Notes under the pieces: generated by a model
What the model was told of the DNA's origin: nothing
Seen by the model: only the letters and a program-made list of their open reading frames with translations
Databases searched by the model: none
Source of the DNA: Asaia bogorensis
Lineage (GTDB): Bacteria > Pseudomonadota > Alphaproteobacteria > Acetobacterales > Acetobacteraceae
Length of the DNA: 64,000 nt
Direction of reading: 5' to 3'
Assembly: GCA_945868845.1 (NCBI GenBank)
Contig: CAMBMS010000010.1
Location: 1 to 64,000, forward strand
Translations under genes and position numbers: made by a program
In this document: piece after piece, positions 1 to 64,000 of the stretch
Layout of the letters: each line of letters begins with the position of its first letter
Numbering within the stretch: position 1 is the stretch's first letter

Positions 1-208
1 CGGAAGCTCCCGCGATTCAATCAGATGTGATCACGCTCTAGCCGAGTTTAGGGCAAAGCCCCCAATCCTCCTGCCCGCAGGTCGCGCCCAGCGAGACTTA
101 GTATAAGACGGCACTGGCCCGCTCCCCTACCCGACTTGATCTGTCCGGCATGATCCGGCTCGATGGGCGCCGCACCATGCGTGCGCAGCAAGGAAGGAGA
201 TCACCCTG

Positions 209-715
209 ATGATTACCCCAGCCTATATCTGCATGATGACCGCATACGGCATGGAGATGAATCGCCGCATCTACGCCGCCGCTGCGCTGATGACCGACGA
301 ACAGCGTAAGCAGGATCGGGGACTGTTCTGGAAATCCCTGCACGGCACGCTCAATCATCTGATCTGGGGCGATACGCAATGGATGTCGCGTTTCGCTGAT
401 TGGGAGAAACCGGCCGTCGGCGGCAAGCAGAGCGCTGCCCTGTTCGATGATTTCTCGGCGCTACGCTCTGCGCGGGAGGCGATGGACCGGCGCCTCACCG
501 ACTGGGCGGCGCAGGTGTCAGATGCCTGGCTGGGGCGGGACCAAAACTGGTATTCAGGCGCCGCCGGCCGCGACATGGTGGCGCCGCGGCAGATGCTGAT
601 GGTGCATTTCTTCAATCACCAGACCCATCACCGCGGGCAGGCACACGCCGCGCTGACGGCGTGTGGCCATGACCCAGGCGACACCGATCTATTCCTAATC
701 GTGGGCGCGAGTTAG
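209..715 (+). CDS. DinB family protein
   Basis: A 168-residue protein of the DinB/YfiT-like four-helix bundle superfamily, whose members use three histidines to hold a divalent metal and often act as thiol transferases or stress proteins; the substrate here is unknown. Visible signatures are a His in LHGTLNHLIWGD (His50) and the C-terminal HFFNHQTHHRGQAH block (residues 133-146), which supply the expected metal triad (about His50, His137, His141). Length is normal for the family. The ATG is preceded by a purine-rich AAGGAAGGAG ribosome site at about 190-199. It converges with the Tim44-like gene, with only 6 bases between stop codons. The upstream 208 bases hold no recognisable gene. Confidence 0.85.
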   Translation: MITPAYICMMTAYGMEMNRRIYAAAALMTDEQRKQDRGLFWKSLHGTLNHLIWGDTQWMSRFADWEKPAVGGKQSAALFDDFSALRSAREAMDRRLTDWAAQVSDAWLGRDQNWYSGAAGRDMVAPRQMLMVHFFNHQTHHRGQAHAALTACGHDPGDTDLFLIVGAS

Positions 716-721
716 ATCCGT

Positions 722-1636
722 TTACTGCGCCTGTTGGATCGCCGAGAGCATCCAGTTGGCGCCGGGGGTGCGGACGAAGGTCCAGAGCTCTGTCGCTTCC
801 ATCGGCTGCGCCGGATCGCCCTCCACCACGCGCCCGGTCATGTCGCGCGTGACGTCGACCAAGCTGAAACGCATGGCCACGGTGGCGTATTCGCGCCCCG
901 GTTCCGACCAGGATTCCGACAGATCGCCTTGCAGGAGTTTCACGTCGGAGACCGAGTTGCGCACGCCCCGGCTGGCTTGCTGGGCGAATTCGCTCTCGAA
1001 ATAGGTGAGCATTTCCAAGGTAGCGAGGCGTTGCATTTCAGGCAGGCTTTGCGTGCTGTAGGCGGCCTGGATGGCTTTCAGCGATTGGTCGAACGACGAG
1101 AAATCGGCCGGGGTGATCTGCACCGGCGGGCCAGCGGGCGCGCTGCCGCCGCCGCGGTTTAGCGGCGCCGGCACTGGCGCGCCCATCGCCTGGGCATCGC
1201 CAGTGAACATCGCCGGGCCGCTGGGGGTGGCCAGACGCGGGCGGCGGAACAGGCGCATGGCCAGATAGATCAGACCGCCAATCAGGGCGACTTGCAGCAG
1301 CACGCCGAGGAGGCCGGCGAAACCGGCGCCGAACATGGATCCGCCCAGCATTAGGCCGAACAGACCGCCCATCAGCAGGCCGCCGGCGAGGCCGCTCATG
1401 AACCCACCTCGGCTCGGGGCCGCCGCGGTCGTGGCAGCGGCGGGCGCGGGGGTGGCGGAGCGCTGCATCTGCTGCGCGCCGCCGGGCGCGGTTTTGGTGG
1501 TGGGCGGCGCGGAGTAGGTATGGCTGCCACGGCTGCCCGACGAGTCGCCCTTGCCCGCGCGCGCATCCGCGACGGCAGGCACCAGGGCCAGCGCCGTAAC
1601 GGCCGCCACAGCTAGGAACAATCCAGACCGGCGCAT
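722..1636 (-). CDS. Tim44-like domain protein, exported or membrane anchored
   Basis: 304 residues. An N-terminal signal-like segment (about 1-25, ending near ADARA) is followed by a Ser/Pro/Ala-rich linker (about 30-75), a Gly-rich hydrophobic region with one or two membrane passes (about 78-128), and a C-terminal Tim44-like domain (about 170-300, containing the SFDQSLKAIQAAY and LEMLTYFESEF segments). In alphaproteobacteria such proteins are annotated as Tim44-like; their role in bacteria is not settled, though envelope association fits the hydrophobic region. A GGAGGATC ribosome site lies just before the ATG. Monocistronic, convergent with the DinB gene. Domain call is by pattern recognition of the C-terminal half. 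Confidence 0.8.
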   Translation of the reverse strand: MRRSGLFLAVAAVTALALVPAVADARAGKGDSSGSRGSHTYSAPPTTKTAPGGAQQMQRSATPAPAAATTAAAPSRGGFMSGLAGGLLMGGLFGLMLGGSMFGAGFAGLLGVLLQVALIGGLIYLAMRLFRRPRLATPSGPAMFTGDAQAMGAPVPAPLNRGGGSAPAGPPVQITPADFSSFDQSLKAIQAAYSTQSLPEMQRLATLEMLTYFESEFAQQASRGVRNSVSDVKLLQGDLSESWSEPGREYATVAMRFSLVDVTRDMTGRVVEGDPAQPMEATELWTFVRTPGANWMLSAIQQAQ

Positions 1637-1789
1637 TGAAGATCCTCCAATAGGTTTGTCGTTAGTGGATTATATAGTCGAACCGTGGCGTGATTTATAG
1701 AGGGATCGTGCGGGGCACCCGAAAGCGGCGCAAACTCACCAAGTTTTCGTATGGTTTTAGGCTAGCCGAGTTGCGACAAGCCGGTCAAA

Positions 1790-3130
1790 TTAGGCGCCCG
1801 CCAGGGTCATGCCTTCGATCCGCACGGTAGGCGCGTCGGTGCCCCGGCGAAACGTCAGGTCATTGGCGGGGGTCATGTGAAGGAACATCTCCAACAAATT
1901 CCCTGCGACGGTGATTTCCGCTACCGGCTCCGCCAGCCGGCCGTCGCGGATCATGAAACCCGCGGCGCCGCGGCTATAATCTCCGGTTAAGCCGTTCACC
2001 GCCGAGCCGATCAGTTCGGTGATGTAGAGGCCTTCCCTGATATCGGCCATCAGCGCGGCCGGGCTGATCGCGCCGGCGGCGAGATAGAGATTGGTCGATC
2101 CGGGCGAGGGGGGGCCGGAGGTGCCGCGCCCGGCATGGCCGGTGGAACGCAGGCCAAGCTGTCGGGCGGAGCGCAGATCGAGCAGCCAGGTCGTCAGCAC
2201 CCCATTCTCGATTAGGGTCATTGCACGGGTTGGCACGCCCTCGCCATCGAATACGCGCGAACGCAGGCCACGATGCCGACGGGGATCGTCGCGTACCATA
2301 ATGCTAGGGGCGAAGATGCGTGTGTGGAGCTTGTCCTTCAGGAAGCTGGTGCCGCGTGCGATGGCGGCCCCGTTGATGGCGCCGACCAGATGGCCGAGCA
2401 GCCCGCCGGAAATACGCGGATCGTAAAGCACGGGCATTTTTGCGGTTTTCGGCCGCGCCGGGTTCAGCCGGCGCAGGGCGCGCTCTCCGGCTTGGCGGCC
2501 GATCGCGGCCGGATCGTCCAGATCGGCTAGATGCACGGCGGAATGGTAGTCGTAGTCGCGCTGCATGCTGGTGCCCGCGCCGGCCAGGGCGACGGCGGAG
2601 ATCGAATGGCTGGTTCGAATTGCCCGCCCCGCAAAACCGGCGGAGGTGACGAGGGTGACCTCGCTGCGGCCATAGCCGGCCTCGGCACCTTCGGAATTGG
2701 TGATGCCTGGCATGGCGCGCATCGAATCCTCAGCCGTTGCGGCACGGTCAACGAGTGTGGCGGCGCCGGGCTCGGTGGGGTCTTGCAGATCAAGCGGGCT
2801 CGCATCGTCGGGGGCTTGTGGATCGGCGAGGCTGGAGAAAGGATCTTCCGGTACCACGCGGGCCATCGCGACGGCGCGTGCGGCGAGTTCCGCGAAGCCG
2901 GCTTGATCGACGGTGGTGGCGGAGACCGTGGCAATCCGCTGGCCTACAAACACGCGTAGGCCGAGATCGCGGGCCTCGGATCGTTCCACATGCTCCGTCT
3001 TGCCCAGCCGACGCTGCACGGAAAGCGTGGCGCCGCCTACCAACATTGCGTCCGCCGCGTCCGCCCCGGCCTTGCGGGCATGGATGATGAGGTCTTGCAG
3101 TAAGTTCAGGCCGTCCATTTTCTCCCTCAC
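1790..3130 (-). CDS. pmbA: TldD/PmbA family metalloprotease subunit (PmbA/TldE-like)
   Basis: 446 residues, typical for PmbA/TldE, the partner of TldD in a cytosolic protease that matures peptide antibiotics and degrades unfolded peptides. Characteristic stretches include the N-terminal ADAADAMLVGG region, RSEARDLGLRVFVGQR, and the C-terminal NLYLAAG / LIGSAVNGLTGDYSRGAAGF segments. As in TldE, no HExxxH zinc motif is seen, so catalysis would need a TldD partner not present in this window. It is the last gene of the thrC-M16-pmbA operon: its GTG start overlaps the M16 stop as GTGA. An ATG four codons later is an alternative start. Confidence 0.9.
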   Translation of the reverse strand: MREKMDGLNLLQDLIIHARKAGADAADAMLVGGATLSVQRRLGKTEHVERSEARDLGLRVFVGQRIATVSATTVDQAGFAELAARAVAMARVVPEDPFSSLADPQAPDDASPLDLQDPTEPGAATLVDRAATAEDSMRAMPGITNSEGAEAGYGRSEVTLVTSAGFAGRAIRTSHSISAVALAGAGTSMQRDYDYHSAVHLADLDDPAAIGRQAGERALRRLNPARPKTAKMPVLYDPRISGGLLGHLVGAINGAAIARGTSFLKDKLHTRIFAPSIMVRDDPRRHRGLRSRVFDGEGVPTRAMTLIENGVLTTWLLDLRSARQLGLRSTGHAGRGTSGPPSPGSTNLYLAAGAISPAALMADIREGLYITELIGSAVNGLTGDYSRGAAGFMIRDGRLAEPVAEITVAGNLLEMFLHMTPANDLTFRRGTDAPTVRIEGMTLAGA

Positions 3131-4398
3131 GCCGCCAATGTGTCGGCGATGGCGCCAACACTGGGTACGCGTTCGGCCGGACCGAGGGCTGCCAATGTTG
3201 GGGTAGCGCGGAAAATTCGCCGCGCCGCGCGGGAAATATCTTCCAACGTCACGGCAGTAATTTTCGCCACGGTTTCGGCAGCGGGGATGACGCGGCCGAA
3301 AAGCTGCACCTGCCGTGCCAATTGCTCACAGCGCGAGCCGGTGCTCTCCAGCGACATGAGGATCGATGCCTTTACTTGCGCGCGGGCGCGGGCAAGCTCT
3401 TCCTCGCCCACGACGCCCTGTACCTTGCGGATTTCTTCCAAAGTGACGGGAATCAATTCTTCCACTTCGCTTTCGCCAGTGCCAGCATAGATGCCAAAGA
3501 TTCCAGTATCGGTATAGGGCTGGGCGAAGGAATAAACCGAGTAGACAAGGCCGCGGCGTTCTCGCACTTCCTGGAACAGGCGCGAGGACATGCCGCCACC
3601 GAACAGGGTGGACAGCAACAGGGTCGGATAATAATCCGGATCGGTGAAGCCGATGCCGGGAAAGCCCAGCACGATATGCACCTGGTCGAGATCGCGCGCC
3701 TCGCGGAATTCGCCGCCTTGATAAAGACTGGGCACGGGGGAAGGCGGCGCGGCGTTGGGTAGATCGCCAAAATGCTTGTGCGCCAGGGCGACGACGTCGT
3801 CGTGACGCAGATTGCCGGCAGCCGCCAAAACGGTATTGGTGGGGGCGTAACGGCTGCGCATATAGTTCATCAGGATGCTGCGCGGCATTTCGCGGATGTT
3901 TTCTTCCGTGCCGAGCACTGGGCGGCCCATCGGCTGATTTGGAAAGGCGACTTCCTGGAAGCGGTCGAAAATAATATCGTCGGGGGTGTCATTGGCCTGG
4001 CCGATTTCTTGCAGGATCACGCCGCGTTCGCGTTCCATCTCCTCGGGCTCGAAAGTAGAATGGGTTAGAATGTCGCCGATAATGTCGGCGCCGAGGGCGA
4101 GGTCATCCTTTAACAACTTAACATAATAAGCTGTCTGTTCGCGCGCAGTATAGGCGTTGATATGTCCGCCCACGGCCTCCACTTCCTCGGCGATCTGCGT
4201 AGAGTTGCGCCGTTCGGTACCCTTGAAGGCCATGTGTTCGAGAAAATGCGAGGCGCCGTTTTCGACCTCGGTCTCATGGCGCGTGCCGGTGGCGACATAG
4301 GCGCCGATGGAGACGGTCTCGACGCGGTCCATGCGCTCGGTAACCACGTGTAGGCCCGACGGTAGGGTAGTGAGTTGGATGGCGGTGTTGTCGCTCAT
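3127..4398 (-). CDS. M16 family zinc peptidase (processing-peptidase-like)
   Basis: 423 residues of the pitrilysin/insulinase M16B group, related to mitochondrial processing peptidase beta. The inverted zinc motif HFLEH is at residues 51-55 and the third ligand, Glu131 (VILQEIGQ), lies 76 residues beyond the second His, the spacing expected for an active enzyme. The C-terminal non-catalytic half carries the Gly-rich FGGGMSSRLFQEVRERRGLVYSV segment typical of substrate-binding M16 domains. Translationally coupled on both sides: its ATG overlaps the thrC stop (ATGA) and its stop overlaps the pmbA start. The natural substrate is unknown. Confidence 0.92.
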   Translation of the reverse strand: MSDNTAIQLTTLPSGLHVVTERMDRVETVSIGAYVATGTRHETEVENGASHFLEHMAFKGTERRNSTQIAEEVEAVGGHINAYTAREQTAYYVKLLKDDLALGADIIGDILTHSTFEPEEMERERGVILQEIGQANDTPDDIIFDRFQEVAFPNQPMGRPVLGTEENIREMPRSILMNYMRSRYAPTNTVLAAAGNLRHDDVVALAHKHFGDLPNAAPPSPVPSLYQGGEFREARDLDQVHIVLGFPGIGFTDPDYYPTLLLSTLFGGGMSSRLFQEVRERRGLVYSVYSFAQPYTDTGIFGIYAGTGESEVEELIPVTLEEIRKVQGVVGEEELARARAQVKASILMSLESTGSRCEQLARQVQLFGRVIPAAETVAKITAVTLEDISRAARRIFRATPTLAALGPAERVPSVGAIADTLAA

Positions 4399-5798
4399 GC
4401 GGTGTTCCTTCGCGCAAAAGTGCGGGTGTGGGATTGCACCGCGGCCAGATTGTTGGGCAAGACGGTGTAGTGTTCGTCGCGTTGATATAAGTCTGCCAGA
4501 CGCGGTGGCAATGCGGGGGCGATGCCGATGGCCTGGCGCATGGCGTCAGGAAATTTTGCCGCATGCGCGGTGGCCATCGCGATGATGGGAATTTCCGGTG
4601 CCCCGCCATGGGCGCGCGCGGCGGCGATTCCGATGATACTGTGTGGGTCAGCCAGATAGCCGGTGCGGCCATGCAGGGCGCGGATTTCGGTCAATGTGCT
4701 GTCGTCGTCGAGGCGAAAGCCATGGAACAAGGCGCGAGCATTTTGCCACGTCGCGTCGGGAACAGGCATTTTTCCGGTGGCACGAAAGGTCTGCATCGCG
4801 GTGGCGGTGGCAGCGGGGTTGCGGTGCAAAAATTCGAATAACAACCGCTCGAAATTCGAACTGACTTGGATATCCATGCTGGGAGAAAGGCTGGGTTCCA
4901 CCGGACGCATCGACATATCGTTGGCGTCGAGGAAACGCGCCAGAATATCGTTGCGGTTGGCGCCGACGATTAGGCCCGCGACGGGCAGCCCGATCCGCCG
5001 TGCTGCCCAGGCGGCCAGCACATTACCAAAATTGCCGGTTGGTACACTGAATGTCATTTCCCGGTCCGGCGCGCCCAACGCCAGCGCGGCGGCGACATAA
5101 TAGGGAATCTGCGCCGTGATGCGCGCCCAGTTGATGGAATTCACCGCCGAGAGATGCATCTCCTGGCGAAACGGCGCGTCGGCGAACATCGTCTTCACCA
5201 GATCCTGGCAGTCGTCGAAATTTCCCGCGATGGCGATATTGGCGACGTTGGGTGCGTTGACCGTGGTCATCTGCCGACGTTGCACTTCGGATGTGCGGTT
5301 GTGCGGATGCAGGATGACGATGTTAATGCGGTCGCGGTTGGCGCAGGCCTCGATGGCGGCCGGCCCGGTATCGCCCGATGTCGCGCCGACGATGGTGACC
5401 TGTTCGCCGCGCGCGGCCAGCACATGGTCGAACAGTCGACCCAGAAGTTGCATCGCCATATCTTTGAAGGCGAGGGTGGGGCCGTGGAAAAGCTCCTGCA
5501 CCCAGAGATTGGTATCCAGCTGCACCAGCGGCGCGACGGCGGGATGGCCAAAACCGGCGTAGGATTCTTGGCAGAGGCTGCGTAGGGTCTCGAACGGGAT
5601 GACGGCTCCGATGAAGGGGTGCATCACCCGCGCGGCCACCTCGGCGTAGGGCAGGCCGCGCATCGCGCGAAAATCGGCGGGCGAAAAATGAGGCCAGGAT
5701 TCGGGCATAAACAACCCGCCATCCTCGGCGAGGCCAGCGAGGAGTACAGCGGCGAAGTCAGGCGCGCTGGCCTGACCGCGGGTGGAGATGTAGCGCAT
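4395..5798 (-). CDS. thrC: Threonine synthase
   Basis: 467 residues; converts O-phosphohomoserine to threonine with pyridoxal phosphate in the cytosol. The PLP lysine is Lys112 in HGPTLAFKDMAMQLLGR, followed by the phosphate-binding GATSGDTGPAA motif. Length and the N-terminal MRYISTRGQ match the longer bacterial/yeast class of threonine synthase. First gene of an operon with an M16 peptidase and pmbA, joined by 4-base overlaps. The 42 bases between this start and the MAPEG stop could hold the promoter; no clear hexamers are seen. Confidence 0.96.
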   Translation of the reverse strand: MRYISTRGQASAPDFAAVLLAGLAEDGGLFMPESWPHFSPADFRAMRGLPYAEVAARVMHPFIGAVIPFETLRSLCQESYAGFGHPAVAPLVQLDTNLWVQELFHGPTLAFKDMAMQLLGRLFDHVLAARGEQVTIVGATSGDTGPAAIEACANRDRINIVILHPHNRTSEVQRRQMTTVNAPNVANIAIAGNFDDCQDLVKTMFADAPFRQEMHLSAVNSINWARITAQIPYYVAAALALGAPDREMTFSVPTGNFGNVLAAWAARRIGLPVAGLIVGANRNDILARFLDANDMSMRPVEPSLSPSMDIQVSSNFERLLFEFLHRNPAATATAMQTFRATGKMPVPDATWQNARALFHGFRLDDDSTLTEIRALHGRTGYLADPHSIIGIAAARAHGGAPEIPIIAMATAHAAKFPDAMRQAIGIAPALPPRLADLYQRDEHYTVLPNNLAAVQSHTRTFARRNTA

Positions 5799-5840
5799 GG
5801 GCGGAACCTAGGGCGATTTGTCCCGCCCTGCCAGAGCGCC

Positions 5841-6227
5841 TCAGATCACTTGCCAGAAGATGAGAATCATTCCGATTGCGGCGATGAGCCAGGATAAGGT
5901 GCGCAGGACCGGAATGCCGATGACGTAGAGGATTGCATAGGCAAGCCGCGCCCAGAGGAAGAGTTGCGCGCCGAGCACGGTGGTGGCGTTGCTGCGCCCC
6001 GCCGTGGTGGCGATCAGGACCAAGGCCGCGAACAGCACAAAACTTTCCAGCATGTTGCGGTAGGCGCGCTGGGCGCGGTCAGCGGCGCCGGTGAGCGCAG
6101 GCATGTCCTCCCGGTTGCCCATTAGGGTGGGCAGTCCAGCCTGCGGGATGGCGAGCAGCACGGCGATGAGGGTCTGCGTAAAAGCGAGGGCCGCCGCGCA
6201 GGCGAGCAGGATGAGTTCGGTTTTCAT
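5841..6227 (-). CDS. MAPEG family membrane protein
   Basis: 128 residues with four predicted membrane helices (about 3-25, 50-72, 78-97, 103-125). The pattern ADRAQRAYRNMLESFVLFAAL is characteristic of MAPEG proteins (membrane-associated proteins in eicosanoid and glutathione metabolism); bacterial members are usually uncharacterised and may have glutathione-dependent activities. It follows the ferredoxin-NADP reductase gene by 18 bases on the same strand, so the two are probably cotranscribed. A glutathione synthase gene occurs elsewhere in the window but is not linked. Confidence 0.85.
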   Translation of the reverse strand: MKTELILLACAAALAFTQTLIAVLLAIPQAGLPTLMGNREDMPALTGAADRAQRAYRNMLESFVLFAALVLIATTAGRSNATTVLGAQLFLWARLAYAILYVIGIPVLRTLSWLIAAIGMILIFWQVI

Positions 6228-6245
6228 TATGTTTCTCCGGTTTGA

Positions 6246-7256
6246 TTATGAGTTAGGCACACCCTTGGTCGTCGAATACTCAAAATGCAGGGCTTCGCCC
6301 GGATGGACGATCGGGTGGATGGCGTGCGCGGCGACGGCGGCTTCGGAAAATCCTTGTAGGATAAGTTTCAGTTTGCCCGGATAGGTGACGACATCGCCGA
6401 TGGCGAAGATCCCCGGGATGCTGGTCTGGCAGGTGGCGGGGTCGATAGTTAGGTGATTGCGTTCGAGCGCAAGACCCCAGGCAGCGATCGGGCCGAGATC
6501 CATCGACAGGCCGAAGAAGGGGAGAAGAATATCGGCGGGGAGCATGCGCGTCTCGCCTTGCAATGTGACGACCTCCACTCCGCTCAGTACGCCGCCCGCG
6601 CCGTGCAGGCCGTGCAGCTGGTAGGGAATGACCATTTCGATCTCGCCGCGCGCGGCGGCTGCGCCCAGTAATGCGGTGGTTTCCGGGGCTGCGCGGAATT
6701 TTGGCCGGCGGTGGATGACGGAAACGCGGGCAATATCCTTCAGCGCGAGTGCCCAATCGACGGCGGAATCGCCGCCACCGGCGATCACGACGCGCTTACC
6801 GCGGAAATCTTCACGCCGGCGGACATAATACTGGACGGCGTGGGTTGCCTCGTAGGCGGCGAGACCTGCGACGGGCGGGCGGTTGGGTCCGAACGCGCCG
6901 CCGCCGGCGGCGATTAGTACGGCTTTTGTACGCACCGTCGCGCCGGTATCGGTGGTGAGCGAAAAACTCCCCGTCGTGCCGGTTAGGCTTTCCACGCGCT
7001 GGCCCAACAGGCGGGGGGCAGCGAACGGAGCAATTTGCTGTTCGAGCCGCGCGATTAGGGCGCCAGCCTCGATCGCAGGATGTGCGGGAATGTCGTAGAT
7101 CGGCTTTTCCGGATAGAGCGCGCTGCATTGCCCGCCGGTCTCGCCCAGGGCGTCGATCAGCATACTGCGCATCTTCAGCATGCCGCATTCGAACACGGCG
7201 AACAGCCCCACAGGGCCGGCGCCAATAATGGCGATATCGGTGTCTGTCACTGTCAT
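6246..7256 (-). CDS. Ferredoxin/flavodoxin--NADP+ reductase, thioredoxin-reductase-like type
   Basis: 336 residues, the usual size of the TrxR-like ferredoxin-NADP reductases found in alphaproteobacteria and Gram-positives. The FAD-binding GAGPVG motif is at residues 12-17, followed by the family-specific GGQCSALYPEKPIYDIPAHP block, and the NADPH-binding IAGGGDSAVDWAL motif in the middle. There is no CxxC redox pair, which separates it from true thioredoxin reductase. Transfers electrons between NADPH and ferredoxin or flavodoxin in the cytosol. Divergent from tsaE with a 46-base gap that must carry both promoters; leads the MAPEG gene by 18 bases. Confidence 0.9.
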   Translation of the reverse strand: MTVTDTDIAIIGAGPVGLFAVFECGMLKMRSMLIDALGETGGQCSALYPEKPIYDIPAHPAIEAGALIARLEQQIAPFAAPRLLGQRVESLTGTTGSFSLTTDTGATVRTKAVLIAAGGGAFGPNRPPVAGLAAYEATHAVQYYVRRREDFRGKRVVIAGGGDSAVDWALALKDIARVSVIHRRPKFRAAPETTALLGAAAARGEIEMVIPYQLHGLHGAGGVLSGVEVVTLQGETRMLPADILLPFFGLSMDLGPIAAWGLALERNHLTIDPATCQTSIPGIFAIGDVVTYPGKLKLILQGFSEAAVAAHAIHPIVHPGEALHFEYSTTKGVPNS

Positions 7257-7302
7257 CGATCCAACCTAGACCAGATTCGTCCGCATCGGGCAGGATGGGA
7301 GG

Positions 7303-7752
7303 GTGGAATTTTTGCTGGTGGCATTATCCGACCTCACCGCGACTGAAGCCTTGGCCGGCCGCGTGGCCGCGCGGGCGGGCGCCGGCGATGCAATCCTGTT
7401 GGAAGGACCTTTGGGCGCGGGAAAAACGGCGTTTGCGCGGGCGTTTCTGCGGGTGATGGACGAAAATCCGGCGCTGGAGGTGCCGAGCCCAAGCTTTACC
7501 CTGGTTCAGGAATACGCCACGGCGCGTAAGAAAATAACGCATTTTGACCTGTGGCGGCTCGATGGCCCCGCCGCGCTGGCGGAACTGGGCTGGGAGGAGG
7601 CGCGCGATGGTATTGTGCTTGTGGAATGGGCGGACCGACTGGGGGTTTTGCGCCCGACCGATGCGCTGGTAATACAATTATCGCTCGGCGAGGGGGATGC
7701 GCGGGTGGCACGGCTCAGCGGCTGGGCGGGCCGACTGGCGGGGTTGGCGTGA
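7303..7752 (+). CDS. tsaE: tRNA threonylcarbamoyladenosine biosynthesis ATPase TsaE
   Basis: 149 residues. TsaE is the ATPase of the TsaBDE complex that makes t6A37 on ANN-decoding tRNAs. The Walker A motif GPLGAGKT is at residues 35-42, with the family hallmarks SPSFTLVQEY and VEWADRLG. The start is GTG. It heads a six-gene run; its stop overlaps the GTG start of amgK (GTGA). The other t6A genes are not in this window. Confidence 0.93.
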   Translation: MEFLLVALSDLTATEALAGRVAARAGAGDAILLEGPLGAGKTAFARAFLRVMDENPALEVPSPSFTLVQEYATARKKITHFDLWRLDGPAALAELGWEEARDGIVLVEWADRLGVLRPTDALVIQLSLGEGDARVARLSGWAGRLAGLA

Positions 7753-8741
7753 GCCGGGAAGCGGCAATGGCGGGGTTCCTGACACAACACGGGTTTGGCG
7801 CGGCGCGGTGTCTCTCGCTGGCGCAGGATGCCAGCTATCGGCGCTATTGGCGGCTGCTGGACGGGCCGTGGCGGGCGGTGCTGATGGATGCGCCACCGCC
7901 CGAGGACGTCTCTTCCTTTCTCCGTATCGCACGGCATCTGGCCGGGTTGGGGCTGTCGGTGCCCACCATTTGGGCGGTGGATGTGGGGGCGGGGTTTTTG
8001 CTTGAGGAAGATCTCGGTGATGCGCTCTACGCTCAAGTGCTGACGGCACGAAATGCGGAGGAATTATTCGATGCGGCGGTGGATGCGCTGGCGGTGATGC
8101 ATCGCGCGCCGCCACCCGATGGCCTGCCGGCCTGGGATGGCGAGGCCATGGCGACGACCGCGGTGGCAACGATGCTGGATTGGTGGTGGCCGGCGATGTT
8201 TTCCGCAGCCGCGCCAGCTTCCGCGCGACGCGGATTAGAGGCAGCGCTAGCCGCCATGCTCGCGCCCTTGTCCACAGGTCCGACGGGCTTCACGCATCGG
8301 GACTTCTTTGCCGGCAACCTGCTTTGGCTGCCGGAACGTGACGGGTTGCGGCGCGTCGGCATCCTGGATTTCCAGAGCGCGTCGCTAGGCCATCTCGCCT
8401 ATGACCTGGCCTCCCTGATCGAGGATGTGCGGCGCGATTTCTCGCCGCGGCTGGCCGAGCGTGCTATTGCCCGCTATCTTGCGGCTCGGCCCGAGTTAGA
8501 GCCGGAAGAATTTCGTGCTGCCATAAAAATATGCGCGGCGCAGCGGCATTTGCGGGTGGCGGGTCAATGGGTTCGTCTCGCGCGGCGCGATGGCAAGACA
8601 CATTACCTGGCGCATGGCCCGCGCACCTGGGCCCTGTTGCAGGCGGCGCTGCGCGAGCCCGAAACTGCGCCGCTGGCCCGCTGGATGGATTGCTGGATCG
8701 CGCCCGGGCAGCGTGCCAACCCGCCGGAGGTGATGCCATGA
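7749..8741 (+). CDS. amgK: N-acetylmuramate/N-acetylglucosamine kinase (AmgK), aminoglycoside phosphotransferase fold
   Basis: 330 residues from a GTG at 7749 that overlaps the tsaE stop; the open frame extends further upstream but only inside tsaE. The APH-fold kinase motif THRDFFAGNLLWL (catalytic Asp) and the metal-binding ILDFQSASLG follow in the expected C-terminal half, and the N-terminus carries ASYRRYWRLL typical of this group. AmgK phosphorylates the anomeric position of MurNAc (and GlcNAc) in the peptidoglycan recycling route known from Pseudomonas and Caulobacter. The gene directly downstream is the uridylyltransferase MurU, which uses its product, so function is well supported by context. 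Cytosolic. Confidence 0.88.
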   Translation: MSREAAMAGFLTQHGFGAARCLSLAQDASYRRYWRLLDGPWRAVLMDAPPPEDVSSFLRIARHLAGLGLSVPTIWAVDVGAGFLLEEDLGDALYAQVLTARNAEELFDAAVDALAVMHRAPPPDGLPAWDGEAMATTAVATMLDWWWPAMFSAAAPASARRGLEAALAAMLAPLSTGPTGFTHRDFFAGNLLWLPERDGLRRVGILDFQSASLGHLAYDLASLIEDVRRDFSPRLAERAIARYLAARPELEPEEFRAAIKICAAQRHLRVAGQWVRLARRDGKTHYLAHGPRTWALLQAALREPETAPLARWMDCWIAPGQRANPPEVMP

Positions 8742-9454
8742 GTCTTCTTCCCTGCGTGGGCATGGTGCTGGCCGCTGGTCTGGCGACACGGATGCGCCCG
8801 CTGACGGATGCCACTGCCAAGCCGTTGCTGGAGCTGGCCGGGCGCAGACTGCTGGACCATGCGCTGGACCGACTGGCGGAGGTGGGGGTGGAGCGCGCGG
8901 TGGTGAACGCGCATTGGCACGCGGACCAGATGGCGGCGCATCTGGCTGCCCGTACGGTGCCGCCGCGCACCATCTTGCGGCGGGAAGAAAACCTTCTTGA
9001 AACCGGCGGCGGGGTGCGCGCGGCGCTGGACGTGTTGGGGCCGGACCCGTTCTACGTCATCAACGGCGATGCGTTCTGGACTAATGGGCCGCATCCGGCA
9101 CTGGCGCGACTGACTGAGATGTTCGATCCGGCGCTCATGGATGGCGTGCTGCTGCTGCATCGCGGCTTTCAGGTGCAGGGCGATGTGGGGCTGGGGGATT
9201 TCGCGCTCGATAAGCTCGGCCTGCCACGCCGGCGCGGTGAACGCGAGGTGGTGCCGTATATTTACGCCGGCGCGCAGCTGATTTCCCCGGCCCTTCTGGT
9301 GGGCACGCCAGCGGGCAAATTTAGCATGAACCTGGCCTGGGACCGCGCTTTGGCGGCCGGACGGCTGCGTGCGATCGTGCATGATGGGCTGTGGTTCCAT
9401 CTCTCCACCCCGCAGGATCTGGCGGAGGCGGAGGCACTGTTGCGGGGAAGATGA
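8738..9454 (+). CDS. murU: N-acetylmuramate alpha-1-phosphate uridylyltransferase (MurU)
   Basis: 238 residues from the ATG at 8738, which overlaps the amgK stop as ATGA. A GT-A nucleotidyltransferase: the N-terminus carries MVLAAGLATRMRPLTD and a Lys in ATAKPLLELAGRR (NTP binding), later NGDAFWTNG holds the metal-binding Asp. It makes UDP-MurNAc from MurNAc-1-phosphate, bypassing de novo synthesis and thereby fosfomycin-sensitive MurA. Related to glucose-1-phosphate thymidylyltransferases, but the amgK linkage and short length favour MurU. The next gene, addB, starts 22 bases downstream. Confidence 0.9.
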   Translation: MSLLPCVGMVLAAGLATRMRPLTDATAKPLLELAGRRLLDHALDRLAEVGVERAVVNAHWHADQMAAHLAARTVPPRTILRREENLLETGGGVRAALDVLGPDPFYVINGDAFWTNGPHPALARLTEMFDPALMDGVLLLHRGFQVQGDVGLGDFALDKLGLPRRRGEREVVPYIYAGAQLISPALLVGTPAGKFSMNLAWDRALAAGRLRAIVHDGLWFHLSTPQDLAEAEALLRGR

Positions 9455-9476
9455 GACCCCACGCGCTCCCCGCACG

Positions 9477-12464
9477 ATGAACCTTTTCTCCATCCCGCCC
9501 GAGATTGGATTTCTGGATGCCATTGCCGTGGGCTGGCTACGTATGGCGGGCAATAACGATCCCCTGCGCACGGCACGCGGCTTGCTGCTGTTGCCCACGC
9601 GACGTTCGGCGCGAGCCCTGGCGGATGCGTTCCTGCGGGCGGGCGGGGGAAAACCGATGCTCCTGCCGCGGATTGTTGCGCTCGGCGCGCTTGACGAAGC
9701 GCCACTCGCGCTGGTTGGCGCCCTGGGCATCCCGCCCGCGGTGGAGCCGGCGCGCCGGTTGGCCGAACTTTGCCGGCTCATCCTGGCGATGGGCGGGAAA
9801 GGCGGGGCGCCGCACACGGCGGATGCGGCGTGGCGGCTGGCGGTCGAATTGGCGCGGCTGATGGACGAGGCGGAGCGCGCTGATCTCGATCTAGCGGGGC
9901 AACTGCCCGGCGCGGTGGACGCGGATTTTGCCGCGCACTGGCAGCAGACCCTGGAATTTCTGTCTATTGTGACGCGCGCTTGGCCGGACTGGCTGGCAGA
10001 GGAAGGATTGATGAACCCGGCGGCGCGGCAGGTGGCGTTGCTAGATGCGCAGGCAAAAGCCTGGGCGGAACAGGCGCCGGAGATGCCCGTCTGGGCCGTG
10101 GGCGCGACGGGCGGCATTCCAGCGGTGGCGCGACTGCTGCGGGTTATTGTCCGTTTGCCCGAAGGCCGCGTGATTCTGCCCGGGCTGGACCAGGATCTTT
10201 CCGACGATGCGTGGGATGCCGTCGAGGCATCGCATCCGCAGGCCGGGTTTCGGCGGTTGCTGATCGGAATGGGGGCGTTGCGTGGGGATGTCGTGGCATG
10301 GCCGGGGACGGAGGGTGGCACGTGGGGACGCGCAAGGCTGCTGTCACAGGCGTTGCTACCAGCCGCTGTCTTGACGGAATGGCGCGACGCGCCCGCGCCC
10401 GATCTTGCCAACCTCTCTCGCCTTAGTCCGGCGGATCAGCAAGAGGAGGCGGTGGCCATCGCCCTAATCCTGCGCGATGCGCTGGAGAAGCAAGGCGCGC
10501 GCGCGGCCTTGGTCACTCCGGACCGGGAACTAGCGGGGCGGGTGGCGGCGGAGCTGGGCCGGTTCGGTATTATTGCCGATGATTCGGCGGGCGAACCGCT
10601 CGCTGAAACGCCGCCCGCTGTGTTCTTGCGTCTGCTGGCCCGCGCCGTGGCGGAGCAATTGGCGCCGGTGGCGTTGCTGGCATTGCTGAAACACCCGCTG
10701 GCTGCCGCCGGGCTTGCGCCTGCCGCCTGCCGAGCGGCGGCGCGTGAGCTGGAGCTTTTGGTGCTGCGCGGACCGCGCCCGCCAGTAGGGCTGACCGGGC
10801 TACGCCGGCAATTAGCGGCGAACCCACCCGGCGCCGCGCATGATCTTCTGGAACGGCTGGAAAACTGTCTGGCTCTTCTGTCCCGACTATTCGATCAAGC
10901 GCGCGGCGCTGTCATACCCGTCGCGCCTGCCTCCTTGCTGGCTGCACTGGTGGAAGCTGGGGAAGCCTTGGCGCGCACCGACGAAACCACCGGCCCGGCG
11001 GTGCTTTGGTCCGGGGAGGAAGGCGAGGCGCTAGCTGAATTGCTTGGCGGCGTGCAGGGACCGGTGGCGGTGCTGCCAGAGCAGGGGCCTTGGGTGCTGC
11101 CGGGGTTGTTGGATGCGCTGTTGGATGGCGCGGTGGTGCGCGGCCGGCGCGCTTTGCGCGGGCGCGGCAACGAAGCTCGAATCGCGGATGTTGTCTTCCA
11201 GCATCCGAGAATTTTTATCTGGGGCCTGCTGGAAGCCCGACTGCAAACAGTGGATGTCCTGGTTCTGGGCGGTTTGCTGGAAGGCGTCTGGCCGCCGGCG
11301 ACCGATCCGGGGCCGTGGTTGTCGCGTCCGATGCGCGCGCGTGTGGGTTTGCCGTCGCCGGAGGAAGCGGTTGGTCAGGCAGCGCATGATTTTGTCGGCG
11401 CTGCCTGCGCTGCGCCGATAGTGGTGCTGTCGGCCCCACGCCGGCGCGATAATGCCCCTGCGGTACCGGCGCGCTGGCTGGCACGGCTGGATGCTTATCT
11501 GGCCACGCGTGATATTCCGCTTCCCGCGCATCCGGCGGTAGGATGGGCGCGGATTCTGGACCGGCCCGATGGCCCCGCGCGTCCGATCACGCCGCCACGA
11601 CCTTGCCCGGCTCTGGCCCTGCGGCCACGCGGATTGAGGGTGACACAAATAGAAACCTGGCTGCGCGATCCGTTCGCGATCTATGCGCGGGAAATTTTGC
11701 GCCTGCGCGCGCTCGATCCGCTCGATCAGGTCACCGATGTGATGGAATATGGCTCTCTAGTGCATGCCGGCCTGCGTCGCTATTTGGACCTGAACGGGAC
11801 GGCGAGGCCGCCGGACATGGCGGATCGGCTGCGCGAGGCGATGCACCAGACCCTGACCAAGGCCGGGCTGCGTGAGGCGCTGCTTGCCTGGTGGACGCCG
11901 CGGCTGAGCCGTGTCGCCGCGTGGATCGCGGAGACCGAACGCGCGCGGCCGCAGCTGCGGCACATCCAGGCCGAGGTGAGCGGTGTGTGGGACATTCCGG
12001 GGACGAATTTCCGGCTGCGTGGCCGTGCCGACCGGATCGAACATCGGGCCGATGGCATGCTCGCCATCCTAGACTACAAGACCGGCACACCACCAAGCCA
12101 GACGGCGGTGGATACTGGGCTGGCGCCGCAATTACCGCTGGAGGCGGCGATGGCGCAGGCCGGTGCGTTCGGGCAGGCATTTTCGGCGACCGTGACGGAA
12201 CTGACCTATTGGCATTTAGCCGGAGGGCAAGTCCCGGGGACGGCGCGGCTATTGTGCAGGGGCGACGCGGCGCGGACAGCGGAACTGGTGCGCGACACGG
12301 CGGACGGACTGCGCCGGCTGATCGCCGCCTATGACGATCCAGCGCAACCCTATCTGGCACAGCCTTGGCCCGGCGCTGCGCCGCGCTTTTCCGACTATGT
12401 GCAATTGGCGCGGGTGGGGGAGTGGTCTGGCGGCGGGGATTCTGAGGAAGGGGACGCGGAATGA
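9477..12464 (+). CDS. addB: Double-strand break repair protein AddB
   Basis: 995 residues from the ATG at 9477; the open frame begins earlier inside murU but the conserved start (MNLFSIPPEIGF) fits 9477. AddB is the inactive-helicase plus nuclease subunit of AddAB, the alphaproteobacterial counterpart of RecBCD. The C-terminal RecB-like nuclease domain has the GRADRIEHR and LAILDYKTG motifs (about residues 845-865), with the catalytic Asp and Lys. The N-terminal helicase part lacks a good Walker A, as in alphaproteobacterial AddB. Its stop overlaps the addA ATG by four bases. Confidence 0.93.
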   Translation: MNLFSIPPEIGFLDAIAVGWLRMAGNNDPLRTARGLLLLPTRRSARALADAFLRAGGGKPMLLPRIVALGALDEAPLALVGALGIPPAVEPARRLAELCRLILAMGGKGGAPHTADAAWRLAVELARLMDEAERADLDLAGQLPGAVDADFAAHWQQTLEFLSIVTRAWPDWLAEEGLMNPAARQVALLDAQAKAWAEQAPEMPVWAVGATGGIPAVARLLRVIVRLPEGRVILPGLDQDLSDDAWDAVEASHPQAGFRRLLIGMGALRGDVVAWPGTEGGTWGRARLLSQALLPAAVLTEWRDAPAPDLANLSRLSPADQQEEAVAIALILRDALEKQGARAALVTPDRELAGRVAAELGRFGIIADDSAGEPLAETPPAVFLRLLARAVAEQLAPVALLALLKHPLAAAGLAPAACRAAARELELLVLRGPRPPVGLTGLRRQLAANPPGAAHDLLERLENCLALLSRLFDQARGAVIPVAPASLLAALVEAGEALARTDETTGPAVLWSGEEGEALAELLGGVQGPVAVLPEQGPWVLPGLLDALLDGAVVRGRRALRGRGNEARIADVVFQHPRIFIWGLLEARLQTVDVLVLGGLLEGVWPPATDPGPWLSRPMRARVGLPSPEEAVGQAAHDFVGAACAAPIVVLSAPRRRDNAPAVPARWLARLDAYLATRDIPLPAHPAVGWARILDRPDGPARPITPPRPCPALALRPRGLRVTQIETWLRDPFAIYAREILRLRALDPLDQVTDVMEYGSLVHAGLRRYLDLNGTARPPDMADRLREAMHQTLTKAGLREALLAWWTPRLSRVAAWIAETERARPQLRHIQAEVSGVWDIPGTNFRLRGRADRIEHRADGMLAILDYKTGTPPSQTAVDTGLAPQLPLEAAMAQAGAFGQAFSATVTELTYWHLAGGQVPGTARLLCRGDAARTAELVRDTADGLRRLIAAYDDPAQPYLAQPWPGAAPRFSDYVQLARVGEWSGGGDSEEGDAE

Positions 12465-15400
12465 CGATTGCTTCGCCCCAGGAGCGGCCCCAGGAGCGAC
12501 CCCAGGAACGCGCCGTCGCAGCACAGATTGCGGCCTCCGATCCCGCTGTCTCAGCGTTCGTCGCGGCGTCGGCGGGATCGGGCAAGACGAAGTTGCTGAC
12601 GGACCGGCTGCTGCGGCTGATGCTAGACGGGGCGGCGCCGGAACGGATTCAGTGTCTGACATTCACCAAGGCGGCGGCGGCGGAGATGGCACTGCGCTTG
12701 CAGACGGTCCTGGCGGAATGGGTACGGCTGGATGCCGCATCGTTGGACCAGGCGCTGAAAGCGCGCGGCGTCACGCCGACGGACGCGGTGCGGGCACAAG
12801 CCAGAAATTTATTCGCTCGTGTGCTCGATCTGCCGGGCGGGATGCGGATCGGCACCATTCATGCGTTCTGCCAGTCGGTCTTGCGGCGCTTTCCCCTGGA
12901 GGCAGCGATCTCCCCACATTTCCGACTGGTGGAGGATGCGGACACGGCGGCCGCGCTGGCGGCCGCGACTGAGGCCACCTTGGCGCTTGCACGCGATAGC
13001 GCGTGGCGGATGCCGGTGGAACGGCTAGCGGGCATTCTTTCGGCGGCGCGCTTGGCCGATATTGTCACAGCCCTACAGAAGCAGCGGCCGAAGCTCGAAG
13101 CCAGCCTGCGTTTGTCACCGGACGCGTTCGCGCTTGCTATCCGCCGCGCCTTGGGCGTGACGGCGCGAACGGACGAAGAGTTGATCGCCCAGCGGGTGTT
13201 TTGGCGAGAGGAAGCTGTGCTGCATGCGGCGGCAGTGGCGTTGGCCAATCAGGGATCGCCCACGATTCAAAATCGCGCGAGAGAGATGCTGACCTGGCTG
13301 GAACGGGAAACGACAGCGCGCGCGGCGCATTGGAATGATTGGCGTACGTTATTCCTGCGCGATGGCACGACGGCGCGCGGCATGGCTGCGTTGATTAACA
13401 AGAAACTGTCCGACGCGCGCCCGGATTTTGGGGCGTTGCTGGAGCGCGAACAAACGCGCTTGCTGGAGGTGGAAGCCGCGCGGCGTGATCTGTACGCAGT
13501 CGAGGCGTCAGAAGCATTGACAGAGCTCGCGCGCCCGTTACTTGCCGCCTATTCGGATGGCAAAACGCGTGACGCAGTGATGGATTACGACGATCTGATC
13601 GGCCACACCGCGCAGCTTCTGGGCGGTCCTGATGCCGCATGGGTGCTGTACAAGCTGGATGGCGGGCTGGATCATCTTCTGCTTGATGAGGTGCAGGACA
13701 CCGCGCCCGCGCAATGGGCCATCGCAGGGGCGTTAACGTCGGAGTTTTTCACTGGCGCGAGCGCGCGCGATGCGCGGCGCACGGTGTTCGCGGTGGGCGA
13801 TCGGAAGCAATCGATCTATTCGTTCCAGGGCGCCGATCCAGAAAAATTCGATCATTGGCGGGGTGTGCTGGCGGATAGGGTGCGCCATGCCGATATCGAC
13901 TGGCGCGATGTAACCCTGGATGTATCCTTTCGTTCCACTGCGCCGGTATTACGACTGGTCGATGCGGTGTTTGACGATGCGGATGCGCGGGCTGGCGTGC
14001 TAGAATCGGGAGCAGTTCTGCGCCATTTCGCGCATCGCGCTGGTCATGCGGGCTGCGTAGAGCTTTGGCCGCTGGTTGCCGCCGATGCGCCCGAGCCGCC
14101 GGAACCTTGGGCAGTGAGCCGGGAAAACTGCGCCCAGCCCTCGGCGCGGCAACGTCTGGCCCAAGGCATTGCCAGCTGGATCGCGCGGCAATTTGCTGAA
14201 CGCGCGAGGCTGGAAAGTAAAGACCGCCTGTTGGCGGCGGGTGATATTCTTATTCTCGTCCGTCGTCGGGATGCCCTGGTCACTGCTCTAGTGCGGGCGT
14301 TGAAGGCACGCGCTGTACCGGTGGGCGGGCTGGATCGCATGGTGCTGACCGATCAGTCCGCGGTGCAGGATCTGATGGCGCTGGGTGATGCGCTGTTGCT
14401 GCCGGAGGATGATTTAACTTTTGCTAGCCTGCTGGTTTCGCCATTGGGCGGACTGTCGCATGACGACCTTGAAACTCTGGCCGTGGGGCGAGCGGGCAGC
14501 CTGATGCAGGCACTACGCGCGCGTGCGGATGAAGCACCGCATTGGCGGGCGGCGTGGCAACGTTTCGCGGCGCTGGCGGCGCGTGCCGATTTTATCAGTC
14601 CGCATGCGTTGTTTACCGAAGCCCTGGGCGCGCAAGGTGGGCGGGCACGCATCCTGGCGCGGCTGGGGGCGGAGGCGGAAGAACCGATCGACGAATTTCT
14701 CAATGCGACCCTGTCCTATACGCGACTGCACCCACCGTCCTTGCAGGGCTTTCTGCAATGGCTGCGCCGCTCCGGCGCGCAGATTAAGCGCGAGCAGGAG
14801 GAAGCGGGCGGCGCGGTGCGTATCATGACGGTGCATGGCGCGAAGGGATTGCAGGCGCCGCTAGTTATTCTACCTGACACCACCGGGCAGCCCCCCGATG
14901 ATGAGGTGCTGTTTTGGGCCGGTGATGACCGGATTGCGCTGCCCGTCTTCATCCCCAACAAGGACTATCGCGGCGCAGTCGGCGAGGGATTGCGCGCCCA
15001 GGCCGCGCAACGCCGGTTGGAGGAATATAACCGTCAACTTTATGTCGCACTCACGCGTGCGGAGGACCGGCTGGTGGTCTGTGGCTGGCAAGGCCGGAGC
15101 GCGCCGAAGGAGACGTGCTGGTATCACCTGATCGCGCGTGGTTTCGCGCGGCTGGCGCCGGAGAGGGCGCCGTTTGATCAGTGGGCGGGCGAGGTGCTGC
15201 GCCATGCCTCGGCGCAGGTCGTGGATGCGGATCCGGCAGCGCGGGCGCCGGCGGTGACGCGCGCCACCCCGCCCGCCTGGCTCGGCGCCGCGCCGGACTG
15301 GCGCCCCGCGTCGCTGCCTGACGAGCCGGCGTTGCCCCAACCCCTGGCGCCCAGCCGGCCGGAAGGGGTGGCGCTGGGTACGGTGCCGCCACCGGCCTCG

Positions 15401-15943
15401 CCGTTGGCGGAGCGCGATGTAGCCGGGGCGCGGTTCGCGCGCGGCAAGGTGGTGCATGCGCTATTGCAGCATTTGCCCAGCCTGGCGCCAGATGCGCGCA
15501 TATCGGCCGCGCTGGCGTGGCTGGCACGACCGGGATTGGGATTGCGCGGCGAGACTGCGCGCACCCTGGCGGCGGAGGTGATCGCCACTTTGGAGCATCC
15601 GGACCTGGGAGATTTGTTCGGCCCTGAAAGCCTAGCGGAAGTGCCGCTGACTGGGTTGGTGGCAGGGAAAATCCTGGGTGGGTTGGTCGATCGGCTGGCG
15701 GTGTTTCCCGATCGGGTAATATTGGCCGATTACAAGACCAACCGCGATCCGCCGGCGTTGGCGGACGCAACGCCGGTCTTGTATCTGCGTCAGATGGCCG
15801 CCTATCGGGCCGTAGTGACCGAGGTGTTTCCTGGGCGGGAAATTGTCTGTGCCCTGGTCTGGACCCGGACCGTGCGGGCGGTCATTCTGCCGCCCGCGTT
15901 GCTGGACTTGCATGCCCCGCATGCATGGACGGCGCTAGCTTGA
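12461..15943 (+). CDS. addA: Double-strand break repair helicase-nuclease AddA
   Basis: 1160 residues of UvrD/Rep superfamily 1 helicase plus nuclease. Walker A is ASAGSGKTKLL (about residues 36-46), the QxxRxxG-type and LLLDEVQDT Walker B segments follow, and the SF1 motif AVGDRKQSIYSFQGADP and MTVHGAKGLQAP are clear. The C-terminal RecB-type nuclease has LADYKTNRD. With AddB it resects broken ends for RecA loading. The ATG overlaps the addB stop. The first residues are encoded by a short 12-base tandem repeat giving QERPQERPQER, a likely disordered, length-variable tail. Confidence 0.95.
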   Translation: MTIASPQERPQERPQERAVAAQIAASDPAVSAFVAASAGSGKTKLLTDRLLRLMLDGAAPERIQCLTFTKAAAAEMALRLQTVLAEWVRLDAASLDQALKARGVTPTDAVRAQARNLFARVLDLPGGMRIGTIHAFCQSVLRRFPLEAAISPHFRLVEDADTAAALAAATEATLALARDSAWRMPVERLAGILSAARLADIVTALQKQRPKLEASLRLSPDAFALAIRRALGVTARTDEELIAQRVFWREEAVLHAAAVALANQGSPTIQNRAREMLTWLERETTARAAHWNDWRTLFLRDGTTARGMAALINKKLSDARPDFGALLEREQTRLLEVEAARRDLYAVEASEALTELARPLLAAYSDGKTRDAVMDYDDLIGHTAQLLGGPDAAWVLYKLDGGLDHLLLDEVQDTAPAQWAIAGALTSEFFTGASARDARRTVFAVGDRKQSIYSFQGADPEKFDHWRGVLADRVRHADIDWRDVTLDVSFRSTAPVLRLVDAVFDDADARAGVLESGAVLRHFAHRAGHAGCVELWPLVAADAPEPPEPWAVSRENCAQPSARQRLAQGIASWIARQFAERARLESKDRLLAAGDILILVRRRDALVTALVRALKARAVPVGGLDRMVLTDQSAVQDLMALGDALLLPEDDLTFASLLVSPLGGLSHDDLETLAVGRAGSLMQALRARADEAPHWRAAWQRFAALAARADFISPHALFTEALGAQGGRARILARLGAEAEEPIDEFLNATLSYTRLHPPSLQGFLQWLRRSGAQIKREQEEAGGAVRIMTVHGAKGLQAPLVILPDTTGQPPDDEVLFWAGDDRIALPVFIPNKDYRGAVGEGLRAQAAQRRLEEYNRQLYVALTRAEDRLVVCGWQGRSAPKETCWYHLIARGFARLAPERAPFDQWAGEVLRHASAQVVDADPAARAPAVTRATPPAWLGAAPDWRPASLPDEPALPQPLAPSRPEGVALGTVPPPASPLAERDVAGARFARGKVVHALLQHLPSLAPDARISAALAWLARPGLGLRGETARTLAAEVIATLEHPDLGDLFGPESLAEVPLTGLVAGKILGGLVDRLAVFPDRVILADYKTNRDPPALADATPVLYLRQMAAYRAVVTEVFPGREIVCALVWTRTVRAVILPPALLDLHAPHAWTALA
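12479..12514 (+). repeat. 12-base tandem repeat at the addA 5' end
   Basis: Three consecutive units of CAGGAGCGGCCC-like sequence (the third is diverged, CAGGAACGCGCC) encode Gln-Glu-Arg-Pro repeats at residues about 7-18 of AddA. Being a multiple of three, copy-number change would not shift frame. Confidence 0.8.
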
Positions 15944-16015
15944 TCTCCCGCCCGCTTGATCTCTTCGCCCGCGCCCCCATTTGCGTCGGCGATTACCAGG
16001 AAAGGTCTTTCCCCC

Positions 16016-16342
16016 ATGAGTGCCAATACCAAACTCGTCACCGATGCCAGTTTTGATACCGATGTGCTGAAGGCCAGCGGACCGGTGCTGGTGGATTTCT
16101 GGGCGGAATGGTGTGGTCCGTGCAAAGTGATCGGCCCGGCGTTGGAGGAAATTGCCGGCGAACTGGCGGGCAAGCTGACCGTGGCGAAAGTGGATATCGA
16201 CGACAACCCGATGACGCCGAACAAATTCGGCGTGCGTGGCATTCCCACCCTGATCCTGTTCAAGGACGGCAAGCAGGTGGCGCAGAAAGTTGGCGCGATG
16301 CCGAAAAGTGCGCTGAAGGCGTGGATCGAATCCAGCCTCTAA
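16016..16342 (+). CDS. trxA: Thioredoxin
   Basis: 108 residues with the redox motif WCGPC (about residues 32-36) in the context [11 protein letters not shown] and the cis-proline loop RGIPT. Start chosen at 16016 because an AGGAAAGG ribosome site sits about 10 bases upstream and the protein then has the standard thioredoxin length; an in-frame start 20 codons earlier lacks homology. It reduces protein disulfides in the cytosol using thioredoxin reductase, which is not in the window. It lies 72 bases after addA, on the same strand. A 7-bp hairpin (GTCCTGG / CCAGGAC, 16371-16386) follows the stop and may act as a weak terminator. Confidence 0.96.
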
Positions 16343-16411
16343 ATCATCCAGCGCCCCGGGGGGGGCACCAGTCCTGGCCCCAGGACAAATCCTCTCCCGC
16401 CCGTGTGCTCG

Positions 16412-16950
16412 CTATGCTGGCCTGGTCACGGAGGCTGCCGATCCGGTTGCGTCGAGTTCGCAGGCATTTACCGTCATCGCCAGCAGACTGTAGTAACCGA
16501 TCGCGCCGGTGAATTGGATGCATTCACCATTTCCAAACTGCGCCAGAACGGTTTGGGCCGTTGCCTCATCTACCTGATGCCGGCACAGAAATTGGCGGGT
16601 CAAATCGACGATGATCTCATCGTCGGGCGGTATCCTGCGCGAAAGATTTTCGTGGATCGCCTAATGGTTATCTCCAGCACGGCGCGAGTCCGCGCAATGG
16701 GGCTTTGCGTCCCCCAGACATACAGCGCCTCGAACTCTCGCGCGATGGTCAGCGCGGTCAGCACCTGCACGCGTATGTTGTGGCTGCCCTAGAATTCTAC
16801 ATGCGTGCCGAGATGCGCGAGCCGTCCGGTCAGTTCCAGGCTGTGCAGAAACATTTAGAATGGGCCGCGTAATGTGCCACGGCTGGCGACGATCGCATGA
16901 TCTTTAAGCGCCACCTAACTCATGCCGTTAATGGATGGAAGTCTGGCCAT
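16412..16950 (-). pseudogene. Degenerate carboxymuconolactone decarboxylase family gene
   Basis: Reading from an ATG at 16950 gives MARLPSIN, then a stop, then KDHAIVASRGTLRGPF, a second stop, MFLHSLELTGRLAHLGTHVEF, a third stop, then VLTALTIAREFEALYVWG, and after a frameshift near 16650-16680 continues as AIHENLSRRIPPDDEIIVDL, RQFLCRHQVDEATAQ and FTGAIGYYSLLAMTVNACEL to a stop at 16412. The order of segments matches full-length carboxymuconolactone decarboxylase/AhpD-like proteins (about 180 residues). Three in-frame stops plus one frameshift make it inactive. It lies 29 bases downstream of the SDR gene on the same strand and was probably its operon partner. Confidence 0.8.
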
Positions 16951-16979
16951 GATGATCGCCGGAAGGTGAAGGGGAAAAT

Positions 16980-17771
16980 TCAAACTACCGGGCTGGCCCC
17001 GCCATCCACGTTGATCGCGGTCCCGGTAATGTATCCGCCCTGATCGGACGCAAGGAAACACGCCAGCGCGGCGAATTCCTCCGCCTTGCCGATCCGGCCG
17101 AGCGGGATACGAGCGCCCAGCCGCTTCACATAATCGTCATAAGTTTCATTTAGTCCTTCGGCAACCAGCCGCGTATGGCGGCGCACTGACTGGTCGGACC
17201 GGATCGTACCCACCAGCATGCCATTGACCAGGACATTATGCGGCGCACCCTCACTAGCGAGTACCTTGGTCAGCGCCATCCCAGCCGCGCGTGAGACTGC
17301 CGTCGGCACGCCACCAGCCTTCGGCGCCTTTGCGCCCAGGTTAAGCACATTGATGATCCGTCCCCAGCGCCGTTCAATCATTCCCGGCATTGTCAGCCGG
17401 CACAGGCGAATGGATGCGAACAGCTTCAGATCAAGATCCGCCTGCCAGATTTCGTCGGTGATGTCCGTAAACGGCGCGGCCTGGGATTGTCCGGCATTGT
17501 TGACCAGGATGTCCACTTTGCCCAACACGGCGATCACCTTCGCGAAATCGCGCTTGATGTCGTCAGCTTGGCTGACATCGCAGGTCACGCCGAGGACCTT
17601 ACCCGCGGCACTTTTCCGCAAATCGGCCACGGCCTCCGCGATTACGTCCGGACTGCGAGCAAAGATGGCCACATCGGCCCCGGAGGCCGACATGCGTCGC
17701 GCCATCGCTAGGCCTAGCCCCTTGCTGCCTCCGGTAATCAGCGCCGTACGCCCGGAAAGATCGATCAGCAT
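16980..17771 (-). CDS. SDR family protein with non-canonical active site
   Basis: 263 residues with a classical SDR Rossmann core: TGGSKGLG cofactor motif at 13-20, CDVSQAD (adenine pocket) at 64-70, and NNAG at 91-94. However, the catalytic YxxxK is not present: the aligned stretch is PTAVSRAAGMALTK (156-169), giving Thr157 and Arg161 at the Tyr/Lys positions, and the preceding Ser appears to be Asn (NVLNLGA). The C-terminal ITGTAINVDGG segment is conserved. It may bind NAD(P) yet use different chemistry, or belong to a divergent SDR subgroup. Divergent from the amidohydrolase with a 117-base gap; the decayed decarboxylase-like gene follows it. Confidence 0.85.
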   Translation of the reverse strand: MLIDLSGRTALITGGSKGLGLAMARRMSASGADVAIFARSPDVIAEAVADLRKSAAGKVLGVTCDVSQADDIKRDFAKVIAVLGKVDILVNNAGQSQAAPFTDITDEIWQADLDLKLFASIRLCRLTMPGMIERRWGRIINVLNLGAKAPKAGGVPTAVSRAAGMALTKVLASEGAPHNVLVNGMLVGTIRSDQSVRRHTRLVAEGLNETYDDYVKRLGARIPLGRIGKAEEFAALACFLASDQGGYITGTAINVDGGASPVV

Positions 17772-17888
17772 GGTTCCCGCATTTTATAATATAGGGACAT
17801 TGCACCAAATCTGCGCCCGCGAGGCAATCCCGGCGCGAATGTGATAGGTTTTCTCCGGCCACTGGTTGCGGACCAGGGGGGGGAGAAA

Positions 17889-18935
17889 ATGACCATCCAT
17901 TTTTGCGGCTGCTGGATGACAGCGCGTGTGGCGCATGCGCCGCAGAGCGACGGCCAGGCGGCATCCCGCCGACGCGAAACTATCGTCGCCGGCCAGCGGA
18001 TCAGGACGATCGACATCCACGCCCATTGCTGCGTGCCCAAGGCAATGGCGGTGATCAACCATCCGCTGGAAGCCCCCGGCCTGCTGATGGACGATATCAG
18101 CATGCGGATTGCCGCGATGGACGCACAAGGTATCGATGTTGAGGTGCTCAGCATCAACCCTTACTGGTACCGCGCCGGGCGCGATGAAGCGACGGAGCTG
18201 ATAAGAATCCAGAATGAAACCCTGGTGGAATTTTGCGCCGCCAACCCCGAACGCTTCGTAGCGTTTGCAACGGCGGCGTTGCAATTCCCCGACCTTGCTG
18301 CGCGGCAGGTGGAATATGCGGTCAAAACGCTAGGCCTGCGAGGCGTCGGCGTCGGCGGCAGCGTTGCCGGACAGGAACTGGCCGATCCGAAATTCCATCC
18401 GTTCTGGGCGAAATGCGAGGAACTCGGCGTTCTGGTATTCATGCACCCGCTCGGCACGCGTGAATTGGAATTGAGCGGACGGCTTGGTGGTAGCGGCTTG
18501 CTCACAAATACGATCGGCAATCCACTGGAAACCACCATTGCGCTGTCGCATCTGATTTTCGAGGGCACGTTGGACCGGTTTCCAGGGTTGCGGATTTGTG
18601 CCGCACATGGTGGCGGCTTTTTGCCCTCGTACGCCCATCGTTCCGATGCGGTGATCCGTACCTTTCCCGATCGCGTTGGACCATTGCCAAAAAAGAACCC
18701 AACCGCCTATCTGCGGGACGGACAATTATTTTTCGATACGATTGTCTTTACGCCGGAGGCGTTGCGCCACCTGATCGCCGAAGTCGGAGCGGGACAGGTC
18801 ATGATAGGCACCGATTATCCGTTTCCGTGGACCAGCACCGAGGTTGATCTCGTTCTCAACACGCCGGGCCTGAACGACGTCGACCGGATTGCTATCCTTG
18901 GCGGCAACGCCGCCCGACTGCTCGGTATCGCGTGA
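17889..18935 (+). CDS. Amidohydrolase family protein (ACMSD-like)
   Basis: 348 residues from the ATG at 17889, which is preceded by GGGGGGGAG. The amidohydrolase-2 (PF04909-type) metal site is seen as IDIHAH (His44, His46), MHPLGTR in the middle, AAHGGGFLPSYAHR later and IGTDYPFPW (metal Asp) near the C-terminus, followed by ILGGNAARLLG. The closest recognisable group is the 2-amino-3-carboxymuconate semialdehyde decarboxylase/o-pyrocatechuate decarboxylase type, which performs non-oxidative decarboxylation or hydrolysis of aromatic or ring-cleavage acids; the exact substrate cannot be read. An SDR and a decayed decarboxylase-like gene lie divergently, suggesting a former small catabolic cluster. 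Confidence 0.85.
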   Translation: MTIHFCGCWMTARVAHAPQSDGQAASRRRETIVAGQRIRTIDIHAHCCVPKAMAVINHPLEAPGLLMDDISMRIAAMDAQGIDVEVLSINPYWYRAGRDEATELIRIQNETLVEFCAANPERFVAFATAALQFPDLAARQVEYAVKTLGLRGVGVGGSVAGQELADPKFHPFWAKCEELGVLVFMHPLGTRELELSGRLGGSGLLTNTIGNPLETTIALSHLIFEGTLDRFPGLRICAAHGGGFLPSYAHRSDAVIRTFPDRVGPLPKKNPTAYLRDGQLFFDTIVFTPEALRHLIAEVGAGQVMIGTDYPFPWTSTEVDLVLNTPGLNDVDRIAILGGNAARLLGIA

Positions 18936-19039
18936 TAAAACCTTTGTCGCCGCCGCTCGGTCAGCACCGGCAAACACGCTAAGCAAAAACTGCTTGATTG
19001 ATCAGCGTTTGGTGGGTTGGTTCCCTGGCTGCGGTGCTT

Positions 19040-19223
19040 CGTAGGTGCCATCCGCCGTCACCACCCAGTCATCTTACGCGCCGGCGCACTCCGGCTCCAG
19101 CAGCGTTGCGCATAAAGCCCGGCATGCCGCATCGAACCCTGCATGTGCCCGTTATCAAATCAGCCGCTTCACATTCGCGGTCTCAGCGAACCAGCAATCT
19201 AGAATGGCCTGTGATTCTGTCAC
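19040..19223 (-). pseudogene. 5' remnant of a DUF924 family gene
   Basis: From a GTG at 19223, overlapping the stop of the large FAD/Fe-S gene as GTGA, the frame reads VTESQAILDCWFAETANVKRL, then two adjacent stops, then HAGFDAACRALCATLLEPE, another stop, and DDWVVTADG. This matches the N-terminal part of DUF924 proteins (ILDFWF...FDAACRA...LDDW). The rest of the gene, including the LDQFPRN hallmark, is missing. The other bases between 18936 and 19040 show nothing recognisable. Confidence 0.6.
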
Positions 19224-22153
19224 GGCAGGGCCTTCGCCAGAAGCTGTACGGAGTGGATGGCGGTGCGTCCCGAAAGATCCCTGATCTGATGCCGGCAGGA
19301 CGTACCGTCAGCGACAATGACATCTTCCGCTGCCGCCTGGCGCACGTAAGGCAGCAGGCTGGCTTCGGCCATGGCGCGTGAGACCTCCTGCGTTTCCGCC
19401 TGGTAGCCAAAGGCGCCGGCCATGCCGCAGCAGGAGGACGTAATGGGGCGTACATCCAGTCCCGGCACACGCCCCAGCAGGGCAAGCGCATCGGGGAAGG
19501 CGCCGAAGGATTTCTGATGGCAATGGCCGTGCACATGTGCAGTGGCGGATAGCACCGTGAAGTTAAAATCGAGTTTTTCCCGTGCCAGGAATTCGCCGAT
19601 CAGCAGGGCGCGCGATGCCAGTCTCTTCGTCGCCGCGCCGGGTAGGGCGGAAAGGAACTCATCGCGCAGGGTAAGCAGGCAGGACGGTTCCAGCCCGATG
19701 ACCGGGATGTCGCTGGGTAGCGCGGCGAGCGTGCGGCGCATTTCCGCACGCGCCGTATCCAGCATCCCTGCGCTCAGGTAAGTGCGCCCGCAGCATATCG
19801 GGCGGCCCTGTGCCTGTGGCATGCGGACCTTATAGCCGGCGGTCGTCAGAATTTTCAGCGCAGCGCGTAAATTTTCCGGCTCAAAATTGCGGTTGAAGCA
19901 ATCGGCGAGCAGGTACACCTCGCCGCGTTGCGTGGCCGGGCTGAAGGCATCGGCCTCGCTGTCGCGGAAGGCATCCTGGCGAAACTCCGGCAGCGCGCGC
20001 TCGGCGGCCAGGCCCGTGAGGCGTTCTCCCAGTCGGCGCAGCGCGGGCTGGCGGTTGCACAGATTGAGCAGTGGTGCGAAAGCGCGGGCAATGGCTGCGT
20101 AACGGGGCAGATGCGCCACTAATTTATCGCGGAACTTAACGCCACGGGCTGCCACGCGCGCGGCGGAAACCTCGATCTTCATTTTTGCCATATCGATGCC
20201 GGTGGGGCATTCGCGTCGGCAGGCCTTGCAGGAAACGCACAGCGACATGGCGTCGGCCACCGCGTCGGATGCCATGGCGGCGGGACCGAGTTGGCCGGAG
20301 AGCGCTAGGCGCAGGATGTTTGCGCGCCCGCGCGTTACATGCTGTTCGTCGCGGGTGGCGCGGAAGGATGGGCACATGACATTCGCGTCGAAGGCACGGC
20401 AGGTGCCGTTATTATTGCACATCTCCACCGCGCCCAGCAGGCCGCCGAGCGGGCCGGGATGATCGGACCAATCGAGGCGCGGGGTGAAGTCGGTGACCGG
20501 CGCGTAATCCGGCTTGTAGCGGAACAAAGATCGGTCATCCATGCTCGGCGGGCGCACCACGCGGCCGGGGTTCAGCAGGGCACCCGGATCGAAGGCATCT
20601 TTTACGGTTTCGAACGCACGCGCGATACGTGCGCCGAACATGGTTTCGTTGAACTCGCTGCGCGCGATGCCGTCGCCATGCTCGCCAGAATGCGAGCCCT
20701 TGTATTCGCGTACCAGCGCAAAACATTCCTCGGCCACTGCGCGTATCTTCGCTACGTCGGCGCCGTCCTTCATGTTCAGCACCGGGCGGACATGCAGGCA
20801 GCCGACGGAGGCGTGGGCATACCAGGTGCCCTTGCTGTCGTGTTTCGTGAAGACTGCGTTTAGCCGTTCGGTGTAGTCGGCCAGGTCTTCCAGGTTGACG
20901 GCGCAATCCTCGATGAAGGAGATTGGTTTTCCGTCGCCTTTCATGGACATCATGATGTTGAGGCCGGCCTCACGCACGGCGGCGATGCGGGCCTGGAATC
21001 TCTCTTCCGTCGCGCGCACGATCTTTCTGCCGTGACCAAGATCGCCCATCAGTTCTTCCAACTCCGCCAGCTTTGCCAGCAGTGGCGCGTCCTCATGACC
21101 GTGAAATTCCACCAACAGGAGAGAGGCGGGTTCGCCAATCAGCATTTCGTCGATGGTGGCGCGGTAAATTTCGATCCCCCGCCCCAGATCGATCATGGTG
21201 CGGTCCACCAGCTCCACCGCTTCCGGGTCCAACCTGACGATGTGCTGCGCGGCCTCCATCGCGGCGCGGAAGGTGGGGAACTGGCAGATGCCGACGACCT
21301 TGCGCGGCTTGATCGGATGCAGCACCAACTCCAGCGCCGCCGAAAACGCCAGGGTGCCTTCTGATCCCACCAGTAGGCGCGCCAGATTGTCGCGGCCAGC
21401 GGCACGCGCCGCCGGCGTCAGCGCGTCGATGTTATAACCGCCAACCCGGCGCAACTGCCTGGGAAAGCGCGCGGCGATCTCGTCCGCTTCGTTCATCCCT
21501 AGCACGCGCAGTCGCTGGATCAGATCGGCGATATGCACCGGCACGTCCGCGCCCAGATTATCCGCCGCCGCGCCAAACCGGTGCCGTGACCCATCCGCCA
21601 GCAATGCGTCGATGGCGGAGACATTGTCCGCCATCAATCCGTAGCGGATCGATTTTGACCCGCAGGAATTGTTGCCGGCCATGCCGCCGATTGTACAGCG
21701 CGCATGGGTGGATGGATCCACGGGGAAGAATAGTTTCGCCGGCCGCAATTCGGCGTTCAACTGCGCCAGCACCAAGCCGGGTTCGACCCAGGCGCGGCGC
21801 GCATCGGCGTCCACCGACAGCACCCGGCGCAGATGCTTGGAACAATCGATGACCAGGGCGGTATTCACTGTCTGCCCGCATTGGCTGGTGCCACCGCCGC
21901 GGGGCAGCACTGGCACCCCGGCCTCCCGCGCGATTGCTAACGTTGCCGACACATCGTCCATCGTCTTCGGTATGACCACCCCGATCGGGTCCATCTGGTA
22001 GATGGATGCATCGGTGGCGTAGCGGCCACGATCGGCCGCGCTGAACAGCACCTCGCCAGCGATCTCCCGGTGCAGGCGGGTGGCCAACCTGGGATCAATG
22101 GGCACGTGGTCGTCGGGCGTGACGGACCTCTTCATGGCAAGCGGGGCACTCAT
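19220..22153 (-). CDS. FAD-binding and 4Fe-4S 2-hydroxyacid dehydrogenase (GlcD-GlcF-like fusion)
   Basis: 977 residues. Order of domains: FAD-binding type 4 (about 45-270, with GVPVLPRGGGTSQCGQ and GGMAGNNSCGSKS), FAD-linked oxidase C-terminal domain (about 270-560), then a ferredoxin-like segment CVSCKACRRECPTGIDMAK (about 640-660), and a C-terminal CCG-domain region (ICCGRTYLSAG and SCCGMAGAFGYQ). This architecture is shared by membrane-associated D-lactate dehydrogenases of the large bacterial type and by fused GlcD-GlcF glycolate oxidases; the substrate is a 2-hydroxyacid but not determined. It is divergent from a serine-glyoxylate aminotransferase across 108 bases, which makes glycolate a plausible substrate. 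No membrane helix is evident. Confidence 0.88.
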   Translation of the reverse strand: MSAPLAMKRSVTPDDHVPIDPRLATRLHREIAGEVLFSAADRGRYATDASIYQMDPIGVVIPKTMDDVSATLAIAREAGVPVLPRGGGTSQCGQTVNTALVIDCSKHLRRVLSVDADARRAWVEPGLVLAQLNAELRPAKLFFPVDPSTHARCTIGGMAGNNSCGSKSIRYGLMADNVSAIDALLADGSRHRFGAAADNLGADVPVHIADLIQRLRVLGMNEADEIAARFPRQLRRVGGYNIDALTPAARAAGRDNLARLLVGSEGTLAFSAALELVLHPIKPRKVVGICQFPTFRAAMEAAQHIVRLDPEAVELVDRTMIDLGRGIEIYRATIDEMLIGEPASLLLVEFHGHEDAPLLAKLAELEELMGDLGHGRKIVRATEERFQARIAAVREAGLNIMMSMKGDGKPISFIEDCAVNLEDLADYTERLNAVFTKHDSKGTWYAHASVGCLHVRPVLNMKDGADVAKIRAVAEECFALVREYKGSHSGEHGDGIARSEFNETMFGARIARAFETVKDAFDPGALLNPGRVVRPPSMDDRSLFRYKPDYAPVTDFTPRLDWSDHPGPLGGLLGAVEMCNNNGTCRAFDANVMCPSFRATRDEQHVTRGRANILRLALSGQLGPAAMASDAVADAMSLCVSCKACRRECPTGIDMAKMKIEVSAARVAARGVKFRDKLVAHLPRYAAIARAFAPLLNLCNRQPALRRLGERLTGLAAERALPEFRQDAFRDSEADAFSPATQRGEVYLLADCFNRNFEPENLRAALKILTTAGYKVRMPQAQGRPICCGRTYLSAGMLDTARAEMRRTLAALPSDIPVIGLEPSCLLTLRDEFLSALPGAATKRLASRALLIGEFLAREKLDFNFTVLSATAHVHGHCHQKSFGAFPDALALLGRVPGLDVRPITSSCCGMAGAFGYQAETQEVSRAMAEASLLPYVRQAAAEDVIVADGTSCRHQIRDLSGRTAIHSVQLLAKALP

Positions 22154-22261
22154 GCGTTTATCTCTCGGCCTGGGGGTGGTCTTCCCCCTGTTCAGCGTGC
22201 GGCAACTTGGTTACAGACCCGGCCACGCGTGCGTGTCCAGCCTGGAAGGAAGCAAGAGCCT

Positions 22262-23458
22262 ATGTCGTATTACCAGTCCCGCGCCCTGTCCGGGCGGCAT
22301 TTTCTGCAAATCCCCGGCCCGTCCAACGTGCCGGATCGGGTGCTGCGGGCGATCGGCAACGCCACCATGGACCATCGCGGCCCGGATTTCGGCAAGATGG
22401 GAACAGAAATTCTGCAAAATCTACCAAAAATCTTCCAGACCATAGGGCCAGTGCTGATTTTCCCCTCCTCCGGCACCGGGGCGTGGGAGGCGGCGCTGAC
22501 TAACACGCTGTCGCCCGGCGATACCGTGCTGATGGCGCGCACCGGGCAGTTCGCAGTGCTTTGGGAGGATATGGCGCGCCGGCTGGGGCTGCAGCCGATC
22601 ATGCTGGACACTGACTGGCGCCATGGCGCGGATCCACAATTGATCGCGGCGGAACTGGAAAAGGACAAGACGCACCGGATCCAGGCGGTTTGCGTGGTGC
22701 ATTGCGAAACCTCCACCGGCTGCATCACCCGCATCGAGGAAGTGCGCGCGGCGATGGACGCGGCGAAGCACCCGGCGCTGCTGATCGTCGATGCGATTTC
22801 CTCGTTGGCGGCGATGGAGGTGAGGCACGATGCATGGGGGGTGGACGTGACGATTGCTGGCTCGCAGAAGGCGATGATGATGCCGCCGGGCCTGTCCTTC
22901 AACGCGGTTTCGGAGAGGGCTCTGGCGGCGGCGCAGACGGCAAAGCTGCCGCATGCCTATTTCGATTGGGACGCGATGCTGGAAATCAACAGCACCGGTT
23001 ACTTCCCTTACACCCCGGCGATCAGCCTGCTCTATGGGCTGAACGAGGCGATCAAGATGATGCTGGAAGAAGGGCTGGAGAACGTCTATGCCCGGCATGA
23101 TCGCTTCGGTGAGGCCTGCCGCCGCGCCGCCGCCGCGTGGGGGCTGGACAATAATTGCCTGGACGCGCGGGAGTTTTCGTCCTCCGTCACAACTTTGCGT
23201 ACGCCTGAGGGCCATAGCGCCAATAATCTGCGCGCCGTGATACTGGAAAAATTCAATATGAGCCTGGGTACCGGCCTGGGCGTACTGAGCGATAAGGCAT
23301 TCCGTATCGGCCATCTGGGGTATCTGAACGATCTCACCCTGGTTGGCACCCTGGGGGGTGTGGAGATGGGCATGGCCGTGGCCGGCGTGCCGCACAAACC
23401 GGGTGGTGTGCAGGCGGCGCTGGAGTTTTTAGCGGGTAACGCGCGGGCGGTTGCGTAA
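22262..23458 (+). CDS. Serine--glyoxylate aminotransferase family, PLP-dependent
   Basis: 398 residues from the ATG at 22262, preceded by GGAAGGA; the open frame runs further upstream without homology. Class V aminotransferase: N-terminal HFLQIPGPSNVPDRVL, DHRGPDFG, the cofactor region PSSGTGAWEAAL, and the PLP lysine in IAGSQKAMMMPPG. These match alphaproteobacterial and methylotroph serine-glyoxylate aminotransferases (serine + glyoxylate to hydroxypyruvate + glycine), though alanine-glyoxylate activity is possible. Divergent from the FAD/Fe-S 2-hydroxyacid dehydrogenase, which could supply glyoxylate. Other serine-cycle genes are not in the window. Confidence 0.88.
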   Translation: MSYYQSRALSGRHFLQIPGPSNVPDRVLRAIGNATMDHRGPDFGKMGTEILQNLPKIFQTIGPVLIFPSSGTGAWEAALTNTLSPGDTVLMARTGQFAVLWEDMARRLGLQPIMLDTDWRHGADPQLIAAELEKDKTHRIQAVCVVHCETSTGCITRIEEVRAAMDAAKHPALLIVDAISSLAAMEVRHDAWGVDVTIAGSQKAMMMPPGLSFNAVSERALAAAQTAKLPHAYFDWDAMLEINSTGYFPYTPAISLLYGLNEAIKMMLEEGLENVYARHDRFGEACRRAAAAWGLDNNCLDAREFSSSVTTLRTPEGHSANNLRAVILEKFNMSLGTGLGVLSDKAFRIGHLGYLNDLTLVGTLGGVEMGMAVAGVPHKPGGVQAALEFLAGNARAVA

Positions 23459-23534
23459 CCCGCTCCATCAAATAAGAAGCCGGCGATGATCGAAATCTGG
23501 AGCTGGTCCACTCCTAACGGACAACCGGAACCAC

Positions 23535-23700
23535 GACTTCGGCCGCCTGCGTGCCGCCCGACCTTGGCCCCGATCTTCACCAGTTTCTCCCGTAGGCTGG
23601 TCAGCGACCACTGCGCGCCGGCCCCGGGCAACGCCAGGGTGCGTAGAAAATTTCCGAGATTATAGGTGAGGGCCAGCCGCCAACTGCCTGCCGGGGACCG
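23535..23700 (-). mobile_element. IS1380 family transposase remnant (C-terminal part)
   Basis: The minus strand encodes WRLALTYNLGNFLRTLALP followed by WSLTSLREKLVKIGAKVGRHA, the well-conserved C-terminal region of IS1380 transposases (usually RLQLHALAYNLGNF...). The remaining protein and the terminal repeats are absent or unrecognisable. This fills most of the 412-base gap between the aminotransferase and gshB; the rest of the gap shows only the palindrome at 23797-23816. Confidence 0.7.
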
Positions 23701-23796
23701 AGGTCGGGCGACGCGGCGAAAGAAGGCATGGCGGAAAATTCCTATGCTGGGCGGGAGCCGGACATCGAGCCGACACTCCACCCCCGTTTCACGGAA

Positions 23797-23816
23797 ATTC
23801 TAGCTTCAGCTAGAAT
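23797..23816. repeat. 9-bp palindrome upstream of gshB
   Basis: ATTCTAGCT, a TC spacer, then AGCTAGAAT: a perfect inverted repeat 54 bases before the gshB start codon. It could be an operator for gshB, a small terminator, or an end left by the adjacent IS1380 fragment. Not followed by a T run. Confidence 0.5.
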
Positions 23817-23870
23817 GTCAACCGCAACCCGTCCGGGGGGCGTATGGCGGCCTAGCAGGCGGAACAAGAC

Positions 23871-24851
23871 ATGGCGCAGAAGTTAAACGTCGCGGTCCAG
23901 ATGGACCCCATGGAAAGCATCGGTATCGAGGGCGATTCCAGTTTTGCCCTAATGCTGGAAGCGCAGGCGCGCGGCCATACGCTGCTCCATTACGAGGTGC
24001 GTCACATGACCCTGCGCGCAAGCCCGCTGACACCAGGCGGCGCGCGGGCCGAAAAACTATTCGCCCGAGCCCGTCCGGTCCGCGTCCAGCGCGTTCAGGG
24101 CGATCATTTTAAGTTTGGTGCGGAGGAAAATATCGATCTTGGCACGATGGATGTGGTCCTGATGCGCCAGGATCCACCCTTCGACATGGGCTACATCACC
24201 GCCACGCATATGCTGGAGCATATCCACCCGAAGACCTTGGTGGTGAACGATCCGGCCGCGGTGCGCAACGCGCCGGAAAAGCTTTTGGTCACGCATTTCC
24301 CGGACTTGATGCCGCCCACCATGATTACCTGGGACATTCTCGCCATTCGCGATTTCCGCGCCAAATACAAGGACATCATCGTCAAGCCACTGTTCGGCAA
24401 TGGCGGCGCGGGGGTGTTTCGTATCAAGCCCGATGACGAAAATCTTGCGTCATTACTGGAGATGCATTTTGCCCGCTCGCGTGAACCCTTGATGATCCAG
24501 CGCTATGAGGCGGCGGTGCGGCGTGGCGATAAGCGCATCATTCTGGTGGATGGGGTCGCAATGGGTGGTATCAACCGCGTGCCGGCGGAGGGCGAGGCGC
24601 GGTCGAACATGCATGTTGGCGGCCGGCCGGAAAAGACCACACTGACCAAGCGCGAGCAGGAGATTTGCGAGCGCATCGGGCCCACCTTGCACGAACAAGG
24701 ATTAATCTTCGTCGGTATCGACGTGATTGGTGATTACCTGACGGAGATCAACGTCACCTCTCCCACGGGTTTGCAAGAGATTGCCCGCTTCGACGGCATC
24801 CATCTGGAAAAATCCATTTGGGATACCATCGAGGCGAAGCGCGGCCTGTAG
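23871..24851 (+). CDS. gshB: Glutathione synthase
   Basis: 326 residues, the standard size. Prokaryotic GshB: N-terminal [17 protein letters not shown], the family motif [16 protein letters not shown]-grasp segments [13 protein letters not shown] and [15 protein letters not shown], and metal ligands in [13 protein letters not shown] near the C-terminus. It joins gamma-glutamylcysteine and glycine using ATP in the cytosol. Monocistronic or cotranscribed with the acyltransferase 36 bases downstream. The region upstream contains a transposase fragment, so the promoter must lie within about 150 bases. Confidence 0.95.
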
Positions 24852-24887
24852 AACCATCGCCATGTCATTATCGGGCAGTCGTTCGCT

Positions 24888-25778
24888 GTGACCGCGCAGC
24901 AACCGCTACGCCGGTTCTCGCTCCTCGCATCGCGTTCCGCCCCGGTCGTGCGGCCGGTTTGGCCGGATGACGCGCGCGGCCATTCGACCTTGGGCGGGCG
25001 CGTACGGATGTTTCGCCGGCTAACGATGGTAGTGGGCTGGACAGTTCTCTGCATGCCGGTCCAGGCGTTGTTCCTGACGGTGCCGGGCCGGGGCAAAATT
25101 GTGTTCGCGCGGCAATTTTGGGCGGTGTTCACCGCTATCCTGGGTGTGCGCGTGCGCCTGTTGGGCGAGATGGCGCGCCCGCACTATGGCCGGGCCGTGA
25201 TTTTCGTCTCCAATCATTCCTCTTGGGTCGATATCGCCGTCCTCGGGGGTCGGCTGGAAGGTTGTTTCGTGGCGAAGGAGGATGTGGCGCGCTGGCCCAT
25301 CATCCGTATCATCGCGCGGTTGGGGCGCACGATCTTTGTCTCCCGCCAGCGCGCCAGCACGGCGCGCGAGCGCGACGACATGCAGGCGCGGCTGGCCGCC
25401 GGCGACGGGATCATCCTGTTTCCCGAGGGCACCACATCGGACGGCGCGCGCGTGCTACCTTTCCGCACGCCGTTTTTCGCCATCGCCAGCCATAACCCGG
25501 CGCCGATCATCCAGCCGGTGTCGATCGTCTATGATCGGCTGGGGGGATTGCCGCTCGGACGGGCCAGCCGCACCGCGTTTTCCTGGTTCGGCGATATGGA
25601 GATTGCCTCGCATTATGCCAATTTCGGCCAGTTACGGGGCATGCGGGTCAGCGTATTGCTGCACACGCCGCTCGATCCGCGCGATTTTCCGGATCGCAAG
25701 ATGTTGGCGCAGGAAGTCTGGCGGATTGTCGCGGACGGGGCTGCGCGGCTGCGGCAAAACCGTCCTGCCACGGAATGA
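24888..25778 (+). CDS. Lysophospholipid (1-acylglycerol-3-phosphate) acyltransferase, PlsC-like
   Basis: 296 residues from a GTG. One hydrophobic segment near residues 48-70 anchors it to the inner membrane. The PlsC motifs are in order: NHSSWVDIAVL (HX4D, residues about 108-113), FVSRQRASTARERDD (motif II region), and LFPEGTTSDGARVLPF (motif III), followed by the IIQPVSIVYDRL motif IV. Likely acylates lysophosphatidic acid or another lysolipid such as an ornithine lipid precursor (OlsA-like); the acceptor cannot be decided. Sits between gshB and miaB on the same strand. Confidence 0.88.
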   Translation: MTAQQPLRRFSLLASRSAPVVRPVWPDDARGHSTLGGRVRMFRRLTMVVGWTVLCMPVQALFLTVPGRGKIVFARQFWAVFTAILGVRVRLLGEMARPHYGRAVIFVSNHSSWVDIAVLGGRLEGCFVAKEDVARWPIIRIIARLGRTIFVSRQRASTARERDDMQARLAAGDGIILFPEGTTSDGARVLPFRTPFFAIASHNPAPIIQPVSIVYDRLGGLPLGRASRTAFSWFGDMEIASHYANFGQLRGMRVSVLLHTPLDPRDFPDRKMLAQEVWRIVADGAARLRQNRPATE

Positions 25779-25940
25779 TCATCACCAAATGATTGACACG
25801 ATGGCGCGTTATTCTGTCAGAGTGGCGCCCTGCAAGGGAGGCCGCATCCCAGCCTTGTGCTTGACCTTCGCCCGTTGGACGATCATGCGTCCCGCCTTTC
25901 CTTCCGTCTCTGCGGGGCCGGACCTGGCGGAGCGAATAGC

Positions 25941-27341
25941 ATGGCGGCGACTGGCATGAACGCGCCCACGAATTTTTCTCCCCCATCGGCGGAAAAGCGC
26001 CGCTTGCACGTTATCACCTGGGGTTGCCAGATGAACGTGTATGACAGCGCGCGGATGGAAGATGTCCTGGCCCCGTTAGGCTATGCCCCGGTGGGAACGC
26101 CGGAGGGCGCCGACATGGTGATCCTTAATACCTGCCATATCCGCGACAAGGCAGCGGAAAAAGTGTTTTCCGAACTTGGCCGGCTACGCCTGCTGCAACA
26201 GGCGAAGGCCGAGGCGGGTGGCAAGATGGTGCTGGCGGTTGCCGGCTGCGTGGCGCAGGCGGAGGGTAAGGAGATTTTTGCGCGCGCGCCCTATGTGGAC
26301 ATCGTACTCGGGCCGCAAACCTATCACAGGCTGCCTGAATTGGTGGCCCGGGCAGCGCGGGCGGGCGGCGCGGTGATCGACACGGATTTCCCGGCCGAGC
26401 AGAAATTCGATTTTTTACCGGAGGCCGCAGCGCCGCAGGGGCTGACGGCGTTCCTCACCATTCAGGAGGGCTGCGACAAATTCTGTTCCTTCTGCGTCGT
26501 GCCCTATACGCGGGGCACGGAGTTTTCTCGCGACGTGGCCGCGATCGTCGCGGAAGCGAAACGGCTGGTCGCACAAGGCTCGCGGGAAATTTCGCTTCTC
26601 GGCCAGAACGTCAATGCCTGGCACGGCGCCGCGCCGGATGGTTCCATCTGGGGTTTAGCGCGATTGCTGCGTGAACTGGCGGAGATCCCAGGGCTCTGGC
26701 GGTTGCGCTACACCACGTCGCATCCACGTGATATGAGTGACGACCTGATCGTCGCGCATGGTGAAATCCCGGCGCTGATGCCCTCTCTGCATCTGCCGGT
26801 GCAATCCGGCTCCGATCGCATTCTCCATGCCATGAACCGCCAGCACAAAGCCGATGATTTTCGCCGCATCGTGGAAAAACTGCGCGCGGTGCGGCCGGAT
26901 ATCGCGCTTTCGTCCGATTTCATCGTTGGCCATCCCAGCGAGACCGAGGCCGATTTCCAGGCGACGATGGATCTTGTCCGCGAAACCGGCTTTGCCATGG
27001 CCTATAGTTTTAAATATTCGCCGCGCCCCGGCACGCCCGCCGCCGGCGCGCCCATGCAAGTGGCGGAAGCGGTGAAGGATCGCCGCTTGCAAGAATTGCA
27101 GGCGCTGCTGCGCGAACAGCAAAACGTCTTTAACGCGGGTTGCGTCGGGCGGTGGATAGGGGTGCTGTTCACTGGCCCTGGCCGCCATCCCGGCCAGATC
27201 GCCGGGCGTTCGTCCTATATGCAACCGGTCCATGTTGCCGGCCCCGTCGCGCTGATTGGCACGGTGACAGAAGTAAAAATCGCCGCGGCATATCCAAATT
27301 CCCTTTCCGCCATACTTGCACAGGAGGTTGCCTGCGCTTGA
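25941..27341 (+). CDS. miaB: tRNA-2-methylthio-N6-dimethylallyladenosine synthase MiaB
   Basis: 466 residues from the ATG at 25941, chosen because GGCGGAG lies about ten bases upstream; an ATG at 25956 is also possible. Radical SAM methylthiotransferase: N-terminal cluster-binding domain beginning [15 protein letters not shown] with later conserved cysteines ([19 protein letters not shown]), the radical-SAM CxxxCxxC in [18 protein letters not shown], and a C-terminal TRAM domain ending in the 440s. Methylthiolates i6A37 of tRNAs reading UNN codons. Its stop overlaps the TTG start of phoH; the miaB-phoH-ybeY-corC order is a common proteobacterial arrangement. Confidence 0.95.
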
Positions 27342-28393
27342 CCCAAATTTTCCCCGCCATCTCGCCCACTGACGCGACCAAGGCCCCTACCGGCACGTCG
27401 AGAACGCTGGAATTCAACGACAACACGCTGCTGCCCCTGCTGCTAGGCGATCATGACCGCCATCTGGTGCGCATCGAGCAGGCGCTGGGGGTTCGCCTGT
27501 CCTGCCGCGGCAACCGCATCGCCATCGCTGGGGACGGCGTCAAGGTGGAGGCAACGCAAGTCCTGCTCCAGGGTCTTTGGCGCAAGTTGGAACAGGGCGA
27601 GGTCATCGCCCGGCCCGACATTGAGACGGCCATCCGCCTCGCCAACGAACAGATCGATCCGCGCCTGCCGCTATCCGACCTGCCTGCCATCCGCACACGC
27701 CGCGGCGCGGTCGGGCCGCGCAGCCAAGGCCAGGCGGCCTATATAGAGGCGCTGGCGCGCCACGAGATGGTGTTTGCCGTCGGCCCCGCCGGAACGGGAA
27801 AGACCTATCTGGCCGTTGCCCAGGCCGTGGCAATGTTGCAAGCGGGCAAGGTCGATCGCATCGTTTTGTCGCGGCCCGCCGTAGAGGCCGGTGAACGCCT
27901 AGGTTTTCTGCCCGGCGACATGAAGGAAAAAGTCGATCCCTATCTGCGACCCTTGTATGACGCGCTGCACGACATGATGCCGGCCGACCAGGTGCTGCGC
28001 CGGATCACCAGTGGAGAGATCGAGGTTGCCCCGCTTGCCTTCATGCGCGGGCGCACCCTGGCGCATGCTTATGCCATCCTAGACGAGGCGCAGAACACGA
28101 CGCCGATGCAGATGAAGATGTTTCTGACCCGCATGGGCGAGGGAACGCGCATGGTGATTACCGGCGACCTAACTCAGGTGGATCTGCCCGCTGGCACCGG
28201 TTCCGGACTGCGGGACGCGCTAGAAACTGTCGAGGGCGTGCCCGGGATCGCGGTGGCGCGATTTGACAAGCGCGACGTGGTGCGGCATTCGTTGGTGGCT
28301 CGGATTGTCGATGCCTACGATCAGCGCGATACGGCCGTCGGAGAGCAGCGGCGCGAAACGCGCGACGCTCGCGCAGGACCGGCCGACAGGTAA
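27338..28393 (+). CDS. phoH: PhoH family ATPase
   Basis: 351 residues. The start is a TTG at 27338 (LTQIFPAI...), supported by CAGGAGG ten bases upstream and by its 4-base overlap with the miaB stop; the upstream in-frame sequence is inside miaB. P-loop NTPase with Walker [15 protein letters not shown], the [18 protein letters not shown] segment and Walker [14 protein letters not shown], then [10 protein letters not shown]. An N-terminal KH-like region precedes the ATPase. PhoH-like proteins are linked to RNA metabolism and the ybeY gene next door; exact role is not settled. Confidence 0.93.
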
Positions 28394-28404
28394 CTAACGG
28401 ATAC

Positions 28405-28887
28405 ATGGACCCCAGTCATAGTTTTGGCCCTGCGCAGGCAGGGTTTCATATTAGCGGTTCCGCACCAGCCGCGATCACCATCACTGAGCCGGCGTGGCGA
28501 CGCGTGATCAGGAACGCGGAAACCGTGGCGCGCCGCGCCGCTAAGGTCGCCCACACCGATGCCGCCATCATCCTCGCCTCCGACCAGGCGGTGCAAAAGC
28601 TGAATTTTTCTCATCGCGGCCGGAACAAGCCGACCAATGTGCTGACCTATCCCCCTTCCGGGTTTGGCGAGCGCGGGGAAATCGTGCTCGCGCTGGGCAC
28701 CGTGCGGCGCGAGGCCATCGCCGCCGGCCGCAGCCCGGCGCATCATCTGGCGCACCTGATCGTGCATGGCGCGCTGCATCTGGCCGGGCACGATCATCAC
28801 CATCCTGGCGATGCGCGCCGCATGGAACGCGCGGAGTCCCGCCTGCTGCACCGTATGCGTGTGCCCAACCCGTGGCGGAGCGTATGA
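28405..28887 (+). CDS. ybeY: rRNA maturation RNase YbeY
   Basis: 160 residues. The zinc-binding triad is intact: His121, His125 and His131 in HGALHLAGHDH, preceded by the conserved NKPTNVLTYP. YbeY is an endoribonuclease involved in 16S rRNA 3' maturation and ribosome quality control. The first 25 residues are not conserved in the family and could reflect a slightly upstream start. Follows phoH by 11 bases; its stop overlaps the corC ATG as ATGA. Confidence 0.93.
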   Translation: MDPSHSFGPAQAGFHISGSAPAAITITEPAWRRVIRNAETVARRAAKVAHTDAAIILASDQAVQKLNFSHRGRNKPTNVLTYPPSGFGERGEIVLALGTVRREAIAAGRSPAHHLAHLIVHGALHLAGHDHHHPGDARRMERAESRLLHRMRVPNPWRSV

Positions 28888-29771
28888 GCGGCGCCGGCAA
28901 GAATCCATTTCTGCATAAGCTGCGCGCGCGGCTCTGGCGGCGCGCACATGAACCGAGTGTGCGCGAATCCATCGCCGAACTGGTTGCAGAGGCTGCCGAC
29001 GCGCCGCAAGGCCCGGAGGATTTCCAGGAGCTGGACCGCCAGGAACGCGCGCTGATCGCCAATGTGCTGCGCCTGCGCGAGACCACCGCCGACGACGTGA
29101 TGATCCCGCGCGCTGATATCGTCGCCATCCGTGTCGATGTTACCCTAGAGCAGGCGTTGGAGCAGATCCGCAAGGAAGGCCATTCGCGGCTGCCCGTCTA
29201 TCGCGAGCAGCTCGATGACATTGTCGGCATGGTGCACATCAAGGACGTGTTCGCGCATGCGAGCCGGCCCGAAACCTTTGATTTGGAAACCATCCTGCGC
29301 CGCCCGCTGATGATCGCGCCGCAAATCCCGGTACTCGACCTGCTGCTGCAAATGCGCCAGGCGCGCATGCACCTCGCGCTGGTGGTGGATGAATATGGCG
29401 GTATCGACGGCCTCGTCACCATCGAGGACCTGGTGGAAACCATAACCGGTGATATCTCCGACGAGCATGACGAAATCGTCGGCCCGATGCTGACGGAACG
29501 CCCCGACGGCGACGTCGATGTCGACGCACGCCTATTGGTGGAAGCATTCGAACAACGTTTCGGCCCCACCCTGACCGAGGACGAGCGCGCCGCCGATATT
29601 GATACCATCGGTGGCCTGGTCTTTACCCTCGCCGGGCGGGTGCCGGCGCGCGGTGAGGTGATCGGCCATCCGGGCGGCATAGAGTTTCGCGTGCTCGATT
29701 CCGACCCGCGCCGCATCCGCCGTCTCCGCGTGAGGCCGAAATTCACGCCGGAACCGGCCACGGCTAGTTAA
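28884..29771 (+). CDS. CorC/HlyC family protein with paired CBS domains
   Basis: 295 residues from the ATG at 28884. No membrane helices. The order is a short N-terminal region, two CBS domains (about 60-185, including DDVMIPRADIVAI and ALVVDEYGGIDGLVTIEDLVE), and a C-terminal CorC_HlyC (transporter-associated) domain (about 205-288, with IDTIGGLVFTLAGRVP). Proteobacterial CorC is associated with Mg/Co efflux and RNA/ribosome genes in this conserved neighbourhood. The usual downstream apolipoprotein N-acyltransferase gene (lnt) is absent here. The last codons and stop form the left arm of a 36-base inverted repeat. Confidence 0.9.
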   Translation: MSGAGKNPFLHKLRARLWRRAHEPSVRESIAELVAEAADAPQGPEDFQELDRQERALIANVLRLRETTADDVMIPRADIVAIRVDVTLEQALEQIRKEGHSRLPVYREQLDDIVGMVHIKDVFAHASRPETFDLETILRRPLMIAPQIPVLDLLLQMRQARMHLALVVDEYGGIDGLVTIEDLVETITGDISDEHDEIVGPMLTERPDGDVDVDARLLVEAFEQRFGPTLTEDERAADIDTIGGLVFTLAGRVPARGEVIGHPGGIEFRVLDSDPRRIRRLRVRPKFTPEPATAS

Positions 29772-29888
29772 TCGCGCGCCGCCTGGGTGCGGGGAAGCTG
29801 AGGTAAGGTCGGGGGCTTTACCCCCAAACGTCGTTGCGCTCTTCAAACCCAAGCGGCGCGCGGTTAACTGGCCGTGGCCGGTTCCGGC
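29747..29888. repeat. 36-bp near-perfect inverted repeat spanning the corC stop
   Basis: Left arm 29747-29782 (corC last codons, stop, and 11 bases after) and right arm 29853-29888 are reverse complements with 34 of 36 positions matching. The 70-base loop itself contains a small G5/C5 hairpin at about 29811-29825. The size exceeds a normal terminator and no T run follows. It could fold as a cruciform or a long RNA stem in the corC transcript, just 40 bases before the next gene. Confidence 0.85.
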
Positions 29889-29927
29889 GATGTTTCTTCT
29901 TTGTCGTGCCCATGCTACCGGCGCGTC

Positions 29928-30608
29928 ATGCTGAAGCGTTTGCTCCGTCACCCGCGGGTTCTTGCCGTCATTGCCTGGATGATCGGGTTGTACCTGTATT
30001 TTGTGTTTCGTACCACGCGTTGGCGGATGGAGGGGCAGGAGCATTTTTCGCCGCATATCATCGGTGTGCCGCTGATCATCACTTTCTGGCATGAGCGCCT
30101 AGCGCTGATGCCGATGGCCTGGGCGATGGCGAGTATGTTGCCCGACAAGGTGACCCGCCCACGCGCTGTGTACGTGCTGGTCAGCCGCCATCGCGATGGG
30201 CAGTTCGTGGGCGCGATCATTCGCCGCTTCAACGTGGATGTGGTGCTTGGCTCCAGCTCCGCCGGTGGGCCAGGGGCATTGCGCGGGATGGCGCGTCTAC
30301 TCAAGGATGGCTGCTTTGTCGCCATTACCCCCGATGGCCCGCGAGGCCCGGCGCGACAATCGTCTCCGGGTGTGGCGCAGCTTGCCGCGTTGGCCGATGC
30401 GGTGGTGCTGCCCTGCGCGGCGCAGACCACGCGGCATTGGCGCATCGGTACTTGGGATCGGATGATCGTGCCCTGGCCGTTCGGGCGCGGCGTCATTATC
30501 TGTGAGCCCGCCATCCGCGTGCCGCGCGCCGGCTGGGAAGCCAGCCTGCCTGTTATCAATGCAGCGCTCGACGCGGCCGCCGCGCGGGCGGATGCGGCCT
30601 GCCAATGA
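29928..30608 (+). CDS. DUF374 lysophospholipid acyltransferase-like protein
   Basis: 226 residues from the ATG at 29928; the frame is open for 18 more codons but without homology. One N-terminal membrane helix (about 8-25) is followed by the DUF374 core: the ITFWHERLALMPMAW motif carrying the HxxxD-like His, VSRHRDGQFVGAIIRRF, and ITPDGPRGPARQSSPG. These proteins are relatives of LPLAT acyltransferases and typically sit beside Kdo transferase and lpxK, as here, so a role in lipid A or outer-membrane lipid assembly is likely. Its stop overlaps the waaA start. Confidence 0.85.
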   Translation: MLKRLLRHPRVLAVIAWMIGLYLYFVFRTTRWRMEGQEHFSPHIIGVPLIITFWHERLALMPMAWAMASMLPDKVTRPRAVYVLVSRHRDGQFVGAIIRRFNVDVVLGSSSAGGPGALRGMARLLKDGCFVAITPDGPRGPARQSSPGVAQLAALADAVVLPCAAQTTRHWRIGTWDRMIVPWPFGRGVIICEPAIRVPRAGWEASLPVINAALDAAAARADAACQ

Positions 30609-31918
30609 GCATTCTCGCCCTGGCCTGGTCCGGCATTGCGCGCATCGGCGCCCCAGCGGCGCGCTGGTGGTTGCGCCGGCGCGCCGCGCGCGGCAAGGAA
30701 ATCGCGGGCCGGTTGGATGAACGCGCCGGCATCGACCCTACGCCCCGCCCAAGTGGCACGCTAATCTGGATTCACGCGGCCAGCGTCGGGGAGACGATGT
30801 CGATCCTGCCGGTGCTCGCAGAACTGGCCGCCGCCGATGTCCAGGTGCTGCTGACCACCGGAACGACCACCGCCGCCCGCCTGCTGGAGGATCGCCTGCC
30901 TGCCCTTGGACTTCACGAACACGTGAGGCAACGATTTGCCCCATTGGATGTGCCGCAATGGGCGGCAGGTTTCCTGGATCACTGGCAACCCGATGTCGCC
31001 GGTTTTGTGGAGAGTGAGCTATGGCCCAATCTTCTGGCAGGGTGTCGGACAAGGGGCATTAGGGTGGTTCTGATCAATGCCCGCCTGTCGGCGCGCAGCT
31101 TTGCGCGCTGGCGTCGTCTTCCCCGTCTGAGTCATGCGATTCTTGCCGGCGTGACGCAAACGCTGGCCCAGAGCCAGGTAGACGCGCATCGCTTCCGCGC
31201 GCTGGGTGCGGCGCGTGTCAGTACCCCTGGCAACCTGAAATTCGCCGCCCAGGCCTTGCCGGCGGATGCGGGGGATCTCGCACGGCTGGGCGCCCTTCTC
31301 GCCGGCCGCCCCACCTGGATCGCCGCCAGCACCCATCCGGGCGAGGACGATCTCGTCTTTACCGCCCACCGCGATCTCGCACGGCGCCATCCGGGTTTGC
31401 TCACCATCCTGGCCCCCCGCCATCCGGAGCGTGGCGGCAGCCTTGCCGCTGCCGCGCGGCAGGCCGGGCTTGCCGTCACCACGCGCTCCGCCGGGCAGCT
31501 ACCGCCGGCGGAAGGTATTTGGATCGCCGATACGCTTGGGGAACTGGGATTGTTCTACCGCCTGGCCCCCATCACCTTCGTCGGGCGTAGCCTGATCGCG
31601 CCGGGGGGCGGACAGAATCCTCTAGAACCGGCGCGGCTGGGCTGCGCGGTGGCTGTTGGGCCGCATACCGACAATTTTCCAGATTTAGTAGCGACGCTTG
31701 AGCATACGGGCGCGCTGGCGCGCGTGGCGAACCTGTCGGCGCTGGTTGCCTGGGTGGATGCGATGCTGCGTGACCCTGCAAGCCGTGCCGTCATGGGCCG
31801 GGCCGGTGCATTGGCCTGTGCCCGCCAAGCCGATTTACCCGCGCAGATCGCGCGGACACTGTTGCGCCTCGCGGAACCAGGACCAGGGGTCGAATTGCCG
31901 CCGGGGAGAGATACCTGA
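30605..31918 (+). CDS. waaA: 3-deoxy-D-manno-octulosonic acid (Kdo) transferase
   Basis: 437 residues, a GT30 glycosyltransferase. Recognisable are the N-terminal GRLDERAG segment, WIHAASVGETMSILPVL, ESELWPNLL, and the C-terminal FVGRSLIAPGGGQNPLEPA motif of the donor site. It adds Kdo to lipid IVA on the cytosolic face of the inner membrane. A single N-terminal hydrophobic segment could anchor it. Coupled to the DUF374 gene before it (ATGA overlap) and to lpxK after it (one-base TGATG overlap), forming a lipid A operon. Confidence 0.94.
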   Translation: MSILALAWSGIARIGAPAARWWLRRRAARGKEIAGRLDERAGIDPTPRPSGTLIWIHAASVGETMSILPVLAELAAADVQVLLTTGTTTAARLLEDRLPALGLHEHVRQRFAPLDVPQWAAGFLDHWQPDVAGFVESELWPNLLAGCRTRGIRVVLINARLSARSFARWRRLPRLSHAILAGVTQTLAQSQVDAHRFRALGAARVSTPGNLKFAAQALPADAGDLARLGALLAGRPTWIAASTHPGEDDLVFTAHRDLARRHPGLLTILAPRHPERGGSLAAAARQAGLAVTTRSAGQLPPAEGIWIADTLGELGLFYRLAPITFVGRSLIAPGGGQNPLEPARLGCAVAVGPHTDNFPDLVATLEHTGALARVANLSALVAWVDAMLRDPASRAVMGRAGALACARQADLPAQIARTLLRLAEPGPGVELPPGRDT

Positions 31919-32907
31919 TGCGCGCGCCGGCTTTCTGGAACAAGGAAGGTGGCGCCATGCCGCGCCTCCTCGGTCCGCTTGCGCGCCTGTTCACGGCTTT
32001 GGCGGAGCGACGCGCGGCGCAGCCGGGCTGGCGCGCGTCCGTACCTGTCATCTGCTGTGGCAACGCCACAGTGGGGGGAGCCGGTAAGACCACATTGGCG
32101 CTGGATCTCGGCCGGAGGCTTGGTGCGAGGGACGTGGCATTGCATTTCCTGATCCGAGGCTATGGGGGCAAGGCGAAGGCCGCCCGTCGCGTCGTGCCCG
32201 GTGATACCGCTGCGTTGGTGGGCGACGAGGCGCTGTTGTTGAATGAGGTTGCCCCTACCTGGGTCAGTGGCGACCGCGCCGCCAGCGCCCGCCTAGCCAT
32301 TGCCCAGGGCGCGCGGGTGCTGGTGATGGATGACGGTTTGCAAAACCCGAGCCTAGAACGCGACCTGACCCTGCTCGTCGTAAATGGCGCCACCGGTTTC
32401 GGTAATGGCCAGGTGATGCCCGCCGGTCCGTTGCGCGAACCGGTGGAAGCCGCCGCCGCACGTTGCCATGCCGTGGTGCTGATCGGCGAGGATGCGACGG
32501 GTGCCCTCGCCCGACTGCCGGCCGAACTGCCGGTCCTGCGCGCCCGGCTGCGCCCCGGGCCGGAGATGTTGACACTCGCGGGCCGGCGCGTGCTGGCTTT
32601 CGCCGGCATTGCCTCGCCCGATAATTTCTTTACTTCGCTGACCGAGGCGGGCGCGCAGCTCGTTGGTCGTGCCGGCTTCGCCGACCACCACCCGTTCACC
32701 GAGGCCGAGGTGAATGATCTGCTCGAACAGGCGACCAAGGTCAGCGCCGTGGTCGCCACCACGCCGAAGGATGCCGTGCGGCTGCCCGCCGAACTGCGCC
32801 AGAAGGTGCTGATCACTGGTGTCGATCTGGAATGGCGGGAACCGAGCGAGATCGAGGCGCTCCTCACCATCCTGCTCGCCGCGCCGCGCCCCTCGGCGCG
32901 CGGGTAG
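31918..32907 (+). CDS. lpxK: Tetraacyldisaccharide 4'-kinase
   Basis: 329 residues. LpxK phosphorylates the disaccharide precursor of lipid A at the 4' position. The start region FWNKEGGAMPRLLGPLARL is typical, and the P-loop is GGAGKTTLALDLGRRL with the following FLIRGYGGKAK and VMDDGLQNPSLERDL motifs. A membrane-associated N-terminal helix is expected. Last gene of the lipid A operon, followed at once by a strong hairpin terminator at 32918-32949. Confidence 0.94.
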   Translation: MRAPAFWNKEGGAMPRLLGPLARLFTALAERRAAQPGWRASVPVICCGNATVGGAGKTTLALDLGRRLGARDVALHFLIRGYGGKAKAARRVVPGDTAALVGDEALLLNEVAPTWVSGDRAASARLAIAQGARVLVMDDGLQNPSLERDLTLLVVNGATGFGNGQVMPAGPLREPVEAAAARCHAVVLIGEDATGALARLPAELPVLRARLRPGPEMLTLAGRRVLAFAGIASPDNFFTSLTEAGAQLVGRAGFADHHPFTEAEVNDLLEQATKVSAVVATTPKDAVRLPAELRQKVLITGVDLEWREPSEIEALLTILLAAPRPSARG

Positions 32908-32917
32908 TCTCCCGCAC

Positions 32918-32949
32918 AAAAAAACAGGGGGCAACCGCCCCCTGTTTTT
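32918..32949. terminator. Bidirectional rho-independent terminator
   Basis: A run of A, a stem ACAGGGGGC with loop AACC and its complement, then TTTTT: about 14 paired bases including the A/T flanks. It has a T tract on both strands, and lies between the convergent lpxK (plus) and dctM (minus) genes. Confidence 0.92.
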
Positions 32950-32971
32950 GCTCCAATCCCTTGACGCCACG

Positions 32972-34309
32972 CTATTTGAGCGCCCGCGGCAGCCACAGCA
33001 CAATTTCCGGGAAGAACAGCACGAGACCCAGCACGATGCACTGGATCACCATGAAGTGGCCCATACCGCGATAGATGTTCGCCAAGGTCCATTGTGGCAC
33101 GACGTTGCGCAGGTAATAGGCCGACATCGCCACCGGTGGACTAAGGAAGGCAGTTTGCAAATTCACCGCGATCAGCGCGCCGAACCAGATCATCAGGTCA
33201 AGCCGGTTCATCCCGAGCTGCATTTTCTCCACTACCGGCTGCACGATCGGCAGGAAGACTAACACGATCGCCGGCCACTCGAACGGCCAGCCGAGGATGA
33301 AGATCACCACCATCAGCAGGACAATTTTAGCGAAATCACCGATCGGAATATCGATCAGGGCCTGGGTGAGGACCGTGGCAGTACCGAGTTTGGTAAACAC
33401 CGCGCCAAACACCACCGAGCCGAGGGCGAGGTACATCACCATACCGGAGGTCATCATCGTGTTGACGCCGGCATTTTTTAGCGCCTTCCAAGTCAGCTTG
33501 CGGTAGCAGATCGCCAGGAGGGTGGCGCCGGTCGCGCCGCAGGCCGCGGCTTCCGACGGCGTCGCCAACCCACCCAGGATGGTGCCCAGGGTGAAGCCGA
33601 TCAGCGCCGCCAGCGGGACGATGCCAACGAGGACTTCCTTGATGATGATCCAAGGATCCTTGATCCGGTCTTCCTTTGGCACCGGCGGGCCAAGCTGCGG
33701 ATTGATGAAGCTGCGCCCCAGGCAATAGATGATGTAGCAGGCGGCCAGCAGGAAGCCCGGCGCAAAGGCAGCCGAATAAAGAAGGTTTACGGGCACGCCC
33801 ATGGTCGGGCCCATCACCACCAGCATGACGCTGGGCGGGATCAGCACGCCCAATGTACCGCCCGCGGCGATGGCGCCGGCGGAAAGCCGCGCGTCATAGC
33901 CCGCCTTGATCATCATCGGTGCCGCCATGATGCCCAGCACCGTCACCGCCGCGCCGACGATGCCGGTCGCCATGGCGAAGATGGTGGCGGTGAGGATGAC
34001 AGCGAGGTAAAGCGAGCCACGCACCGGCGCCAGCAGATTCCGCAGCGCGCCGAACAGCCGCTCCATCAACCCCGCCTGCTCGGTCATGAAGCCCATGAAG
34101 ATGAACAGCGGAACCGCAGGGAACACCTCGTCCTTCATCAGCCCCCAGATTTGTAGGTAGCTAAGGTTGAAGGTTTGTTCCCAGCCTAGCCCCAGCCCGC
34201 CAAAGACAAGGCCGAGAAACAGCAGGGTGAAGGCGATGGGGAAGCCGATGAAGATGGTCGTGATCATGCCCAACAGCATGACCACACCGAGAATTTCCTG
34301 ACCGCTCAT
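32972..34309 (-). CDS. dctM: TRAP transporter large permease (DctM family)
   Basis: 445 residues with about 12-13 membrane helices. Family features include the N-terminal GIPIAF-like segment (TIFIGFPIAFTLLFLGL), PLFIFMGFMTEQAG, the AGGTLGVLIPPSVMLVVMG motif typical of DctM and GLATPSEAAACGATG. It forms the substrate translocation pore of a Na+-driven tripartite transporter. Translationally coupled to the small subunit (4-base overlap) and downstream of a DctP protein of the same cluster. Confidence 0.94.
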   Translation of the reverse strand: MSGQEILGVVMLLGMITTIFIGFPIAFTLLFLGLVFGGLGLGWEQTFNLSYLQIWGLMKDEVFPAVPLFIFMGFMTEQAGLMERLFGALRNLLAPVRGSLYLAVILTATIFAMATGIVGAAVTVLGIMAAPMMIKAGYDARLSAGAIAAGGTLGVLIPPSVMLVVMGPTMGVPVNLLYSAAFAPGFLLAACYIIYCLGRSFINPQLGPPVPKEDRIKDPWIIIKEVLVGIVPLAALIGFTLGTILGGLATPSEAAACGATGATLLAICYRKLTWKALKNAGVNTMMTSGMVMYLALGSVVFGAVFTKLGTATVLTQALIDIPIGDFAKIVLLMVVIFILGWPFEWPAIVLVFLPIVQPVVEKMQLGMNRLDLMIWFGALIAVNLQTAFLSPPVAMSAYYLRNVVPQWTLANIYRGMGHFMVIQCIVLGLVLFFPEIVLWLPRALK

Positions 34310-34866
34310 ATTTCGATCTTCTCATGTTGGACCAGGAACTTCCCAGTTTGGACGGCATACCAGCATTTCAGTATCTCGGAGATGCCCTGGATGAACATCA
34401 GCACGCAGGACAGCGGGATCACGCCGCGTAATGGCCAGACGATTGGCTGCCAGGACGTGATGTTGGAACGTTCGTTGATGCTCATTGAATAAAAGAAATC
34501 GTCGATGCTGATATAGGTCAGCACGACCATCGTCGGCATGAATAGGAGGAGGAAGGCGATCATATCGATCGCGGCTTTCTTCCGGTCCGAGAATTTATCC
34601 CACAACATGTCGGTGCGCACATGCGCGCCCATCAGCAGCGCATAAGGCGCCCCCAGCATGAACAGCGAGCCAAAGGACTGGGTGGTGACATCCAGCGCCC
34701 ATTCCGTTGGTTCGTTCAAAACATAGCGGGAGACCACCTCATAAGTATTGGAAATGATCAGCGGCAAAACGACCAGCGCGAACAGATAACCGGTATATTC
34801 AGTGAATTTATCAATCACCCGGATTATGGGTAGATAGCCGGCAGTCGGGGCCGAAGTGTCGGACAT
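34306..34866 (-). CDS. dctQ: TRAP transporter small permease (DctQ family)
   Basis: 186 residues with four predicted helices (about 22-44, 63-85, 105-125, 145-165). The YEVVSRYVLNEPTEWALD segment is typical of DctQ proteins of the mannitol/chloroaromatic-type TRAP systems. It is the membrane scaffold subunit. The gene lies 83 bases after dctP with a hairpin between them, and overlaps dctM. Confidence 0.9.
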   Translation of the reverse strand: MSDTSAPTAGYLPIIRVIDKFTEYTGYLFALVVLPLIISNTYEVVSRYVLNEPTEWALDVTTQSFGSLFMLGAPYALLMGAHVRTDMLWDKFSDRKKAAIDMIAFLLLFMPTMVVLTYISIDDFFYSMSINERSNITSWQPIVWPLRGVIPLSCVLMFIQGISEILKCWYAVQTGKFLVQHEKIEI

Positions 34867-34898
34867 GTTTCCCTCTCTGTTTTAGGCGCTGGTATTAG

Positions 34899-34934
34899 TT
34901 TACGGGCGGCGCCTATAGCGACGCCGCCCGTAAA
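34899..34934 (-). promoter_or_regulatory. Hairpin between dctP and dctQ
   Basis: A perfect 13-bp inverted repeat (TTTACGGGCGGCG and its complement, 10-base loop) sits in the 83-base dctP-dctQ spacer. In transcripts running dctP to dctM it could protect the dctP message or partly terminate, giving more binding protein than permease. The T run downstream on the minus strand is short. Confidence 0.6.
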
Positions 34935-34949
34935 TAACATGGTAATCAG

Positions 34950-36050
34950 TTACTTCTTCGGCCAGTAATAATCAGCGGCTACACTGTAGTTGGGGAAGTA
35001 CTGGCGTTTCGCTGGTACGCTGATCGAGGCCCACTTTCGCAGCGATTCGTAGACTTCCTTGAACAGCGGGTTGCGGTCGGATTCACGTGCCGCCACCCGG
35101 TCCCATGCCTGCAGGAACTCCTTATGGATCTCAACCGGAGTATCTAGCACCTGCACGTTGTGCTTTTCTTTAAACTCAAGCACCGCTTCGGCATTCATCC
35201 GCTGCCATTTCGCCCAATTCCAGAACAGCGTCTCGTAGGCCGCGCCCTTGACGATTTCCCGCAGATCCGGGGCTAGCTCCTGCCAGACATCGCCGTTGAT
35301 CAGCAATTCGCCGATGGAGACAGGTTCATGCAGCGACGGCGCGTAATGGAACTTCCACACGGTGTGAAAGCCGAAGCGCAGATCTTCGATGCCGCCCACC
35401 CATTCGGCGCAGTCGATTACGCCGCGTTCGGCCGCCGGCATGATTTCGCCGCCCGGCAGGTTGACCGTGCGCATGCCCATTTCGTTAAACACCTCTTGGG
35501 CGATGCCGGTTTGGCGGCAGCGCATGCCCTTGAAGTCGGCGACGCTCTCGATCTTACGCTTGAACCAGCCCAGCGCCTGTGGGCTAGTGGTGTGCATCGG
35601 GAGTGCCACCACGTTCATCTTTAGGGTTTCGCGGTAGAATTTCTGGTACATCTCGAAGCCGCCGCCTTGCCACATCCAGCTCATGAAATCGATGTGGTCT
35701 AGGCCGAACGGCCCGCCAGGCCCGCCGGTAAACAGCACGGCGGCTTTATTTTTCCCGACCCAGTAGCCAGCCCAGGTATGCGCGCCGTCGATAACCTTCT
35801 TGTGCGTCGCGTCCAGCACCTCGAACGGCGGCACGACCGTTCCGCCAGGCATTGGCTCGATCTTCAGCCGCCCGCCGGACATTTGTTCGACGCGCTTGGT
35901 GAAATGCACGAACCCTTCATACACCGTTCCGGAGGCGGGCCAACTCGCCTGCATCTTGAGAACTTTAGTCTGTGCAAGGGCTGGGACCGAGAGAGCTGCC
36001 GATATGGCTAGCACGCCGAATCCGAGTAGAGCTTGCTTGATCTGTGACAT
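34950..36050 (-). CDS. dctP: TRAP transporter substrate-binding protein (DctP family)
   Basis: 366 residues with a signal peptide (about 1-26, cut after ALAQ). The TakP-like subclass is indicated by QASWPASGTVYEGF, IEPMPGGTVVPPFEVLDATHKKVIDGAHTW (in part), GMRCRQTGIAQEVFNEMG (with the carboxylate-binding Arg) and GEIMPAAERGVIDCAEWVGG. Such proteins bind 2-oxoacids, lactate or related carboxylates in the periplasm, often with a metal ion. First gene of dctPQM, divergent from thiS. A second, orphan homologue of the same subclass lies at 53766-54875. Confidence 0.93.
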   Translation of the reverse strand: MSQIKQALLGFGVLAISAALSVPALAQTKVLKMQASWPASGTVYEGFVHFTKRVEQMSGGRLKIEPMPGGTVVPPFEVLDATHKKVIDGAHTWAGYWVGKNKAAVLFTGGPGGPFGLDHIDFMSWMWQGGGFEMYQKFYRETLKMNVVALPMHTTSPQALGWFKRKIESVADFKGMRCRQTGIAQEVFNEMGMRTVNLPGGEIMPAAERGVIDCAEWVGGIEDLRFGFHTVWKFHYAPSLHEPVSIGELLINGDVWQELAPDLREIVKGAAYETLFWNWAKWQRMNAEAVLEFKEKHNVQVLDTPVEIHKEFLQAWDRVAARESDRNPLFKEVYESLRKWASISVPAKRQYFPNYSVAADYYWPKK

Positions 36051-36179
36051 TTTACTCCCTAATTTCGCAGTGGATCAGGTGGGCCCCTTTGGAGGCTGTG
36101 ATGGTTGCGGTTTGCGTCCTAAATATGGGGCCCCTTCACCCGATGGGCCGAAGCTAACTAGGTTTCTGCGCTTGCCACA

Positions 36180-36224
36180 ACCCACTGTCGGAAATTTCTT
36201 CATCTGAAATTTCCGACAGTGGGT
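36180..36224. repeat. Perfect 19-bp inverted repeat upstream of thiS
   Basis: ACCCACTGTCGGAAATTTC at 36180-36198 and its exact complement at 36206-36224 flank a 7-base loop (TTCATCT). It lies in the 245-base gap between dctP (minus) and thiS (plus). No T run and no convincing TPP-riboswitch consensus follow. It is AT-rich in the stem base compared with its surroundings, which suggests a foreign or transposon-derived sequence. Nearby, GGGCCCCTT occurs twice (about 36079 and 36127). Confidence 0.85.
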
Positions 36225-36295
36225 CAGGGTAAGTCCGGCGCCTTCCTGCGGTCTCATCCTTGCAGGCCCGTCCAGCCCGCCCCATACTCGCAGGT

Positions 36296-36508
36296 ATGCA
36301 AAGCCGCGTTATCGTGACTCTGAACGGCGAAAGCCGCGCGCTCGATACGCCCGTCAGTGTGGCCGGGTTGATCGGCCTGCTTGGCCTGGATACCCGCAAG
36401 GTGGCGGTGGAGCGGAACATGGAAATCGTGCCGCGCTCGACCTATGCCGACATCTGGCTCACCGAGGGCGACGAGTTGGAGATCGTGCACTTCATTGGAG
36501 GAGGCTGA
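36296..36508 (+). CDS. thiS: Sulfur carrier protein ThiS
   Basis: 70 residues from the ATG at 36296 (start [12 protein letters not shown]); 12 upstream in-frame codons have no homology. The ubiquitin-like fold is indicated by length, [16 protein letters not shown] and the C-terminal ...HFIGGG whose last Gly-Gly is thiocarboxylated. Donates sulfur for the thiazole ring of thiamine. Ends two bases before thiG, so the two are coupled. Confidence 0.93.
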
Positions 36509-36510
36509 TC

Positions 36511-37320
36511 TTGGATCAGACTATACCGGCAGACGACGCCCAAGTGGACGATATCTGGACGGTCGCCGGCCGCAGTTTTTACTCGCGCCTGATCGTGGGT
36601 ACCGGCCGCTACAAGGATCTGGAGGAAACCGCCGCTGCTATCGTGGCATCGGGGGCTGAGATCGTCACCGTCGCGGTGCGCCGGGTAAACCTCTCCGATC
36701 CAAAAGCGCCGATGCTGCAGGATTACGTCGACCCAAAGAAAATTACCTATCTGCCGAACACCGCCGGCTGCCATACCGCGCAGGACGCGGTGCGGACCCT
36801 GCGCCTGGCGCGCGAGGCGGGGGGCTGGAATCTGGTGAAGCTAGAAGTACTCGGTCCGCCGCCAACGCTTTATCCAGATATGCAGGGCACCCTGGAAGCT
36901 GCCGCGGCGTTAATCAAGGACGGGTTCGAGGTGATGGTCTACTGCGCCGACGACCCGATCGCGGCCAAGAAGCTGGAGGATATGGGCTGCGTCGCCATCA
37001 TGCCGCTGGGCGCGCCGATCGGCTCCGGCATGGGCTTGCAGAACCCAGCCATGCTTTCGATGCTGATCGAACAGACCAAGGTGCCGCTGCTGGTGGATGC
37101 GGGTGTTGGCACGGCATCCGACGCCGCGATCGCGATGGAGCTGGGCTGCGATGCGGTGCTGCTGAACTCCGCCATCGCCCATGCCAGGGATCCGATCACT
37201 ATGGCCAAGGCGATGAAGCACGCCGTCCAGGCCGGCCGCCTCGCCTACCTCGCCGGGCGCATGCCGCGCCGCATGGGCGCCGATCCGTCCAGCCCGCTGA
37301 CGGGGTTAATCCGGCGGTAG
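36511..37320 (+). CDS. thiG: Thiazole synthase ThiG
   Basis: 269 residues. Start is a TTG at 36511 preceded by GGAGG (36496-36502). ThiG condenses 1-deoxyxylulose 5-phosphate, dehydroglycine and the ThiS sulfur into thiazole phosphate. Characteristic segments: [48 protein letters not shown] (Schiff-base Lys) and [20 protein letters not shown]. Cytosolic. Converges with the PhnZ-like gene; ThiE, ThiO/H and ThiF are not in the window. Confidence 0.95.
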
Positions 37321-37390
37321 TGGTTTGGGAAGGCTGGAGGCGAGGCGGTATCGCCGGGTCAGCATCCCGGGCTGGCATCCCGCGCTAGCG

Positions 37391-37942
37391 TCAAGGCCGC
37401 AGACGCTGCGCCAGATAGGGCAGAAAATGCGCGACCGGCGGGGTCTCCAGATTCTTGGCCTTGGCTACCTCGTCATAACGGCGTAGCTGGATCGCCGCCT
37501 GCGCGTGCGGATTATCGAGGAACGCTTCCATCTCGATGCGCGACATGGGGCCACCTTGCAGGCCCAGGCTGCGCACGCTGTCGGGGGAGAGCTGGGCGAA
37601 GTAATCCGCCTCCGCCGCGCAGAGATAGCGCTTGGCGGCGACATGCAGGAGAACGGGCTCGGTGACCTCCTGGCCGAATAGCCGGGCGAGATATCGCTGG
37701 CCGACCTCTTCGTGGCGATCATCGATCCCCTGACCGGCCGGGTCTTCACCCAGATCATGGATCATGTGCCCAATATCGTGCAGTAACGCGGCGGCGATCA
37801 GCGCGGGCTGCCGGCCATCGCGTTCCGCCAACCAGGCCGTCTGCAAGGCATGCTGGATTTGCAGCACATCATGCAAGCCATAGCGGCCCTGGCCCCGATC
37901 GGTGAGCATTGCGGCAAGGGCATGGAGATGTGGATCTGTCAC
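37391..37942 (-). CDS. HD-domain oxygenase, PhnZ-like
   Basis: 183 residues from a GTG at 37942; the open frame extends upstream but conserved sequence begins at VTDPHLHALAAML. The metal-binding pattern is as in mixed-valent di-iron HD oxygenases of the PhnZ/MIOX type: GRYGLHDVLQIQHAL, LLHDIGHMIHDLGED, GIDDRHEEVGQRYL, HVAAKRYLCA and LSPDSVRSLGLQGGP. PhnZ cleaves 2-amino-1-hydroxyethylphosphonate to glycine and phosphate; this group is usually annotated as phosphonate-degradation HD oxygenase. No PhnY or phosphonate transporter is nearby. Last gene of the CDF-tonB-pduO run, 56 bases after pduO. Confidence 0.78.
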   Translation of the reverse strand: MTDPHLHALAAMLTDRGQGRYGLHDVLQIQHALQTAWLAERDGRQPALIAAALLHDIGHMIHDLGEDPAGQGIDDRHEEVGQRYLARLFGQEVTEPVLLHVAAKRYLCAAEADYFAQLSPDSVRSLGLQGGPMSRIEMEAFLDNPHAQAAIQLRRYDEVAKAKNLETPPVAHFLPYLAQRLRP

Positions 37943-37998
37943 GGCTGACCTTTCGGTTGGGACGTTGGGGACCGGTGCCGACTTAGATGGCGAATGCT

Positions 37999-38556
37999 CT
38001 AGAGCCCCCCGGGGCGCCATGTCACATCGGCTCCGTTGGGGGCGTTGAGGGCGCGGGCGAGGATGAAGAGGTAGTCGGACAAGCGGTTGAGATAGCGGAT
38101 CAGATTGGGATTCAGCTTCTCCCGCCGGTTCAGCTGCACCAGCGCGCGTTCGGCGCGGCGAGTGATGGTACGGGCCATATGGCCGTGCGCGGCGGCGGCG
38201 ATGCCGCCGGGCAGGACAAAGCTTTTCAGGGGCGGCAGGGGCGCGTTCAGGGCTGCGGCGTCCGCCTCCAGTCGGGTTAGTGGTGCGTCGGCCAGGCGCA
38301 GCCGATCGCCGCCTATGCAAGGTACACAAAGATCGGCGCCGAGATCGAATAGGTCATTTTGGATTCGAGCCAAGGTCGCATCGATGGCGATGTGATCGCC
38401 GGTATGGAGCCGCAGCACGCCAATGGCGGCATTGGCTTCGTCCACCTCGCCAATGGCGGCTACGCGGGGCGCATCCTTCCCCAGCCGGGTGCCGTCACCC
38501 AGCGATGTTTCCCCGCCATCGCCGCCGCGCGTGGTTACCCGGTCTATGCGCACCAT
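37999..38556 (-). CDS. Cob(I)yrinic acid a,c-diamide adenosyltransferase, PduO type
   Basis: 185 residues from the ATG at 38556, which has a strong GAAGGAGG site. PduO-type fold with the ATP-binding N-terminus TTRGGDGGETSLGDGTRLGKD, then GEVDEANAAIG, and the C-terminal RYLNRLSDYLFILARALN motif. Makes adenosylcobalamin from cob(I)alamin. The window also carries a B12-dependent methionine synthase. Follows tonB by 16 bases, so TonB (possibly for vitamin B12 uptake) and cobalamin adenosylation may be coexpressed. Confidence 0.93.
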   Translation of the reverse strand: MVRIDRVTTRGGDGGETSLGDGTRLGKDAPRVAAIGEVDEANAAIGVLRLHTGDHIAIDATLARIQNDLFDLGADLCVPCIGGDRLRLADAPLTRLEADAAALNAPLPPLKSFVLPGGIAAAAHGHMARTITRRAERALVQLNRREKLNPNLIRYLNRLSDYLFILARALNAPNGADVTWRPGGL

Positions 38557-38572
38557 GGGAAATCCTCCTTCA

Positions 38573-39325
38573 TTACGAACCGACGAGAATGAATTGTAAG
38601 GCCAGTGGAATCGTGAGGGGTATGGCAATGCCTTCCGCACGGCCCGGCCGGAATCGCCATTTTGCCACGGCGTCGCGCGCCGCGCGGTCCAATAATGGGA
38701 AACCCGAGCTGACCGCCACACTCACTGTCAGCGCGCCGCCATCTGTTCCCACCACGACCTGCAATTCGACCGTGCCCTGCTGGCCCCGGCGCGCCGCTTC
38801 CGGCGGATAACGTGGCGGGATGTTTTGCGCCGTAGGGTCCTCGCTGGGCGGCACGGTATTTTCGCCAAGGATGATATCGGTGATGCCGTCCACGCGCCCT
38901 TCCGCGGTTGCTCCGGCACGGGGCTGGGCTGGCGGTAGGCGCGTCGGTGCAACGGTCGGGTGCGGCGGAGGGGCGTGTGGAGATGGAGGTGGTAACGCGG
39001 CCTGTTCGGCGGGTGGCGGCGGCGCGAGGACAGGCGGGGTTGGGTCCATGGGCAGGATCAGGTCTGGGGGTAGAGCGGCCTGTTCGGCGGACGAATCTGG
39101 AGCGGGCTCCGCCTCCGTGGCCTCTGCGCTCTCCTGGGTGCCCGCGCGCGGATCGGCCAGCACTTCAACCTCGAGCGTGGGCATTTCGTTCGCCGTACTG
39201 TTGGGCTCGGTTGGCGTTGGCAACGCCGCCTGCCGATACTGGCTGACGGCCAAAAATCCCAACACCGCCACCGCGTGCAACAGCAGCGATGCAAGGATCG
39301 CCCCCGCGAGGGTGAGCCGTTTCAC
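38573..39325 (-). CDS. TonB-family energy transducer
   Basis: 250 residues: one N-terminal membrane helix (about 8-27), a long Pro/Ala/Glu-rich periplasmic linker (about 40-165, many Pro-Pro-Pro and Glu), and a C-terminal TonB domain (about 170-250, NIPPRYPPEAARRGQQGTVELQVVV and WRFRPGR). It couples the proton motive force through ExbBD to outer-membrane receptors; ExbB/ExbD are not here. GTG start overlaps the CDF stop as GTGA, and pduO follows, hinting at a link to cobalamin or metal uptake. Confidence 0.88.
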   Translation of the reverse strand: MKRLTLAGAILASLLLHAVAVLGFLAVSQYRQAALPTPTEPNSTANEMPTLEVEVLADPRAGTQESAEATEAEPAPDSSAEQAALPPDLILPMDPTPPVLAPPPPAEQAALPPPSPHAPPPHPTVAPTRLPPAQPRAGATAEGRVDGITDIILGENTVPPSEDPTAQNIPPRYPPEAARRGQQGTVELQVVVGTDGGALTVSVAVSSGFPLLDRAARDAVAKWRFRPGRAEGIAIPLTIPLALQFILVGS

Positions 39326-40209
39326 AGCACCAGCACACCCTGGTGTTTGGCCTTGCCCTCCGGCTCCACATGGATAGTGACTTTTAGGAATTCCATCTCT
39401 TCCGCTAGGGCCGCCTCGATGCGATCGCAGATGGCGTGGCTGTCGGCTACGGTCATGGTACCCGGCACCACCAGGTGGAAATCGAGGAAGGTGAGCCTGC
39501 CGGCATGGCGCATGCGCAGGTCATGCGCTTCCAGCGCGCCGACCGCGTGTTCGGCGACCAGGGCGCGCACGCGCGTCACGGTGGCATCATCGGGCGCCGC
39601 GTCCATCAACCCGCCGACCGATTCCTGGATCAGCCGCATGCCGGACCACAGCACCTGCACCGCCGTGACCGCCGCCAGCAGCGGATCGAGCACCCAGTAG
39701 CCAGTCACGCTCGCCAGGCCAATACCCGCGGCGACGCCGACGGACGTGGCGACATCGGCCATCAGATGCCGTCCATCGGCCATTAGTGCGGCGGAGCGCA
39801 GGTGCCGGCCGCGCCGGATCAGCACCAGCCCCCAGCCAGCGTTCAGCGCCGTAGCGCCCGCATTCACCGCCAGGCCGATCCAGATCATGTCCGGCGCGCG
39901 TGGCGCCTGATAGGCGAGCCAGGCTTCGCGTAGGATGGCGACGGCGGCGAGCAGGATCAGCCCACCCTCAATCACAGCCGCGAAGAATTCGGCCTTCGCG
40001 TGGCCATAGGGGTGATTGGCATCGGCCGGCAGCATCGCCACCCGGATGGCAACTAGCGCGACGATCGAGGCGACCACGTTTACGATGCTTTCCAGCGCAT
40101 CTGAGTAGAGCGCGACGGACCCGGTGATCCACCACGCCACCGTCTTCAGCGCCAGCACCACAACGCCCAAGAATATACTGACGATGGCGATACGTTCGGC
40201 CCGGATCAC
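39322..40209 (-). CDS. Cation diffusion facilitator transporter
   Basis: 295 residues from a GTG at 40209 with GAGGGAGCAGG upstream. Six predicted membrane helices in the first two-thirds and a C-terminal cytosolic dimerisation domain. Hallmarks: SVALYSDALESIVNVVAS (metal site in helix 2, where the CDF pattern has Asp), HPYGHAKAEFFAAV and ALMADGRHLMADVATS (helix 5). Exports Zn2+, Fe2+, Co2+ or similar; specificity cannot be read safely. First gene of the operon with tonB, pduO and the HD oxygenase. Confidence 0.9.
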   Translation of the reverse strand: MIRAERIAIVSIFLGVVVLALKTVAWWITGSVALYSDALESIVNVVASIVALVAIRVAMLPADANHPYGHAKAEFFAAVIEGGLILLAAVAILREAWLAYQAPRAPDMIWIGLAVNAGATALNAGWGLVLIRRGRHLRSAALMADGRHLMADVATSVGVAAGIGLASVTGYWVLDPLLAAVTAVQVLWSGMRLIQESVGGLMDAAPDDATVTRVRALVAEHAVGALEAHDLRMRHAGRLTFLDFHLVVPGTMTVADSHAICDRIEAALAEEMEFLKVTIHVEPEGKAKHQGVLVL

Positions 40210-40304
40210 CCTGCTCCCTCGTGCCCTGTGTTCTGGCGCTGTAGCAGAGAGAAGGGGGAGGGGCCAGCGTCGCCGCTTCAACCTGGGAGCGACGCAAGGC
40301 GTGC

Positions 40305-40563
40305 GCGCATGCCGCGTATCTGGCCGCAATTCTGGCCGCCGATATTGCCGGCTAAAGTGCGATGCTGGCCGAGGACAAGACGGACACACTGGCAGCGCTG
40401 AAATCCTGCGTGGCCGAGACCATCGAACCTAGCGTCGAGCAGCATCCTTCGCCATCGGGGAAGTGTTGACTACGTGCGCGGCCTTGGGAAAGCAGATCAA
40501 ATATTGCCGCACGGGTGATGGGGCGCACCTCGCCTCTGCCACGGCGGGCCAGGGAGCGCCGCT
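40305..40563 (+). pseudogene. Remnant of an adenylate cyclase / alpha-beta hydrolase gene
   Basis: From 40305 the frame reads AHAAYLAAILAADIAG, a stop at 40353, then SAMLAEDKTDTLAALK, the start of a class III nucleotide cyclase domain (usual AAILAADVVGYSRLM...GTLAALKA). It ends at a stop at 40467. From 40487, in another frame, GKQIKYCRTGDGAHLASATAG resembles the N-terminus of alpha/beta hydrolases (IRYCRTPDGVRIAYATAG), which often follow or are fused to such cyclases. Almost the entire catalytic part is deleted. The rest of the 446-base gap (40210-40655) shows nothing else. Confidence 0.6.
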
Positions 40564-40655
40564 GTTACCAACGACGACTAAAAGAAACAGTTAGAACATA
40601 AGTGGGACAGCTCAATCTGGAACCACTTGATCCGTTATTTATAGCTGAACAGACA

Positions 40656-43600
40656 TTACACTGAAAAATATTTTGCCCTGGGGTTCAGGACTACGATGGC
40701 GCTGGTGGACTGTTCGGGATGCAATTGCCATTCGTCGGAGAGTGACACACCAATCCGCTCCGCGTTGAGTAGTGCGAGGAGTGGCGCTTGGTCCTCCAGC
40801 CGCGGGCAGGCAGGGTAGCCAAAGGAATAGCGGGAGCCGCGATAGGACTGCGATAGCATTTTCTCCATGTCGCGGTCGTCTTCGCTAGAAAAACCGCATT
40901 CGGCGCGGATACGTCTGTGGGTGTATTCGGCCATGGCCTCCGCCATCTCGACCGAAAGTCCGTGCAGGTAAAGATAGTCCTGATAACGATTATCCTCGAA
41001 CCACTCCCGCGCAGTGTCAGAAGCTTTCTGGCCGACAGTGACGATTTGCAGGCCGATCACGTCGCGTTCGGCATCGTCCACGTCGCGGAAGAAATCGGCG
41101 ATGCACTCGCCATTGTCCTTCGGTTGGCGTGGGAGGGTAAAGCGCGCGCGTTCGGTGGTTCCATCCTGATCGAAGATGATTAGGTTGTTGCCCTGCCCGG
41201 CGGCTTTCCAATAGCCGTAGGCGGCTTGTGGGCGCAAGATATTCTGCTCCTCGCACAGCGCGAGCATGCGGCGCATAACCGGCCGAAGTCCCTGGCGCGC
41301 CCATCCCAGGAAATCCTGCAGGCTGCGGCCCTGTTTACGGAAACCCCATTGGAATTGATAAAGGCTGCGTTCGTTGACGAAGGGCACCACGGCTTTCGCC
41401 GATGCCTCGATCACCTGCGCGCCCCAGAAAGGTGGGGCGGGGACAGGAATATCCCGTGTGAGCTGTCGCCTCCGCGCCTGCACGGTCGCTACATCTACGG
41501 GCTGGAAGGCACGAGCATCCGCCTGCCCTAACGTGCGCGCGGTGTTGCGGGATTTGCCGACGCGCCTCGCTTGCAAGGCGGCGAGATAATCGTCGAACCC
41601 GTTACCAGCTATCTTGTCCATCAGATGCAGGCCATCGAACGCATCGCGCGCATAGGCGACGCGGCCACCAATTTTACCTTGGGGCGCATACGCCGTAACG
41701 CAGGCGTCCTCCACATAATTTCGGGTGAGCGCGGCGCCCCCGAGCAGCACGGGAATATCTAGGCCCTGGCGCGACATTTCCTCCAGGTTCTCCCGCATCA
41801 CGACCGTGGACTTCACCAGCAGGCCCGACATGCCGATGGCATGCGCACGGTGTTCCGCGGCGGCGTGTAGCATGTCACCTAGTGGAATCTTAATTCCGAG
41901 ATTAACCACGCGATAGCCGTTGTTCGTCAGAATGATATCGACCAGGTTCTTGCCGATATCATGCACATCGCCTTTTACCGTGGCGAGGATAATGGTGCCT
42001 TTTTCCTGTCCGGCCACACGCTCCATATGCGGTTCCAGATGCGCGACGGCGGCCTTCATCGTCTCGGCGCTTTGCAGCACGAAGGGAAGCTGCATCTTTC
42101 CGGCCCCGAACAATTCCCCGACGACTTTCATACCGTCAAGCAGGATATTGTTTATAATGTCGAGCGGCCTGTGGTGCCGCATCGCCTCGTCCAGCTCTTC
42201 CGACAAGCCCTTCCGGTCGCCATCGACGATGCGGTCCTTCAGGCGGCCTTCCAAGGTTTCGGCGCGCTCCTTCTTGGTGGCATCCGCCGTCTTGCGGTCG
42301 GCGAATATTTCCAAGATGCGTTGCAGCGGATCATAACCTTCGGCGCGGCGATCAAAAATCAAATCCTCGGCAACTTTTACTTCCTCCAGGGAGATTAGAT
42401 GCAGTGGGCGAATTTTGGAGACATGCACGATGGCGCCGGTCATGCCGGCGTCCAGTGCGTGTTGCAAGAACACGGAATTCAGTACTGCGCGTGCTGCCGG
42501 ATTGAGGCCGAAGCTGATATTAGATAGGCCGAGAATGATCTGGATATCGGGAAACGCATCGTGGATCATACGGATGCCTTCCAGGGTCCAGAGGCCTAGC
42601 TTGCGGTCATCCTCGTTGCCGGTTGCGATGGTGAAGGTGAGCGGGTCGATCATCAGGTCGGACTGGGCGAGTCCATGCGTTCGGCAGGCAAAATCGACCA
42701 GCCGTCGCGCGATAGTGAGTTTTTCATCCGCCGTCTTCGCCATGCCCTTTTCATCGATGGTGAGCGCGATCACGGCGGCACCGAATTTCTTCGCCAGACG
42801 TAACCGGTCTTCGGCCGCGCCCTCGCCATCTTCAAAGTTAATAGAATTGATAATTGGCTTTCCGCCATGCAATTTTAGTGCGGCCTCGATGACCGGGGTT
42901 TCGGTAGAATCTATTACAAGGGGGGAATTCACCGAAGCGGTGAAGCGGCGCACCACTTCGGTCATTTCCATCATTTCATCGCGGCCGACGAAGGCGGTGC
43001 AAATATCGAGGCTGTTAGAGCCTTCGCCAATCTGTTCCCGGCCCATGTCGACGCAGCCATCCCAGTCATGGGTCGCCTGCAACTCGCGCCATTTCTTGGA
43101 GCCGTTGGCGTTGCAGCGTTCGCCGATGGAAAAATAACTGTTTTCCTGCCGCAGGCTGACCTGGCCGTATAGGCTGGCGACGGCGGGTACCCACATCGGC
43201 TTACGCGCCACCGGGGCGGGTCGGAATTTTCCTCGCGCGCGCAGCATCGCGTCCAGCGCCTGGATATGCGGCGTCGACGTGCCGCAACAGCCGCCGATCA
43301 GGTTCACGCCATCCTCGGCGACGAAGCGTTCAATCCAGCTCGCCATTTCGGCGGCGCCCAAAGGGTAAAGCGTATGCCCATCCACCAGTTCCGGCAGGCC
43401 GGCATTCGGTTGCACTGATAAAAATCCTGGCCAGTTGGTGGCGAGCCAGCGCACGTGCTCAGCCATTTCCTGAGGACCGGTGGCGCAATTGAGTCCTAGT
43501 AACGGGACGTCCAGCGCGTGCGCTACGGTGGCGGCGGCGGCGATGTCGGGGCCGACCAGCAAGGTGCCGGTGGTTTCCACCGTGACCTGCACAAAGATCG

Positions 43601-44156
43601 GCGTATCGGTGCCAGCAGCAGCGCGGGCGATCTTAGCGCCATTCACCGCGGCCTTGATCTGCAACGGGTCCTGGCAGGTCTCGATCAAAATCGCATCGAC
43701 CCCACCGGCTATCAGGCCGCGGCATTGTTCGGCCAGCGCGGCCTCCAGAGGGTCGTAGGCGATATTTCCGAGCGTGGGGAGTTTCGTGCCTGGCCCAACG
43801 CTGCCGATGACCCAGCGATGCCGCCCATCGGAAAATTTTTCCGCTGCTTCACGCGCGAGTTCGGCCGAAACTTTATTAATTTCGAAGGCGCGGTCGGCAA
43901 GATCGAATTCCCCCAGGGTGATGGGGGAGCCGCCGAACGTGTTAGTTTCCACCATATCGGCGCCGGATTCAAAATAGCCGTGGTGAATTTCACGTATCAA
44001 GTCGGGGCGCGATAAAGTTAATACTTCCGTGCAGTTTTCTCGGTCCCAGAAATCTTTTTCGATATCGAGGGTTAACGCCTGCACACGGCTGCCCATGCCA
44101 CCATCGCAGAGTAGCACCTGGTCGTTCAGAGCATCGAGCAGATGCGGGCGGGGCAT
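40656..44156 (-). CDS. metH: Cobalamin-dependent methionine synthase
   Basis: 1166 residues from the ATG at 44156 (MPRPHLLDALND). All four modules are visible: homocysteine-binding domain with zinc cysteines (GLNCATGP and GGCCGTST, residues about 225-330), pterin-binding domain (about 355-610), cobalamin domain with the axial-His motif GDVHDIGKNLVDIIL, and the C-terminal activation domain (about 900-1160, ending in ALLNAERIGVSLSDEWQLHPEQS). Transfers methyl from 5-methyltetrahydrofolate to homocysteine. The gene starts 14 bases after the ArsR/methyltransferase gene, so both are transcribed together and probably controlled by the palindrome at 45164-45185. Confidence 0.95.
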   Translation of the reverse strand: MPRPHLLDALNDQVLLCDGGMGSRVQALTLDIEKDFWDRENCTEVLTLSRPDLIREIHHGYFESGADMVETNTFGGSPITLGEFDLADRAFEINKVSAELAREAAEKFSDGRHRWVIGSVGPGTKLPTLGNIAYDPLEAALAEQCRGLIAGGVDAILIETCQDPLQIKAAVNGAKIARAAAGTDTPIFVQVTVETTGTLLVGPDIAAAATVAHALDVPLLGLNCATGPQEMAEHVRWLATNWPGFLSVQPNAGLPELVDGHTLYPLGAAEMASWIERFVAEDGVNLIGGCCGTSTPHIQALDAMLRARGKFRPAPVARKPMWVPAVASLYGQVSLRQENSYFSIGERCNANGSKKWRELQATHDWDGCVDMGREQIGEGSNSLDICTAFVGRDEMMEMTEVVRRFTASVNSPLVIDSTETPVIEAALKLHGGKPIINSINFEDGEGAAEDRLRLAKKFGAAVIALTIDEKGMAKTADEKLTIARRLVDFACRTHGLAQSDLMIDPLTFTIATGNEDDRKLGLWTLEGIRMIHDAFPDIQIILGLSNISFGLNPAARAVLNSVFLQHALDAGMTGAIVHVSKIRPLHLISLEEVKVAEDLIFDRRAEGYDPLQRILEIFADRKTADATKKERAETLEGRLKDRIVDGDRKGLSEELDEAMRHHRPLDIINNILLDGMKVVGELFGAGKMQLPFVLQSAETMKAAVAHLEPHMERVAGQEKGTIILATVKGDVHDIGKNLVDIILTNNGYRVVNLGIKIPLGDMLHAAAEHRAHAIGMSGLLVKSTVVMRENLEEMSRQGLDIPVLLGGAALTRNYVEDACVTAYAPQGKIGGRVAYARDAFDGLHLMDKIAGNGFDDYLAALQARRVGKSRNTARTLGQADARAFQPVDVATVQARRRQLTRDIPVPAPPFWGAQVIEASAKAVVPFVNERSLYQFQWGFRKQGRSLQDFLGWARQGLRPVMRRMLALCEEQNILRPQAAYGYWKAAGQGNNLIIFDQDGTTERARFTLPRQPKDNGECIADFFRDVDDAERDVIGLQIVTVGQKASDTAREWFEDNRYQDYLYLHGLSVEMAEAMAEYTHRRIRAECGFSSEDDRDMEKMLSQSYRGSRYSFGYPACPRLEDQAPLLALLNAERIGVSLSDEWQLHPEQSTSAIVVLNPRAKYFSV

Positions 44157-44170
44157 GATTTTACTTACGA

Positions 44171-45151
44171 TCAGACGATGGAGAAGGCGGGGCGGGTTTC
44201 GGCACGCCGGGGCAGGCCGGCGGGCAGGTAGGCCGACCACAGGCGGATTTCCAGCGCGCCCGCCACCCGGATGGCCGGAGTGGCTCGGAGCCCTGTATCG
44301 CGCAACATTCTTGACATTTCGGTATCGTCGAAACCCGGGCAGCGATGCGCCAGGCGCACCACGATATCGGTGCGATCGTGCCGTACCAGATCCACCACCA
44401 CCAAACGCCCGCCCGGGCGCAACACGCGTGTGGCCTCGCCCAGCACCAGGGCGGGGTCGTCGGCATGGTGCAGCACCATTTGCAACACCGCGACATCGAA
44501 CGCGCCATTGGCGAAAGGCAGCCTATACATATCCGCTAGTCGCACCGCGCAATGCGCCAGGCCCGCGCGTGCCAGCCGGGCGCGCGCTAGAGCCAGCATC
44601 GCTTTTGATGCATCTACGCCTAGCGCGGTGTCCACGCGCGCGGCCAGCACCTCCAGCAACCGCCCGGTGCCGGTGCCGATATCCAGCAATCGCCCGATAC
44701 CGTGTTCGGGGAGTAAGGCGAGCAACGCCTCCTCCACCGCCGCCGCGGGTAAATCCAGGGCCCGCATTTCATCCCAGTCCGCGCCCTGGCGGCGAAAACT
44801 GTCGGATGCCACCCGCGCGCGTTCCGCCAGCACCCGCGCCGCCAGCCGCCGATCCGCCGCCAGGGTGGTGTCATCCGCCGCCACCCGGGCCAACAGATCG
44901 CGTGCCAGCCCCGCTTGCGCTCCCCTTTGCGCCCCTCCGGCGAGAACGAACCACGTATTCACGCCTTCAGGCAGCCGTTCCAACAGCCCTGCCTCATGCA
45001 ACAGGCGCAGATGGCGGGAAATCCGCGGCTGGGACTGGCCGAGAATTTCGGAAAACTCGCTGACGCAGAACGCCCCACCGGCGGCCAGCGCCAGCAGGCG
45101 CAGCCGCGTCGGTTCCGCGGCGGCGCGTAAAGCGAGGAGAAGAGCGTCCAT
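44171..45151 (-). CDS. ArsR-family regulator fused to a SAM-dependent methyltransferase domain
   Basis: 326 residues. N-terminal ArsR winged helix (about 1-90; ALRAAAEPTRLRLLALAAGG, FSEILGQSQPRISRHLRLLHEAGLL). C-terminal class I methyltransferase (about 140-310; LLDIGTGTGRLLEVLA, ALGVDASKAMLALARARL, QMVLHHADDPALVLGEATRVL). This regulator type commonly sits next to metH or metF in alphaproteobacteria; the methyltransferase fold probably senses SAM or SAH, although catalysis has not been shown. It lacks the metal-binding cysteine cluster of arsenic sensors. It lies just upstream of metH and 13 bases after a perfect palindrome. Confidence 0.88.
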   Translation of the reverse strand: MDALLLALRAAAEPTRLRLLALAAGGAFCVSEFSEILGQSQPRISRHLRLLHEAGLLERLPEGVNTWFVLAGGAQRGAQAGLARDLLARVAADDTTLAADRRLAARVLAERARVASDSFRRQGADWDEMRALDLPAAAVEEALLALLPEHGIGRLLDIGTGTGRLLEVLAARVDTALGVDASKAMLALARARLARAGLAHCAVRLADMYRLPFANGAFDVAVLQMVLHHADDPALVLGEATRVLRPGGRLVVVDLVRHDRTDIVVRLAHRCPGFDDTEMSRMLRDTGLRATPAIRVAGALEIRLWSAYLPAGLPRRAETRPAFSIV

Positions 45152-45163
45152 GGGCTTGCAAAT

Positions 45164-45185
45164 GACATAAAGGTATCTTTATGTC
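45164..45185. promoter_or_regulatory. Palindromic ArsR-type operator
   Basis: GACATAAAG, a 4-base GTAT spacer, then CTTTATGTC: a perfect 9-bp dyad lying 12 bases before the ArsR/methyltransferase start codon and 6 bases before the divergent small CobW-like gene. Its A/T-rich dyad stands out from GC-rich surroundings. Position and symmetry fit an autoregulatory operator of the ArsR regulator. Confidence 0.75.
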
Positions 45186-45191
45186 TAGCGT

Positions 45192-45575
45192 ATGTCGTCA
45201 GACCCAGGCAGCCGTATTCCGGTTCGCTTCGTCCCGGTTCGATTAATGAGCTCCGCCTCGGCGGCGGGGGTTGTTGCTTGGTTGGTCCAGGGTGATGCGC
45301 CGGCCCCGGGGCCGGGGCCGGTAGCCCGGTTTCGCCTGCCGGTGGCCGGCGCGGGCCATCCCGCCGGTTGCGTTTGCTGCGTTCCGCGGGGGCCGGTGGC
45401 GGAAGCGCTGTCGCGCCTTTTCCTGGCCCGCGCGCGTGGCGAGGTGGCGTTCTTTCATGATGTTCTGGCTCTGCCGTTTGACGCCGCGGGGGCTGCAGCG
45501 ATCCGCGATGCCCTGGCCGCGGATTCTTTGCTTGCCGCCCGGTTCCGGTTAATGCCGGACATGCCGGCACGATAA
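45192..45575 (+). CDS. Small CobW/COG0523-like protein lacking the P-loop
   Basis: 127 residues. Not a known named family. Segments parallel the first half of COG0523 GTPases: RIPVRFVPVRL aligns with the start strand, but the expected GxxGxGKT loop is replaced by SSASAAG; GCVCCVPRGPVAEALSRLFL corresponds to the GCxCC metal motif and following helix; and AIRDALAADSLLAARFRL resembles the ILAALLSDPALAARFRL stretch. It ends where COG0523 proteins continue, so only half the domain remains. It could be a metal-binding mini-protein or a truncated relic. The first codon lies 6 bases after the palindrome at 45164-45185; an ATG at 45249 is an alternative start. Confidence 0.6.
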   Translation: MSSDPGSRIPVRFVPVRLMSSASAAGVVAWLVQGDAPAPGPGPVARFRLPVAGAGHPAGCVCCVPRGPVAEALSRLFLARARGEVAFFHDVLALPFDAAGAAAIRDALAADSLLAARFRLMPDMPAR

Positions 45576-45601
45576 ACTGCCACCCGGTATCCGGAGGCCT
45601 G

Positions 45602-45673
45602 CATGCAAGCGCCTATCACCGCGCCGCAGCGTATGGGAAGATGCGCCCTTCGCCGGCCTAGTGCGCTTGCATG
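45602..45673. repeat. 11-bp inverted repeat downstream of ppdK
   Basis: CATGCAAGCGC at 45602-45612 and its exact complement at 45663-45673, about 50 bases apart, in the 129-base gap between the small CobW-like gene and ppdK (convergent). It could take part in termination of either transcript; no T run is visible. Confidence 0.4.
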
Positions 45674-45704
45674 GTCGCACTGTGTCCCTAGACCGGCCGG
45701 GTAG

Positions 45705-48377
45705 TTACGCCGTCCGGTCGCCCCCCACCGCGCCCAGCGCCGCCTGCGCCGCCGCAAGTCGCGCCGCGGGCACGCGATAGGGCGAGCAGGAGACATAATC
45801 CAGCCCGACCTGCTCGAAGAACGCGATCGAGGCCGGATCGGCGCCATGCTCGCCGCAAATTCCGAGTTTTAAACCCGGCTTCGTAGCGCGGCCCCTCTCC
45901 ACCGCGATGCGCACCATTTCCCCCACACCTTCGATATCGAGCGAAACAAATGGGTCCTTTTTCAGGATGCCCTGATCGACATAACTGGGCAGGAATTTCC
46001 CAGCATCGTCTCGCGACAGGCCGAACACGGTTTGGGTGAGATCGTTGGTACCGAAACTAAAGAAATCCGCCACCCCGGCGATCTTATCGGCGGTGAGTGC
46101 CGCGCGGGGAAGCTCGATCATGGTGCCGACCGAAAATTCGATTTTGCGGCCAGCTTCGGCAAAAACCTGGTCCGCGATTTTCTCGACCTGTGCGCGGGTG
46201 ATTTCCAGTTCGCGGCGCGTGGCAACCAGGGGGATCATAATTTCAGGATGTGGTGCCTTACCGGTTTCGGCTGCCACCGCCAGCGCGCCCTCAAAAATCG
46301 CACGGACCTGCATTTCATAGATTTCCGGATAGGTCACGCCGAGGCGGCAGCCCCGGTGGCCCAGCATCGGGTTGGCTTCCGAAAGTTCATCAGCACGGCG
46401 GCGCATCGTATCCATGTCGGTGCCGAGCGCCTGCGCGATATCGGATAGTTCTTCGTCCGAATGTGGCAGAAATTCATGCAAGGGCGGGTCGAGCAGGCGG
46501 ATCGTGACGGGCTGGCCTGCCATGATGCTGAATAGCTGCACGAAATCCACGCGCTGGAATGGTAAAAGTTTTTCCAGCGCGGCCCGGCGGCCGCGTTCGT
46601 CGCTGGCCATGATCATCTGGCGGACGACGCCGATGCGGGCGGGATCGAAGAACATATGTTCAGTGCGGCAGAGGCCGATCCCCTCGGCACCGAATTTGCG
46701 CGCTGTTTCGGCATCCAGCGGGGTTTCCGCGTTGGCGCGTATGCGCAGGCGGCGTACATCGTCGGCCCAGGCCATGAGGATACCGAAATCGCCCGACATC
46801 GCCGGTTCGATCATGGTGACGGAGCCGATAAAAATTTCGCCCGTGGCGCCGTCGATGGTCAGGGTTTCGCCCGCATGGATGATATGCGCGCCGGCACGGA
46901 GGGTTTGCGCGCCGTAATCGACGCTGACGCCACCGGCTCCGGCCACGCAAGGGCGGCCCATGCCGCGGGCAACCACCGCCGCATGGCTGGTCATGCCGCC
47001 ACGCGTGGTGAGGATGCCTTTCGCGGCGTGCATACCATGAATGTCTTCCGGGCTGGTTTCGATGCGGACCAGAATAACGGATTCGCCCTTTGCCGCACGC
47101 GCTTCGGCCTCATCAGCATTGAACACAGCGATACCGCTGGCGGCACCAGGGCTGGCGGGCAAGCCCTTCGCCAGGAGATTGCGTCGCGCGTTTGGATCGA
47201 GCGCGGGATGCAGCAACTGATCGAGCGAGGCGGGATTGACGCGCCTGATTGCCTCGCGCCGGTCGATCAACCCCTCGTTCGCCATCTCCACGGCGATGCG
47301 CAGGGAGGCCGCTGCGGTGCGCTTGCCGTTGCGTGTTTGCAGCATGTAGAGCTTGTTCTGCTGCACGGTAAATTCGATGTCCTGCATATCCGCGTAATGC
47401 GCTTCCAGCTTCGAGCGCACGGCCATGAGTTCGGCGTAGGCGGCTGGCATGGCCGCTTCCAAGGAAACCTCGCCCGGCTTCGCGGCGGATTGTGATAGCG
47501 GCTGCGGCGTGCGGATGCCGGCAACGACATCCTCTCCCTGGGCGTTCATCAGATATTCGCCATAGAAAAAATTCTCGCCGGTGGAGGGGTCGCGGGTGAA
47601 GCAGACGCCGGTGGCGCAGTCCTCGCCCATATTGCCGAACACCATAGCCTGTGCGTTCACGGCCGTACCCCATTCCACAGGAATATCGTGCAGGCGCCGA
47701 TAGGTGATGGCGCGCGGGTTCATCCAGGACCCGAACACCGCGCCAATGGCGCCCCAGAGTTGCTCTTCTGGATCCTGTGGGAAGGGTTTTCCCGTCTCGG
47801 CTTCAATCATCTGCTGGTAGCCATCCACCACGCGCTGCCAGTCTTCAGCGGTCAGCGCCGTGTCCTCGAATTGGCCGGTTTCGAGTTTGACTTGCTCGAT
47901 GACTTCCTCGAAGCGGTGATGATCGACATCGAGTACCACGGCGCCGTACATTTGCACGAAACGGCGATAGGAATCCCAGGCGAAGCGCGCGTCGCCGGCG
48001 GCTGCGGCGAGGCCGGCGACGGTGGTGTCGTTCAGGCCGAGATTGAGTACCGTGTCCATCATGCCGGGCATGGAGACGCGGGCTCCGGAGCGGACGGAGA
48101 CGAGGAGGGGTTTTGCCGGATTTCCGAATTGCAGGCCGACGGCGTCCTCGACGCGGGCGAGGGCGCTTTTGACCTGTACAATCAGTGTGTCAGGGTAGTT
48201 TTTGTTGTTGTCGTAATAGGCGGTGCAAACCTCCGTGGTAATGGTGAGGCCCGGGGGTACGGGCAGGCCGATGCTGGCCATTTCTGCGAGATTGGCACCC
48301 TTACCTCCGAGAAGGTTGCGCATGTCCGCACGACCTTCGTTATGGCCGGCGCCGAAGCTGTATACCCATTTAGTCAT
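45705..48377 (-). CDS. ppdK: Pyruvate, phosphate dikinase
   Basis: 890 residues, full length. Order: ATP-grasp nucleotide-binding domain (about 1-350, starting KWVYSFGAG), swivelling phosphohistidine domain with the catalytic His in GGMTSHAAVVARGMGRPCVAG (about 455), and the C-terminal TIM-barrel pyruvate domain (about 530-875, with GLCRTEHMFF and GICGEHGADP). Interconverts pyruvate + ATP + phosphate and PEP + AMP + PPi; in alphaproteobacteria it supports gluconeogenic growth. Located downstream of glyQS on the same strand with a 157-base gap holding a hairpin. Confidence 0.95.
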   Translation of the reverse strand: MTKWVYSFGAGHNEGRADMRNLLGGKGANLAEMASIGLPVPPGLTITTEVCTAYYDNNKNYPDTLIVQVKSALARVEDAVGLQFGNPAKPLLVSVRSGARVSMPGMMDTVLNLGLNDTTVAGLAAAAGDARFAWDSYRRFVQMYGAVVLDVDHHRFEEVIEQVKLETGQFEDTALTAEDWQRVVDGYQQMIEAETGKPFPQDPEEQLWGAIGAVFGSWMNPRAITYRRLHDIPVEWGTAVNAQAMVFGNMGEDCATGVCFTRDPSTGENFFYGEYLMNAQGEDVVAGIRTPQPLSQSAAKPGEVSLEAAMPAAYAELMAVRSKLEAHYADMQDIEFTVQQNKLYMLQTRNGKRTAAASLRIAVEMANEGLIDRREAIRRVNPASLDQLLHPALDPNARRNLLAKGLPASPGAASGIAVFNADEAEARAAKGESVILVRIETSPEDIHGMHAAKGILTTRGGMTSHAAVVARGMGRPCVAGAGGVSVDYGAQTLRAGAHIIHAGETLTIDGATGEIFIGSVTMIEPAMSGDFGILMAWADDVRRLRIRANAETPLDAETARKFGAEGIGLCRTEHMFFDPARIGVVRQMIMASDERGRRAALEKLLPFQRVDFVQLFSIMAGQPVTIRLLDPPLHEFLPHSDEELSDIAQALGTDMDTMRRRADELSEANPMLGHRGCRLGVTYPEIYEMQVRAIFEGALAVAAETGKAPHPEIMIPLVATRRELEITRAQVEKIADQVFAEAGRKIEFSVGTMIELPRAALTADKIAGVADFFSFGTNDLTQTVFGLSRDDAGKFLPSYVDQGILKKDPFVSLDIEGVGEMVRIAVERGRATKPGLKLGICGEHGADPASIAFFEQVGLDYVSCSPYRVPAARLAAAQAALGAVGGDRTA

Positions 48378-48439
48378 GGCAAGACACCTTCTAGGAATAG
48401 CACATTATTCTTGCCGTAATGCTCTGGTTTGGCCCGAGG

Positions 48440-48476
48440 ATCCACGCCTTGTTCGTCCGTCCATAAAGGCGTGGAT
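48440..48476 (-). terminator. Hairpin after glyS, possible terminator or ppdK leader
   Basis: An 11-bp perfect stem (ATCCACGCCTT / AAGGCGTGGAT) with a 15-base loop lies in the 157-base glyS-ppdK spacer. A smaller hairpin GGTCC/GGACC follows at about 48477-48494. Without a T tract the role as terminator is uncertain. Confidence 0.5.
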
Positions 48477-48534
48477 GGTCCATCGACGCGGACCATGACA
48501 CATGATAGTCGAGAGAAAATCGGCAACATTTTGG

Positions 48535-50676
48535 TCAGCCTTCGATCCGGGAGAAACTTGCGACCGCATCTAAGGTGTTTACGATCGCGCGCAGTAGTCG
48601 GAGACGATTTCGGCGGAATTCGGGCAGCGGATCATTGACGGTGACTTTTTCGAAGAACGCGTCCAGTGCGCCGCGCAATCCAGCCATGGTTTGTATGGCA
48701 GCGGCAAAGTTCTCTGCGCGCAGATCGGCAGCAATGGTGGGCGTGGCGACAGCCAAAGCGAGGGCGAGGGATTTTTCCTCGGGTTTCTGGAATAGGGCTT
48801 CGTCGGGCACGCCCTGATGCGGGCCGTCCTTGCGGTCTTCGATGCGCAGGATGTTGGCGGCGCGCTTGTAGGCGGCCAGCAGACTTTTGCCCGTGTCTGT
48901 GCCCAGCAGGGCGGCGACGGCATCCGTGCGAGCGAGCAGGCGGACGATGTCGTCATCGGCACCGGCGGCGAAGACAGCACTGAGGACGTCGTGGCGGGCA
49001 CCTTCGGTGCGAAGCTGAACGCGCAGGCGTTCAGCGAGGAAATCGAGAATTTCAAACGCAAAGTTATCATGTTCCGCTTCGGACCCCGAGGCCATCCTTC
49101 GACGTATCGTCGATGCACCGACCCCACTAGAACCACCCTGCGGACGAGACATTGCAATCGCATGCCTAACCTCATTCATCGCCGAGTCCAGGATATCCGA
49201 CAACGGCAGTCGAATCTGATTCTCCCTAATAACTCGAATGACTCCCAATGCGGCCCGACGCAGAGCATAGGGATCACCAGCCCCGGTGGGCTTTTCATTA
49301 ATGGCAAAAAATCCCGCTAATTGGAAAATTTTATCCGCTAATGCGATCGCGATCGCAACTGGTTCCGTTGGTACCGCGTCGCCCGGACCTTTGGGCGCGT
49401 AATGGTCGCGGATGGCTGCGGCAATGGAGGAGTTCTCACCGTCATGCAGCGCGTAGTAGCGGCCCATGACGCCTTGTAGTTCGGGGAACTCGCCGACCAT
49501 GCCGGAGAGGAGATCTGCCTTGCATAGGCGTGCGGCGGCGCGGGCCATTTCCGGGGCGGCTCCGACATGGGGCGCGATGTGGGCGGCGAGGTTTTCGATG
49601 CGGCGCACGCGCTCGCCCTGACTGCCGAGCTTGGCGTGGAAGGTGACGTGATCCAGTTTCGGCGTCAGTGATTCCAGGCGGGTCTTGCGGTCAAAATCCC
49701 AGAAATGCCGTGCATCGGCGAAGCGGGCGCGGAGCACGCGTTCGTTGCCGGCGATGATGGTGGCGCCGCCGTCCGTCGCCTCGACATTAGCGACGAAGGC
49801 GAAGTAAGGCGCGGCGCTGCCATCGGGGTTACGGAGCGCGAAGTAGCGCTGGTTGACGCGCATGGAGACCTGCAGGACTTCGGTCGGTAAATCCATATAC
49901 GTGTCATCGATGCGCCCGAGCAGGGGTACCGGCCATTCGACCAGCCCGGCGACTTCATCGAGCAGGCCGGCATCGTCCACCACGTTCAGTCCCTTCTCGC
50001 CGGCGAGTTTAGCGATGCCGGTGCCGATCAGGAATTTTCTGTCCTGGGCATCGATGATCACACGGGCCTCGCGCAACGCCTGGTGCCATTGCGCGACGGA
50101 CGAAATAGTGATTGGAGTGGGGGTGTGGAAGCGGTGGCCCTCGGTGATGTTGGCACTGACGAGACCGTGGCCATCGTCCGTGCCGTCGCGCAAGGTAAAG
50201 GGCACCACCGTGCCATCCAGCAGGCAGGTGATGCGACGCAGGGGACGCACCCAGGTAAAATTGCTCGTGCCGCCCCAACGCATGGATTTTGGCCACGGGA
50301 ACCGGCGTAATAGATTGGGCATCTTCTCTGCGATCAGGGTGGCGGCAGTGAGGGCGGGAGAGGTTTTTTCCAGCAGCCAGTAATCGCCGTCCTGGCGCAT
50401 ATCTTCGCGGGCAGCATTGTGCTTACGCAGGAAGCCCGCAAGCGCTTGTTCTGACGCATTGGCGCGCGGGCCGCGTTCAGAAATTTTCGCCTCTGGCGTG
50501 CCGTCGGAGACATTCCCGGTAAACGCCAAACGGCGCGGGCCGTAGAAGGTTTGCGTTTGTACCGGTATCAGTGGCGCCAGCGCCTCGGTCAGCAGCCGGG
50601 ACAGATCTTCCGCCGCACGGGCTTGCATGCGGGCCGGAATTTCTTCGCTGAATAGTTCGAGGAAGAACTCAGCCAC
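48535..50676 (-). CDS. glyS: Glycine--tRNA ligase beta subunit
   Basis: 713 residues, normal for GlyS. Start [21 protein letters not shown] is typical; [14 protein letters not shown] (KSMRWGGT), and the C-terminal anticodon-binding region follow. Charges tRNA-Gly with the alpha subunit. One oddity: the DNA for residues about 430-545 (49040-49370) uses AT-richer codons (ATT, GTT, ATA, AGG) than the flanking parts, and an unusual Gly/Ser-rich linker ([11 protein letters not shown]) occurs there. Overlaps the glyQ stop by 8 bases. Confidence 0.95.
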
Positions 50677-51544
50677 CGGACGCTTCCTCGCCGGCCAACC
50701 AGGTCTCGCAGCAGCCCTTGGCCAGGGCGCGCACGCGGGCGATGTAGCTGGCGCGTTCCGTCACGCTGATCACGCCACGCGCGTCCAACAGGTTAAAGAG
50801 ATGGCTGGCCTTGATGCATTGGTCATAGGCGGGCAGAGCAAGTTTCTTTTCCAGCAGCGATTCGCCTTCGCCTTCTGCATCCTTGAAATGGCGCGACAGC
50901 ATGTCCGGGTTTGAGAATTCGAAGTTATGAGCGCTGTACTCGCGTTCAGCGCGGAGAAAGACGTCGCCATACGTGACGCCGGCCCCGTTGAAGTCGAGGT
51001 CGTAAACATTCTCCACGCTCTGCACATACATGGCCAGCCGTTCCAGGCCGTAGGTCATCTCAAAGCTGGGCAGCGCTACCGGAATGCCGCCGACCTGCTG
51101 GAAATAGGTGAACTGTCCGACCTCCATGCCGTCGCACCAGACTTCCCAGCCGAGGCCCCAGGCACCGAGCGTCGGCGATTCCCAGTCATCTTCCACGAAG
51201 CGGAAATCGTGCAGCAGCGGATCGAGGCCGATTTCGCGATAGCTTTCCAGTAGCAGGGCCTGCGCGTCGGCCGGGCTGGGCTTTATGATGACCTGGTATT
51301 GGTAGTAGTGCTGTAACCGGTTCGGGTTTTCGCCATAGCGGCCATCGGTGGGGCGGCGAGAGGGTTGCACATAGGCGGCCTTCCACGGCTTCGGGCCTAG
51401 TGCGCGGAGCGTGGTGGCGGGATGAAACGTGCCGGCACCCATTTCCACGTCATAGGGCTGCAAAATGACGCAGCCCTGGCGCGACCAGAAACGGTGCAGG
51501 GTCAGGATCAAATCTTGCAAGCTGTTTGGGCGGGGCAGGGCCAT
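50669..51544 (-). CDS. glyQ: Glycine--tRNA ligase alpha subunit
   Basis: 291 residues, full length. Class II aminoacyl-tRNA synthetase core: [24 protein letters not shown] (in part), the [19 protein letters not shown] motif 2 and the [13 protein letters not shown] motif 3 are all present. Works as an alpha2beta2 enzyme with GlyS. Heads the glyQ-glyS operon; 901 bases upstream lack an intact gene. Confidence 0.96.
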
Positions 51545-51742
51545 AGGGATCTCGCTTAGCGGCGGTCGTGATGCGGTGCACCCTTAAGCACCCGGACCAA
51601 GTTGGGCAAGGACGCGGCTGCGAGACGTGCTGGGCATTGTGGCTGTCGTAGCGAGCATCATGGCGCTGCTGGCCTATCGGGGCGTGTCAATCGCGCCGCG
51701 TGCTGGGATTCTCTGGCTCCGCATCCTCATCTGTGGGGCGGG

Positions 51743-51893
51743 TTAGCACTGTGGGCGTTCATCGGCATAGGTGACGGGCTGCTGCACCGCGGGGCTCACC
51801 TGGTTGATCGCGATGATGGATTCCGCCTCCGGAAGATCGCGGCGGAGCAATACCTCGTTGCCGACGATCACGCCGTCTGCCGATGCGGCGGCG
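51743..51893 (-). pseudogene. Fragment resembling a GH17-type glycoside hydrolase
   Basis: The minus strand carries SADGVIVGNEVLLRRDL then PEAESIIAINQVSPAVQQPVTYAD, ending at a stop at 51743. IVGNEVLLRGDL...VRAAVxxPVTYAD is characteristic of GH17 beta-1,3-glucanase-like and related beta-glucan synthase proteins of alphaproteobacteria. An upstream stop and loss of all flanking motifs show it is inactive. The rest of 51545-52210 has no gene I can recognise. Confidence 0.45.
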
Positions 51894-52210
51894 CAGGCGG
51901 GGGGCTATTTCGTGCGTATTCCGCGCCCGGTCCGCGCCAAGCCGCAGCCCGAGCTAGACTTTTGTCGCGCGCCGCACGGCGACGGCTGGTATATTGTAAT
52001 CACCCTGCGCTGGCAGCGTGGGTGCGGATGGCGCGGGTGATCGGTGTCCGCAAGGCTAGGTCGGCATCAACCTCGGCTGCGGTCAGAAAATAGCCGCTCA
52101 ACGGCGACTGACTGGGGCGGGGCGGAGGGCTTAATCCGGGCCGCCGGGCGGTTCAGCCACCGCCAGGCTAGCGTGGGCAGGCTTCGGCCCGCGTCGGGCC
52201 GGCAGTGGAT

Positions 52211-52360
52211 GCATCAATCCGGCCGGGCGCGGATGTGGTATGGATGCAGCTGGGCGTGATCCAGCGGGATGCGGCGGCGCGGGCGGTGGGGATCGTCGTA
52301 GTGATGGATCGCTGCCCGGTGATCGAGTTTGGCCGGCTCAGTATATCGCGTCATGCTTGA
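52211..52360 (+). pseudogene. 3' remnant of a CoA-binding protein gene (YccU-like)
   Basis: In-frame 50-codon stretch reading GADVVWMQLGVIQRDAAARA then IVVVMDRCPVIEFGRL, followed by a stop at 52358. This matches the C-terminal half of CoA-binding domain proteins (AVWMQLGVI...VVMDRCPKIEY). The Rossmann N-terminal half is missing or frameshifted (only a possible NPG trace near 52130). No start codon in frame. Confidence 0.65.
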
Positions 52361-52445
52361 AGTTGCGCCAGCTTGAAGTTACGTCGGGCTAGGCTACATC
52401 AAAGGACAACGCCGAAACCGGCGAGCCAACAGGAGGACCCTTGCG

Positions 52446-53336
52446 GTGCCCATGACACGCGAAGAACAGGATATCATCACCCAATATATTGAACGGGTGA
52501 GCGGACGCGCCGGGCAGCCTACCCCTGGTGGGTCGGTGCCCGCGACCATCCAGCCGCTGCCGCCGGTCGATCCCGATGCGGACCGACTGATCGGCGATCT
52601 GTTCATCCGCCATCCGGAAGCGCGCTATCGGCTGACCCAGACCGCGTTCGTGCAGGAGCATGCGCTGGTGGAGGCGCAGAACCGCATGCAGCGCATGGAA
52701 TGGGAAATGAACCAGATGCGCCAAGCAATGGCGCAAATGCAGCAGTCCCCCCAGATGGCGCCGCAGAAATCGGGCGGGTTCTTTTCTGGCCTGTTTGGTG
52801 GGGGTTCCCAGCGGGGCGCGCCGCCACCGGGACGGCCCGGCATGGGTGGACCGGGCATGGGGCAGCCGCCGCAAACCTATCCGCAACAGGGCGGGCAACA
52901 ATGGGGTGGCCCCCCGCCCCCGCAGTATCCGCCTGGCTATCAGCAGGGCATGATGGCGCCGCAACGCAGTGGTTCTGGCTTTCTGGGCTCCGCCCTGACC
53001 ACGGCGGCCGGGGTGGCCGGTGGGCTGGTCGTAGGCAACATGCTGATGAACATGATGTCCGGCCATGGATCGGGCTTGGGATCGGGCTTAGGCAGCGGGG
53101 CCGGCGCGGGCGCTGGTGGCGCTGCCGCGGGCGGCGGTGTGGAGCAAGGTGGCTGGGGGCAGGATGATGGCACTGCGGCTTCGGGTTCCGCATGGGGCGG
53201 CGACCAATCCGCCGCGGGCGGTGGCTGGGCCGATCCGGCGGCTGGCGGCGGCTGGGCCGATCAATCGGGTGGCGGTGGCTGGGATGATGGAGGTGGCGGC
53301 GGCGGGGACAGCGGCGGCGGCGATTCGGTTGATTAA
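52446..53336 (+). CDS. DUF2076 family protein with glycine-rich tail
   Basis: 296 residues. Start GTG at 52446 has AGGAGG nine bases upstream; an ATG two codons later is possible. The N-terminus MTREEQDIITQYIERVSG, ALVEAQNRMQRMEWEMNQMR (coiled coil) and a variable Gly/Gln/Pro-rich middle are typical of DUF2076, often called periplasmic ligand-binding sensors without proof. One hydrophobic segment (about 178-202) suggests membrane association. The last 90 residues are Gly/Ser/Ala/Trp repeats (WGGDQSAAGGGWAD...). Unknown function. Bounded by gene remnants on both sides. Confidence 0.8.
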   Translation: MPMTREEQDIITQYIERVSGRAGQPTPGGSVPATIQPLPPVDPDADRLIGDLFIRHPEARYRLTQTAFVQEHALVEAQNRMQRMEWEMNQMRQAMAQMQQSPQMAPQKSGGFFSGLFGGGSQRGAPPPGRPGMGGPGMGQPPQTYPQQGGQQWGGPPPPQYPPGYQQGMMAPQRSGSGFLGSALTTAAGVAGGLVVGNMLMNMMSGHGSGLGSGLGSGAGAGAGGAAAGGGVEQGGWGQDDGTAASGSAWGGDQSAAGGGWADPAAGGGWADQSGGGGWDDGGGGGGDSGGGDSVD

Positions 53337-53344
53337 TACTCAGC

Positions 53345-53475
53345 CAGCGCCACTCAACATCGGGCTGTCAGCGCGGATAGACACAACGCCGCGATGGCGT
53401 TGAGTATCTGCTAGAACAGGTCGCGCAAGACCATCACCTCGCCTATCTGGAGCGTGATCGATCGAGACCCGTCGG
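53345..53475 (-). mobile_element. IS1380 family transposase remnant (extreme C-terminus)
   Basis: The minus strand encodes SITLQIGEVMVLRDLF, a stop, then QILNAIAALCLSALTAR. This fits the C-terminal end of IS1380 transposases (FQMAEVAVPRDLFAxIL). Very short and mutated, hence the modest confidence. The remaining bases to the next gene at 53766 show no feature. Confidence 0.45.
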
Positions 53476-53765
53476 CATCGGTCCTTCCCTTCTGGAGAAC
53501 TGAACCATGCCGGCATACGCGCCCCTTGTCGCCCTGGTTGCCTGTGCGACGTGGCCAGGCTGCAGAGGAATTTCACCCAGAATGGCGCGGCCTCCCCGAG
53601 CCAGATGGGCCGCTTCGAGACGAAGTGGCTCACGGCGTCCAGTAATTTCTTGATACTACTGACGGTGCTGTGCAGACTGGCTGAACCAATGGCTATAGGG
53701 TGTGCTGGCCTAGGGATCCGGGGAAACTCGGGCTCAAGAAAACAAAATAAACCAGGGAAAGAAAC

Positions 53766-54875
53766 ATGAACATTGGACGTATGGCGTCGATCCTGGCGGG
53801 AACCGGGCTCAGCTTGGCCAGCCTGCTCTCGCCGAGTGGGGAGGCGTTGGCTCAGACTACGAGCTGGAAGCTGCAGACCTCGTGGCCGCAAGCAAATCTG
53901 CTTCAGCGATCACCGGAGCACATCGCCAAGACAATCGAGACGATTTCGGGCGGCCGCCTCAAGATAGAAGTCTTGCCAGCCGGAATGATCGTTCCCGCCT
54001 TTGAGGTGCTCGATGCCGTACACAAAGGGGTCATTGACGCTGCCCACACCTGGCCCGGCTACTGGACAGGCAAGAATACGGCAGCGGGCTTATTTGGTCC
54101 GCCACCGGCCGGTCCCTACGGCATGGGTCGCGACGAGTTCCTATCTTGGCTCCACAGCGGCGGTGGTTTGGAACTCTACAACGAGCTGCTGCAGAAGGAA
54201 CTGAAGCTCAACGTCATCTCCTTCATGACGACGACGTTGCCCTACTGGGAGGCCTTCGGTTGGTTTCGCAAGCCGTTCGAGAGCCTCGATGAGTTGAAGC
54301 GCCTTAAGTTCCGTACCTCCGGCCTCGGGCTCGATCTGCTACGCCAGATGGGCATCACGGGCGTTCAGATGCCCGGTGGCGAGGTCATCCCGGCGCTCGA
54401 GCGTGGCCTCATCGATGGCGCCGAGTGGGGCATCCCCAGCCACGACATCCTCATGGGCTTCCACGGCGTCACCAAATTCTACTACATGCCGGATATGCGC
54501 CAGCCGCCCGCCGTGCAAGAGTTCATGATCAACAAGTCCAAGTGGGATGCGCTGTCGCCTGATATGCAACTCATCATCAAGACGGCGCTGTTGGCCGAGA
54601 TTATGCGCACGAACAACGACACGATCGCTGTCGACGGCGTGGCCGCCGAGGATCTACGCACCAAGCACGGCGTCACCATCAAGCGGACGCCAGACGACGT
54701 GTTCAAGGCGCAGATGGAGGCCGCCGATCGGATGTACGAGATCGAGGCCAAGAAGAACCCGTTCTTCGCCAAGGTGCTCGCCTCCCAGCGCGAGTTTGCC
54801 AAACGCGTCGTCCCTCACGCCGCCGCCATGCGCCCGCCGCTGGAAAGCGCCGTGCAGCACTACTGGGGGAAGTGA
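53766..54875 (+). CDS. Orphan TRAP transporter substrate-binding protein
   Basis: 369 residues with a signal peptide (cleavage after EALAQ, about residue 30). Same TakP-like subclass as the dctP at 34950-36050: GGEVIPALERGLIDGAEWG, VPAFEVLDAVHKGVIDAAHTW (in part), FRTSGLGLDLLRQMG, WEAFGWFRKPFESLDELKRL. Intact. A good AGGGAAAGAAAC site precedes the ATG. No DctQ or DctM is adjacent, so it may share the transporter at 33-36 kb or be an acquired spare. Codon use (heavy AAG/GAG/CTC) looks more uniform than its neighbours, and IS fragments lie on both sides. Confidence 0.9.
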   Translation: MNIGRMASILAGTGLSLASLLSPSGEALAQTTSWKLQTSWPQANLLQRSPEHIAKTIETISGGRLKIEVLPAGMIVPAFEVLDAVHKGVIDAAHTWPGYWTGKNTAAGLFGPPPAGPYGMGRDEFLSWLHSGGGLELYNELLQKELKLNVISFMTTTLPYWEAFGWFRKPFESLDELKRLKFRTSGLGLDLLRQMGITGVQMPGGEVIPALERGLIDGAEWGIPSHDILMGFHGVTKFYYMPDMRQPPAVQEFMINKSKWDALSPDMQLIIKTALLAEIMRTNNDTIAVDGVAAEDLRTKHGVTIKRTPDDVFKAQMEAADRMYEIEAKKNPFFAKVLASQREFAKRVVPHAAAMRPPLESAVQHYWGK

Positions 54876-54955
54876 CGCATGCGCTCGGTTGGGAGCATAA
54901 TGGTGATTCTAAATTATAATCGCCCCTAATGTTTCCGTCTGGGAGCTTTACCCTC

Positions 54956-55013
54956 ACAGGACCAGATCGAAGATTTTCTGAAACGCCCGGTCGGTCGGCC
55001 ACCGAACCACGCG
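54956..55013 (+). mobile_element. Probable internal fragment of an IS1380 transposase
   Basis: QIEDFLKRPVGRPPNHARS appears in the plus frame, resembling the LLKRPVGRPPNHVRR stretch of IS1380 transposases, and then breaks off at stops. It could be the N-terminal side of the same insertion as the C-terminal fragment at 55790-56160, split by an IS3-type insertion. Confidence 0.35.
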
Positions 55014-55137
55014 CGCTCTTGCCGCGAGGTCCAGAAATAGCGACGCGCCGTGTAATTACCCAAGGTGTAGCCGGAGTAGCGCAGCTTGTCCGGGGTTAGC
55101 ACCGGTGAGGCAGATTTATGGGGTTGAGGACGAGAGT

Positions 55138-55185
55138 ATTTCTGGCTCATCGTAATTCCACGAAGAACGCAGATGAGCCAGAAAT
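55138..55185. repeat. 14-bp inverted repeat at an IS fragment border
   Basis: ATTTCTGGCTCATC at 55138-55151 and GATGAGCCAGAAAT at 55172-55185 are exact complements separated by 20 bases. It marks the boundary between the IS1380-like fragment and the IS3-like fragment and may be transposon end material or a relic of a nested insertion. Confidence 0.7.
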
Positions 55186-55218
55186 CGGTTGCCCCTAGTT
55201 CGCTGTCCGAGCGGCGGG

Positions 55219-55408
55219 ATGAAGAACATCCGCCGTGCGACGCGGCGACATCGCTCGGCCGAGGAGAAGGTTTGCATGGTCCTGGACGGGCTTCGGGAGG
55301 AGCCGCAGCATTTTAGAGCTATGCCGTCGAGAAGGCATAGCCGAGGGGCTCAACTCCAGCTGATCGAAGGAGTTTCTGGAGGCAGGCAAACGGCGGCTGG
55401 CGGGCTGA
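55219..55408 (+). mobile_element. IS3 family OrfA remnant, frameshifted
   Basis: MKNIRRATRRHRSAEEKVCM continuing to VLDGLREE is followed, after a +1 shift, by SILELCRREGIAEGLNSS, a stop, then SKEFLEAGKRRLAG and a stop. This is the helix-turn-helix half of IS3 family OrfA (IVLDGLRGEESIAELCRREGI...SKEFLEAGKRRLAGD). OrfB is absent. Inactive. Confidence 0.7.
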
Positions 55409-55584
55409 CCGATGAGGTGGGAAAAGGGTCGCCCGGCCAGTCCGGGTTGACCTGACAGAACCCACCAGCTGCATTCCCGGTAGGGTAACTTTTTTAGAAT
55501 AGCTAGATTTCCAGACTAGTTACTTTTAGTCGATTTGTTAGCGGGTCACAAATTTGGCTTTCTGCAGGATTAGAGCTTTTCGCC

Positions 55585-55712
55585 GGATGGCGAACGGCGC
55601 TGGGATCGAATCCACTCCATTGATCTAGCATTGAAGACCAAGCGAGCGCTAAGGCGGGCGAGGTTGTAGATCAGGGAAATGAGAGTGACCCGGAAATCCC
55701 TGGTGCACGATT
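55585..55712 (-). mobile_element. Possible transposase fragment
   Basis: The minus strand reads RDFRVTLISLIYNLARLSARL, which looks like the C-terminal helix of a DDE transposase. It is too short to place in a family. The rest of 55409-55700 is comparatively AT-rich without a recognisable gene. Confidence 0.25.
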
Positions 55713-55789
55713 GACGCCGCCGGCGGCCACCCCGATCACGCAGCGATGGTCGGGCAATCCAGAACCGAAATTACGATCGCGCGCGGCGG

Positions 55790-56160
55790 GCATGCTCATA
55801 GTGGCGGGCGGCTGCGGCTACAGCGAGCACCTCGCCGAACGGGCCGTCGCCTTCTACAACAAGCGCGGCACATACGCACAATGGATCAAAGAATGCTAGA
55901 ACGCGATCAAGCAGACGCGACTATCATGCTGCTCGTTCGCCGCCAATGCGGTGCGTCTTCAGTTGCACGCGTTCGCCTATAATCGCGGCGACTTCTTGCG
56001 CACCCGGGCGTTGCCCGAGGCCAGCGCGCGGTGGTCGCTGACCAGCCTGTGGGAGAAACTGGTGAAAAGCACGGCCAAGTTAGTACAGCACGCTCGCTAC
56101 GCCGTCTTCCAGGTGGCCGAGGTCGTGGTTCTAGCTGTTGGACGCGTTGTCCGATCACGG
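55790..56160 (+). mobile_element. IS1380 family transposase remnant
   Basis: Reading through one TAG, the plus frame gives ERAVAFYNKRGTYAQWIKEC, then NAIKQTRLSCCSFAANAVRL, QLHAFAYNRGDFLRT, WSLTSLWEKLVKSTAKLVQHARYAVFQ (in part) and VAEVVV. This is the conserved C-terminal third of IS1380 transposases. It is a different, more complete copy than that at 23535-23700. Several substitutions at conserved positions and the stop show decay. Confidence 0.8.
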
Positions 56161-56218
56161 GGAGGCTCGAGTATGCCGATGGCCGTCTCTTGCGTTAATC
56201 TTAGCCCGAAGCGCCAGT

Positions 56219-56254
56219 CGTTCGGGTAACTATCCGGCGTTCGGGTAACTATCC
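56219..56254. repeat. 17-bp direct repeat
   Basis: CGTTCGGGTAACTATCC occurs at 56219-56235 and again at 56238-56254 (period 19). CCAGTCG lies on each side (56214 and 56253). It sits just beyond the IS1380 fragment and before the liv promoter, and may derive from transposon ends. Confidence 0.7.
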
Positions 56255-56306
56255 AGTCGGTGTTGGATTTAGATAGAGTGCATTCTTTCGCCTATTCGGT
56301 GCCCGG

Positions 56307-56335
56307 TTGACAGCTAGCGGGCCACCACATATTGC
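56307..56335 (+). promoter_or_regulatory. Sigma70-type promoter of the liv operon
   Basis: TTGACA, 17 bases, TATTGC, ending 36 bases before the ATG of the binding-protein gene. The ribosome site AGGAGGG lies between them at about 56359. It is a close match to the vegetative consensus. Confidence 0.65.
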
Positions 56336-56371
56336 GTTGTGCTGGGCTGGACCCAACAGGAGGGATATTTA

Positions 56372-57652
56372 ATGCAGTTTGGCGAAACTTCAGGACCGCG
56401 TGCAATCCGGCGGCGTGGTTTTATGGCCGGCGCGGCCGCACTTGGCACATCCAGCCTTGCCATGCCCAACATCGTTGCGGCACAGAATAAGGCCCCGATC
56501 AAGATCGGCATGCCCAGCGTATTTTCCGGTATTTTTGCCCTCCTCGGCCAATCCTCCGCCGCCGGGGCGCGGATGGAGATCGACAAGGTCAACGCCGCCG
56601 GCGGTATCAACGGGCGCAAGCTGGAACTGGTGACCCGCGATTCCAAGGGCAAGCCGGACGAAGCTACCAAGGTAGTCCGCGATCTCGTCAGTAGCGATGG
56701 CTGCGAGATTATTCTGAGTGCCGAAACATCCGCCAGCTCCTTCGCCGTGCAAGAACTCATTCGTGAGCTGGGGGTGCTGTGCATCCACACTAATTCGGAG
56801 GTCTCTTCGCTCACTGCGAACCCGAAAATTTATGCCCCCACCTGCTTTCGTTCCGCGCGACAGGGTATTCACGATTCGATCGGCGGCGGACAATACGCGG
56901 CTGGGATCGTCGCCAAGAAAAATCTATTCAAATTTGTCACTGCCGCGCCGGATTATGCCTATGGCCGTGAAATTACCGCATCGTTCATCGAATACGCCAA
57001 GCTGTTCGAGCCGCGGATCGAGGTGATCGACCAGGCTTGGCCGAAGCTGTTCCAGCCGGATTTCACGGAGGTTGTGACCAAGATCCTGCAGGCGAAACCG
57101 CAAGCACTCTACACTACGCTGTTCGCCGGCGACCTCGTGGCGCTGATCGACCAGGGGTTGCTCTATGGGTTGTTCGACAAGCTTGAAACTTTCTCGGTCA
57201 ATCTCGGTGATTACTCCGTTCTGACCCAGGTGAAGCAGCTGCCGGCGGGCCTGCATTCCGGCACCCGCTACAACCGCACCGTGCCAAATACCCCAGCAAA
57301 CGAGGCATTCTATCAGGAATACACCAAGAAGAACACGGATCATAAGATCGGGAATTGGTCATGGGAAAACGCCACCGGCGCAAAATTCATGATTGAGGCG
57401 CTGAAAAAGGCCGAAGGCAATACCGATGGCAAGAAGCTTGCTGAACTCATCAAGGGCATGAAGATCGACAGCCCGTTTGGGGTGGATGGGACGTTGACCA
57501 TGCGGGCATCCGATCACACGGTGATCAACTATGTGGTCGGCTACGGTGTGACTCTGCCGAAGGACCCGTTTATCAAGGATGTGTTCACCGCCAACTGGGG
57601 TTCGATCCTGGAGCATGAAGCGGATTGGAAGAAGCGCAACGGCTACGCATGA
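56372..57652 (+). CDS. ABC transporter substrate-binding protein, branched-chain amino acid type
   Basis: 426 residues from the ATG at 56372, preceded by AGGAGGG. The N-terminus RAIRRRGFMAGAAALGTSS has a Tat-like twin Arg pattern and a cleavable hydrophobic core, so export may be Tat dependent. A periplasmic-binding type I fold follows (PIKIGMPSVFSGIFALLGQS; DSKGKPDEATKVVRDLV; the VSSDGCEIILSAETSAS pocket). The ligand could be branched-chain amino acids, amides, or aromatic acids. First gene of a five-gene transporter operon. Confidence 0.9.
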   Translation: MQFGETSGPRAIRRRGFMAGAAALGTSSLAMPNIVAAQNKAPIKIGMPSVFSGIFALLGQSSAAGARMEIDKVNAAGGINGRKLELVTRDSKGKPDEATKVVRDLVSSDGCEIILSAETSASSFAVQELIRELGVLCIHTNSEVSSLTANPKIYAPTCFRSARQGIHDSIGGGQYAAGIVAKKNLFKFVTAAPDYAYGREITASFIEYAKLFEPRIEVIDQAWPKLFQPDFTEVVTKILQAKPQALYTTLFAGDLVALIDQGLLYGLFDKLETFSVNLGDYSVLTQVKQLPAGLHSGTRYNRTVPNTPANEAFYQEYTKKNTDHKIGNWSWENATGAKFMIEALKKAEGNTDGKKLAELIKGMKIDSPFGVDGTLTMRASDHTVINYVVGYGVTLPKDPFIKDVFTANWGSILEHEADWKKRNGYA

Positions 57653-57726
57653 ACACAGGTTAGGGCGTTGCAAGTCGGCGGGGGCCTGCCCCCCGTCACG
57701 TCCGCTTTCCAGAGGGAAGAATTTTC

Positions 57727-58629
57727 GTGAAGCTAGAGGCATTATTCGCCTGCTTCGGCCAGATGAGCTGCGTGGTGACACAATCCACTAGCGCCTTGAT
57801 CATTGGCATGTTGCTGTTCCTGGTGGCTTCCGGCGTCACCTTGATTTTCGGCGTGCTTAATGTGGTGAATTTCGCCCATGGCACGCTTTACATGCTGGGC
57901 GCCTATATCGCCTACACGGTCTATCTACCGACCGAGAGCTATTTTCTCGCGGTGGTGGCTGGGGCGGTGGGCGTGGGTGTCTTCGGTGTGCTGTTCGAGC
58001 GATTGCTGATCAGTAAAGTCTATGGCCAGGATGTACTGATGCAGCTGCTGGTCTGCTACGGCGTTGTTCTGGTGATGGACGACGTGGTGAAGATCGTCTG
58101 GGGCGTGGACTTCATGAAGATGGGCATGCCGGCGGCGTTCCGCTTGCCGCCTATTCGTCTTGGTGGCGGCCTGATTCCGCCGTTCTATCTATTCCTCATC
58201 GTCATCTCGATGATTATCGGACTCGTGCTTTGGTATGTGATTACCAGAACCCGCTACGGTAAGATGATTCGTGCCGCCGCCGTCAATCCTGCCATGGTCT
58301 CGGCCCTTGGTATCCGTACGCCGTTGCTGTTCATGTCCGTCTTCGGCCTCGGTGCGATGCTCGCCGGCGCAGCGGGTGCGCTGGCCGCGCCAGTCCGCGC
58401 TCTCACGCCAGGGATGGGTTTTTCCATTGTCATTGAAAGTTTCATCGTCACGGTGATCGGCGGCATGGGTTCTATCGGTGGTGCCTTTGCCGCGGCCATC
58501 CTTCTCGGCTTCGCCCGCTCCTTCGGCAGCGTCGGGTTTCCATTGTTCGTGGACGGGCTGATGTTCCTCATCATGGGCCTAGTTCTCATTTTCAAGCCCG
58601 CCGGCCTGTTCGGCCGTTCGGCCCGGTAG
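57727..58629 (+). CDS. livH: Branched-chain amino acid ABC permease LivH-like
   Basis: 300 residues from a GTG with an AGAGGGAAG site. About eight membrane helices. The hallmark NVVNFAHGTLYMLGAY at about 38-53 and the C-terminal GGMGSIGGAFAAAILLGF loop (EAA-like) are present. Follows the binding-protein gene by 74 bases, with a G5/C6 hairpin (57678-57696) between that may tune expression. Confidence 0.93.
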   Translation: MKLEALFACFGQMSCVVTQSTSALIIGMLLFLVASGVTLIFGVLNVVNFAHGTLYMLGAYIAYTVYLPTESYFLAVVAGAVGVGVFGVLFERLLISKVYGQDVLMQLLVCYGVVLVMDDVVKIVWGVDFMKMGMPAAFRLPPIRLGGGLIPPFYLFLIVISMIIGLVLWYVITRTRYGKMIRAAAVNPAMVSALGIRTPLLFMSVFGLGAMLAGAAGALAAPVRALTPGMGFSIVIESFIVTVIGGMGSIGGAFAAAILLGFARSFGSVGFPLFVDGLMFLIMGLVLIFKPAGLFGRSAR

Positions 58630-58633
58630 TCCC

Positions 58634-59623
58634 ATGCAGAAGAATGCCCTCGCGCGCGATTTGATCGCCGCCGCCATCGCGTTGGCCCTGTTGCTCTCGG
58701 TGCCCACGTTTACCGGCAGCAAGGCCACCACCAATTTCATCATCTATGTCAGTGCCAATGGCTTGCTGGCGATGTCGCTTAATCTTCTGGTCGGCTATAC
58801 CGGGCTCGTCTCCTTCGGCCATGCGATGTTCTTCGGCGCTGCGGGGGCCTATCCCTTCGTGTTGTTGATGCAGAACCTGTCGCTGTCGATCCCTGCAGGC
58901 ATCGTGCTTACGCTCGGCTTCGCCGCCGTGTTGGCGCTGTTGATCGGAGCGATCTGCGTGCGGCTGACGGAGATCTATTTCGCCTTCCTTACCCTCGCCT
59001 TTCAGATGCTGATCTACAGCCTGATGATGAATATGATCGAGTATACCGGTGGCGATAACGGCCTCAGTGGCATTCCCCGACCACCCTTCCTTGGTATCAA
59101 TCTGGCCGATAGCGGCACCTTCTATGCCTTCGTCTGCACGGTCTTCGTCGTTGCCATCGTGATCATGCGCATCATCGTCATGTCGCCCTTCGGCTACACT
59201 TTGCGCCTGATCCGCGACAACGCGCAGCGCGCCACCTTCCTCGGCGTGAATGTAGTGCGGATGAAGCTGATCTGCTTCGTCCTGGCCGGTATTTTTGCCA
59301 GTCTGGGAGGTGTCATCATGGCACTGTTCTCGGCCGGCGCGTACCCTACCTTTGCCTTCTGGACTAATTCCGGCGATGCGATTTTCATGATCATGCTGGG
59401 TGGCCTGAATGTCTTCCTCGGGCCCGTGCTGGGCGCGGTGATCCTGCAGGCACTGAATGACGTGGTGACGCATTACACCAGCCATTATGGTCTATTTCTG
59501 GGCCTGCTGATTCTGCTAATCGTGCTCGGCTTTCGCCGGGGCCTGCTGGATTTCGTGTTTGAACGGCGGCAGTCGCGCGCACAAGGCGCGCTTAGCGCCG
59601 AGCGCAAGAAGGCGCGGACCTGA
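58634..59623 (+). CDS. livM: Branched-chain amino acid ABC permease LivM-like
   Basis: 329 residues, about ten helices. Typical segments: GYTGLVSFGHAMFFGAAGAY (full LivM start motif in part), RLIRDNAQRATFLGVNV (EAA-like cytoplasmic loop) and MIMLGGLNVFLGPVLGAV. The C-terminal tail is basic. Starts four bases after livH and overlaps livG by one base (TGATG). Confidence 0.93.
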   Translation: MQKNALARDLIAAAIALALLLSVPTFTGSKATTNFIIYVSANGLLAMSLNLLVGYTGLVSFGHAMFFGAAGAYPFVLLMQNLSLSIPAGIVLTLGFAAVLALLIGAICVRLTEIYFAFLTLAFQMLIYSLMMNMIEYTGGDNGLSGIPRPPFLGINLADSGTFYAFVCTVFVVAIVIMRIIVMSPFGYTLRLIRDNAQRATFLGVNVVRMKLICFVLAGIFASLGGVIMALFSAGAYPTFAFWTNSGDAIFMIMLGGLNVFLGPVLGAVILQALNDVVTHYTSHYGLFLGLLILLIVLGFRRGLLDFVFERRQSRAQGALSAERKKART

Positions 59624-60372
59624 TGCTCAAGGTCGAAAATCTCAGCAAATCCTTTGGTGGTGTCGCGGCTGCGCGTGACGTGACCTTGGATTTTCCCGAT
59701 GGCTCCCTATCCGCCGTCATCGGCCCGAACGGGGCCGGCAAGACAACCCTGTTCAATCTGATCACCGGCCATCTGAAACCGGATTCCGGGAAGATTCTGC
59801 TGAATGGGGAAGATATTGTTGGTCTGTCGCCGGCGCAGGTCGTGCATCGCGGCCTGGGTCGTGCTTTTCAGGTTGCCAGCATCTTTCCGTCCCTGACCGT
59901 GCTGGAAGCAATGACCGCCGCCGTCATTTCCCATCGCGGCGGCAGCGGCAATATGTGGCGCCGCTTTCCCACCGATGCTGCCCGCACGCGCGCGCTGGAA
60001 CATCTGGATCTTCTAGGTTTGGCCGATGCTGGCGGCCTGCTGTCACGCAACCTCTCGCATGGCGATCAGAAGCTGCTGGACATCGGCCTGGCGTTAACTT
60101 TGGAACCGAAGGTTCTGCTGCTCGATGAACCCACTGCTGGTATGGGGCCGGAAGAACGTTGGGCGATGATCGAGAAAGTGCAGGCCCTTTGGCGCCTCGG
60201 CGGCATGACCCTGGTCTTCATCGAGCATGACATGGATGTCGTTTTCAAGATCGCGCAGACCGTGCGCGTGCTCCGCTATGGCGCTGTGCTAGCGGAAGGT
60301 ACACCAGACGAAATCCGCGCCAACGAAGCGGTGATCGACGCCTATCTGGGCCGTGCCGAGGAGCATACCTGA
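59623..60372 (+). CDS. livG: Branched-chain amino acid ABC ATPase LivG-like
   Basis: 249 residues. Walker A GPNGAGKTTLFNLITG (about 33-48), signature LSHGDQKLLDIGLAL (an LSHG variant common in LivG), Walker B LLLDEPTAGM and switch His in IEHDMDVVF. Works as a dimer with LivF on the cytosolic side. One-base overlaps with livM and livF. Confidence 0.94.
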   Translation: MLKVENLSKSFGGVAAARDVTLDFPDGSLSAVIGPNGAGKTTLFNLITGHLKPDSGKILLNGEDIVGLSPAQVVHRGLGRAFQVASIFPSLTVLEAMTAAVISHRGGSGNMWRRFPTDAARTRALEHLDLLGLADAGGLLSRNLSHGDQKLLDIGLALTLEPKVLLLDEPTAGMGPEERWAMIEKVQALWRLGGMTLVFIEHDMDVVFKIAQTVRVLRYGAVLAEGTPDEIRANEAVIDAYLGRAEEHT

Positions 60373-61085
60373 TGACTGAGACCGTTTTGCAGGTCGAGGG
60401 GATCGACGTCTTCTATGGCGCCAGTCAGATCCTGTTCGGCCTCAGCCTAGATGTGGAGAAGGGCCAGACGCTCGCCCTACTGGGCCGCAATGGTGCCGGA
60501 AAAAGCACCACGTTCAAGTCCATCATCGGCCTCGCCCCGCCACGCACGGGCAGCGTGCGCATCAGGGGCCGGGATGTGCGGGGCCATCCAGCCTATGATA
60601 TTGCTCGCGCCGGCATTGGTTTTGTCCCGGAAGACCGCCAAGTATTTCCGGAACATTCGGTGGAGGACAATCTCCTTATCGCCGTCAAAAAGGGCCCGAG
60701 CGGGCAGGATTACTGGACCCTCGCGCGTGTCTATGAGGTATTTCCGGTCCTGGAAGGCATGAAAACCCGCATGGCCGGGCGGCTTTCGGGCGGCGAGCAG
60801 CAGATGCTGACGATCGCGCGCACGCTGATGGGTAACCCGGAGGTTCTGTTGCTCGATGAACCTTCCGAAGGTCTGGCGCCCGTCATTGTCGCGCAGATCG
60901 GCGCGCTGATCCGCCGCCTCGGCCAGATGGGTGTCACCTTGATCCTGGCGGAGCAGAATATGCATTTTTGCCTCGGCGTCGCCAGCCACGCGGCAGTGAT
61001 CGATAAAGGAACGATCGTCTATCGCGACACCATCGCCGCGCTGAAGGCGAACGACGCGATCAAGCAGCGCTATCTGTCAGTGTGA
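60372..61085 (+). CDS. livF: Branched-chain amino acid ABC ATPase LivF-like
   Basis: 237 residues. Walker A GRNGAGKSTTFKSIIG, the signature LSGGEQQMLTIARTL, Walker B LLLDEPSEGLAP and ILAEQNMHF switch. Last gene of the operon, convergent with panC; the 146-base gap to panC holds no clear gene. Confidence 0.94.
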   Translation: MTETVLQVEGIDVFYGASQILFGLSLDVEKGQTLALLGRNGAGKSTTFKSIIGLAPPRTGSVRIRGRDVRGHPAYDIARAGIGFVPEDRQVFPEHSVEDNLLIAVKKGPSGQDYWTLARVYEVFPVLEGMKTRMAGRLSGGEQQMLTIARTLMGNPEVLLLDEPSEGLAPVIVAQIGALIRRLGQMGVTLILAEQNMHFCLGVASHAAVIDKGTIVYRDTIAALKANDAIKQRYLSV

Positions 61086-61231
61086 CATAGGCGTAACCTG
61101 ACATGGGTAGCCCCGGCGCGCATTGCCAAGGTGGGTTTCTCAGCTCATGGAGATATTTCAGAACACTGGCACGGCGCCCTTCGGTGGCATGTTGATATTG
61201 GCGTTCTAGGCAGCCGGCGGCAGACACTGGA

Positions 61232-62056
61232 TCAAGCAGCGATATTGTCGATCAGGCGCACCCTGCCCAGCTGGGCGGCGGCGATGATGCGGGCCCCCGA
61301 TACGATGCGATCTAACGGCGCCAGGGTGGGGCCGTCCACCAAAGCAAGATAGTCCACGTTGAATCGCGCCGCTGTCAGTTGCTGGCGGGCCCACGCCAGG
61401 GCGAGCGGAACGTCCGGTGCAGCGGCGGCTGCGCGTATGGTGCGGTTGAGCTGGGCGGCAGTCGGGCGGTCTTGCGGTGTTAGAAAGCGATTGCGGGAGG
61501 ACAGGGCAAGGCCGTCTGCCTCGCGCACCGTCGCGATACCGACGATCTCCAGCCGTAGATGCAGGTCGGCGACGAAGCGGCGCACGACCTGCAATTGCTG
61601 CCAGTCCTTCTCGCCGAAATAGGCGGCATCCGGGCGGACTTGGCCAAACAGTTTCGTCACCACGGTTGCCATGCCGCGGAAATGGCCGGGTCGGTGCTCG
61701 GCCTCCCAGCGTTCGGCGGGCGGGCCGGAGACATCGACGAGCGTAACATTGTCGGAAGGATACATCGTGGCGACATCCGGAATCCAAACCAGGTGGTTGC
61801 CGGCTGCGCGCAGGCTGGCGAGATCGCCGGCCTCGTCGCGCGGATAGTTGGCCAGATCCTCGTTGGCCGCGAATTGCAGCGGGTTGACGAAGATAGAGGT
61901 GGCGGTCGCGGCGCCCGACGTTACCGCTGCATCCACCAATGCTCGATGGCCGGCGTGCAACGCACCCATGGTGGGGACTAGGGCGAGCTTTCCGTATCGG
62001 GCGCGCAGGCCGTCGCAGGCTGCATCGAGTTCGGCGAGTGTTCGGACGACGATCAT
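61232..62056 (-). CDS. panC: Pantoate--beta-alanine ligase
   Basis: 274 residues from the ATG at 62056; the open frame continues upstream without homology. Start MIVVRTLAELDAAC, the nucleotidyl motif TMGALHAGHRAL (HIGH, His34-His37), FVNPLQFAANEDL, GEKDWQQLQVVRRF, and SRNRFLTP are all conserved. Forms pantothenate from pantoate, beta-alanine and ATP. PanB is not in the window. Confidence 0.95.
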   Translation of the reverse strand: MIVVRTLAELDAACDGLRARYGKLALVPTMGALHAGHRALVDAAVTSGAATATSIFVNPLQFAANEDLANYPRDEAGDLASLRAAGNHLVWIPDVATMYPSDNVTLVDVSGPPAERWEAEHRPGHFRGMATVVTKLFGQVRPDAAYFGEKDWQQLQVVRRFVADLHLRLEIVGIATVREADGLALSSRNRFLTPQDRPTAAQLNRTIRAAAAAPDVPLALAWARQQLTAARFNVDYLALVDGPTLAPLDRIVSGARIIAAAQLGRVRLIDNIAA

Positions 62057-62193
62057 GTCCGCCTTTCTAGCAGTGCGCGGGCCGACGGCGAAGGATGTTT
62101 CACCATTTGCCGTCGAGAATGACTTACCGAAAACAAGGTTAGCGCTTTGTCGAGGCCTTGCTTCCGGCAGGCCATGCTCATCGAGACTCGGTA

Positions 62194-62940
62194 TCAGGGC
62201 CCATTGGCCAGGGCCAGCAGCGCTTGCCCGGTCAATAGGCTGGCCAGCACTGTGAGGGTGACTAGAGCCACGCGGCGATGCGTGTCGGGATTGGTACGGC
62301 GAAATCCAAGCGTGCCGAGCCATTGTCCCAGCAGGAGCGCGGGTAGGGCGATCAAGGCCCATAGCGTTGTCTCCCAGCTCGCCAGGCCACGCCAGGCCAT
62401 CGGGACCATGGCGGCGGCGGCAGTGAGGAAGAAATAGGAAATGGTAGAGGCCCGCATCACCTCCGTCGGGCAACGCAGGGCAAGGAAATACACCACGGCC
62501 GGTGGCCCGGCCATGGCGGCGACGCCGTTCATCACGCCGGAAATGGCGCCGACGAGCAGGGTGATCCAACGCGCTGGATGTTCCGGCAGGACCAGTCCGC
62601 GCCCCAGCAGCGCAATGGCGGCGAAGATCAGCAGGCCGATTGCCAAGCGTGCAGCGTCCGCGCTCATGTAAGCCAGCGCCAGTAGGCCGAGCGGGGTACA
62701 GACAACCATGGCTACGACCAGCCAGAGGATCGGGCGCCAGTCCGCCTGTCGCCATAACAGCGGCAGGTCGACCGCGCCGGTTAGTAATTGCAGGGTGACG
62801 ATGACCGGCACGAACTGCTGCGGCGGCATGGCGAGCGAAAGAACGGGCGCCGCGGCCATGGCCAGGCCAAAGCCGGTAAAGCCACGCAGCAGGCCGGCAG
62901 CAAAAATTCCCACGACCACGATCAGGGCGACCGCGGACAT
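62194..62940 (-). CDS. TauE/SafE (DUF81) family membrane permease
   Basis: 248 residues with about seven to eight helices. GFTGFGLAMAAAPVLSL near the N-terminus and the GAISGVMNGVAAMAGPPAVVYFLAL motif in the middle are the two repeated signatures of TauE/SafE sulfite/sulfoacetate exporters. The substrate is not predictable. Upstream of panC on the minus strand with a 137-base gap and downstream of the small barrel gene. Confidence 0.88.
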   Translation of the reverse strand: MSAVALIVVVGIFAAGLLRGFTGFGLAMAAAPVLSLAMPPQQFVPVIVTLQLLTGAVDLPLLWRQADWRPILWLVVAMVVCTPLGLLALAYMSADAARLAIGLLIFAAIALLGRGLVLPEHPARWITLLVGAISGVMNGVAAMAGPPAVVYFLALRCPTEVMRASTISYFFLTAAAAMVPMAWRGLASWETTLWALIALPALLLGQWLGTLGFRRTNPDTHRRVALVTLTVLASLLTGQALLALANGP

Positions 62941-62980
62941 TCTTACCTCGTTCTCGCCTTGCCTGGGCTCCTGTCCAGGG

Positions 62981-63298
62981 TCAGAGCCGTTCGTCCACGA
63001 CCTCGAAGATTTCGCGGGAGCGCGTAACGCGGCCCAGCCAATGGCGATCGAATTCCGCGACTAAGGCCTTGATCGTGTCAGTGCCGTCGAGTGCCTGAGC
63101 TGCGGCAATGGACGGAAATTCGTAATGGGCACTATGTACGGATGGATCCGTACGGTTCCACGCCCGAAAAGCATGCGTGACCTTGAAGGCACGCATGGCA
63201 TCCTGCAAATGTTCCTGTTGGTACCAAAGGTCGAACGGCGCGCGGTCCTCCGGATCGGGGATAACGGCGCGAACGATCAAATAAATGCGCGTGGCCAT
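62981..63298 (-). CDS. Small dimeric alpha/beta-barrel protein
   Basis: 105 residues. IYLIVRAVIPDPEDRAPFDLWYQQEHL and HAFRAWNRTDPSVHSAHYEF resemble EthD/monooxygenase-like dimeric alpha/beta-barrel proteins that often accompany oxygenases. Two bases separate it from the stop of the luciferase-like gene upstream, so they are likely cotranscribed. Function unknown. Confidence 0.65.
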   Translation of the reverse strand: MATRIYLIVRAVIPDPEDRAPFDLWYQQEHLQDAMRAFKVTHAFRAWNRTDPSVHSAHYEFPSIAAAQALDGTDTIKALVAEFDRHWLGRVTRSREIFEVVDERL

Positions 63299-63300
63299 AG

Positions 63301-64000
63301 TTATTCCGCCGCTTGCTGATTTTGAGAAATATATTGCACGGAATTAGGACCGAAGCGATCCTTGAACGCCGTAGTGTCGATCTCCTCCAGTTGTATTTCG
63401 CCCGCGATGACGCTTTGCTTCCAAGCCTGATGCGCGGGCTCCTCGCCATGGAATTCTGGCATCACTTCCTTGGCGAACAATTCCAGGCTTTCACAGATAT
63501 GTTCGTGCGAATTCTTTCCCGCCTGGTTGAGAAGAATGATTTGATCGACATGCGATGTGCTGAATTTCCGTAACTTGTTACGAATAGTCTCTGGCGAGCC
63601 GATCAGACCGCCACGCAGCGCGCGGGCCATCATGTCGGGGTTGGCGCGCTTATAAGCTTCATATTCCTCCCACACATTCACCGTTCCAGGTTTCGGGCGA
63701 GATCGGCCGGGATTGGCACCATAGAAGCGCAGGGCAAACTGAAAGAACGTGGCGCCATCAGCGCGACGTCGAGCTTCATCGTCGGTCTTGGCGCACATAA
63801 AATAACTCACCAGCGCCATGTTCGGATTGATCTGGTAATCCGTCAGCTTGTCCAGTCGCTTGGTGATGGAGTTGTAATAGGCATGCACCCAGGCATTGGC
63901 TGCGTCCGCGCTGAGAAACTGAAAGCCCAACGCGCCGAGACCACGACGGCCAGCCATTTCGATGGTATCTAGTTGTGAGCAGGCAACCCAGAGCGGCGGG
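63301..64000 (-). CDS. LLM class flavin-dependent monooxygenase (partial)
   Basis: C-terminal 233 codons; the gene continues beyond the window. The visible part starts PPLWVACSQLDTIEMAGRRG and includes the luciferase-like barrel (LGALGFQFL, NPNMALVSYF) and IGSPETIRNKLRKF, which is the cofactor/substrate-loop region typical of bacterial luciferase-like (LLM) enzymes. They use reduced flavin to oxidise or hydroxylate substrates. Partner of the small barrel protein immediately downstream. Confidence 0.85.
   Translation of the reverse strand, partial: PPLWVACSQLDTIEMAGRRGLGALGFQFLSADAANAWVHAYYNSITKRLDKLTDYQINPNMALVSYFMCAKTDDEARRRADGATFFQFALRFYGANPGRSRPKPGTVNVWEEYEAYKRANPDMMARALRGGLIGSPETIRNKLRKFSTSHVDQIILLNQAGKNSHEHICESLELFAKEVMPEFHGEEPAHQAWKQSVIAGEIQLEEIDTTAFKDRFGPNSVQYISQNQQAAE

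Follow-up and report, generated by a model that had tools for sequence, protein, structure and literature searches.

The window analysed here is a stretch of 64,000 nucleotides from Asaia bogorensis (Alphaproteobacteria; Acetobacteraceae). In it, a corC-like gene with CBS and CorC_HlyC domains is followed in the same direction by a gene of the DUF374 family, and an inverted repeat begins within the last codons of corC (Table 1). The arms of this repeat are 43 nt long, 40/43 complementary and separated by a spacer of 58 nt. An earlier note on this DNA described arms of 36 nt (29747-29782 and 29853-29888, 70 nt apart, 34/36 matching), which are the best portion of the longer arms; as that note stated, the last codons of corC and its stop codon (TAA at 29769-29771) lie inside the left arm, and the G5/C5 hairpin it saw in the loop is real (GGGGGCTTTACCCCC). 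The repeat ranks first in length and complementarity among the 10 inverted repeats listed for the 64-kb window, and its score of 34 compares with a best score of 15 in 30 mononucleotide shuffles of the window.

Table 1. Features at the 3' end of corC, in positions of the window.
Feature	Position	Strand	Basis
corC-like gene (CBS + CorC_HlyC)	28884..29771	+	ORF list; both Pfam domains above cut-off
Left arm of inverted repeat	29746..29788	+	repeat finder, 40/43
Left arm, outer 23 nt: corC codons outside the element	29746..29768	+	42-nt spacing to hairpin 1; extension score
Internally shortened element copy: left terminal repeat, hairpin 1, remnant	29769..29846	+	nhmmer and own-genome DNA match
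Hairpin 1, GGGGGCTTTACCCCC	29811..29825	+	sequence, recurrence in other copies
Right arm of inverted repeat	29847..29889	-	repeat finder, 40/43
Right terminal repeat, outer part	29847-29866		continues shortened element copy
Inverted copy of corC last codons, beyond the element, upstream of the DUF374 gene	29867..29889	-	partners of 29746-29768
DUF374 gene, downstream of corC, codirectional	29928..30605	+	ORF list; Pfam DUF374 E 5.8e-24

The earlier note held that lnt normally stands at this place, a view that the relatives do not support: with the lnt of this genome as the tblastn query, lnt was found in 0/80 relatives' corC loci, 62 of which span at least 2.5 kb downstream of corC, and a reading by displacement of lnt was rejected on these grounds. 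The search for lnt elsewhere that the note had proposed located the gene on contig C12 of the window's genome, where another inverted repeat, with arms of 35 nt around a loop of 20 nt, lies beside it (L134, 3278-3367). The adjacency of corC and the DUF374 gene was seen in this genome alone among 110 corC-match loci (tblastn), some of which are one locus fetched twice (e.g., L004/L039) and 29 of which (L004-L032) reach merely about 1.4-1.5 kb downstream of corC. Since the gene after corC differs among the relatives examined, this adjacency was rejected as evidence of a rearrangement at the repeat. Long inverted repeats of different make are found downstream of corC in other genera. An A/T-rich, AAAAAAGAACCAAAAAACTTT-like long inverted repeat, which looks like a different repeat family, occurs in several Acetobacteraceae corC loci (L071, 3932-4075; L081; L094, 2818-2971). 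In an Acetobacteraceae MAG (L067, 32-126), arms of 41 nt match perfectly around a loop of 13 nt.

The hairpin in the loop of the corC palindrome is part of a dispersed element. A complete copy of this element measures about 200-290 bp and carries five hairpins between terminal inverted repeats. With the copies printed in a common orientation, the order is hairpin 1 (GGGGGC...GCCCCC), hairpin 2 (AGGGAGCAGTGCTCCCT), hairpin 3, hairpin 4 and hairpin 5 (GGGTTCGGGGCAGAGCCCC), and the element is closed by AAGGTC/GACCTT. Hairpin 3 is a long stem in which pairing is kept while the sequence differs from copy to copy (e.g., L036, L034, L086). The terminal inverted repeats of full copies lie outside hairpins 1 and 5; they are degenerate and about 43 nt long (TGATACC...AAGGTC). 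When one full unit was used as the query, there were at least 27 matches in the window's genome (G000; 40/43 candidates scored) and at least 51 in the single same-genus genome compared (G001; 40/86 scored), matches that are not equivalent to copies, some being two parts or two strands of a single copy. The highest pairwise identity among 27 full copies is 71% (351 pairs), and by this measure the copies are old. A profile search found two further copies elsewhere in the window. One, at 46-111 on the minus strand, stands where the contig begins, and the repeat is probably what interrupted the assembly there. The other, at 62104-62202, is a weak, shortened copy with parts of both ends and little in between.

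The element has a characteristic position relative to genes. Among 48 flanking stop codons measured, one of them belonging to a miscalled frame at the window's copy, 23 lie 34-50 nt outside the element core and 10 at 42-44 nt. The first bases of the element are often the stop codon of the neighboring gene. By longest stop-to-stop frame, 34 copies lie between convergent (19), codirectional (9), divergent (4) or undetermined (2) genes; no weight is placed on this count, because it miscalls the window's copy, which is truly codirectional. We infer that the element probably provides a strong hairpin at gene 3' ends, acting in termination or in protection of the mRNA 3' end. No description of it was recognised in the open-access literature searched, where it is apparently undescribed, and plasmid searches returned no useful relative.

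The palindrome at the corC end very probably belongs to this repeat family. A profile built from the 27 full copies matches the window at 29784-29829 (nhmmer, E 1.1e-6 in 64 kb), and the full-unit DNA search matches it at 29805-29829 (E 1.6e-4). The G5C/GC5 hairpin together with the preceding 42 bases constitutes the left end of the dispersed element. The TAA of corC sits 42 nt before hairpin 1, and thus the window's element begins on the stop codon. Of the arms, the inner 20 bp therefore count as terminal repeat, and the outer 23 bp lie outside the element, in corC. Of the right half of this copy (hairpins 2-5 and the inner portion of the right terminal repeat), nothing or no more than 29826-29846 is left. 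The earlier note had read the palindrome as a snap-back replication or inverted-duplication scar. For the outer 23 bp an inverted duplication is still the best reading; the scar is not isolated, however, as a dispersed palindromic element ends on the stop codon of corC.

In a DNA comparison with 60 relatives, 15 of them, the same-genus genome among these, have part of the unit. In Acidisphaera sp. S103 (L086), a complete and closely similar element, whose hairpin 3 is a perfect 22-bp stem of unrelated sequence, abuts the corC stop codon, and at another locus (L117) a partial element follows corC; neither has an inverted corC copy. The site after corC therefore holds such elements in at least three genomes, and among corC loci with such elements, the gene-end copy is seen only in the window's genome. 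Because the same-genus genome lacks corC, the genomes compared include no closely related corC site free of the extension, and the event itself is unseen.

Comparison of the copies with one another bears on how the arms arose. Within a copy, the two arms align with a mean score of 15.4 (35 copies), against 5.9 between copies (1188 pairs), and 19/35 copies score above the 95th percentile of the between-copy arm scores. After a near-duplicate and a partial copy were dropped from these 35 rows, 33 entered a test of extension past the 43-nt end, in which five reach the 95th percentile of the controls and L191 alone is extreme. The extension scores of the window and of L191 are 21 and 22, against a 99th percentile of 10 for between-copy pairs. 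The control maxima (68 for arms and 38 for extension) presumably come from near-identical or orthologous pairs left in the set. Copying of gene ends across the element is rare. In L191 (from G001), about 24 nt of the last codons of the upstream gene, which we take to be histone-deacetylase-like, reappear in inverted orientation beyond the element, before the codirectional next gene. In L253, from another genus, the arms are 59 nt long and take in the upstream gene's TAG and the codons just before it, a weaker case of a gene-end copy than the window's, and in L130 a shorter run of about 12 nt spans the stop codon. The longest such arms seen (71 nt, with a 3-nt loop) belong to a copy in another genus (L243, 1437-1581; G015).

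Five element sites are orthologous between the window's genome and the same-genus genome, with flank identities of about 76-87%. Both flanks can be aligned at four of these. Relative to those flanks, three sites (L174/L208, L227/L201 and L231/L187) carry the interior in opposite orientation in the two genomes, and one (L232/L175) carries it in the same orientation. The remaining site (L120/L221) can be aligned by one flank, and its interior too is flipped. These flips match the prediction of inverted-repeat-mediated inversion. The evidence for homogenisation of the arms is mixed: quartet counts over the inner 45 columns at four sites, given as concerted to flank-wise, are 4:0, 3:1, 0:6 and 1:12, so that homogenisation appears supported at one site, weakly supported at a second and contradicted at two. 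Separately, three contigs of the same-genus genome (C59, C99 and C79) are 99.6-99.8% identical to the window's genome (L131/L212, L132 and L223), compared with about 76-87% in other orthologous stretches, either by cross-contamination or by recent transfer.

The explanation that best accounts for these observations overall, and that we consider fairly probable, is that an old element on the corC stop lost its interior and that the gene end was copied by template switching. A copy of an old dispersed multi-hairpin palindromic element starts right at the corC stop codon. Most of its interior (hairpins 2-5) is gone, as is the inner portion of its right terminal repeat, and hairpin 1 remains. A polymerase copying one arm would then have overrun the end of the element and carried the last seven codons of corC, or the opposite flank, to the other side, giving the outer 23 bp. 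Such a process would be template switching at a quasipalindrome, nucleated by the element, and its between-strand form would account for the flipped interiors at orthologous sites. Template switching between the arms of inverted repeats is described as homogenising arms and inverting spacers (PMC8604942) and as creating and keeping hairpins (PMC8794818). An element whose ends are self-complementary and which starts at a stop codon is well suited to such events. On balance, the outer 23 bp probably originated by template switching. Membership of the repeat family, the start at the corC stop, the inverted gene end and the flips are observed; that a polymerase switched templates, and which way it copied, is what we infer. 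A broader proposal, namely that a family of such elements on stop codons in Acetobacteraceae copies gene ends back and forth by repeated template switching and so acts as a set of flippable generators of new C-termini and inverted gene-end duplications, is speculative and rather doubtful.

The outer arms could instead have been made at insertion, if the element, in moving, duplicates its target in inverted orientation on its other side. The arms are indeed unique to each copy and yet match each other, and the window, L191 and L253 all contain the end of a neighboring gene. However, most copies have no similarity past the 43-nt end, and with a best identity of 71% there is no recent insertion by which to judge. 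Moreover, the REP-associated RAYT (Y1_Tnp) transposase family PF01797 was found in 0/2 genomes (G000, and G001 at 85% completeness), whereas the same search detected it in 5/14 control genomes. An origin at insertion is thus unlikely.

It is quite unlikely as well that the arms are kept and lengthened by compensatory change under selection for a hairpin in the RNA at the ends of genes. Such selection would suit the very stable fold predicted for 29740-29895 (-114.9 kcal/mol; z = -11.7 against 200 dinucleotide shuffles), the persistence of hairpin 3 as a long stem despite its changing sequence, and the arm mismatches of the window, two of three of which would be G-U in the corC transcript. Across copies, however, the outer arms contain 71 G:U and 71 A:C mismatches, and 13 hairpin-3 stems contain 7 G:U and 13 A:C, so that there is no skew toward G:U and no sign of RNA-level selection, a signal that frequent flipping could blur. 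In 12 loci with element copies, the sole Rfam match at gathering score was a tRNA outside the element (a search of the corC-end region gave only a match to mir-4867, judged to be chance), and a 40/43 match reaching into coding sequence would be hard to gain stepwise.

It is highly improbable that all 144 bp of the palindrome arrived as one element with a coding end of its own, from which the last codons of corC would derive. In many copies the element's end supplies or overlaps stop codons, and corC tails do vary among relatives; against this, the nearest tail (L059, PATAA and stop, compared with PATAS and stop in the window) lacks the arms. A 156-nt query covering the whole palindrome found no second copy in its own genome except its own reverse complement, and in 60 relatives it matched by the loop region alone, seven times, every match being in G001; no further copy of the outer arms turned up in its genome or in the 60 relatives. 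Finally, although the assembly is a draft of 49 contigs, an assembly or library artefact is extremely improbable, because there are three differences between the arms, two of them non-coding and the third synonymous (read from the sequence), unlike in an exact chimeric fold-back read, and the architecture is repeated in independent copies and genomes.

Several known systems share features with the element. Similar to REPs and BIMEs, it is a dispersed palindrome located at the 3' ends of genes that converge or run in the same direction. Stop codons are reported to be provided by REP termini (PMC3733652), and the element likewise lends stop codons to neighboring genes. Unlike REPs and BIMEs, it spans 200-290 bp with five hairpins within 43-nt terminal repeats; set against the REP unit (a 20-40 bp palindrome, in high copy and intergenic), its hairpins are short but part of this larger unit. 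GTAG and CGTC strings are present in some copies. According to the same source, CGTC REPs too lack an associated transposase, and CGTC repeats are reported there as missing from Acetobacteraceae (PMC3733652). Palindromic repeats as such have a precedent in this bacterial family, as a survey reports 1,369 REPs in Lichenicola cladoniae (PMC12306157).

MITEs and the palindromic elements of Rickettsia offer a second comparison, and Lichenicola cladoniae, just mentioned, is itself a species of Acetobacteraceae. MITEs are non-coding, multi-copy and have terminal inverted repeats; the element resembles them in these features, its own terminal repeats being degenerate and about 43 nt long, and it differs in that its copies are old (best identity 71%). 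Rickettsia palindromic elements insert into and touch coding sequence and bring their own coding part. The element is likewise a palindromic repeat that touches coding sequence, but the coding part here would be a copy of the local gene end rather than an inserted element. Two of the Rickettsia elements have been equated with CGTC repeats (PMC3733652).

If our reading is correct, the element would join, in bacteria, gene-end palindromic repeats with template switching that homogenises arms and flips spacers. Since each genome has dozens of copies, and some sites are orthologous between species, the family lends itself to measuring how frequently short inverted repeats flip and to asking if protein C-termini are rewritten by such events. 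It also carries a warning, in that long hairpins with apparent compensatory changes are not necessarily conserved RNAs. With the known template-switch systems, the element shares the similarity of arms within a copy and the flipped spacer. It differs from them in that switching would be nucleated by a dispersed bacterial element and extend into the last codons of a gene, and in that homogenisation has support at only one to two of the four orthologous sites.
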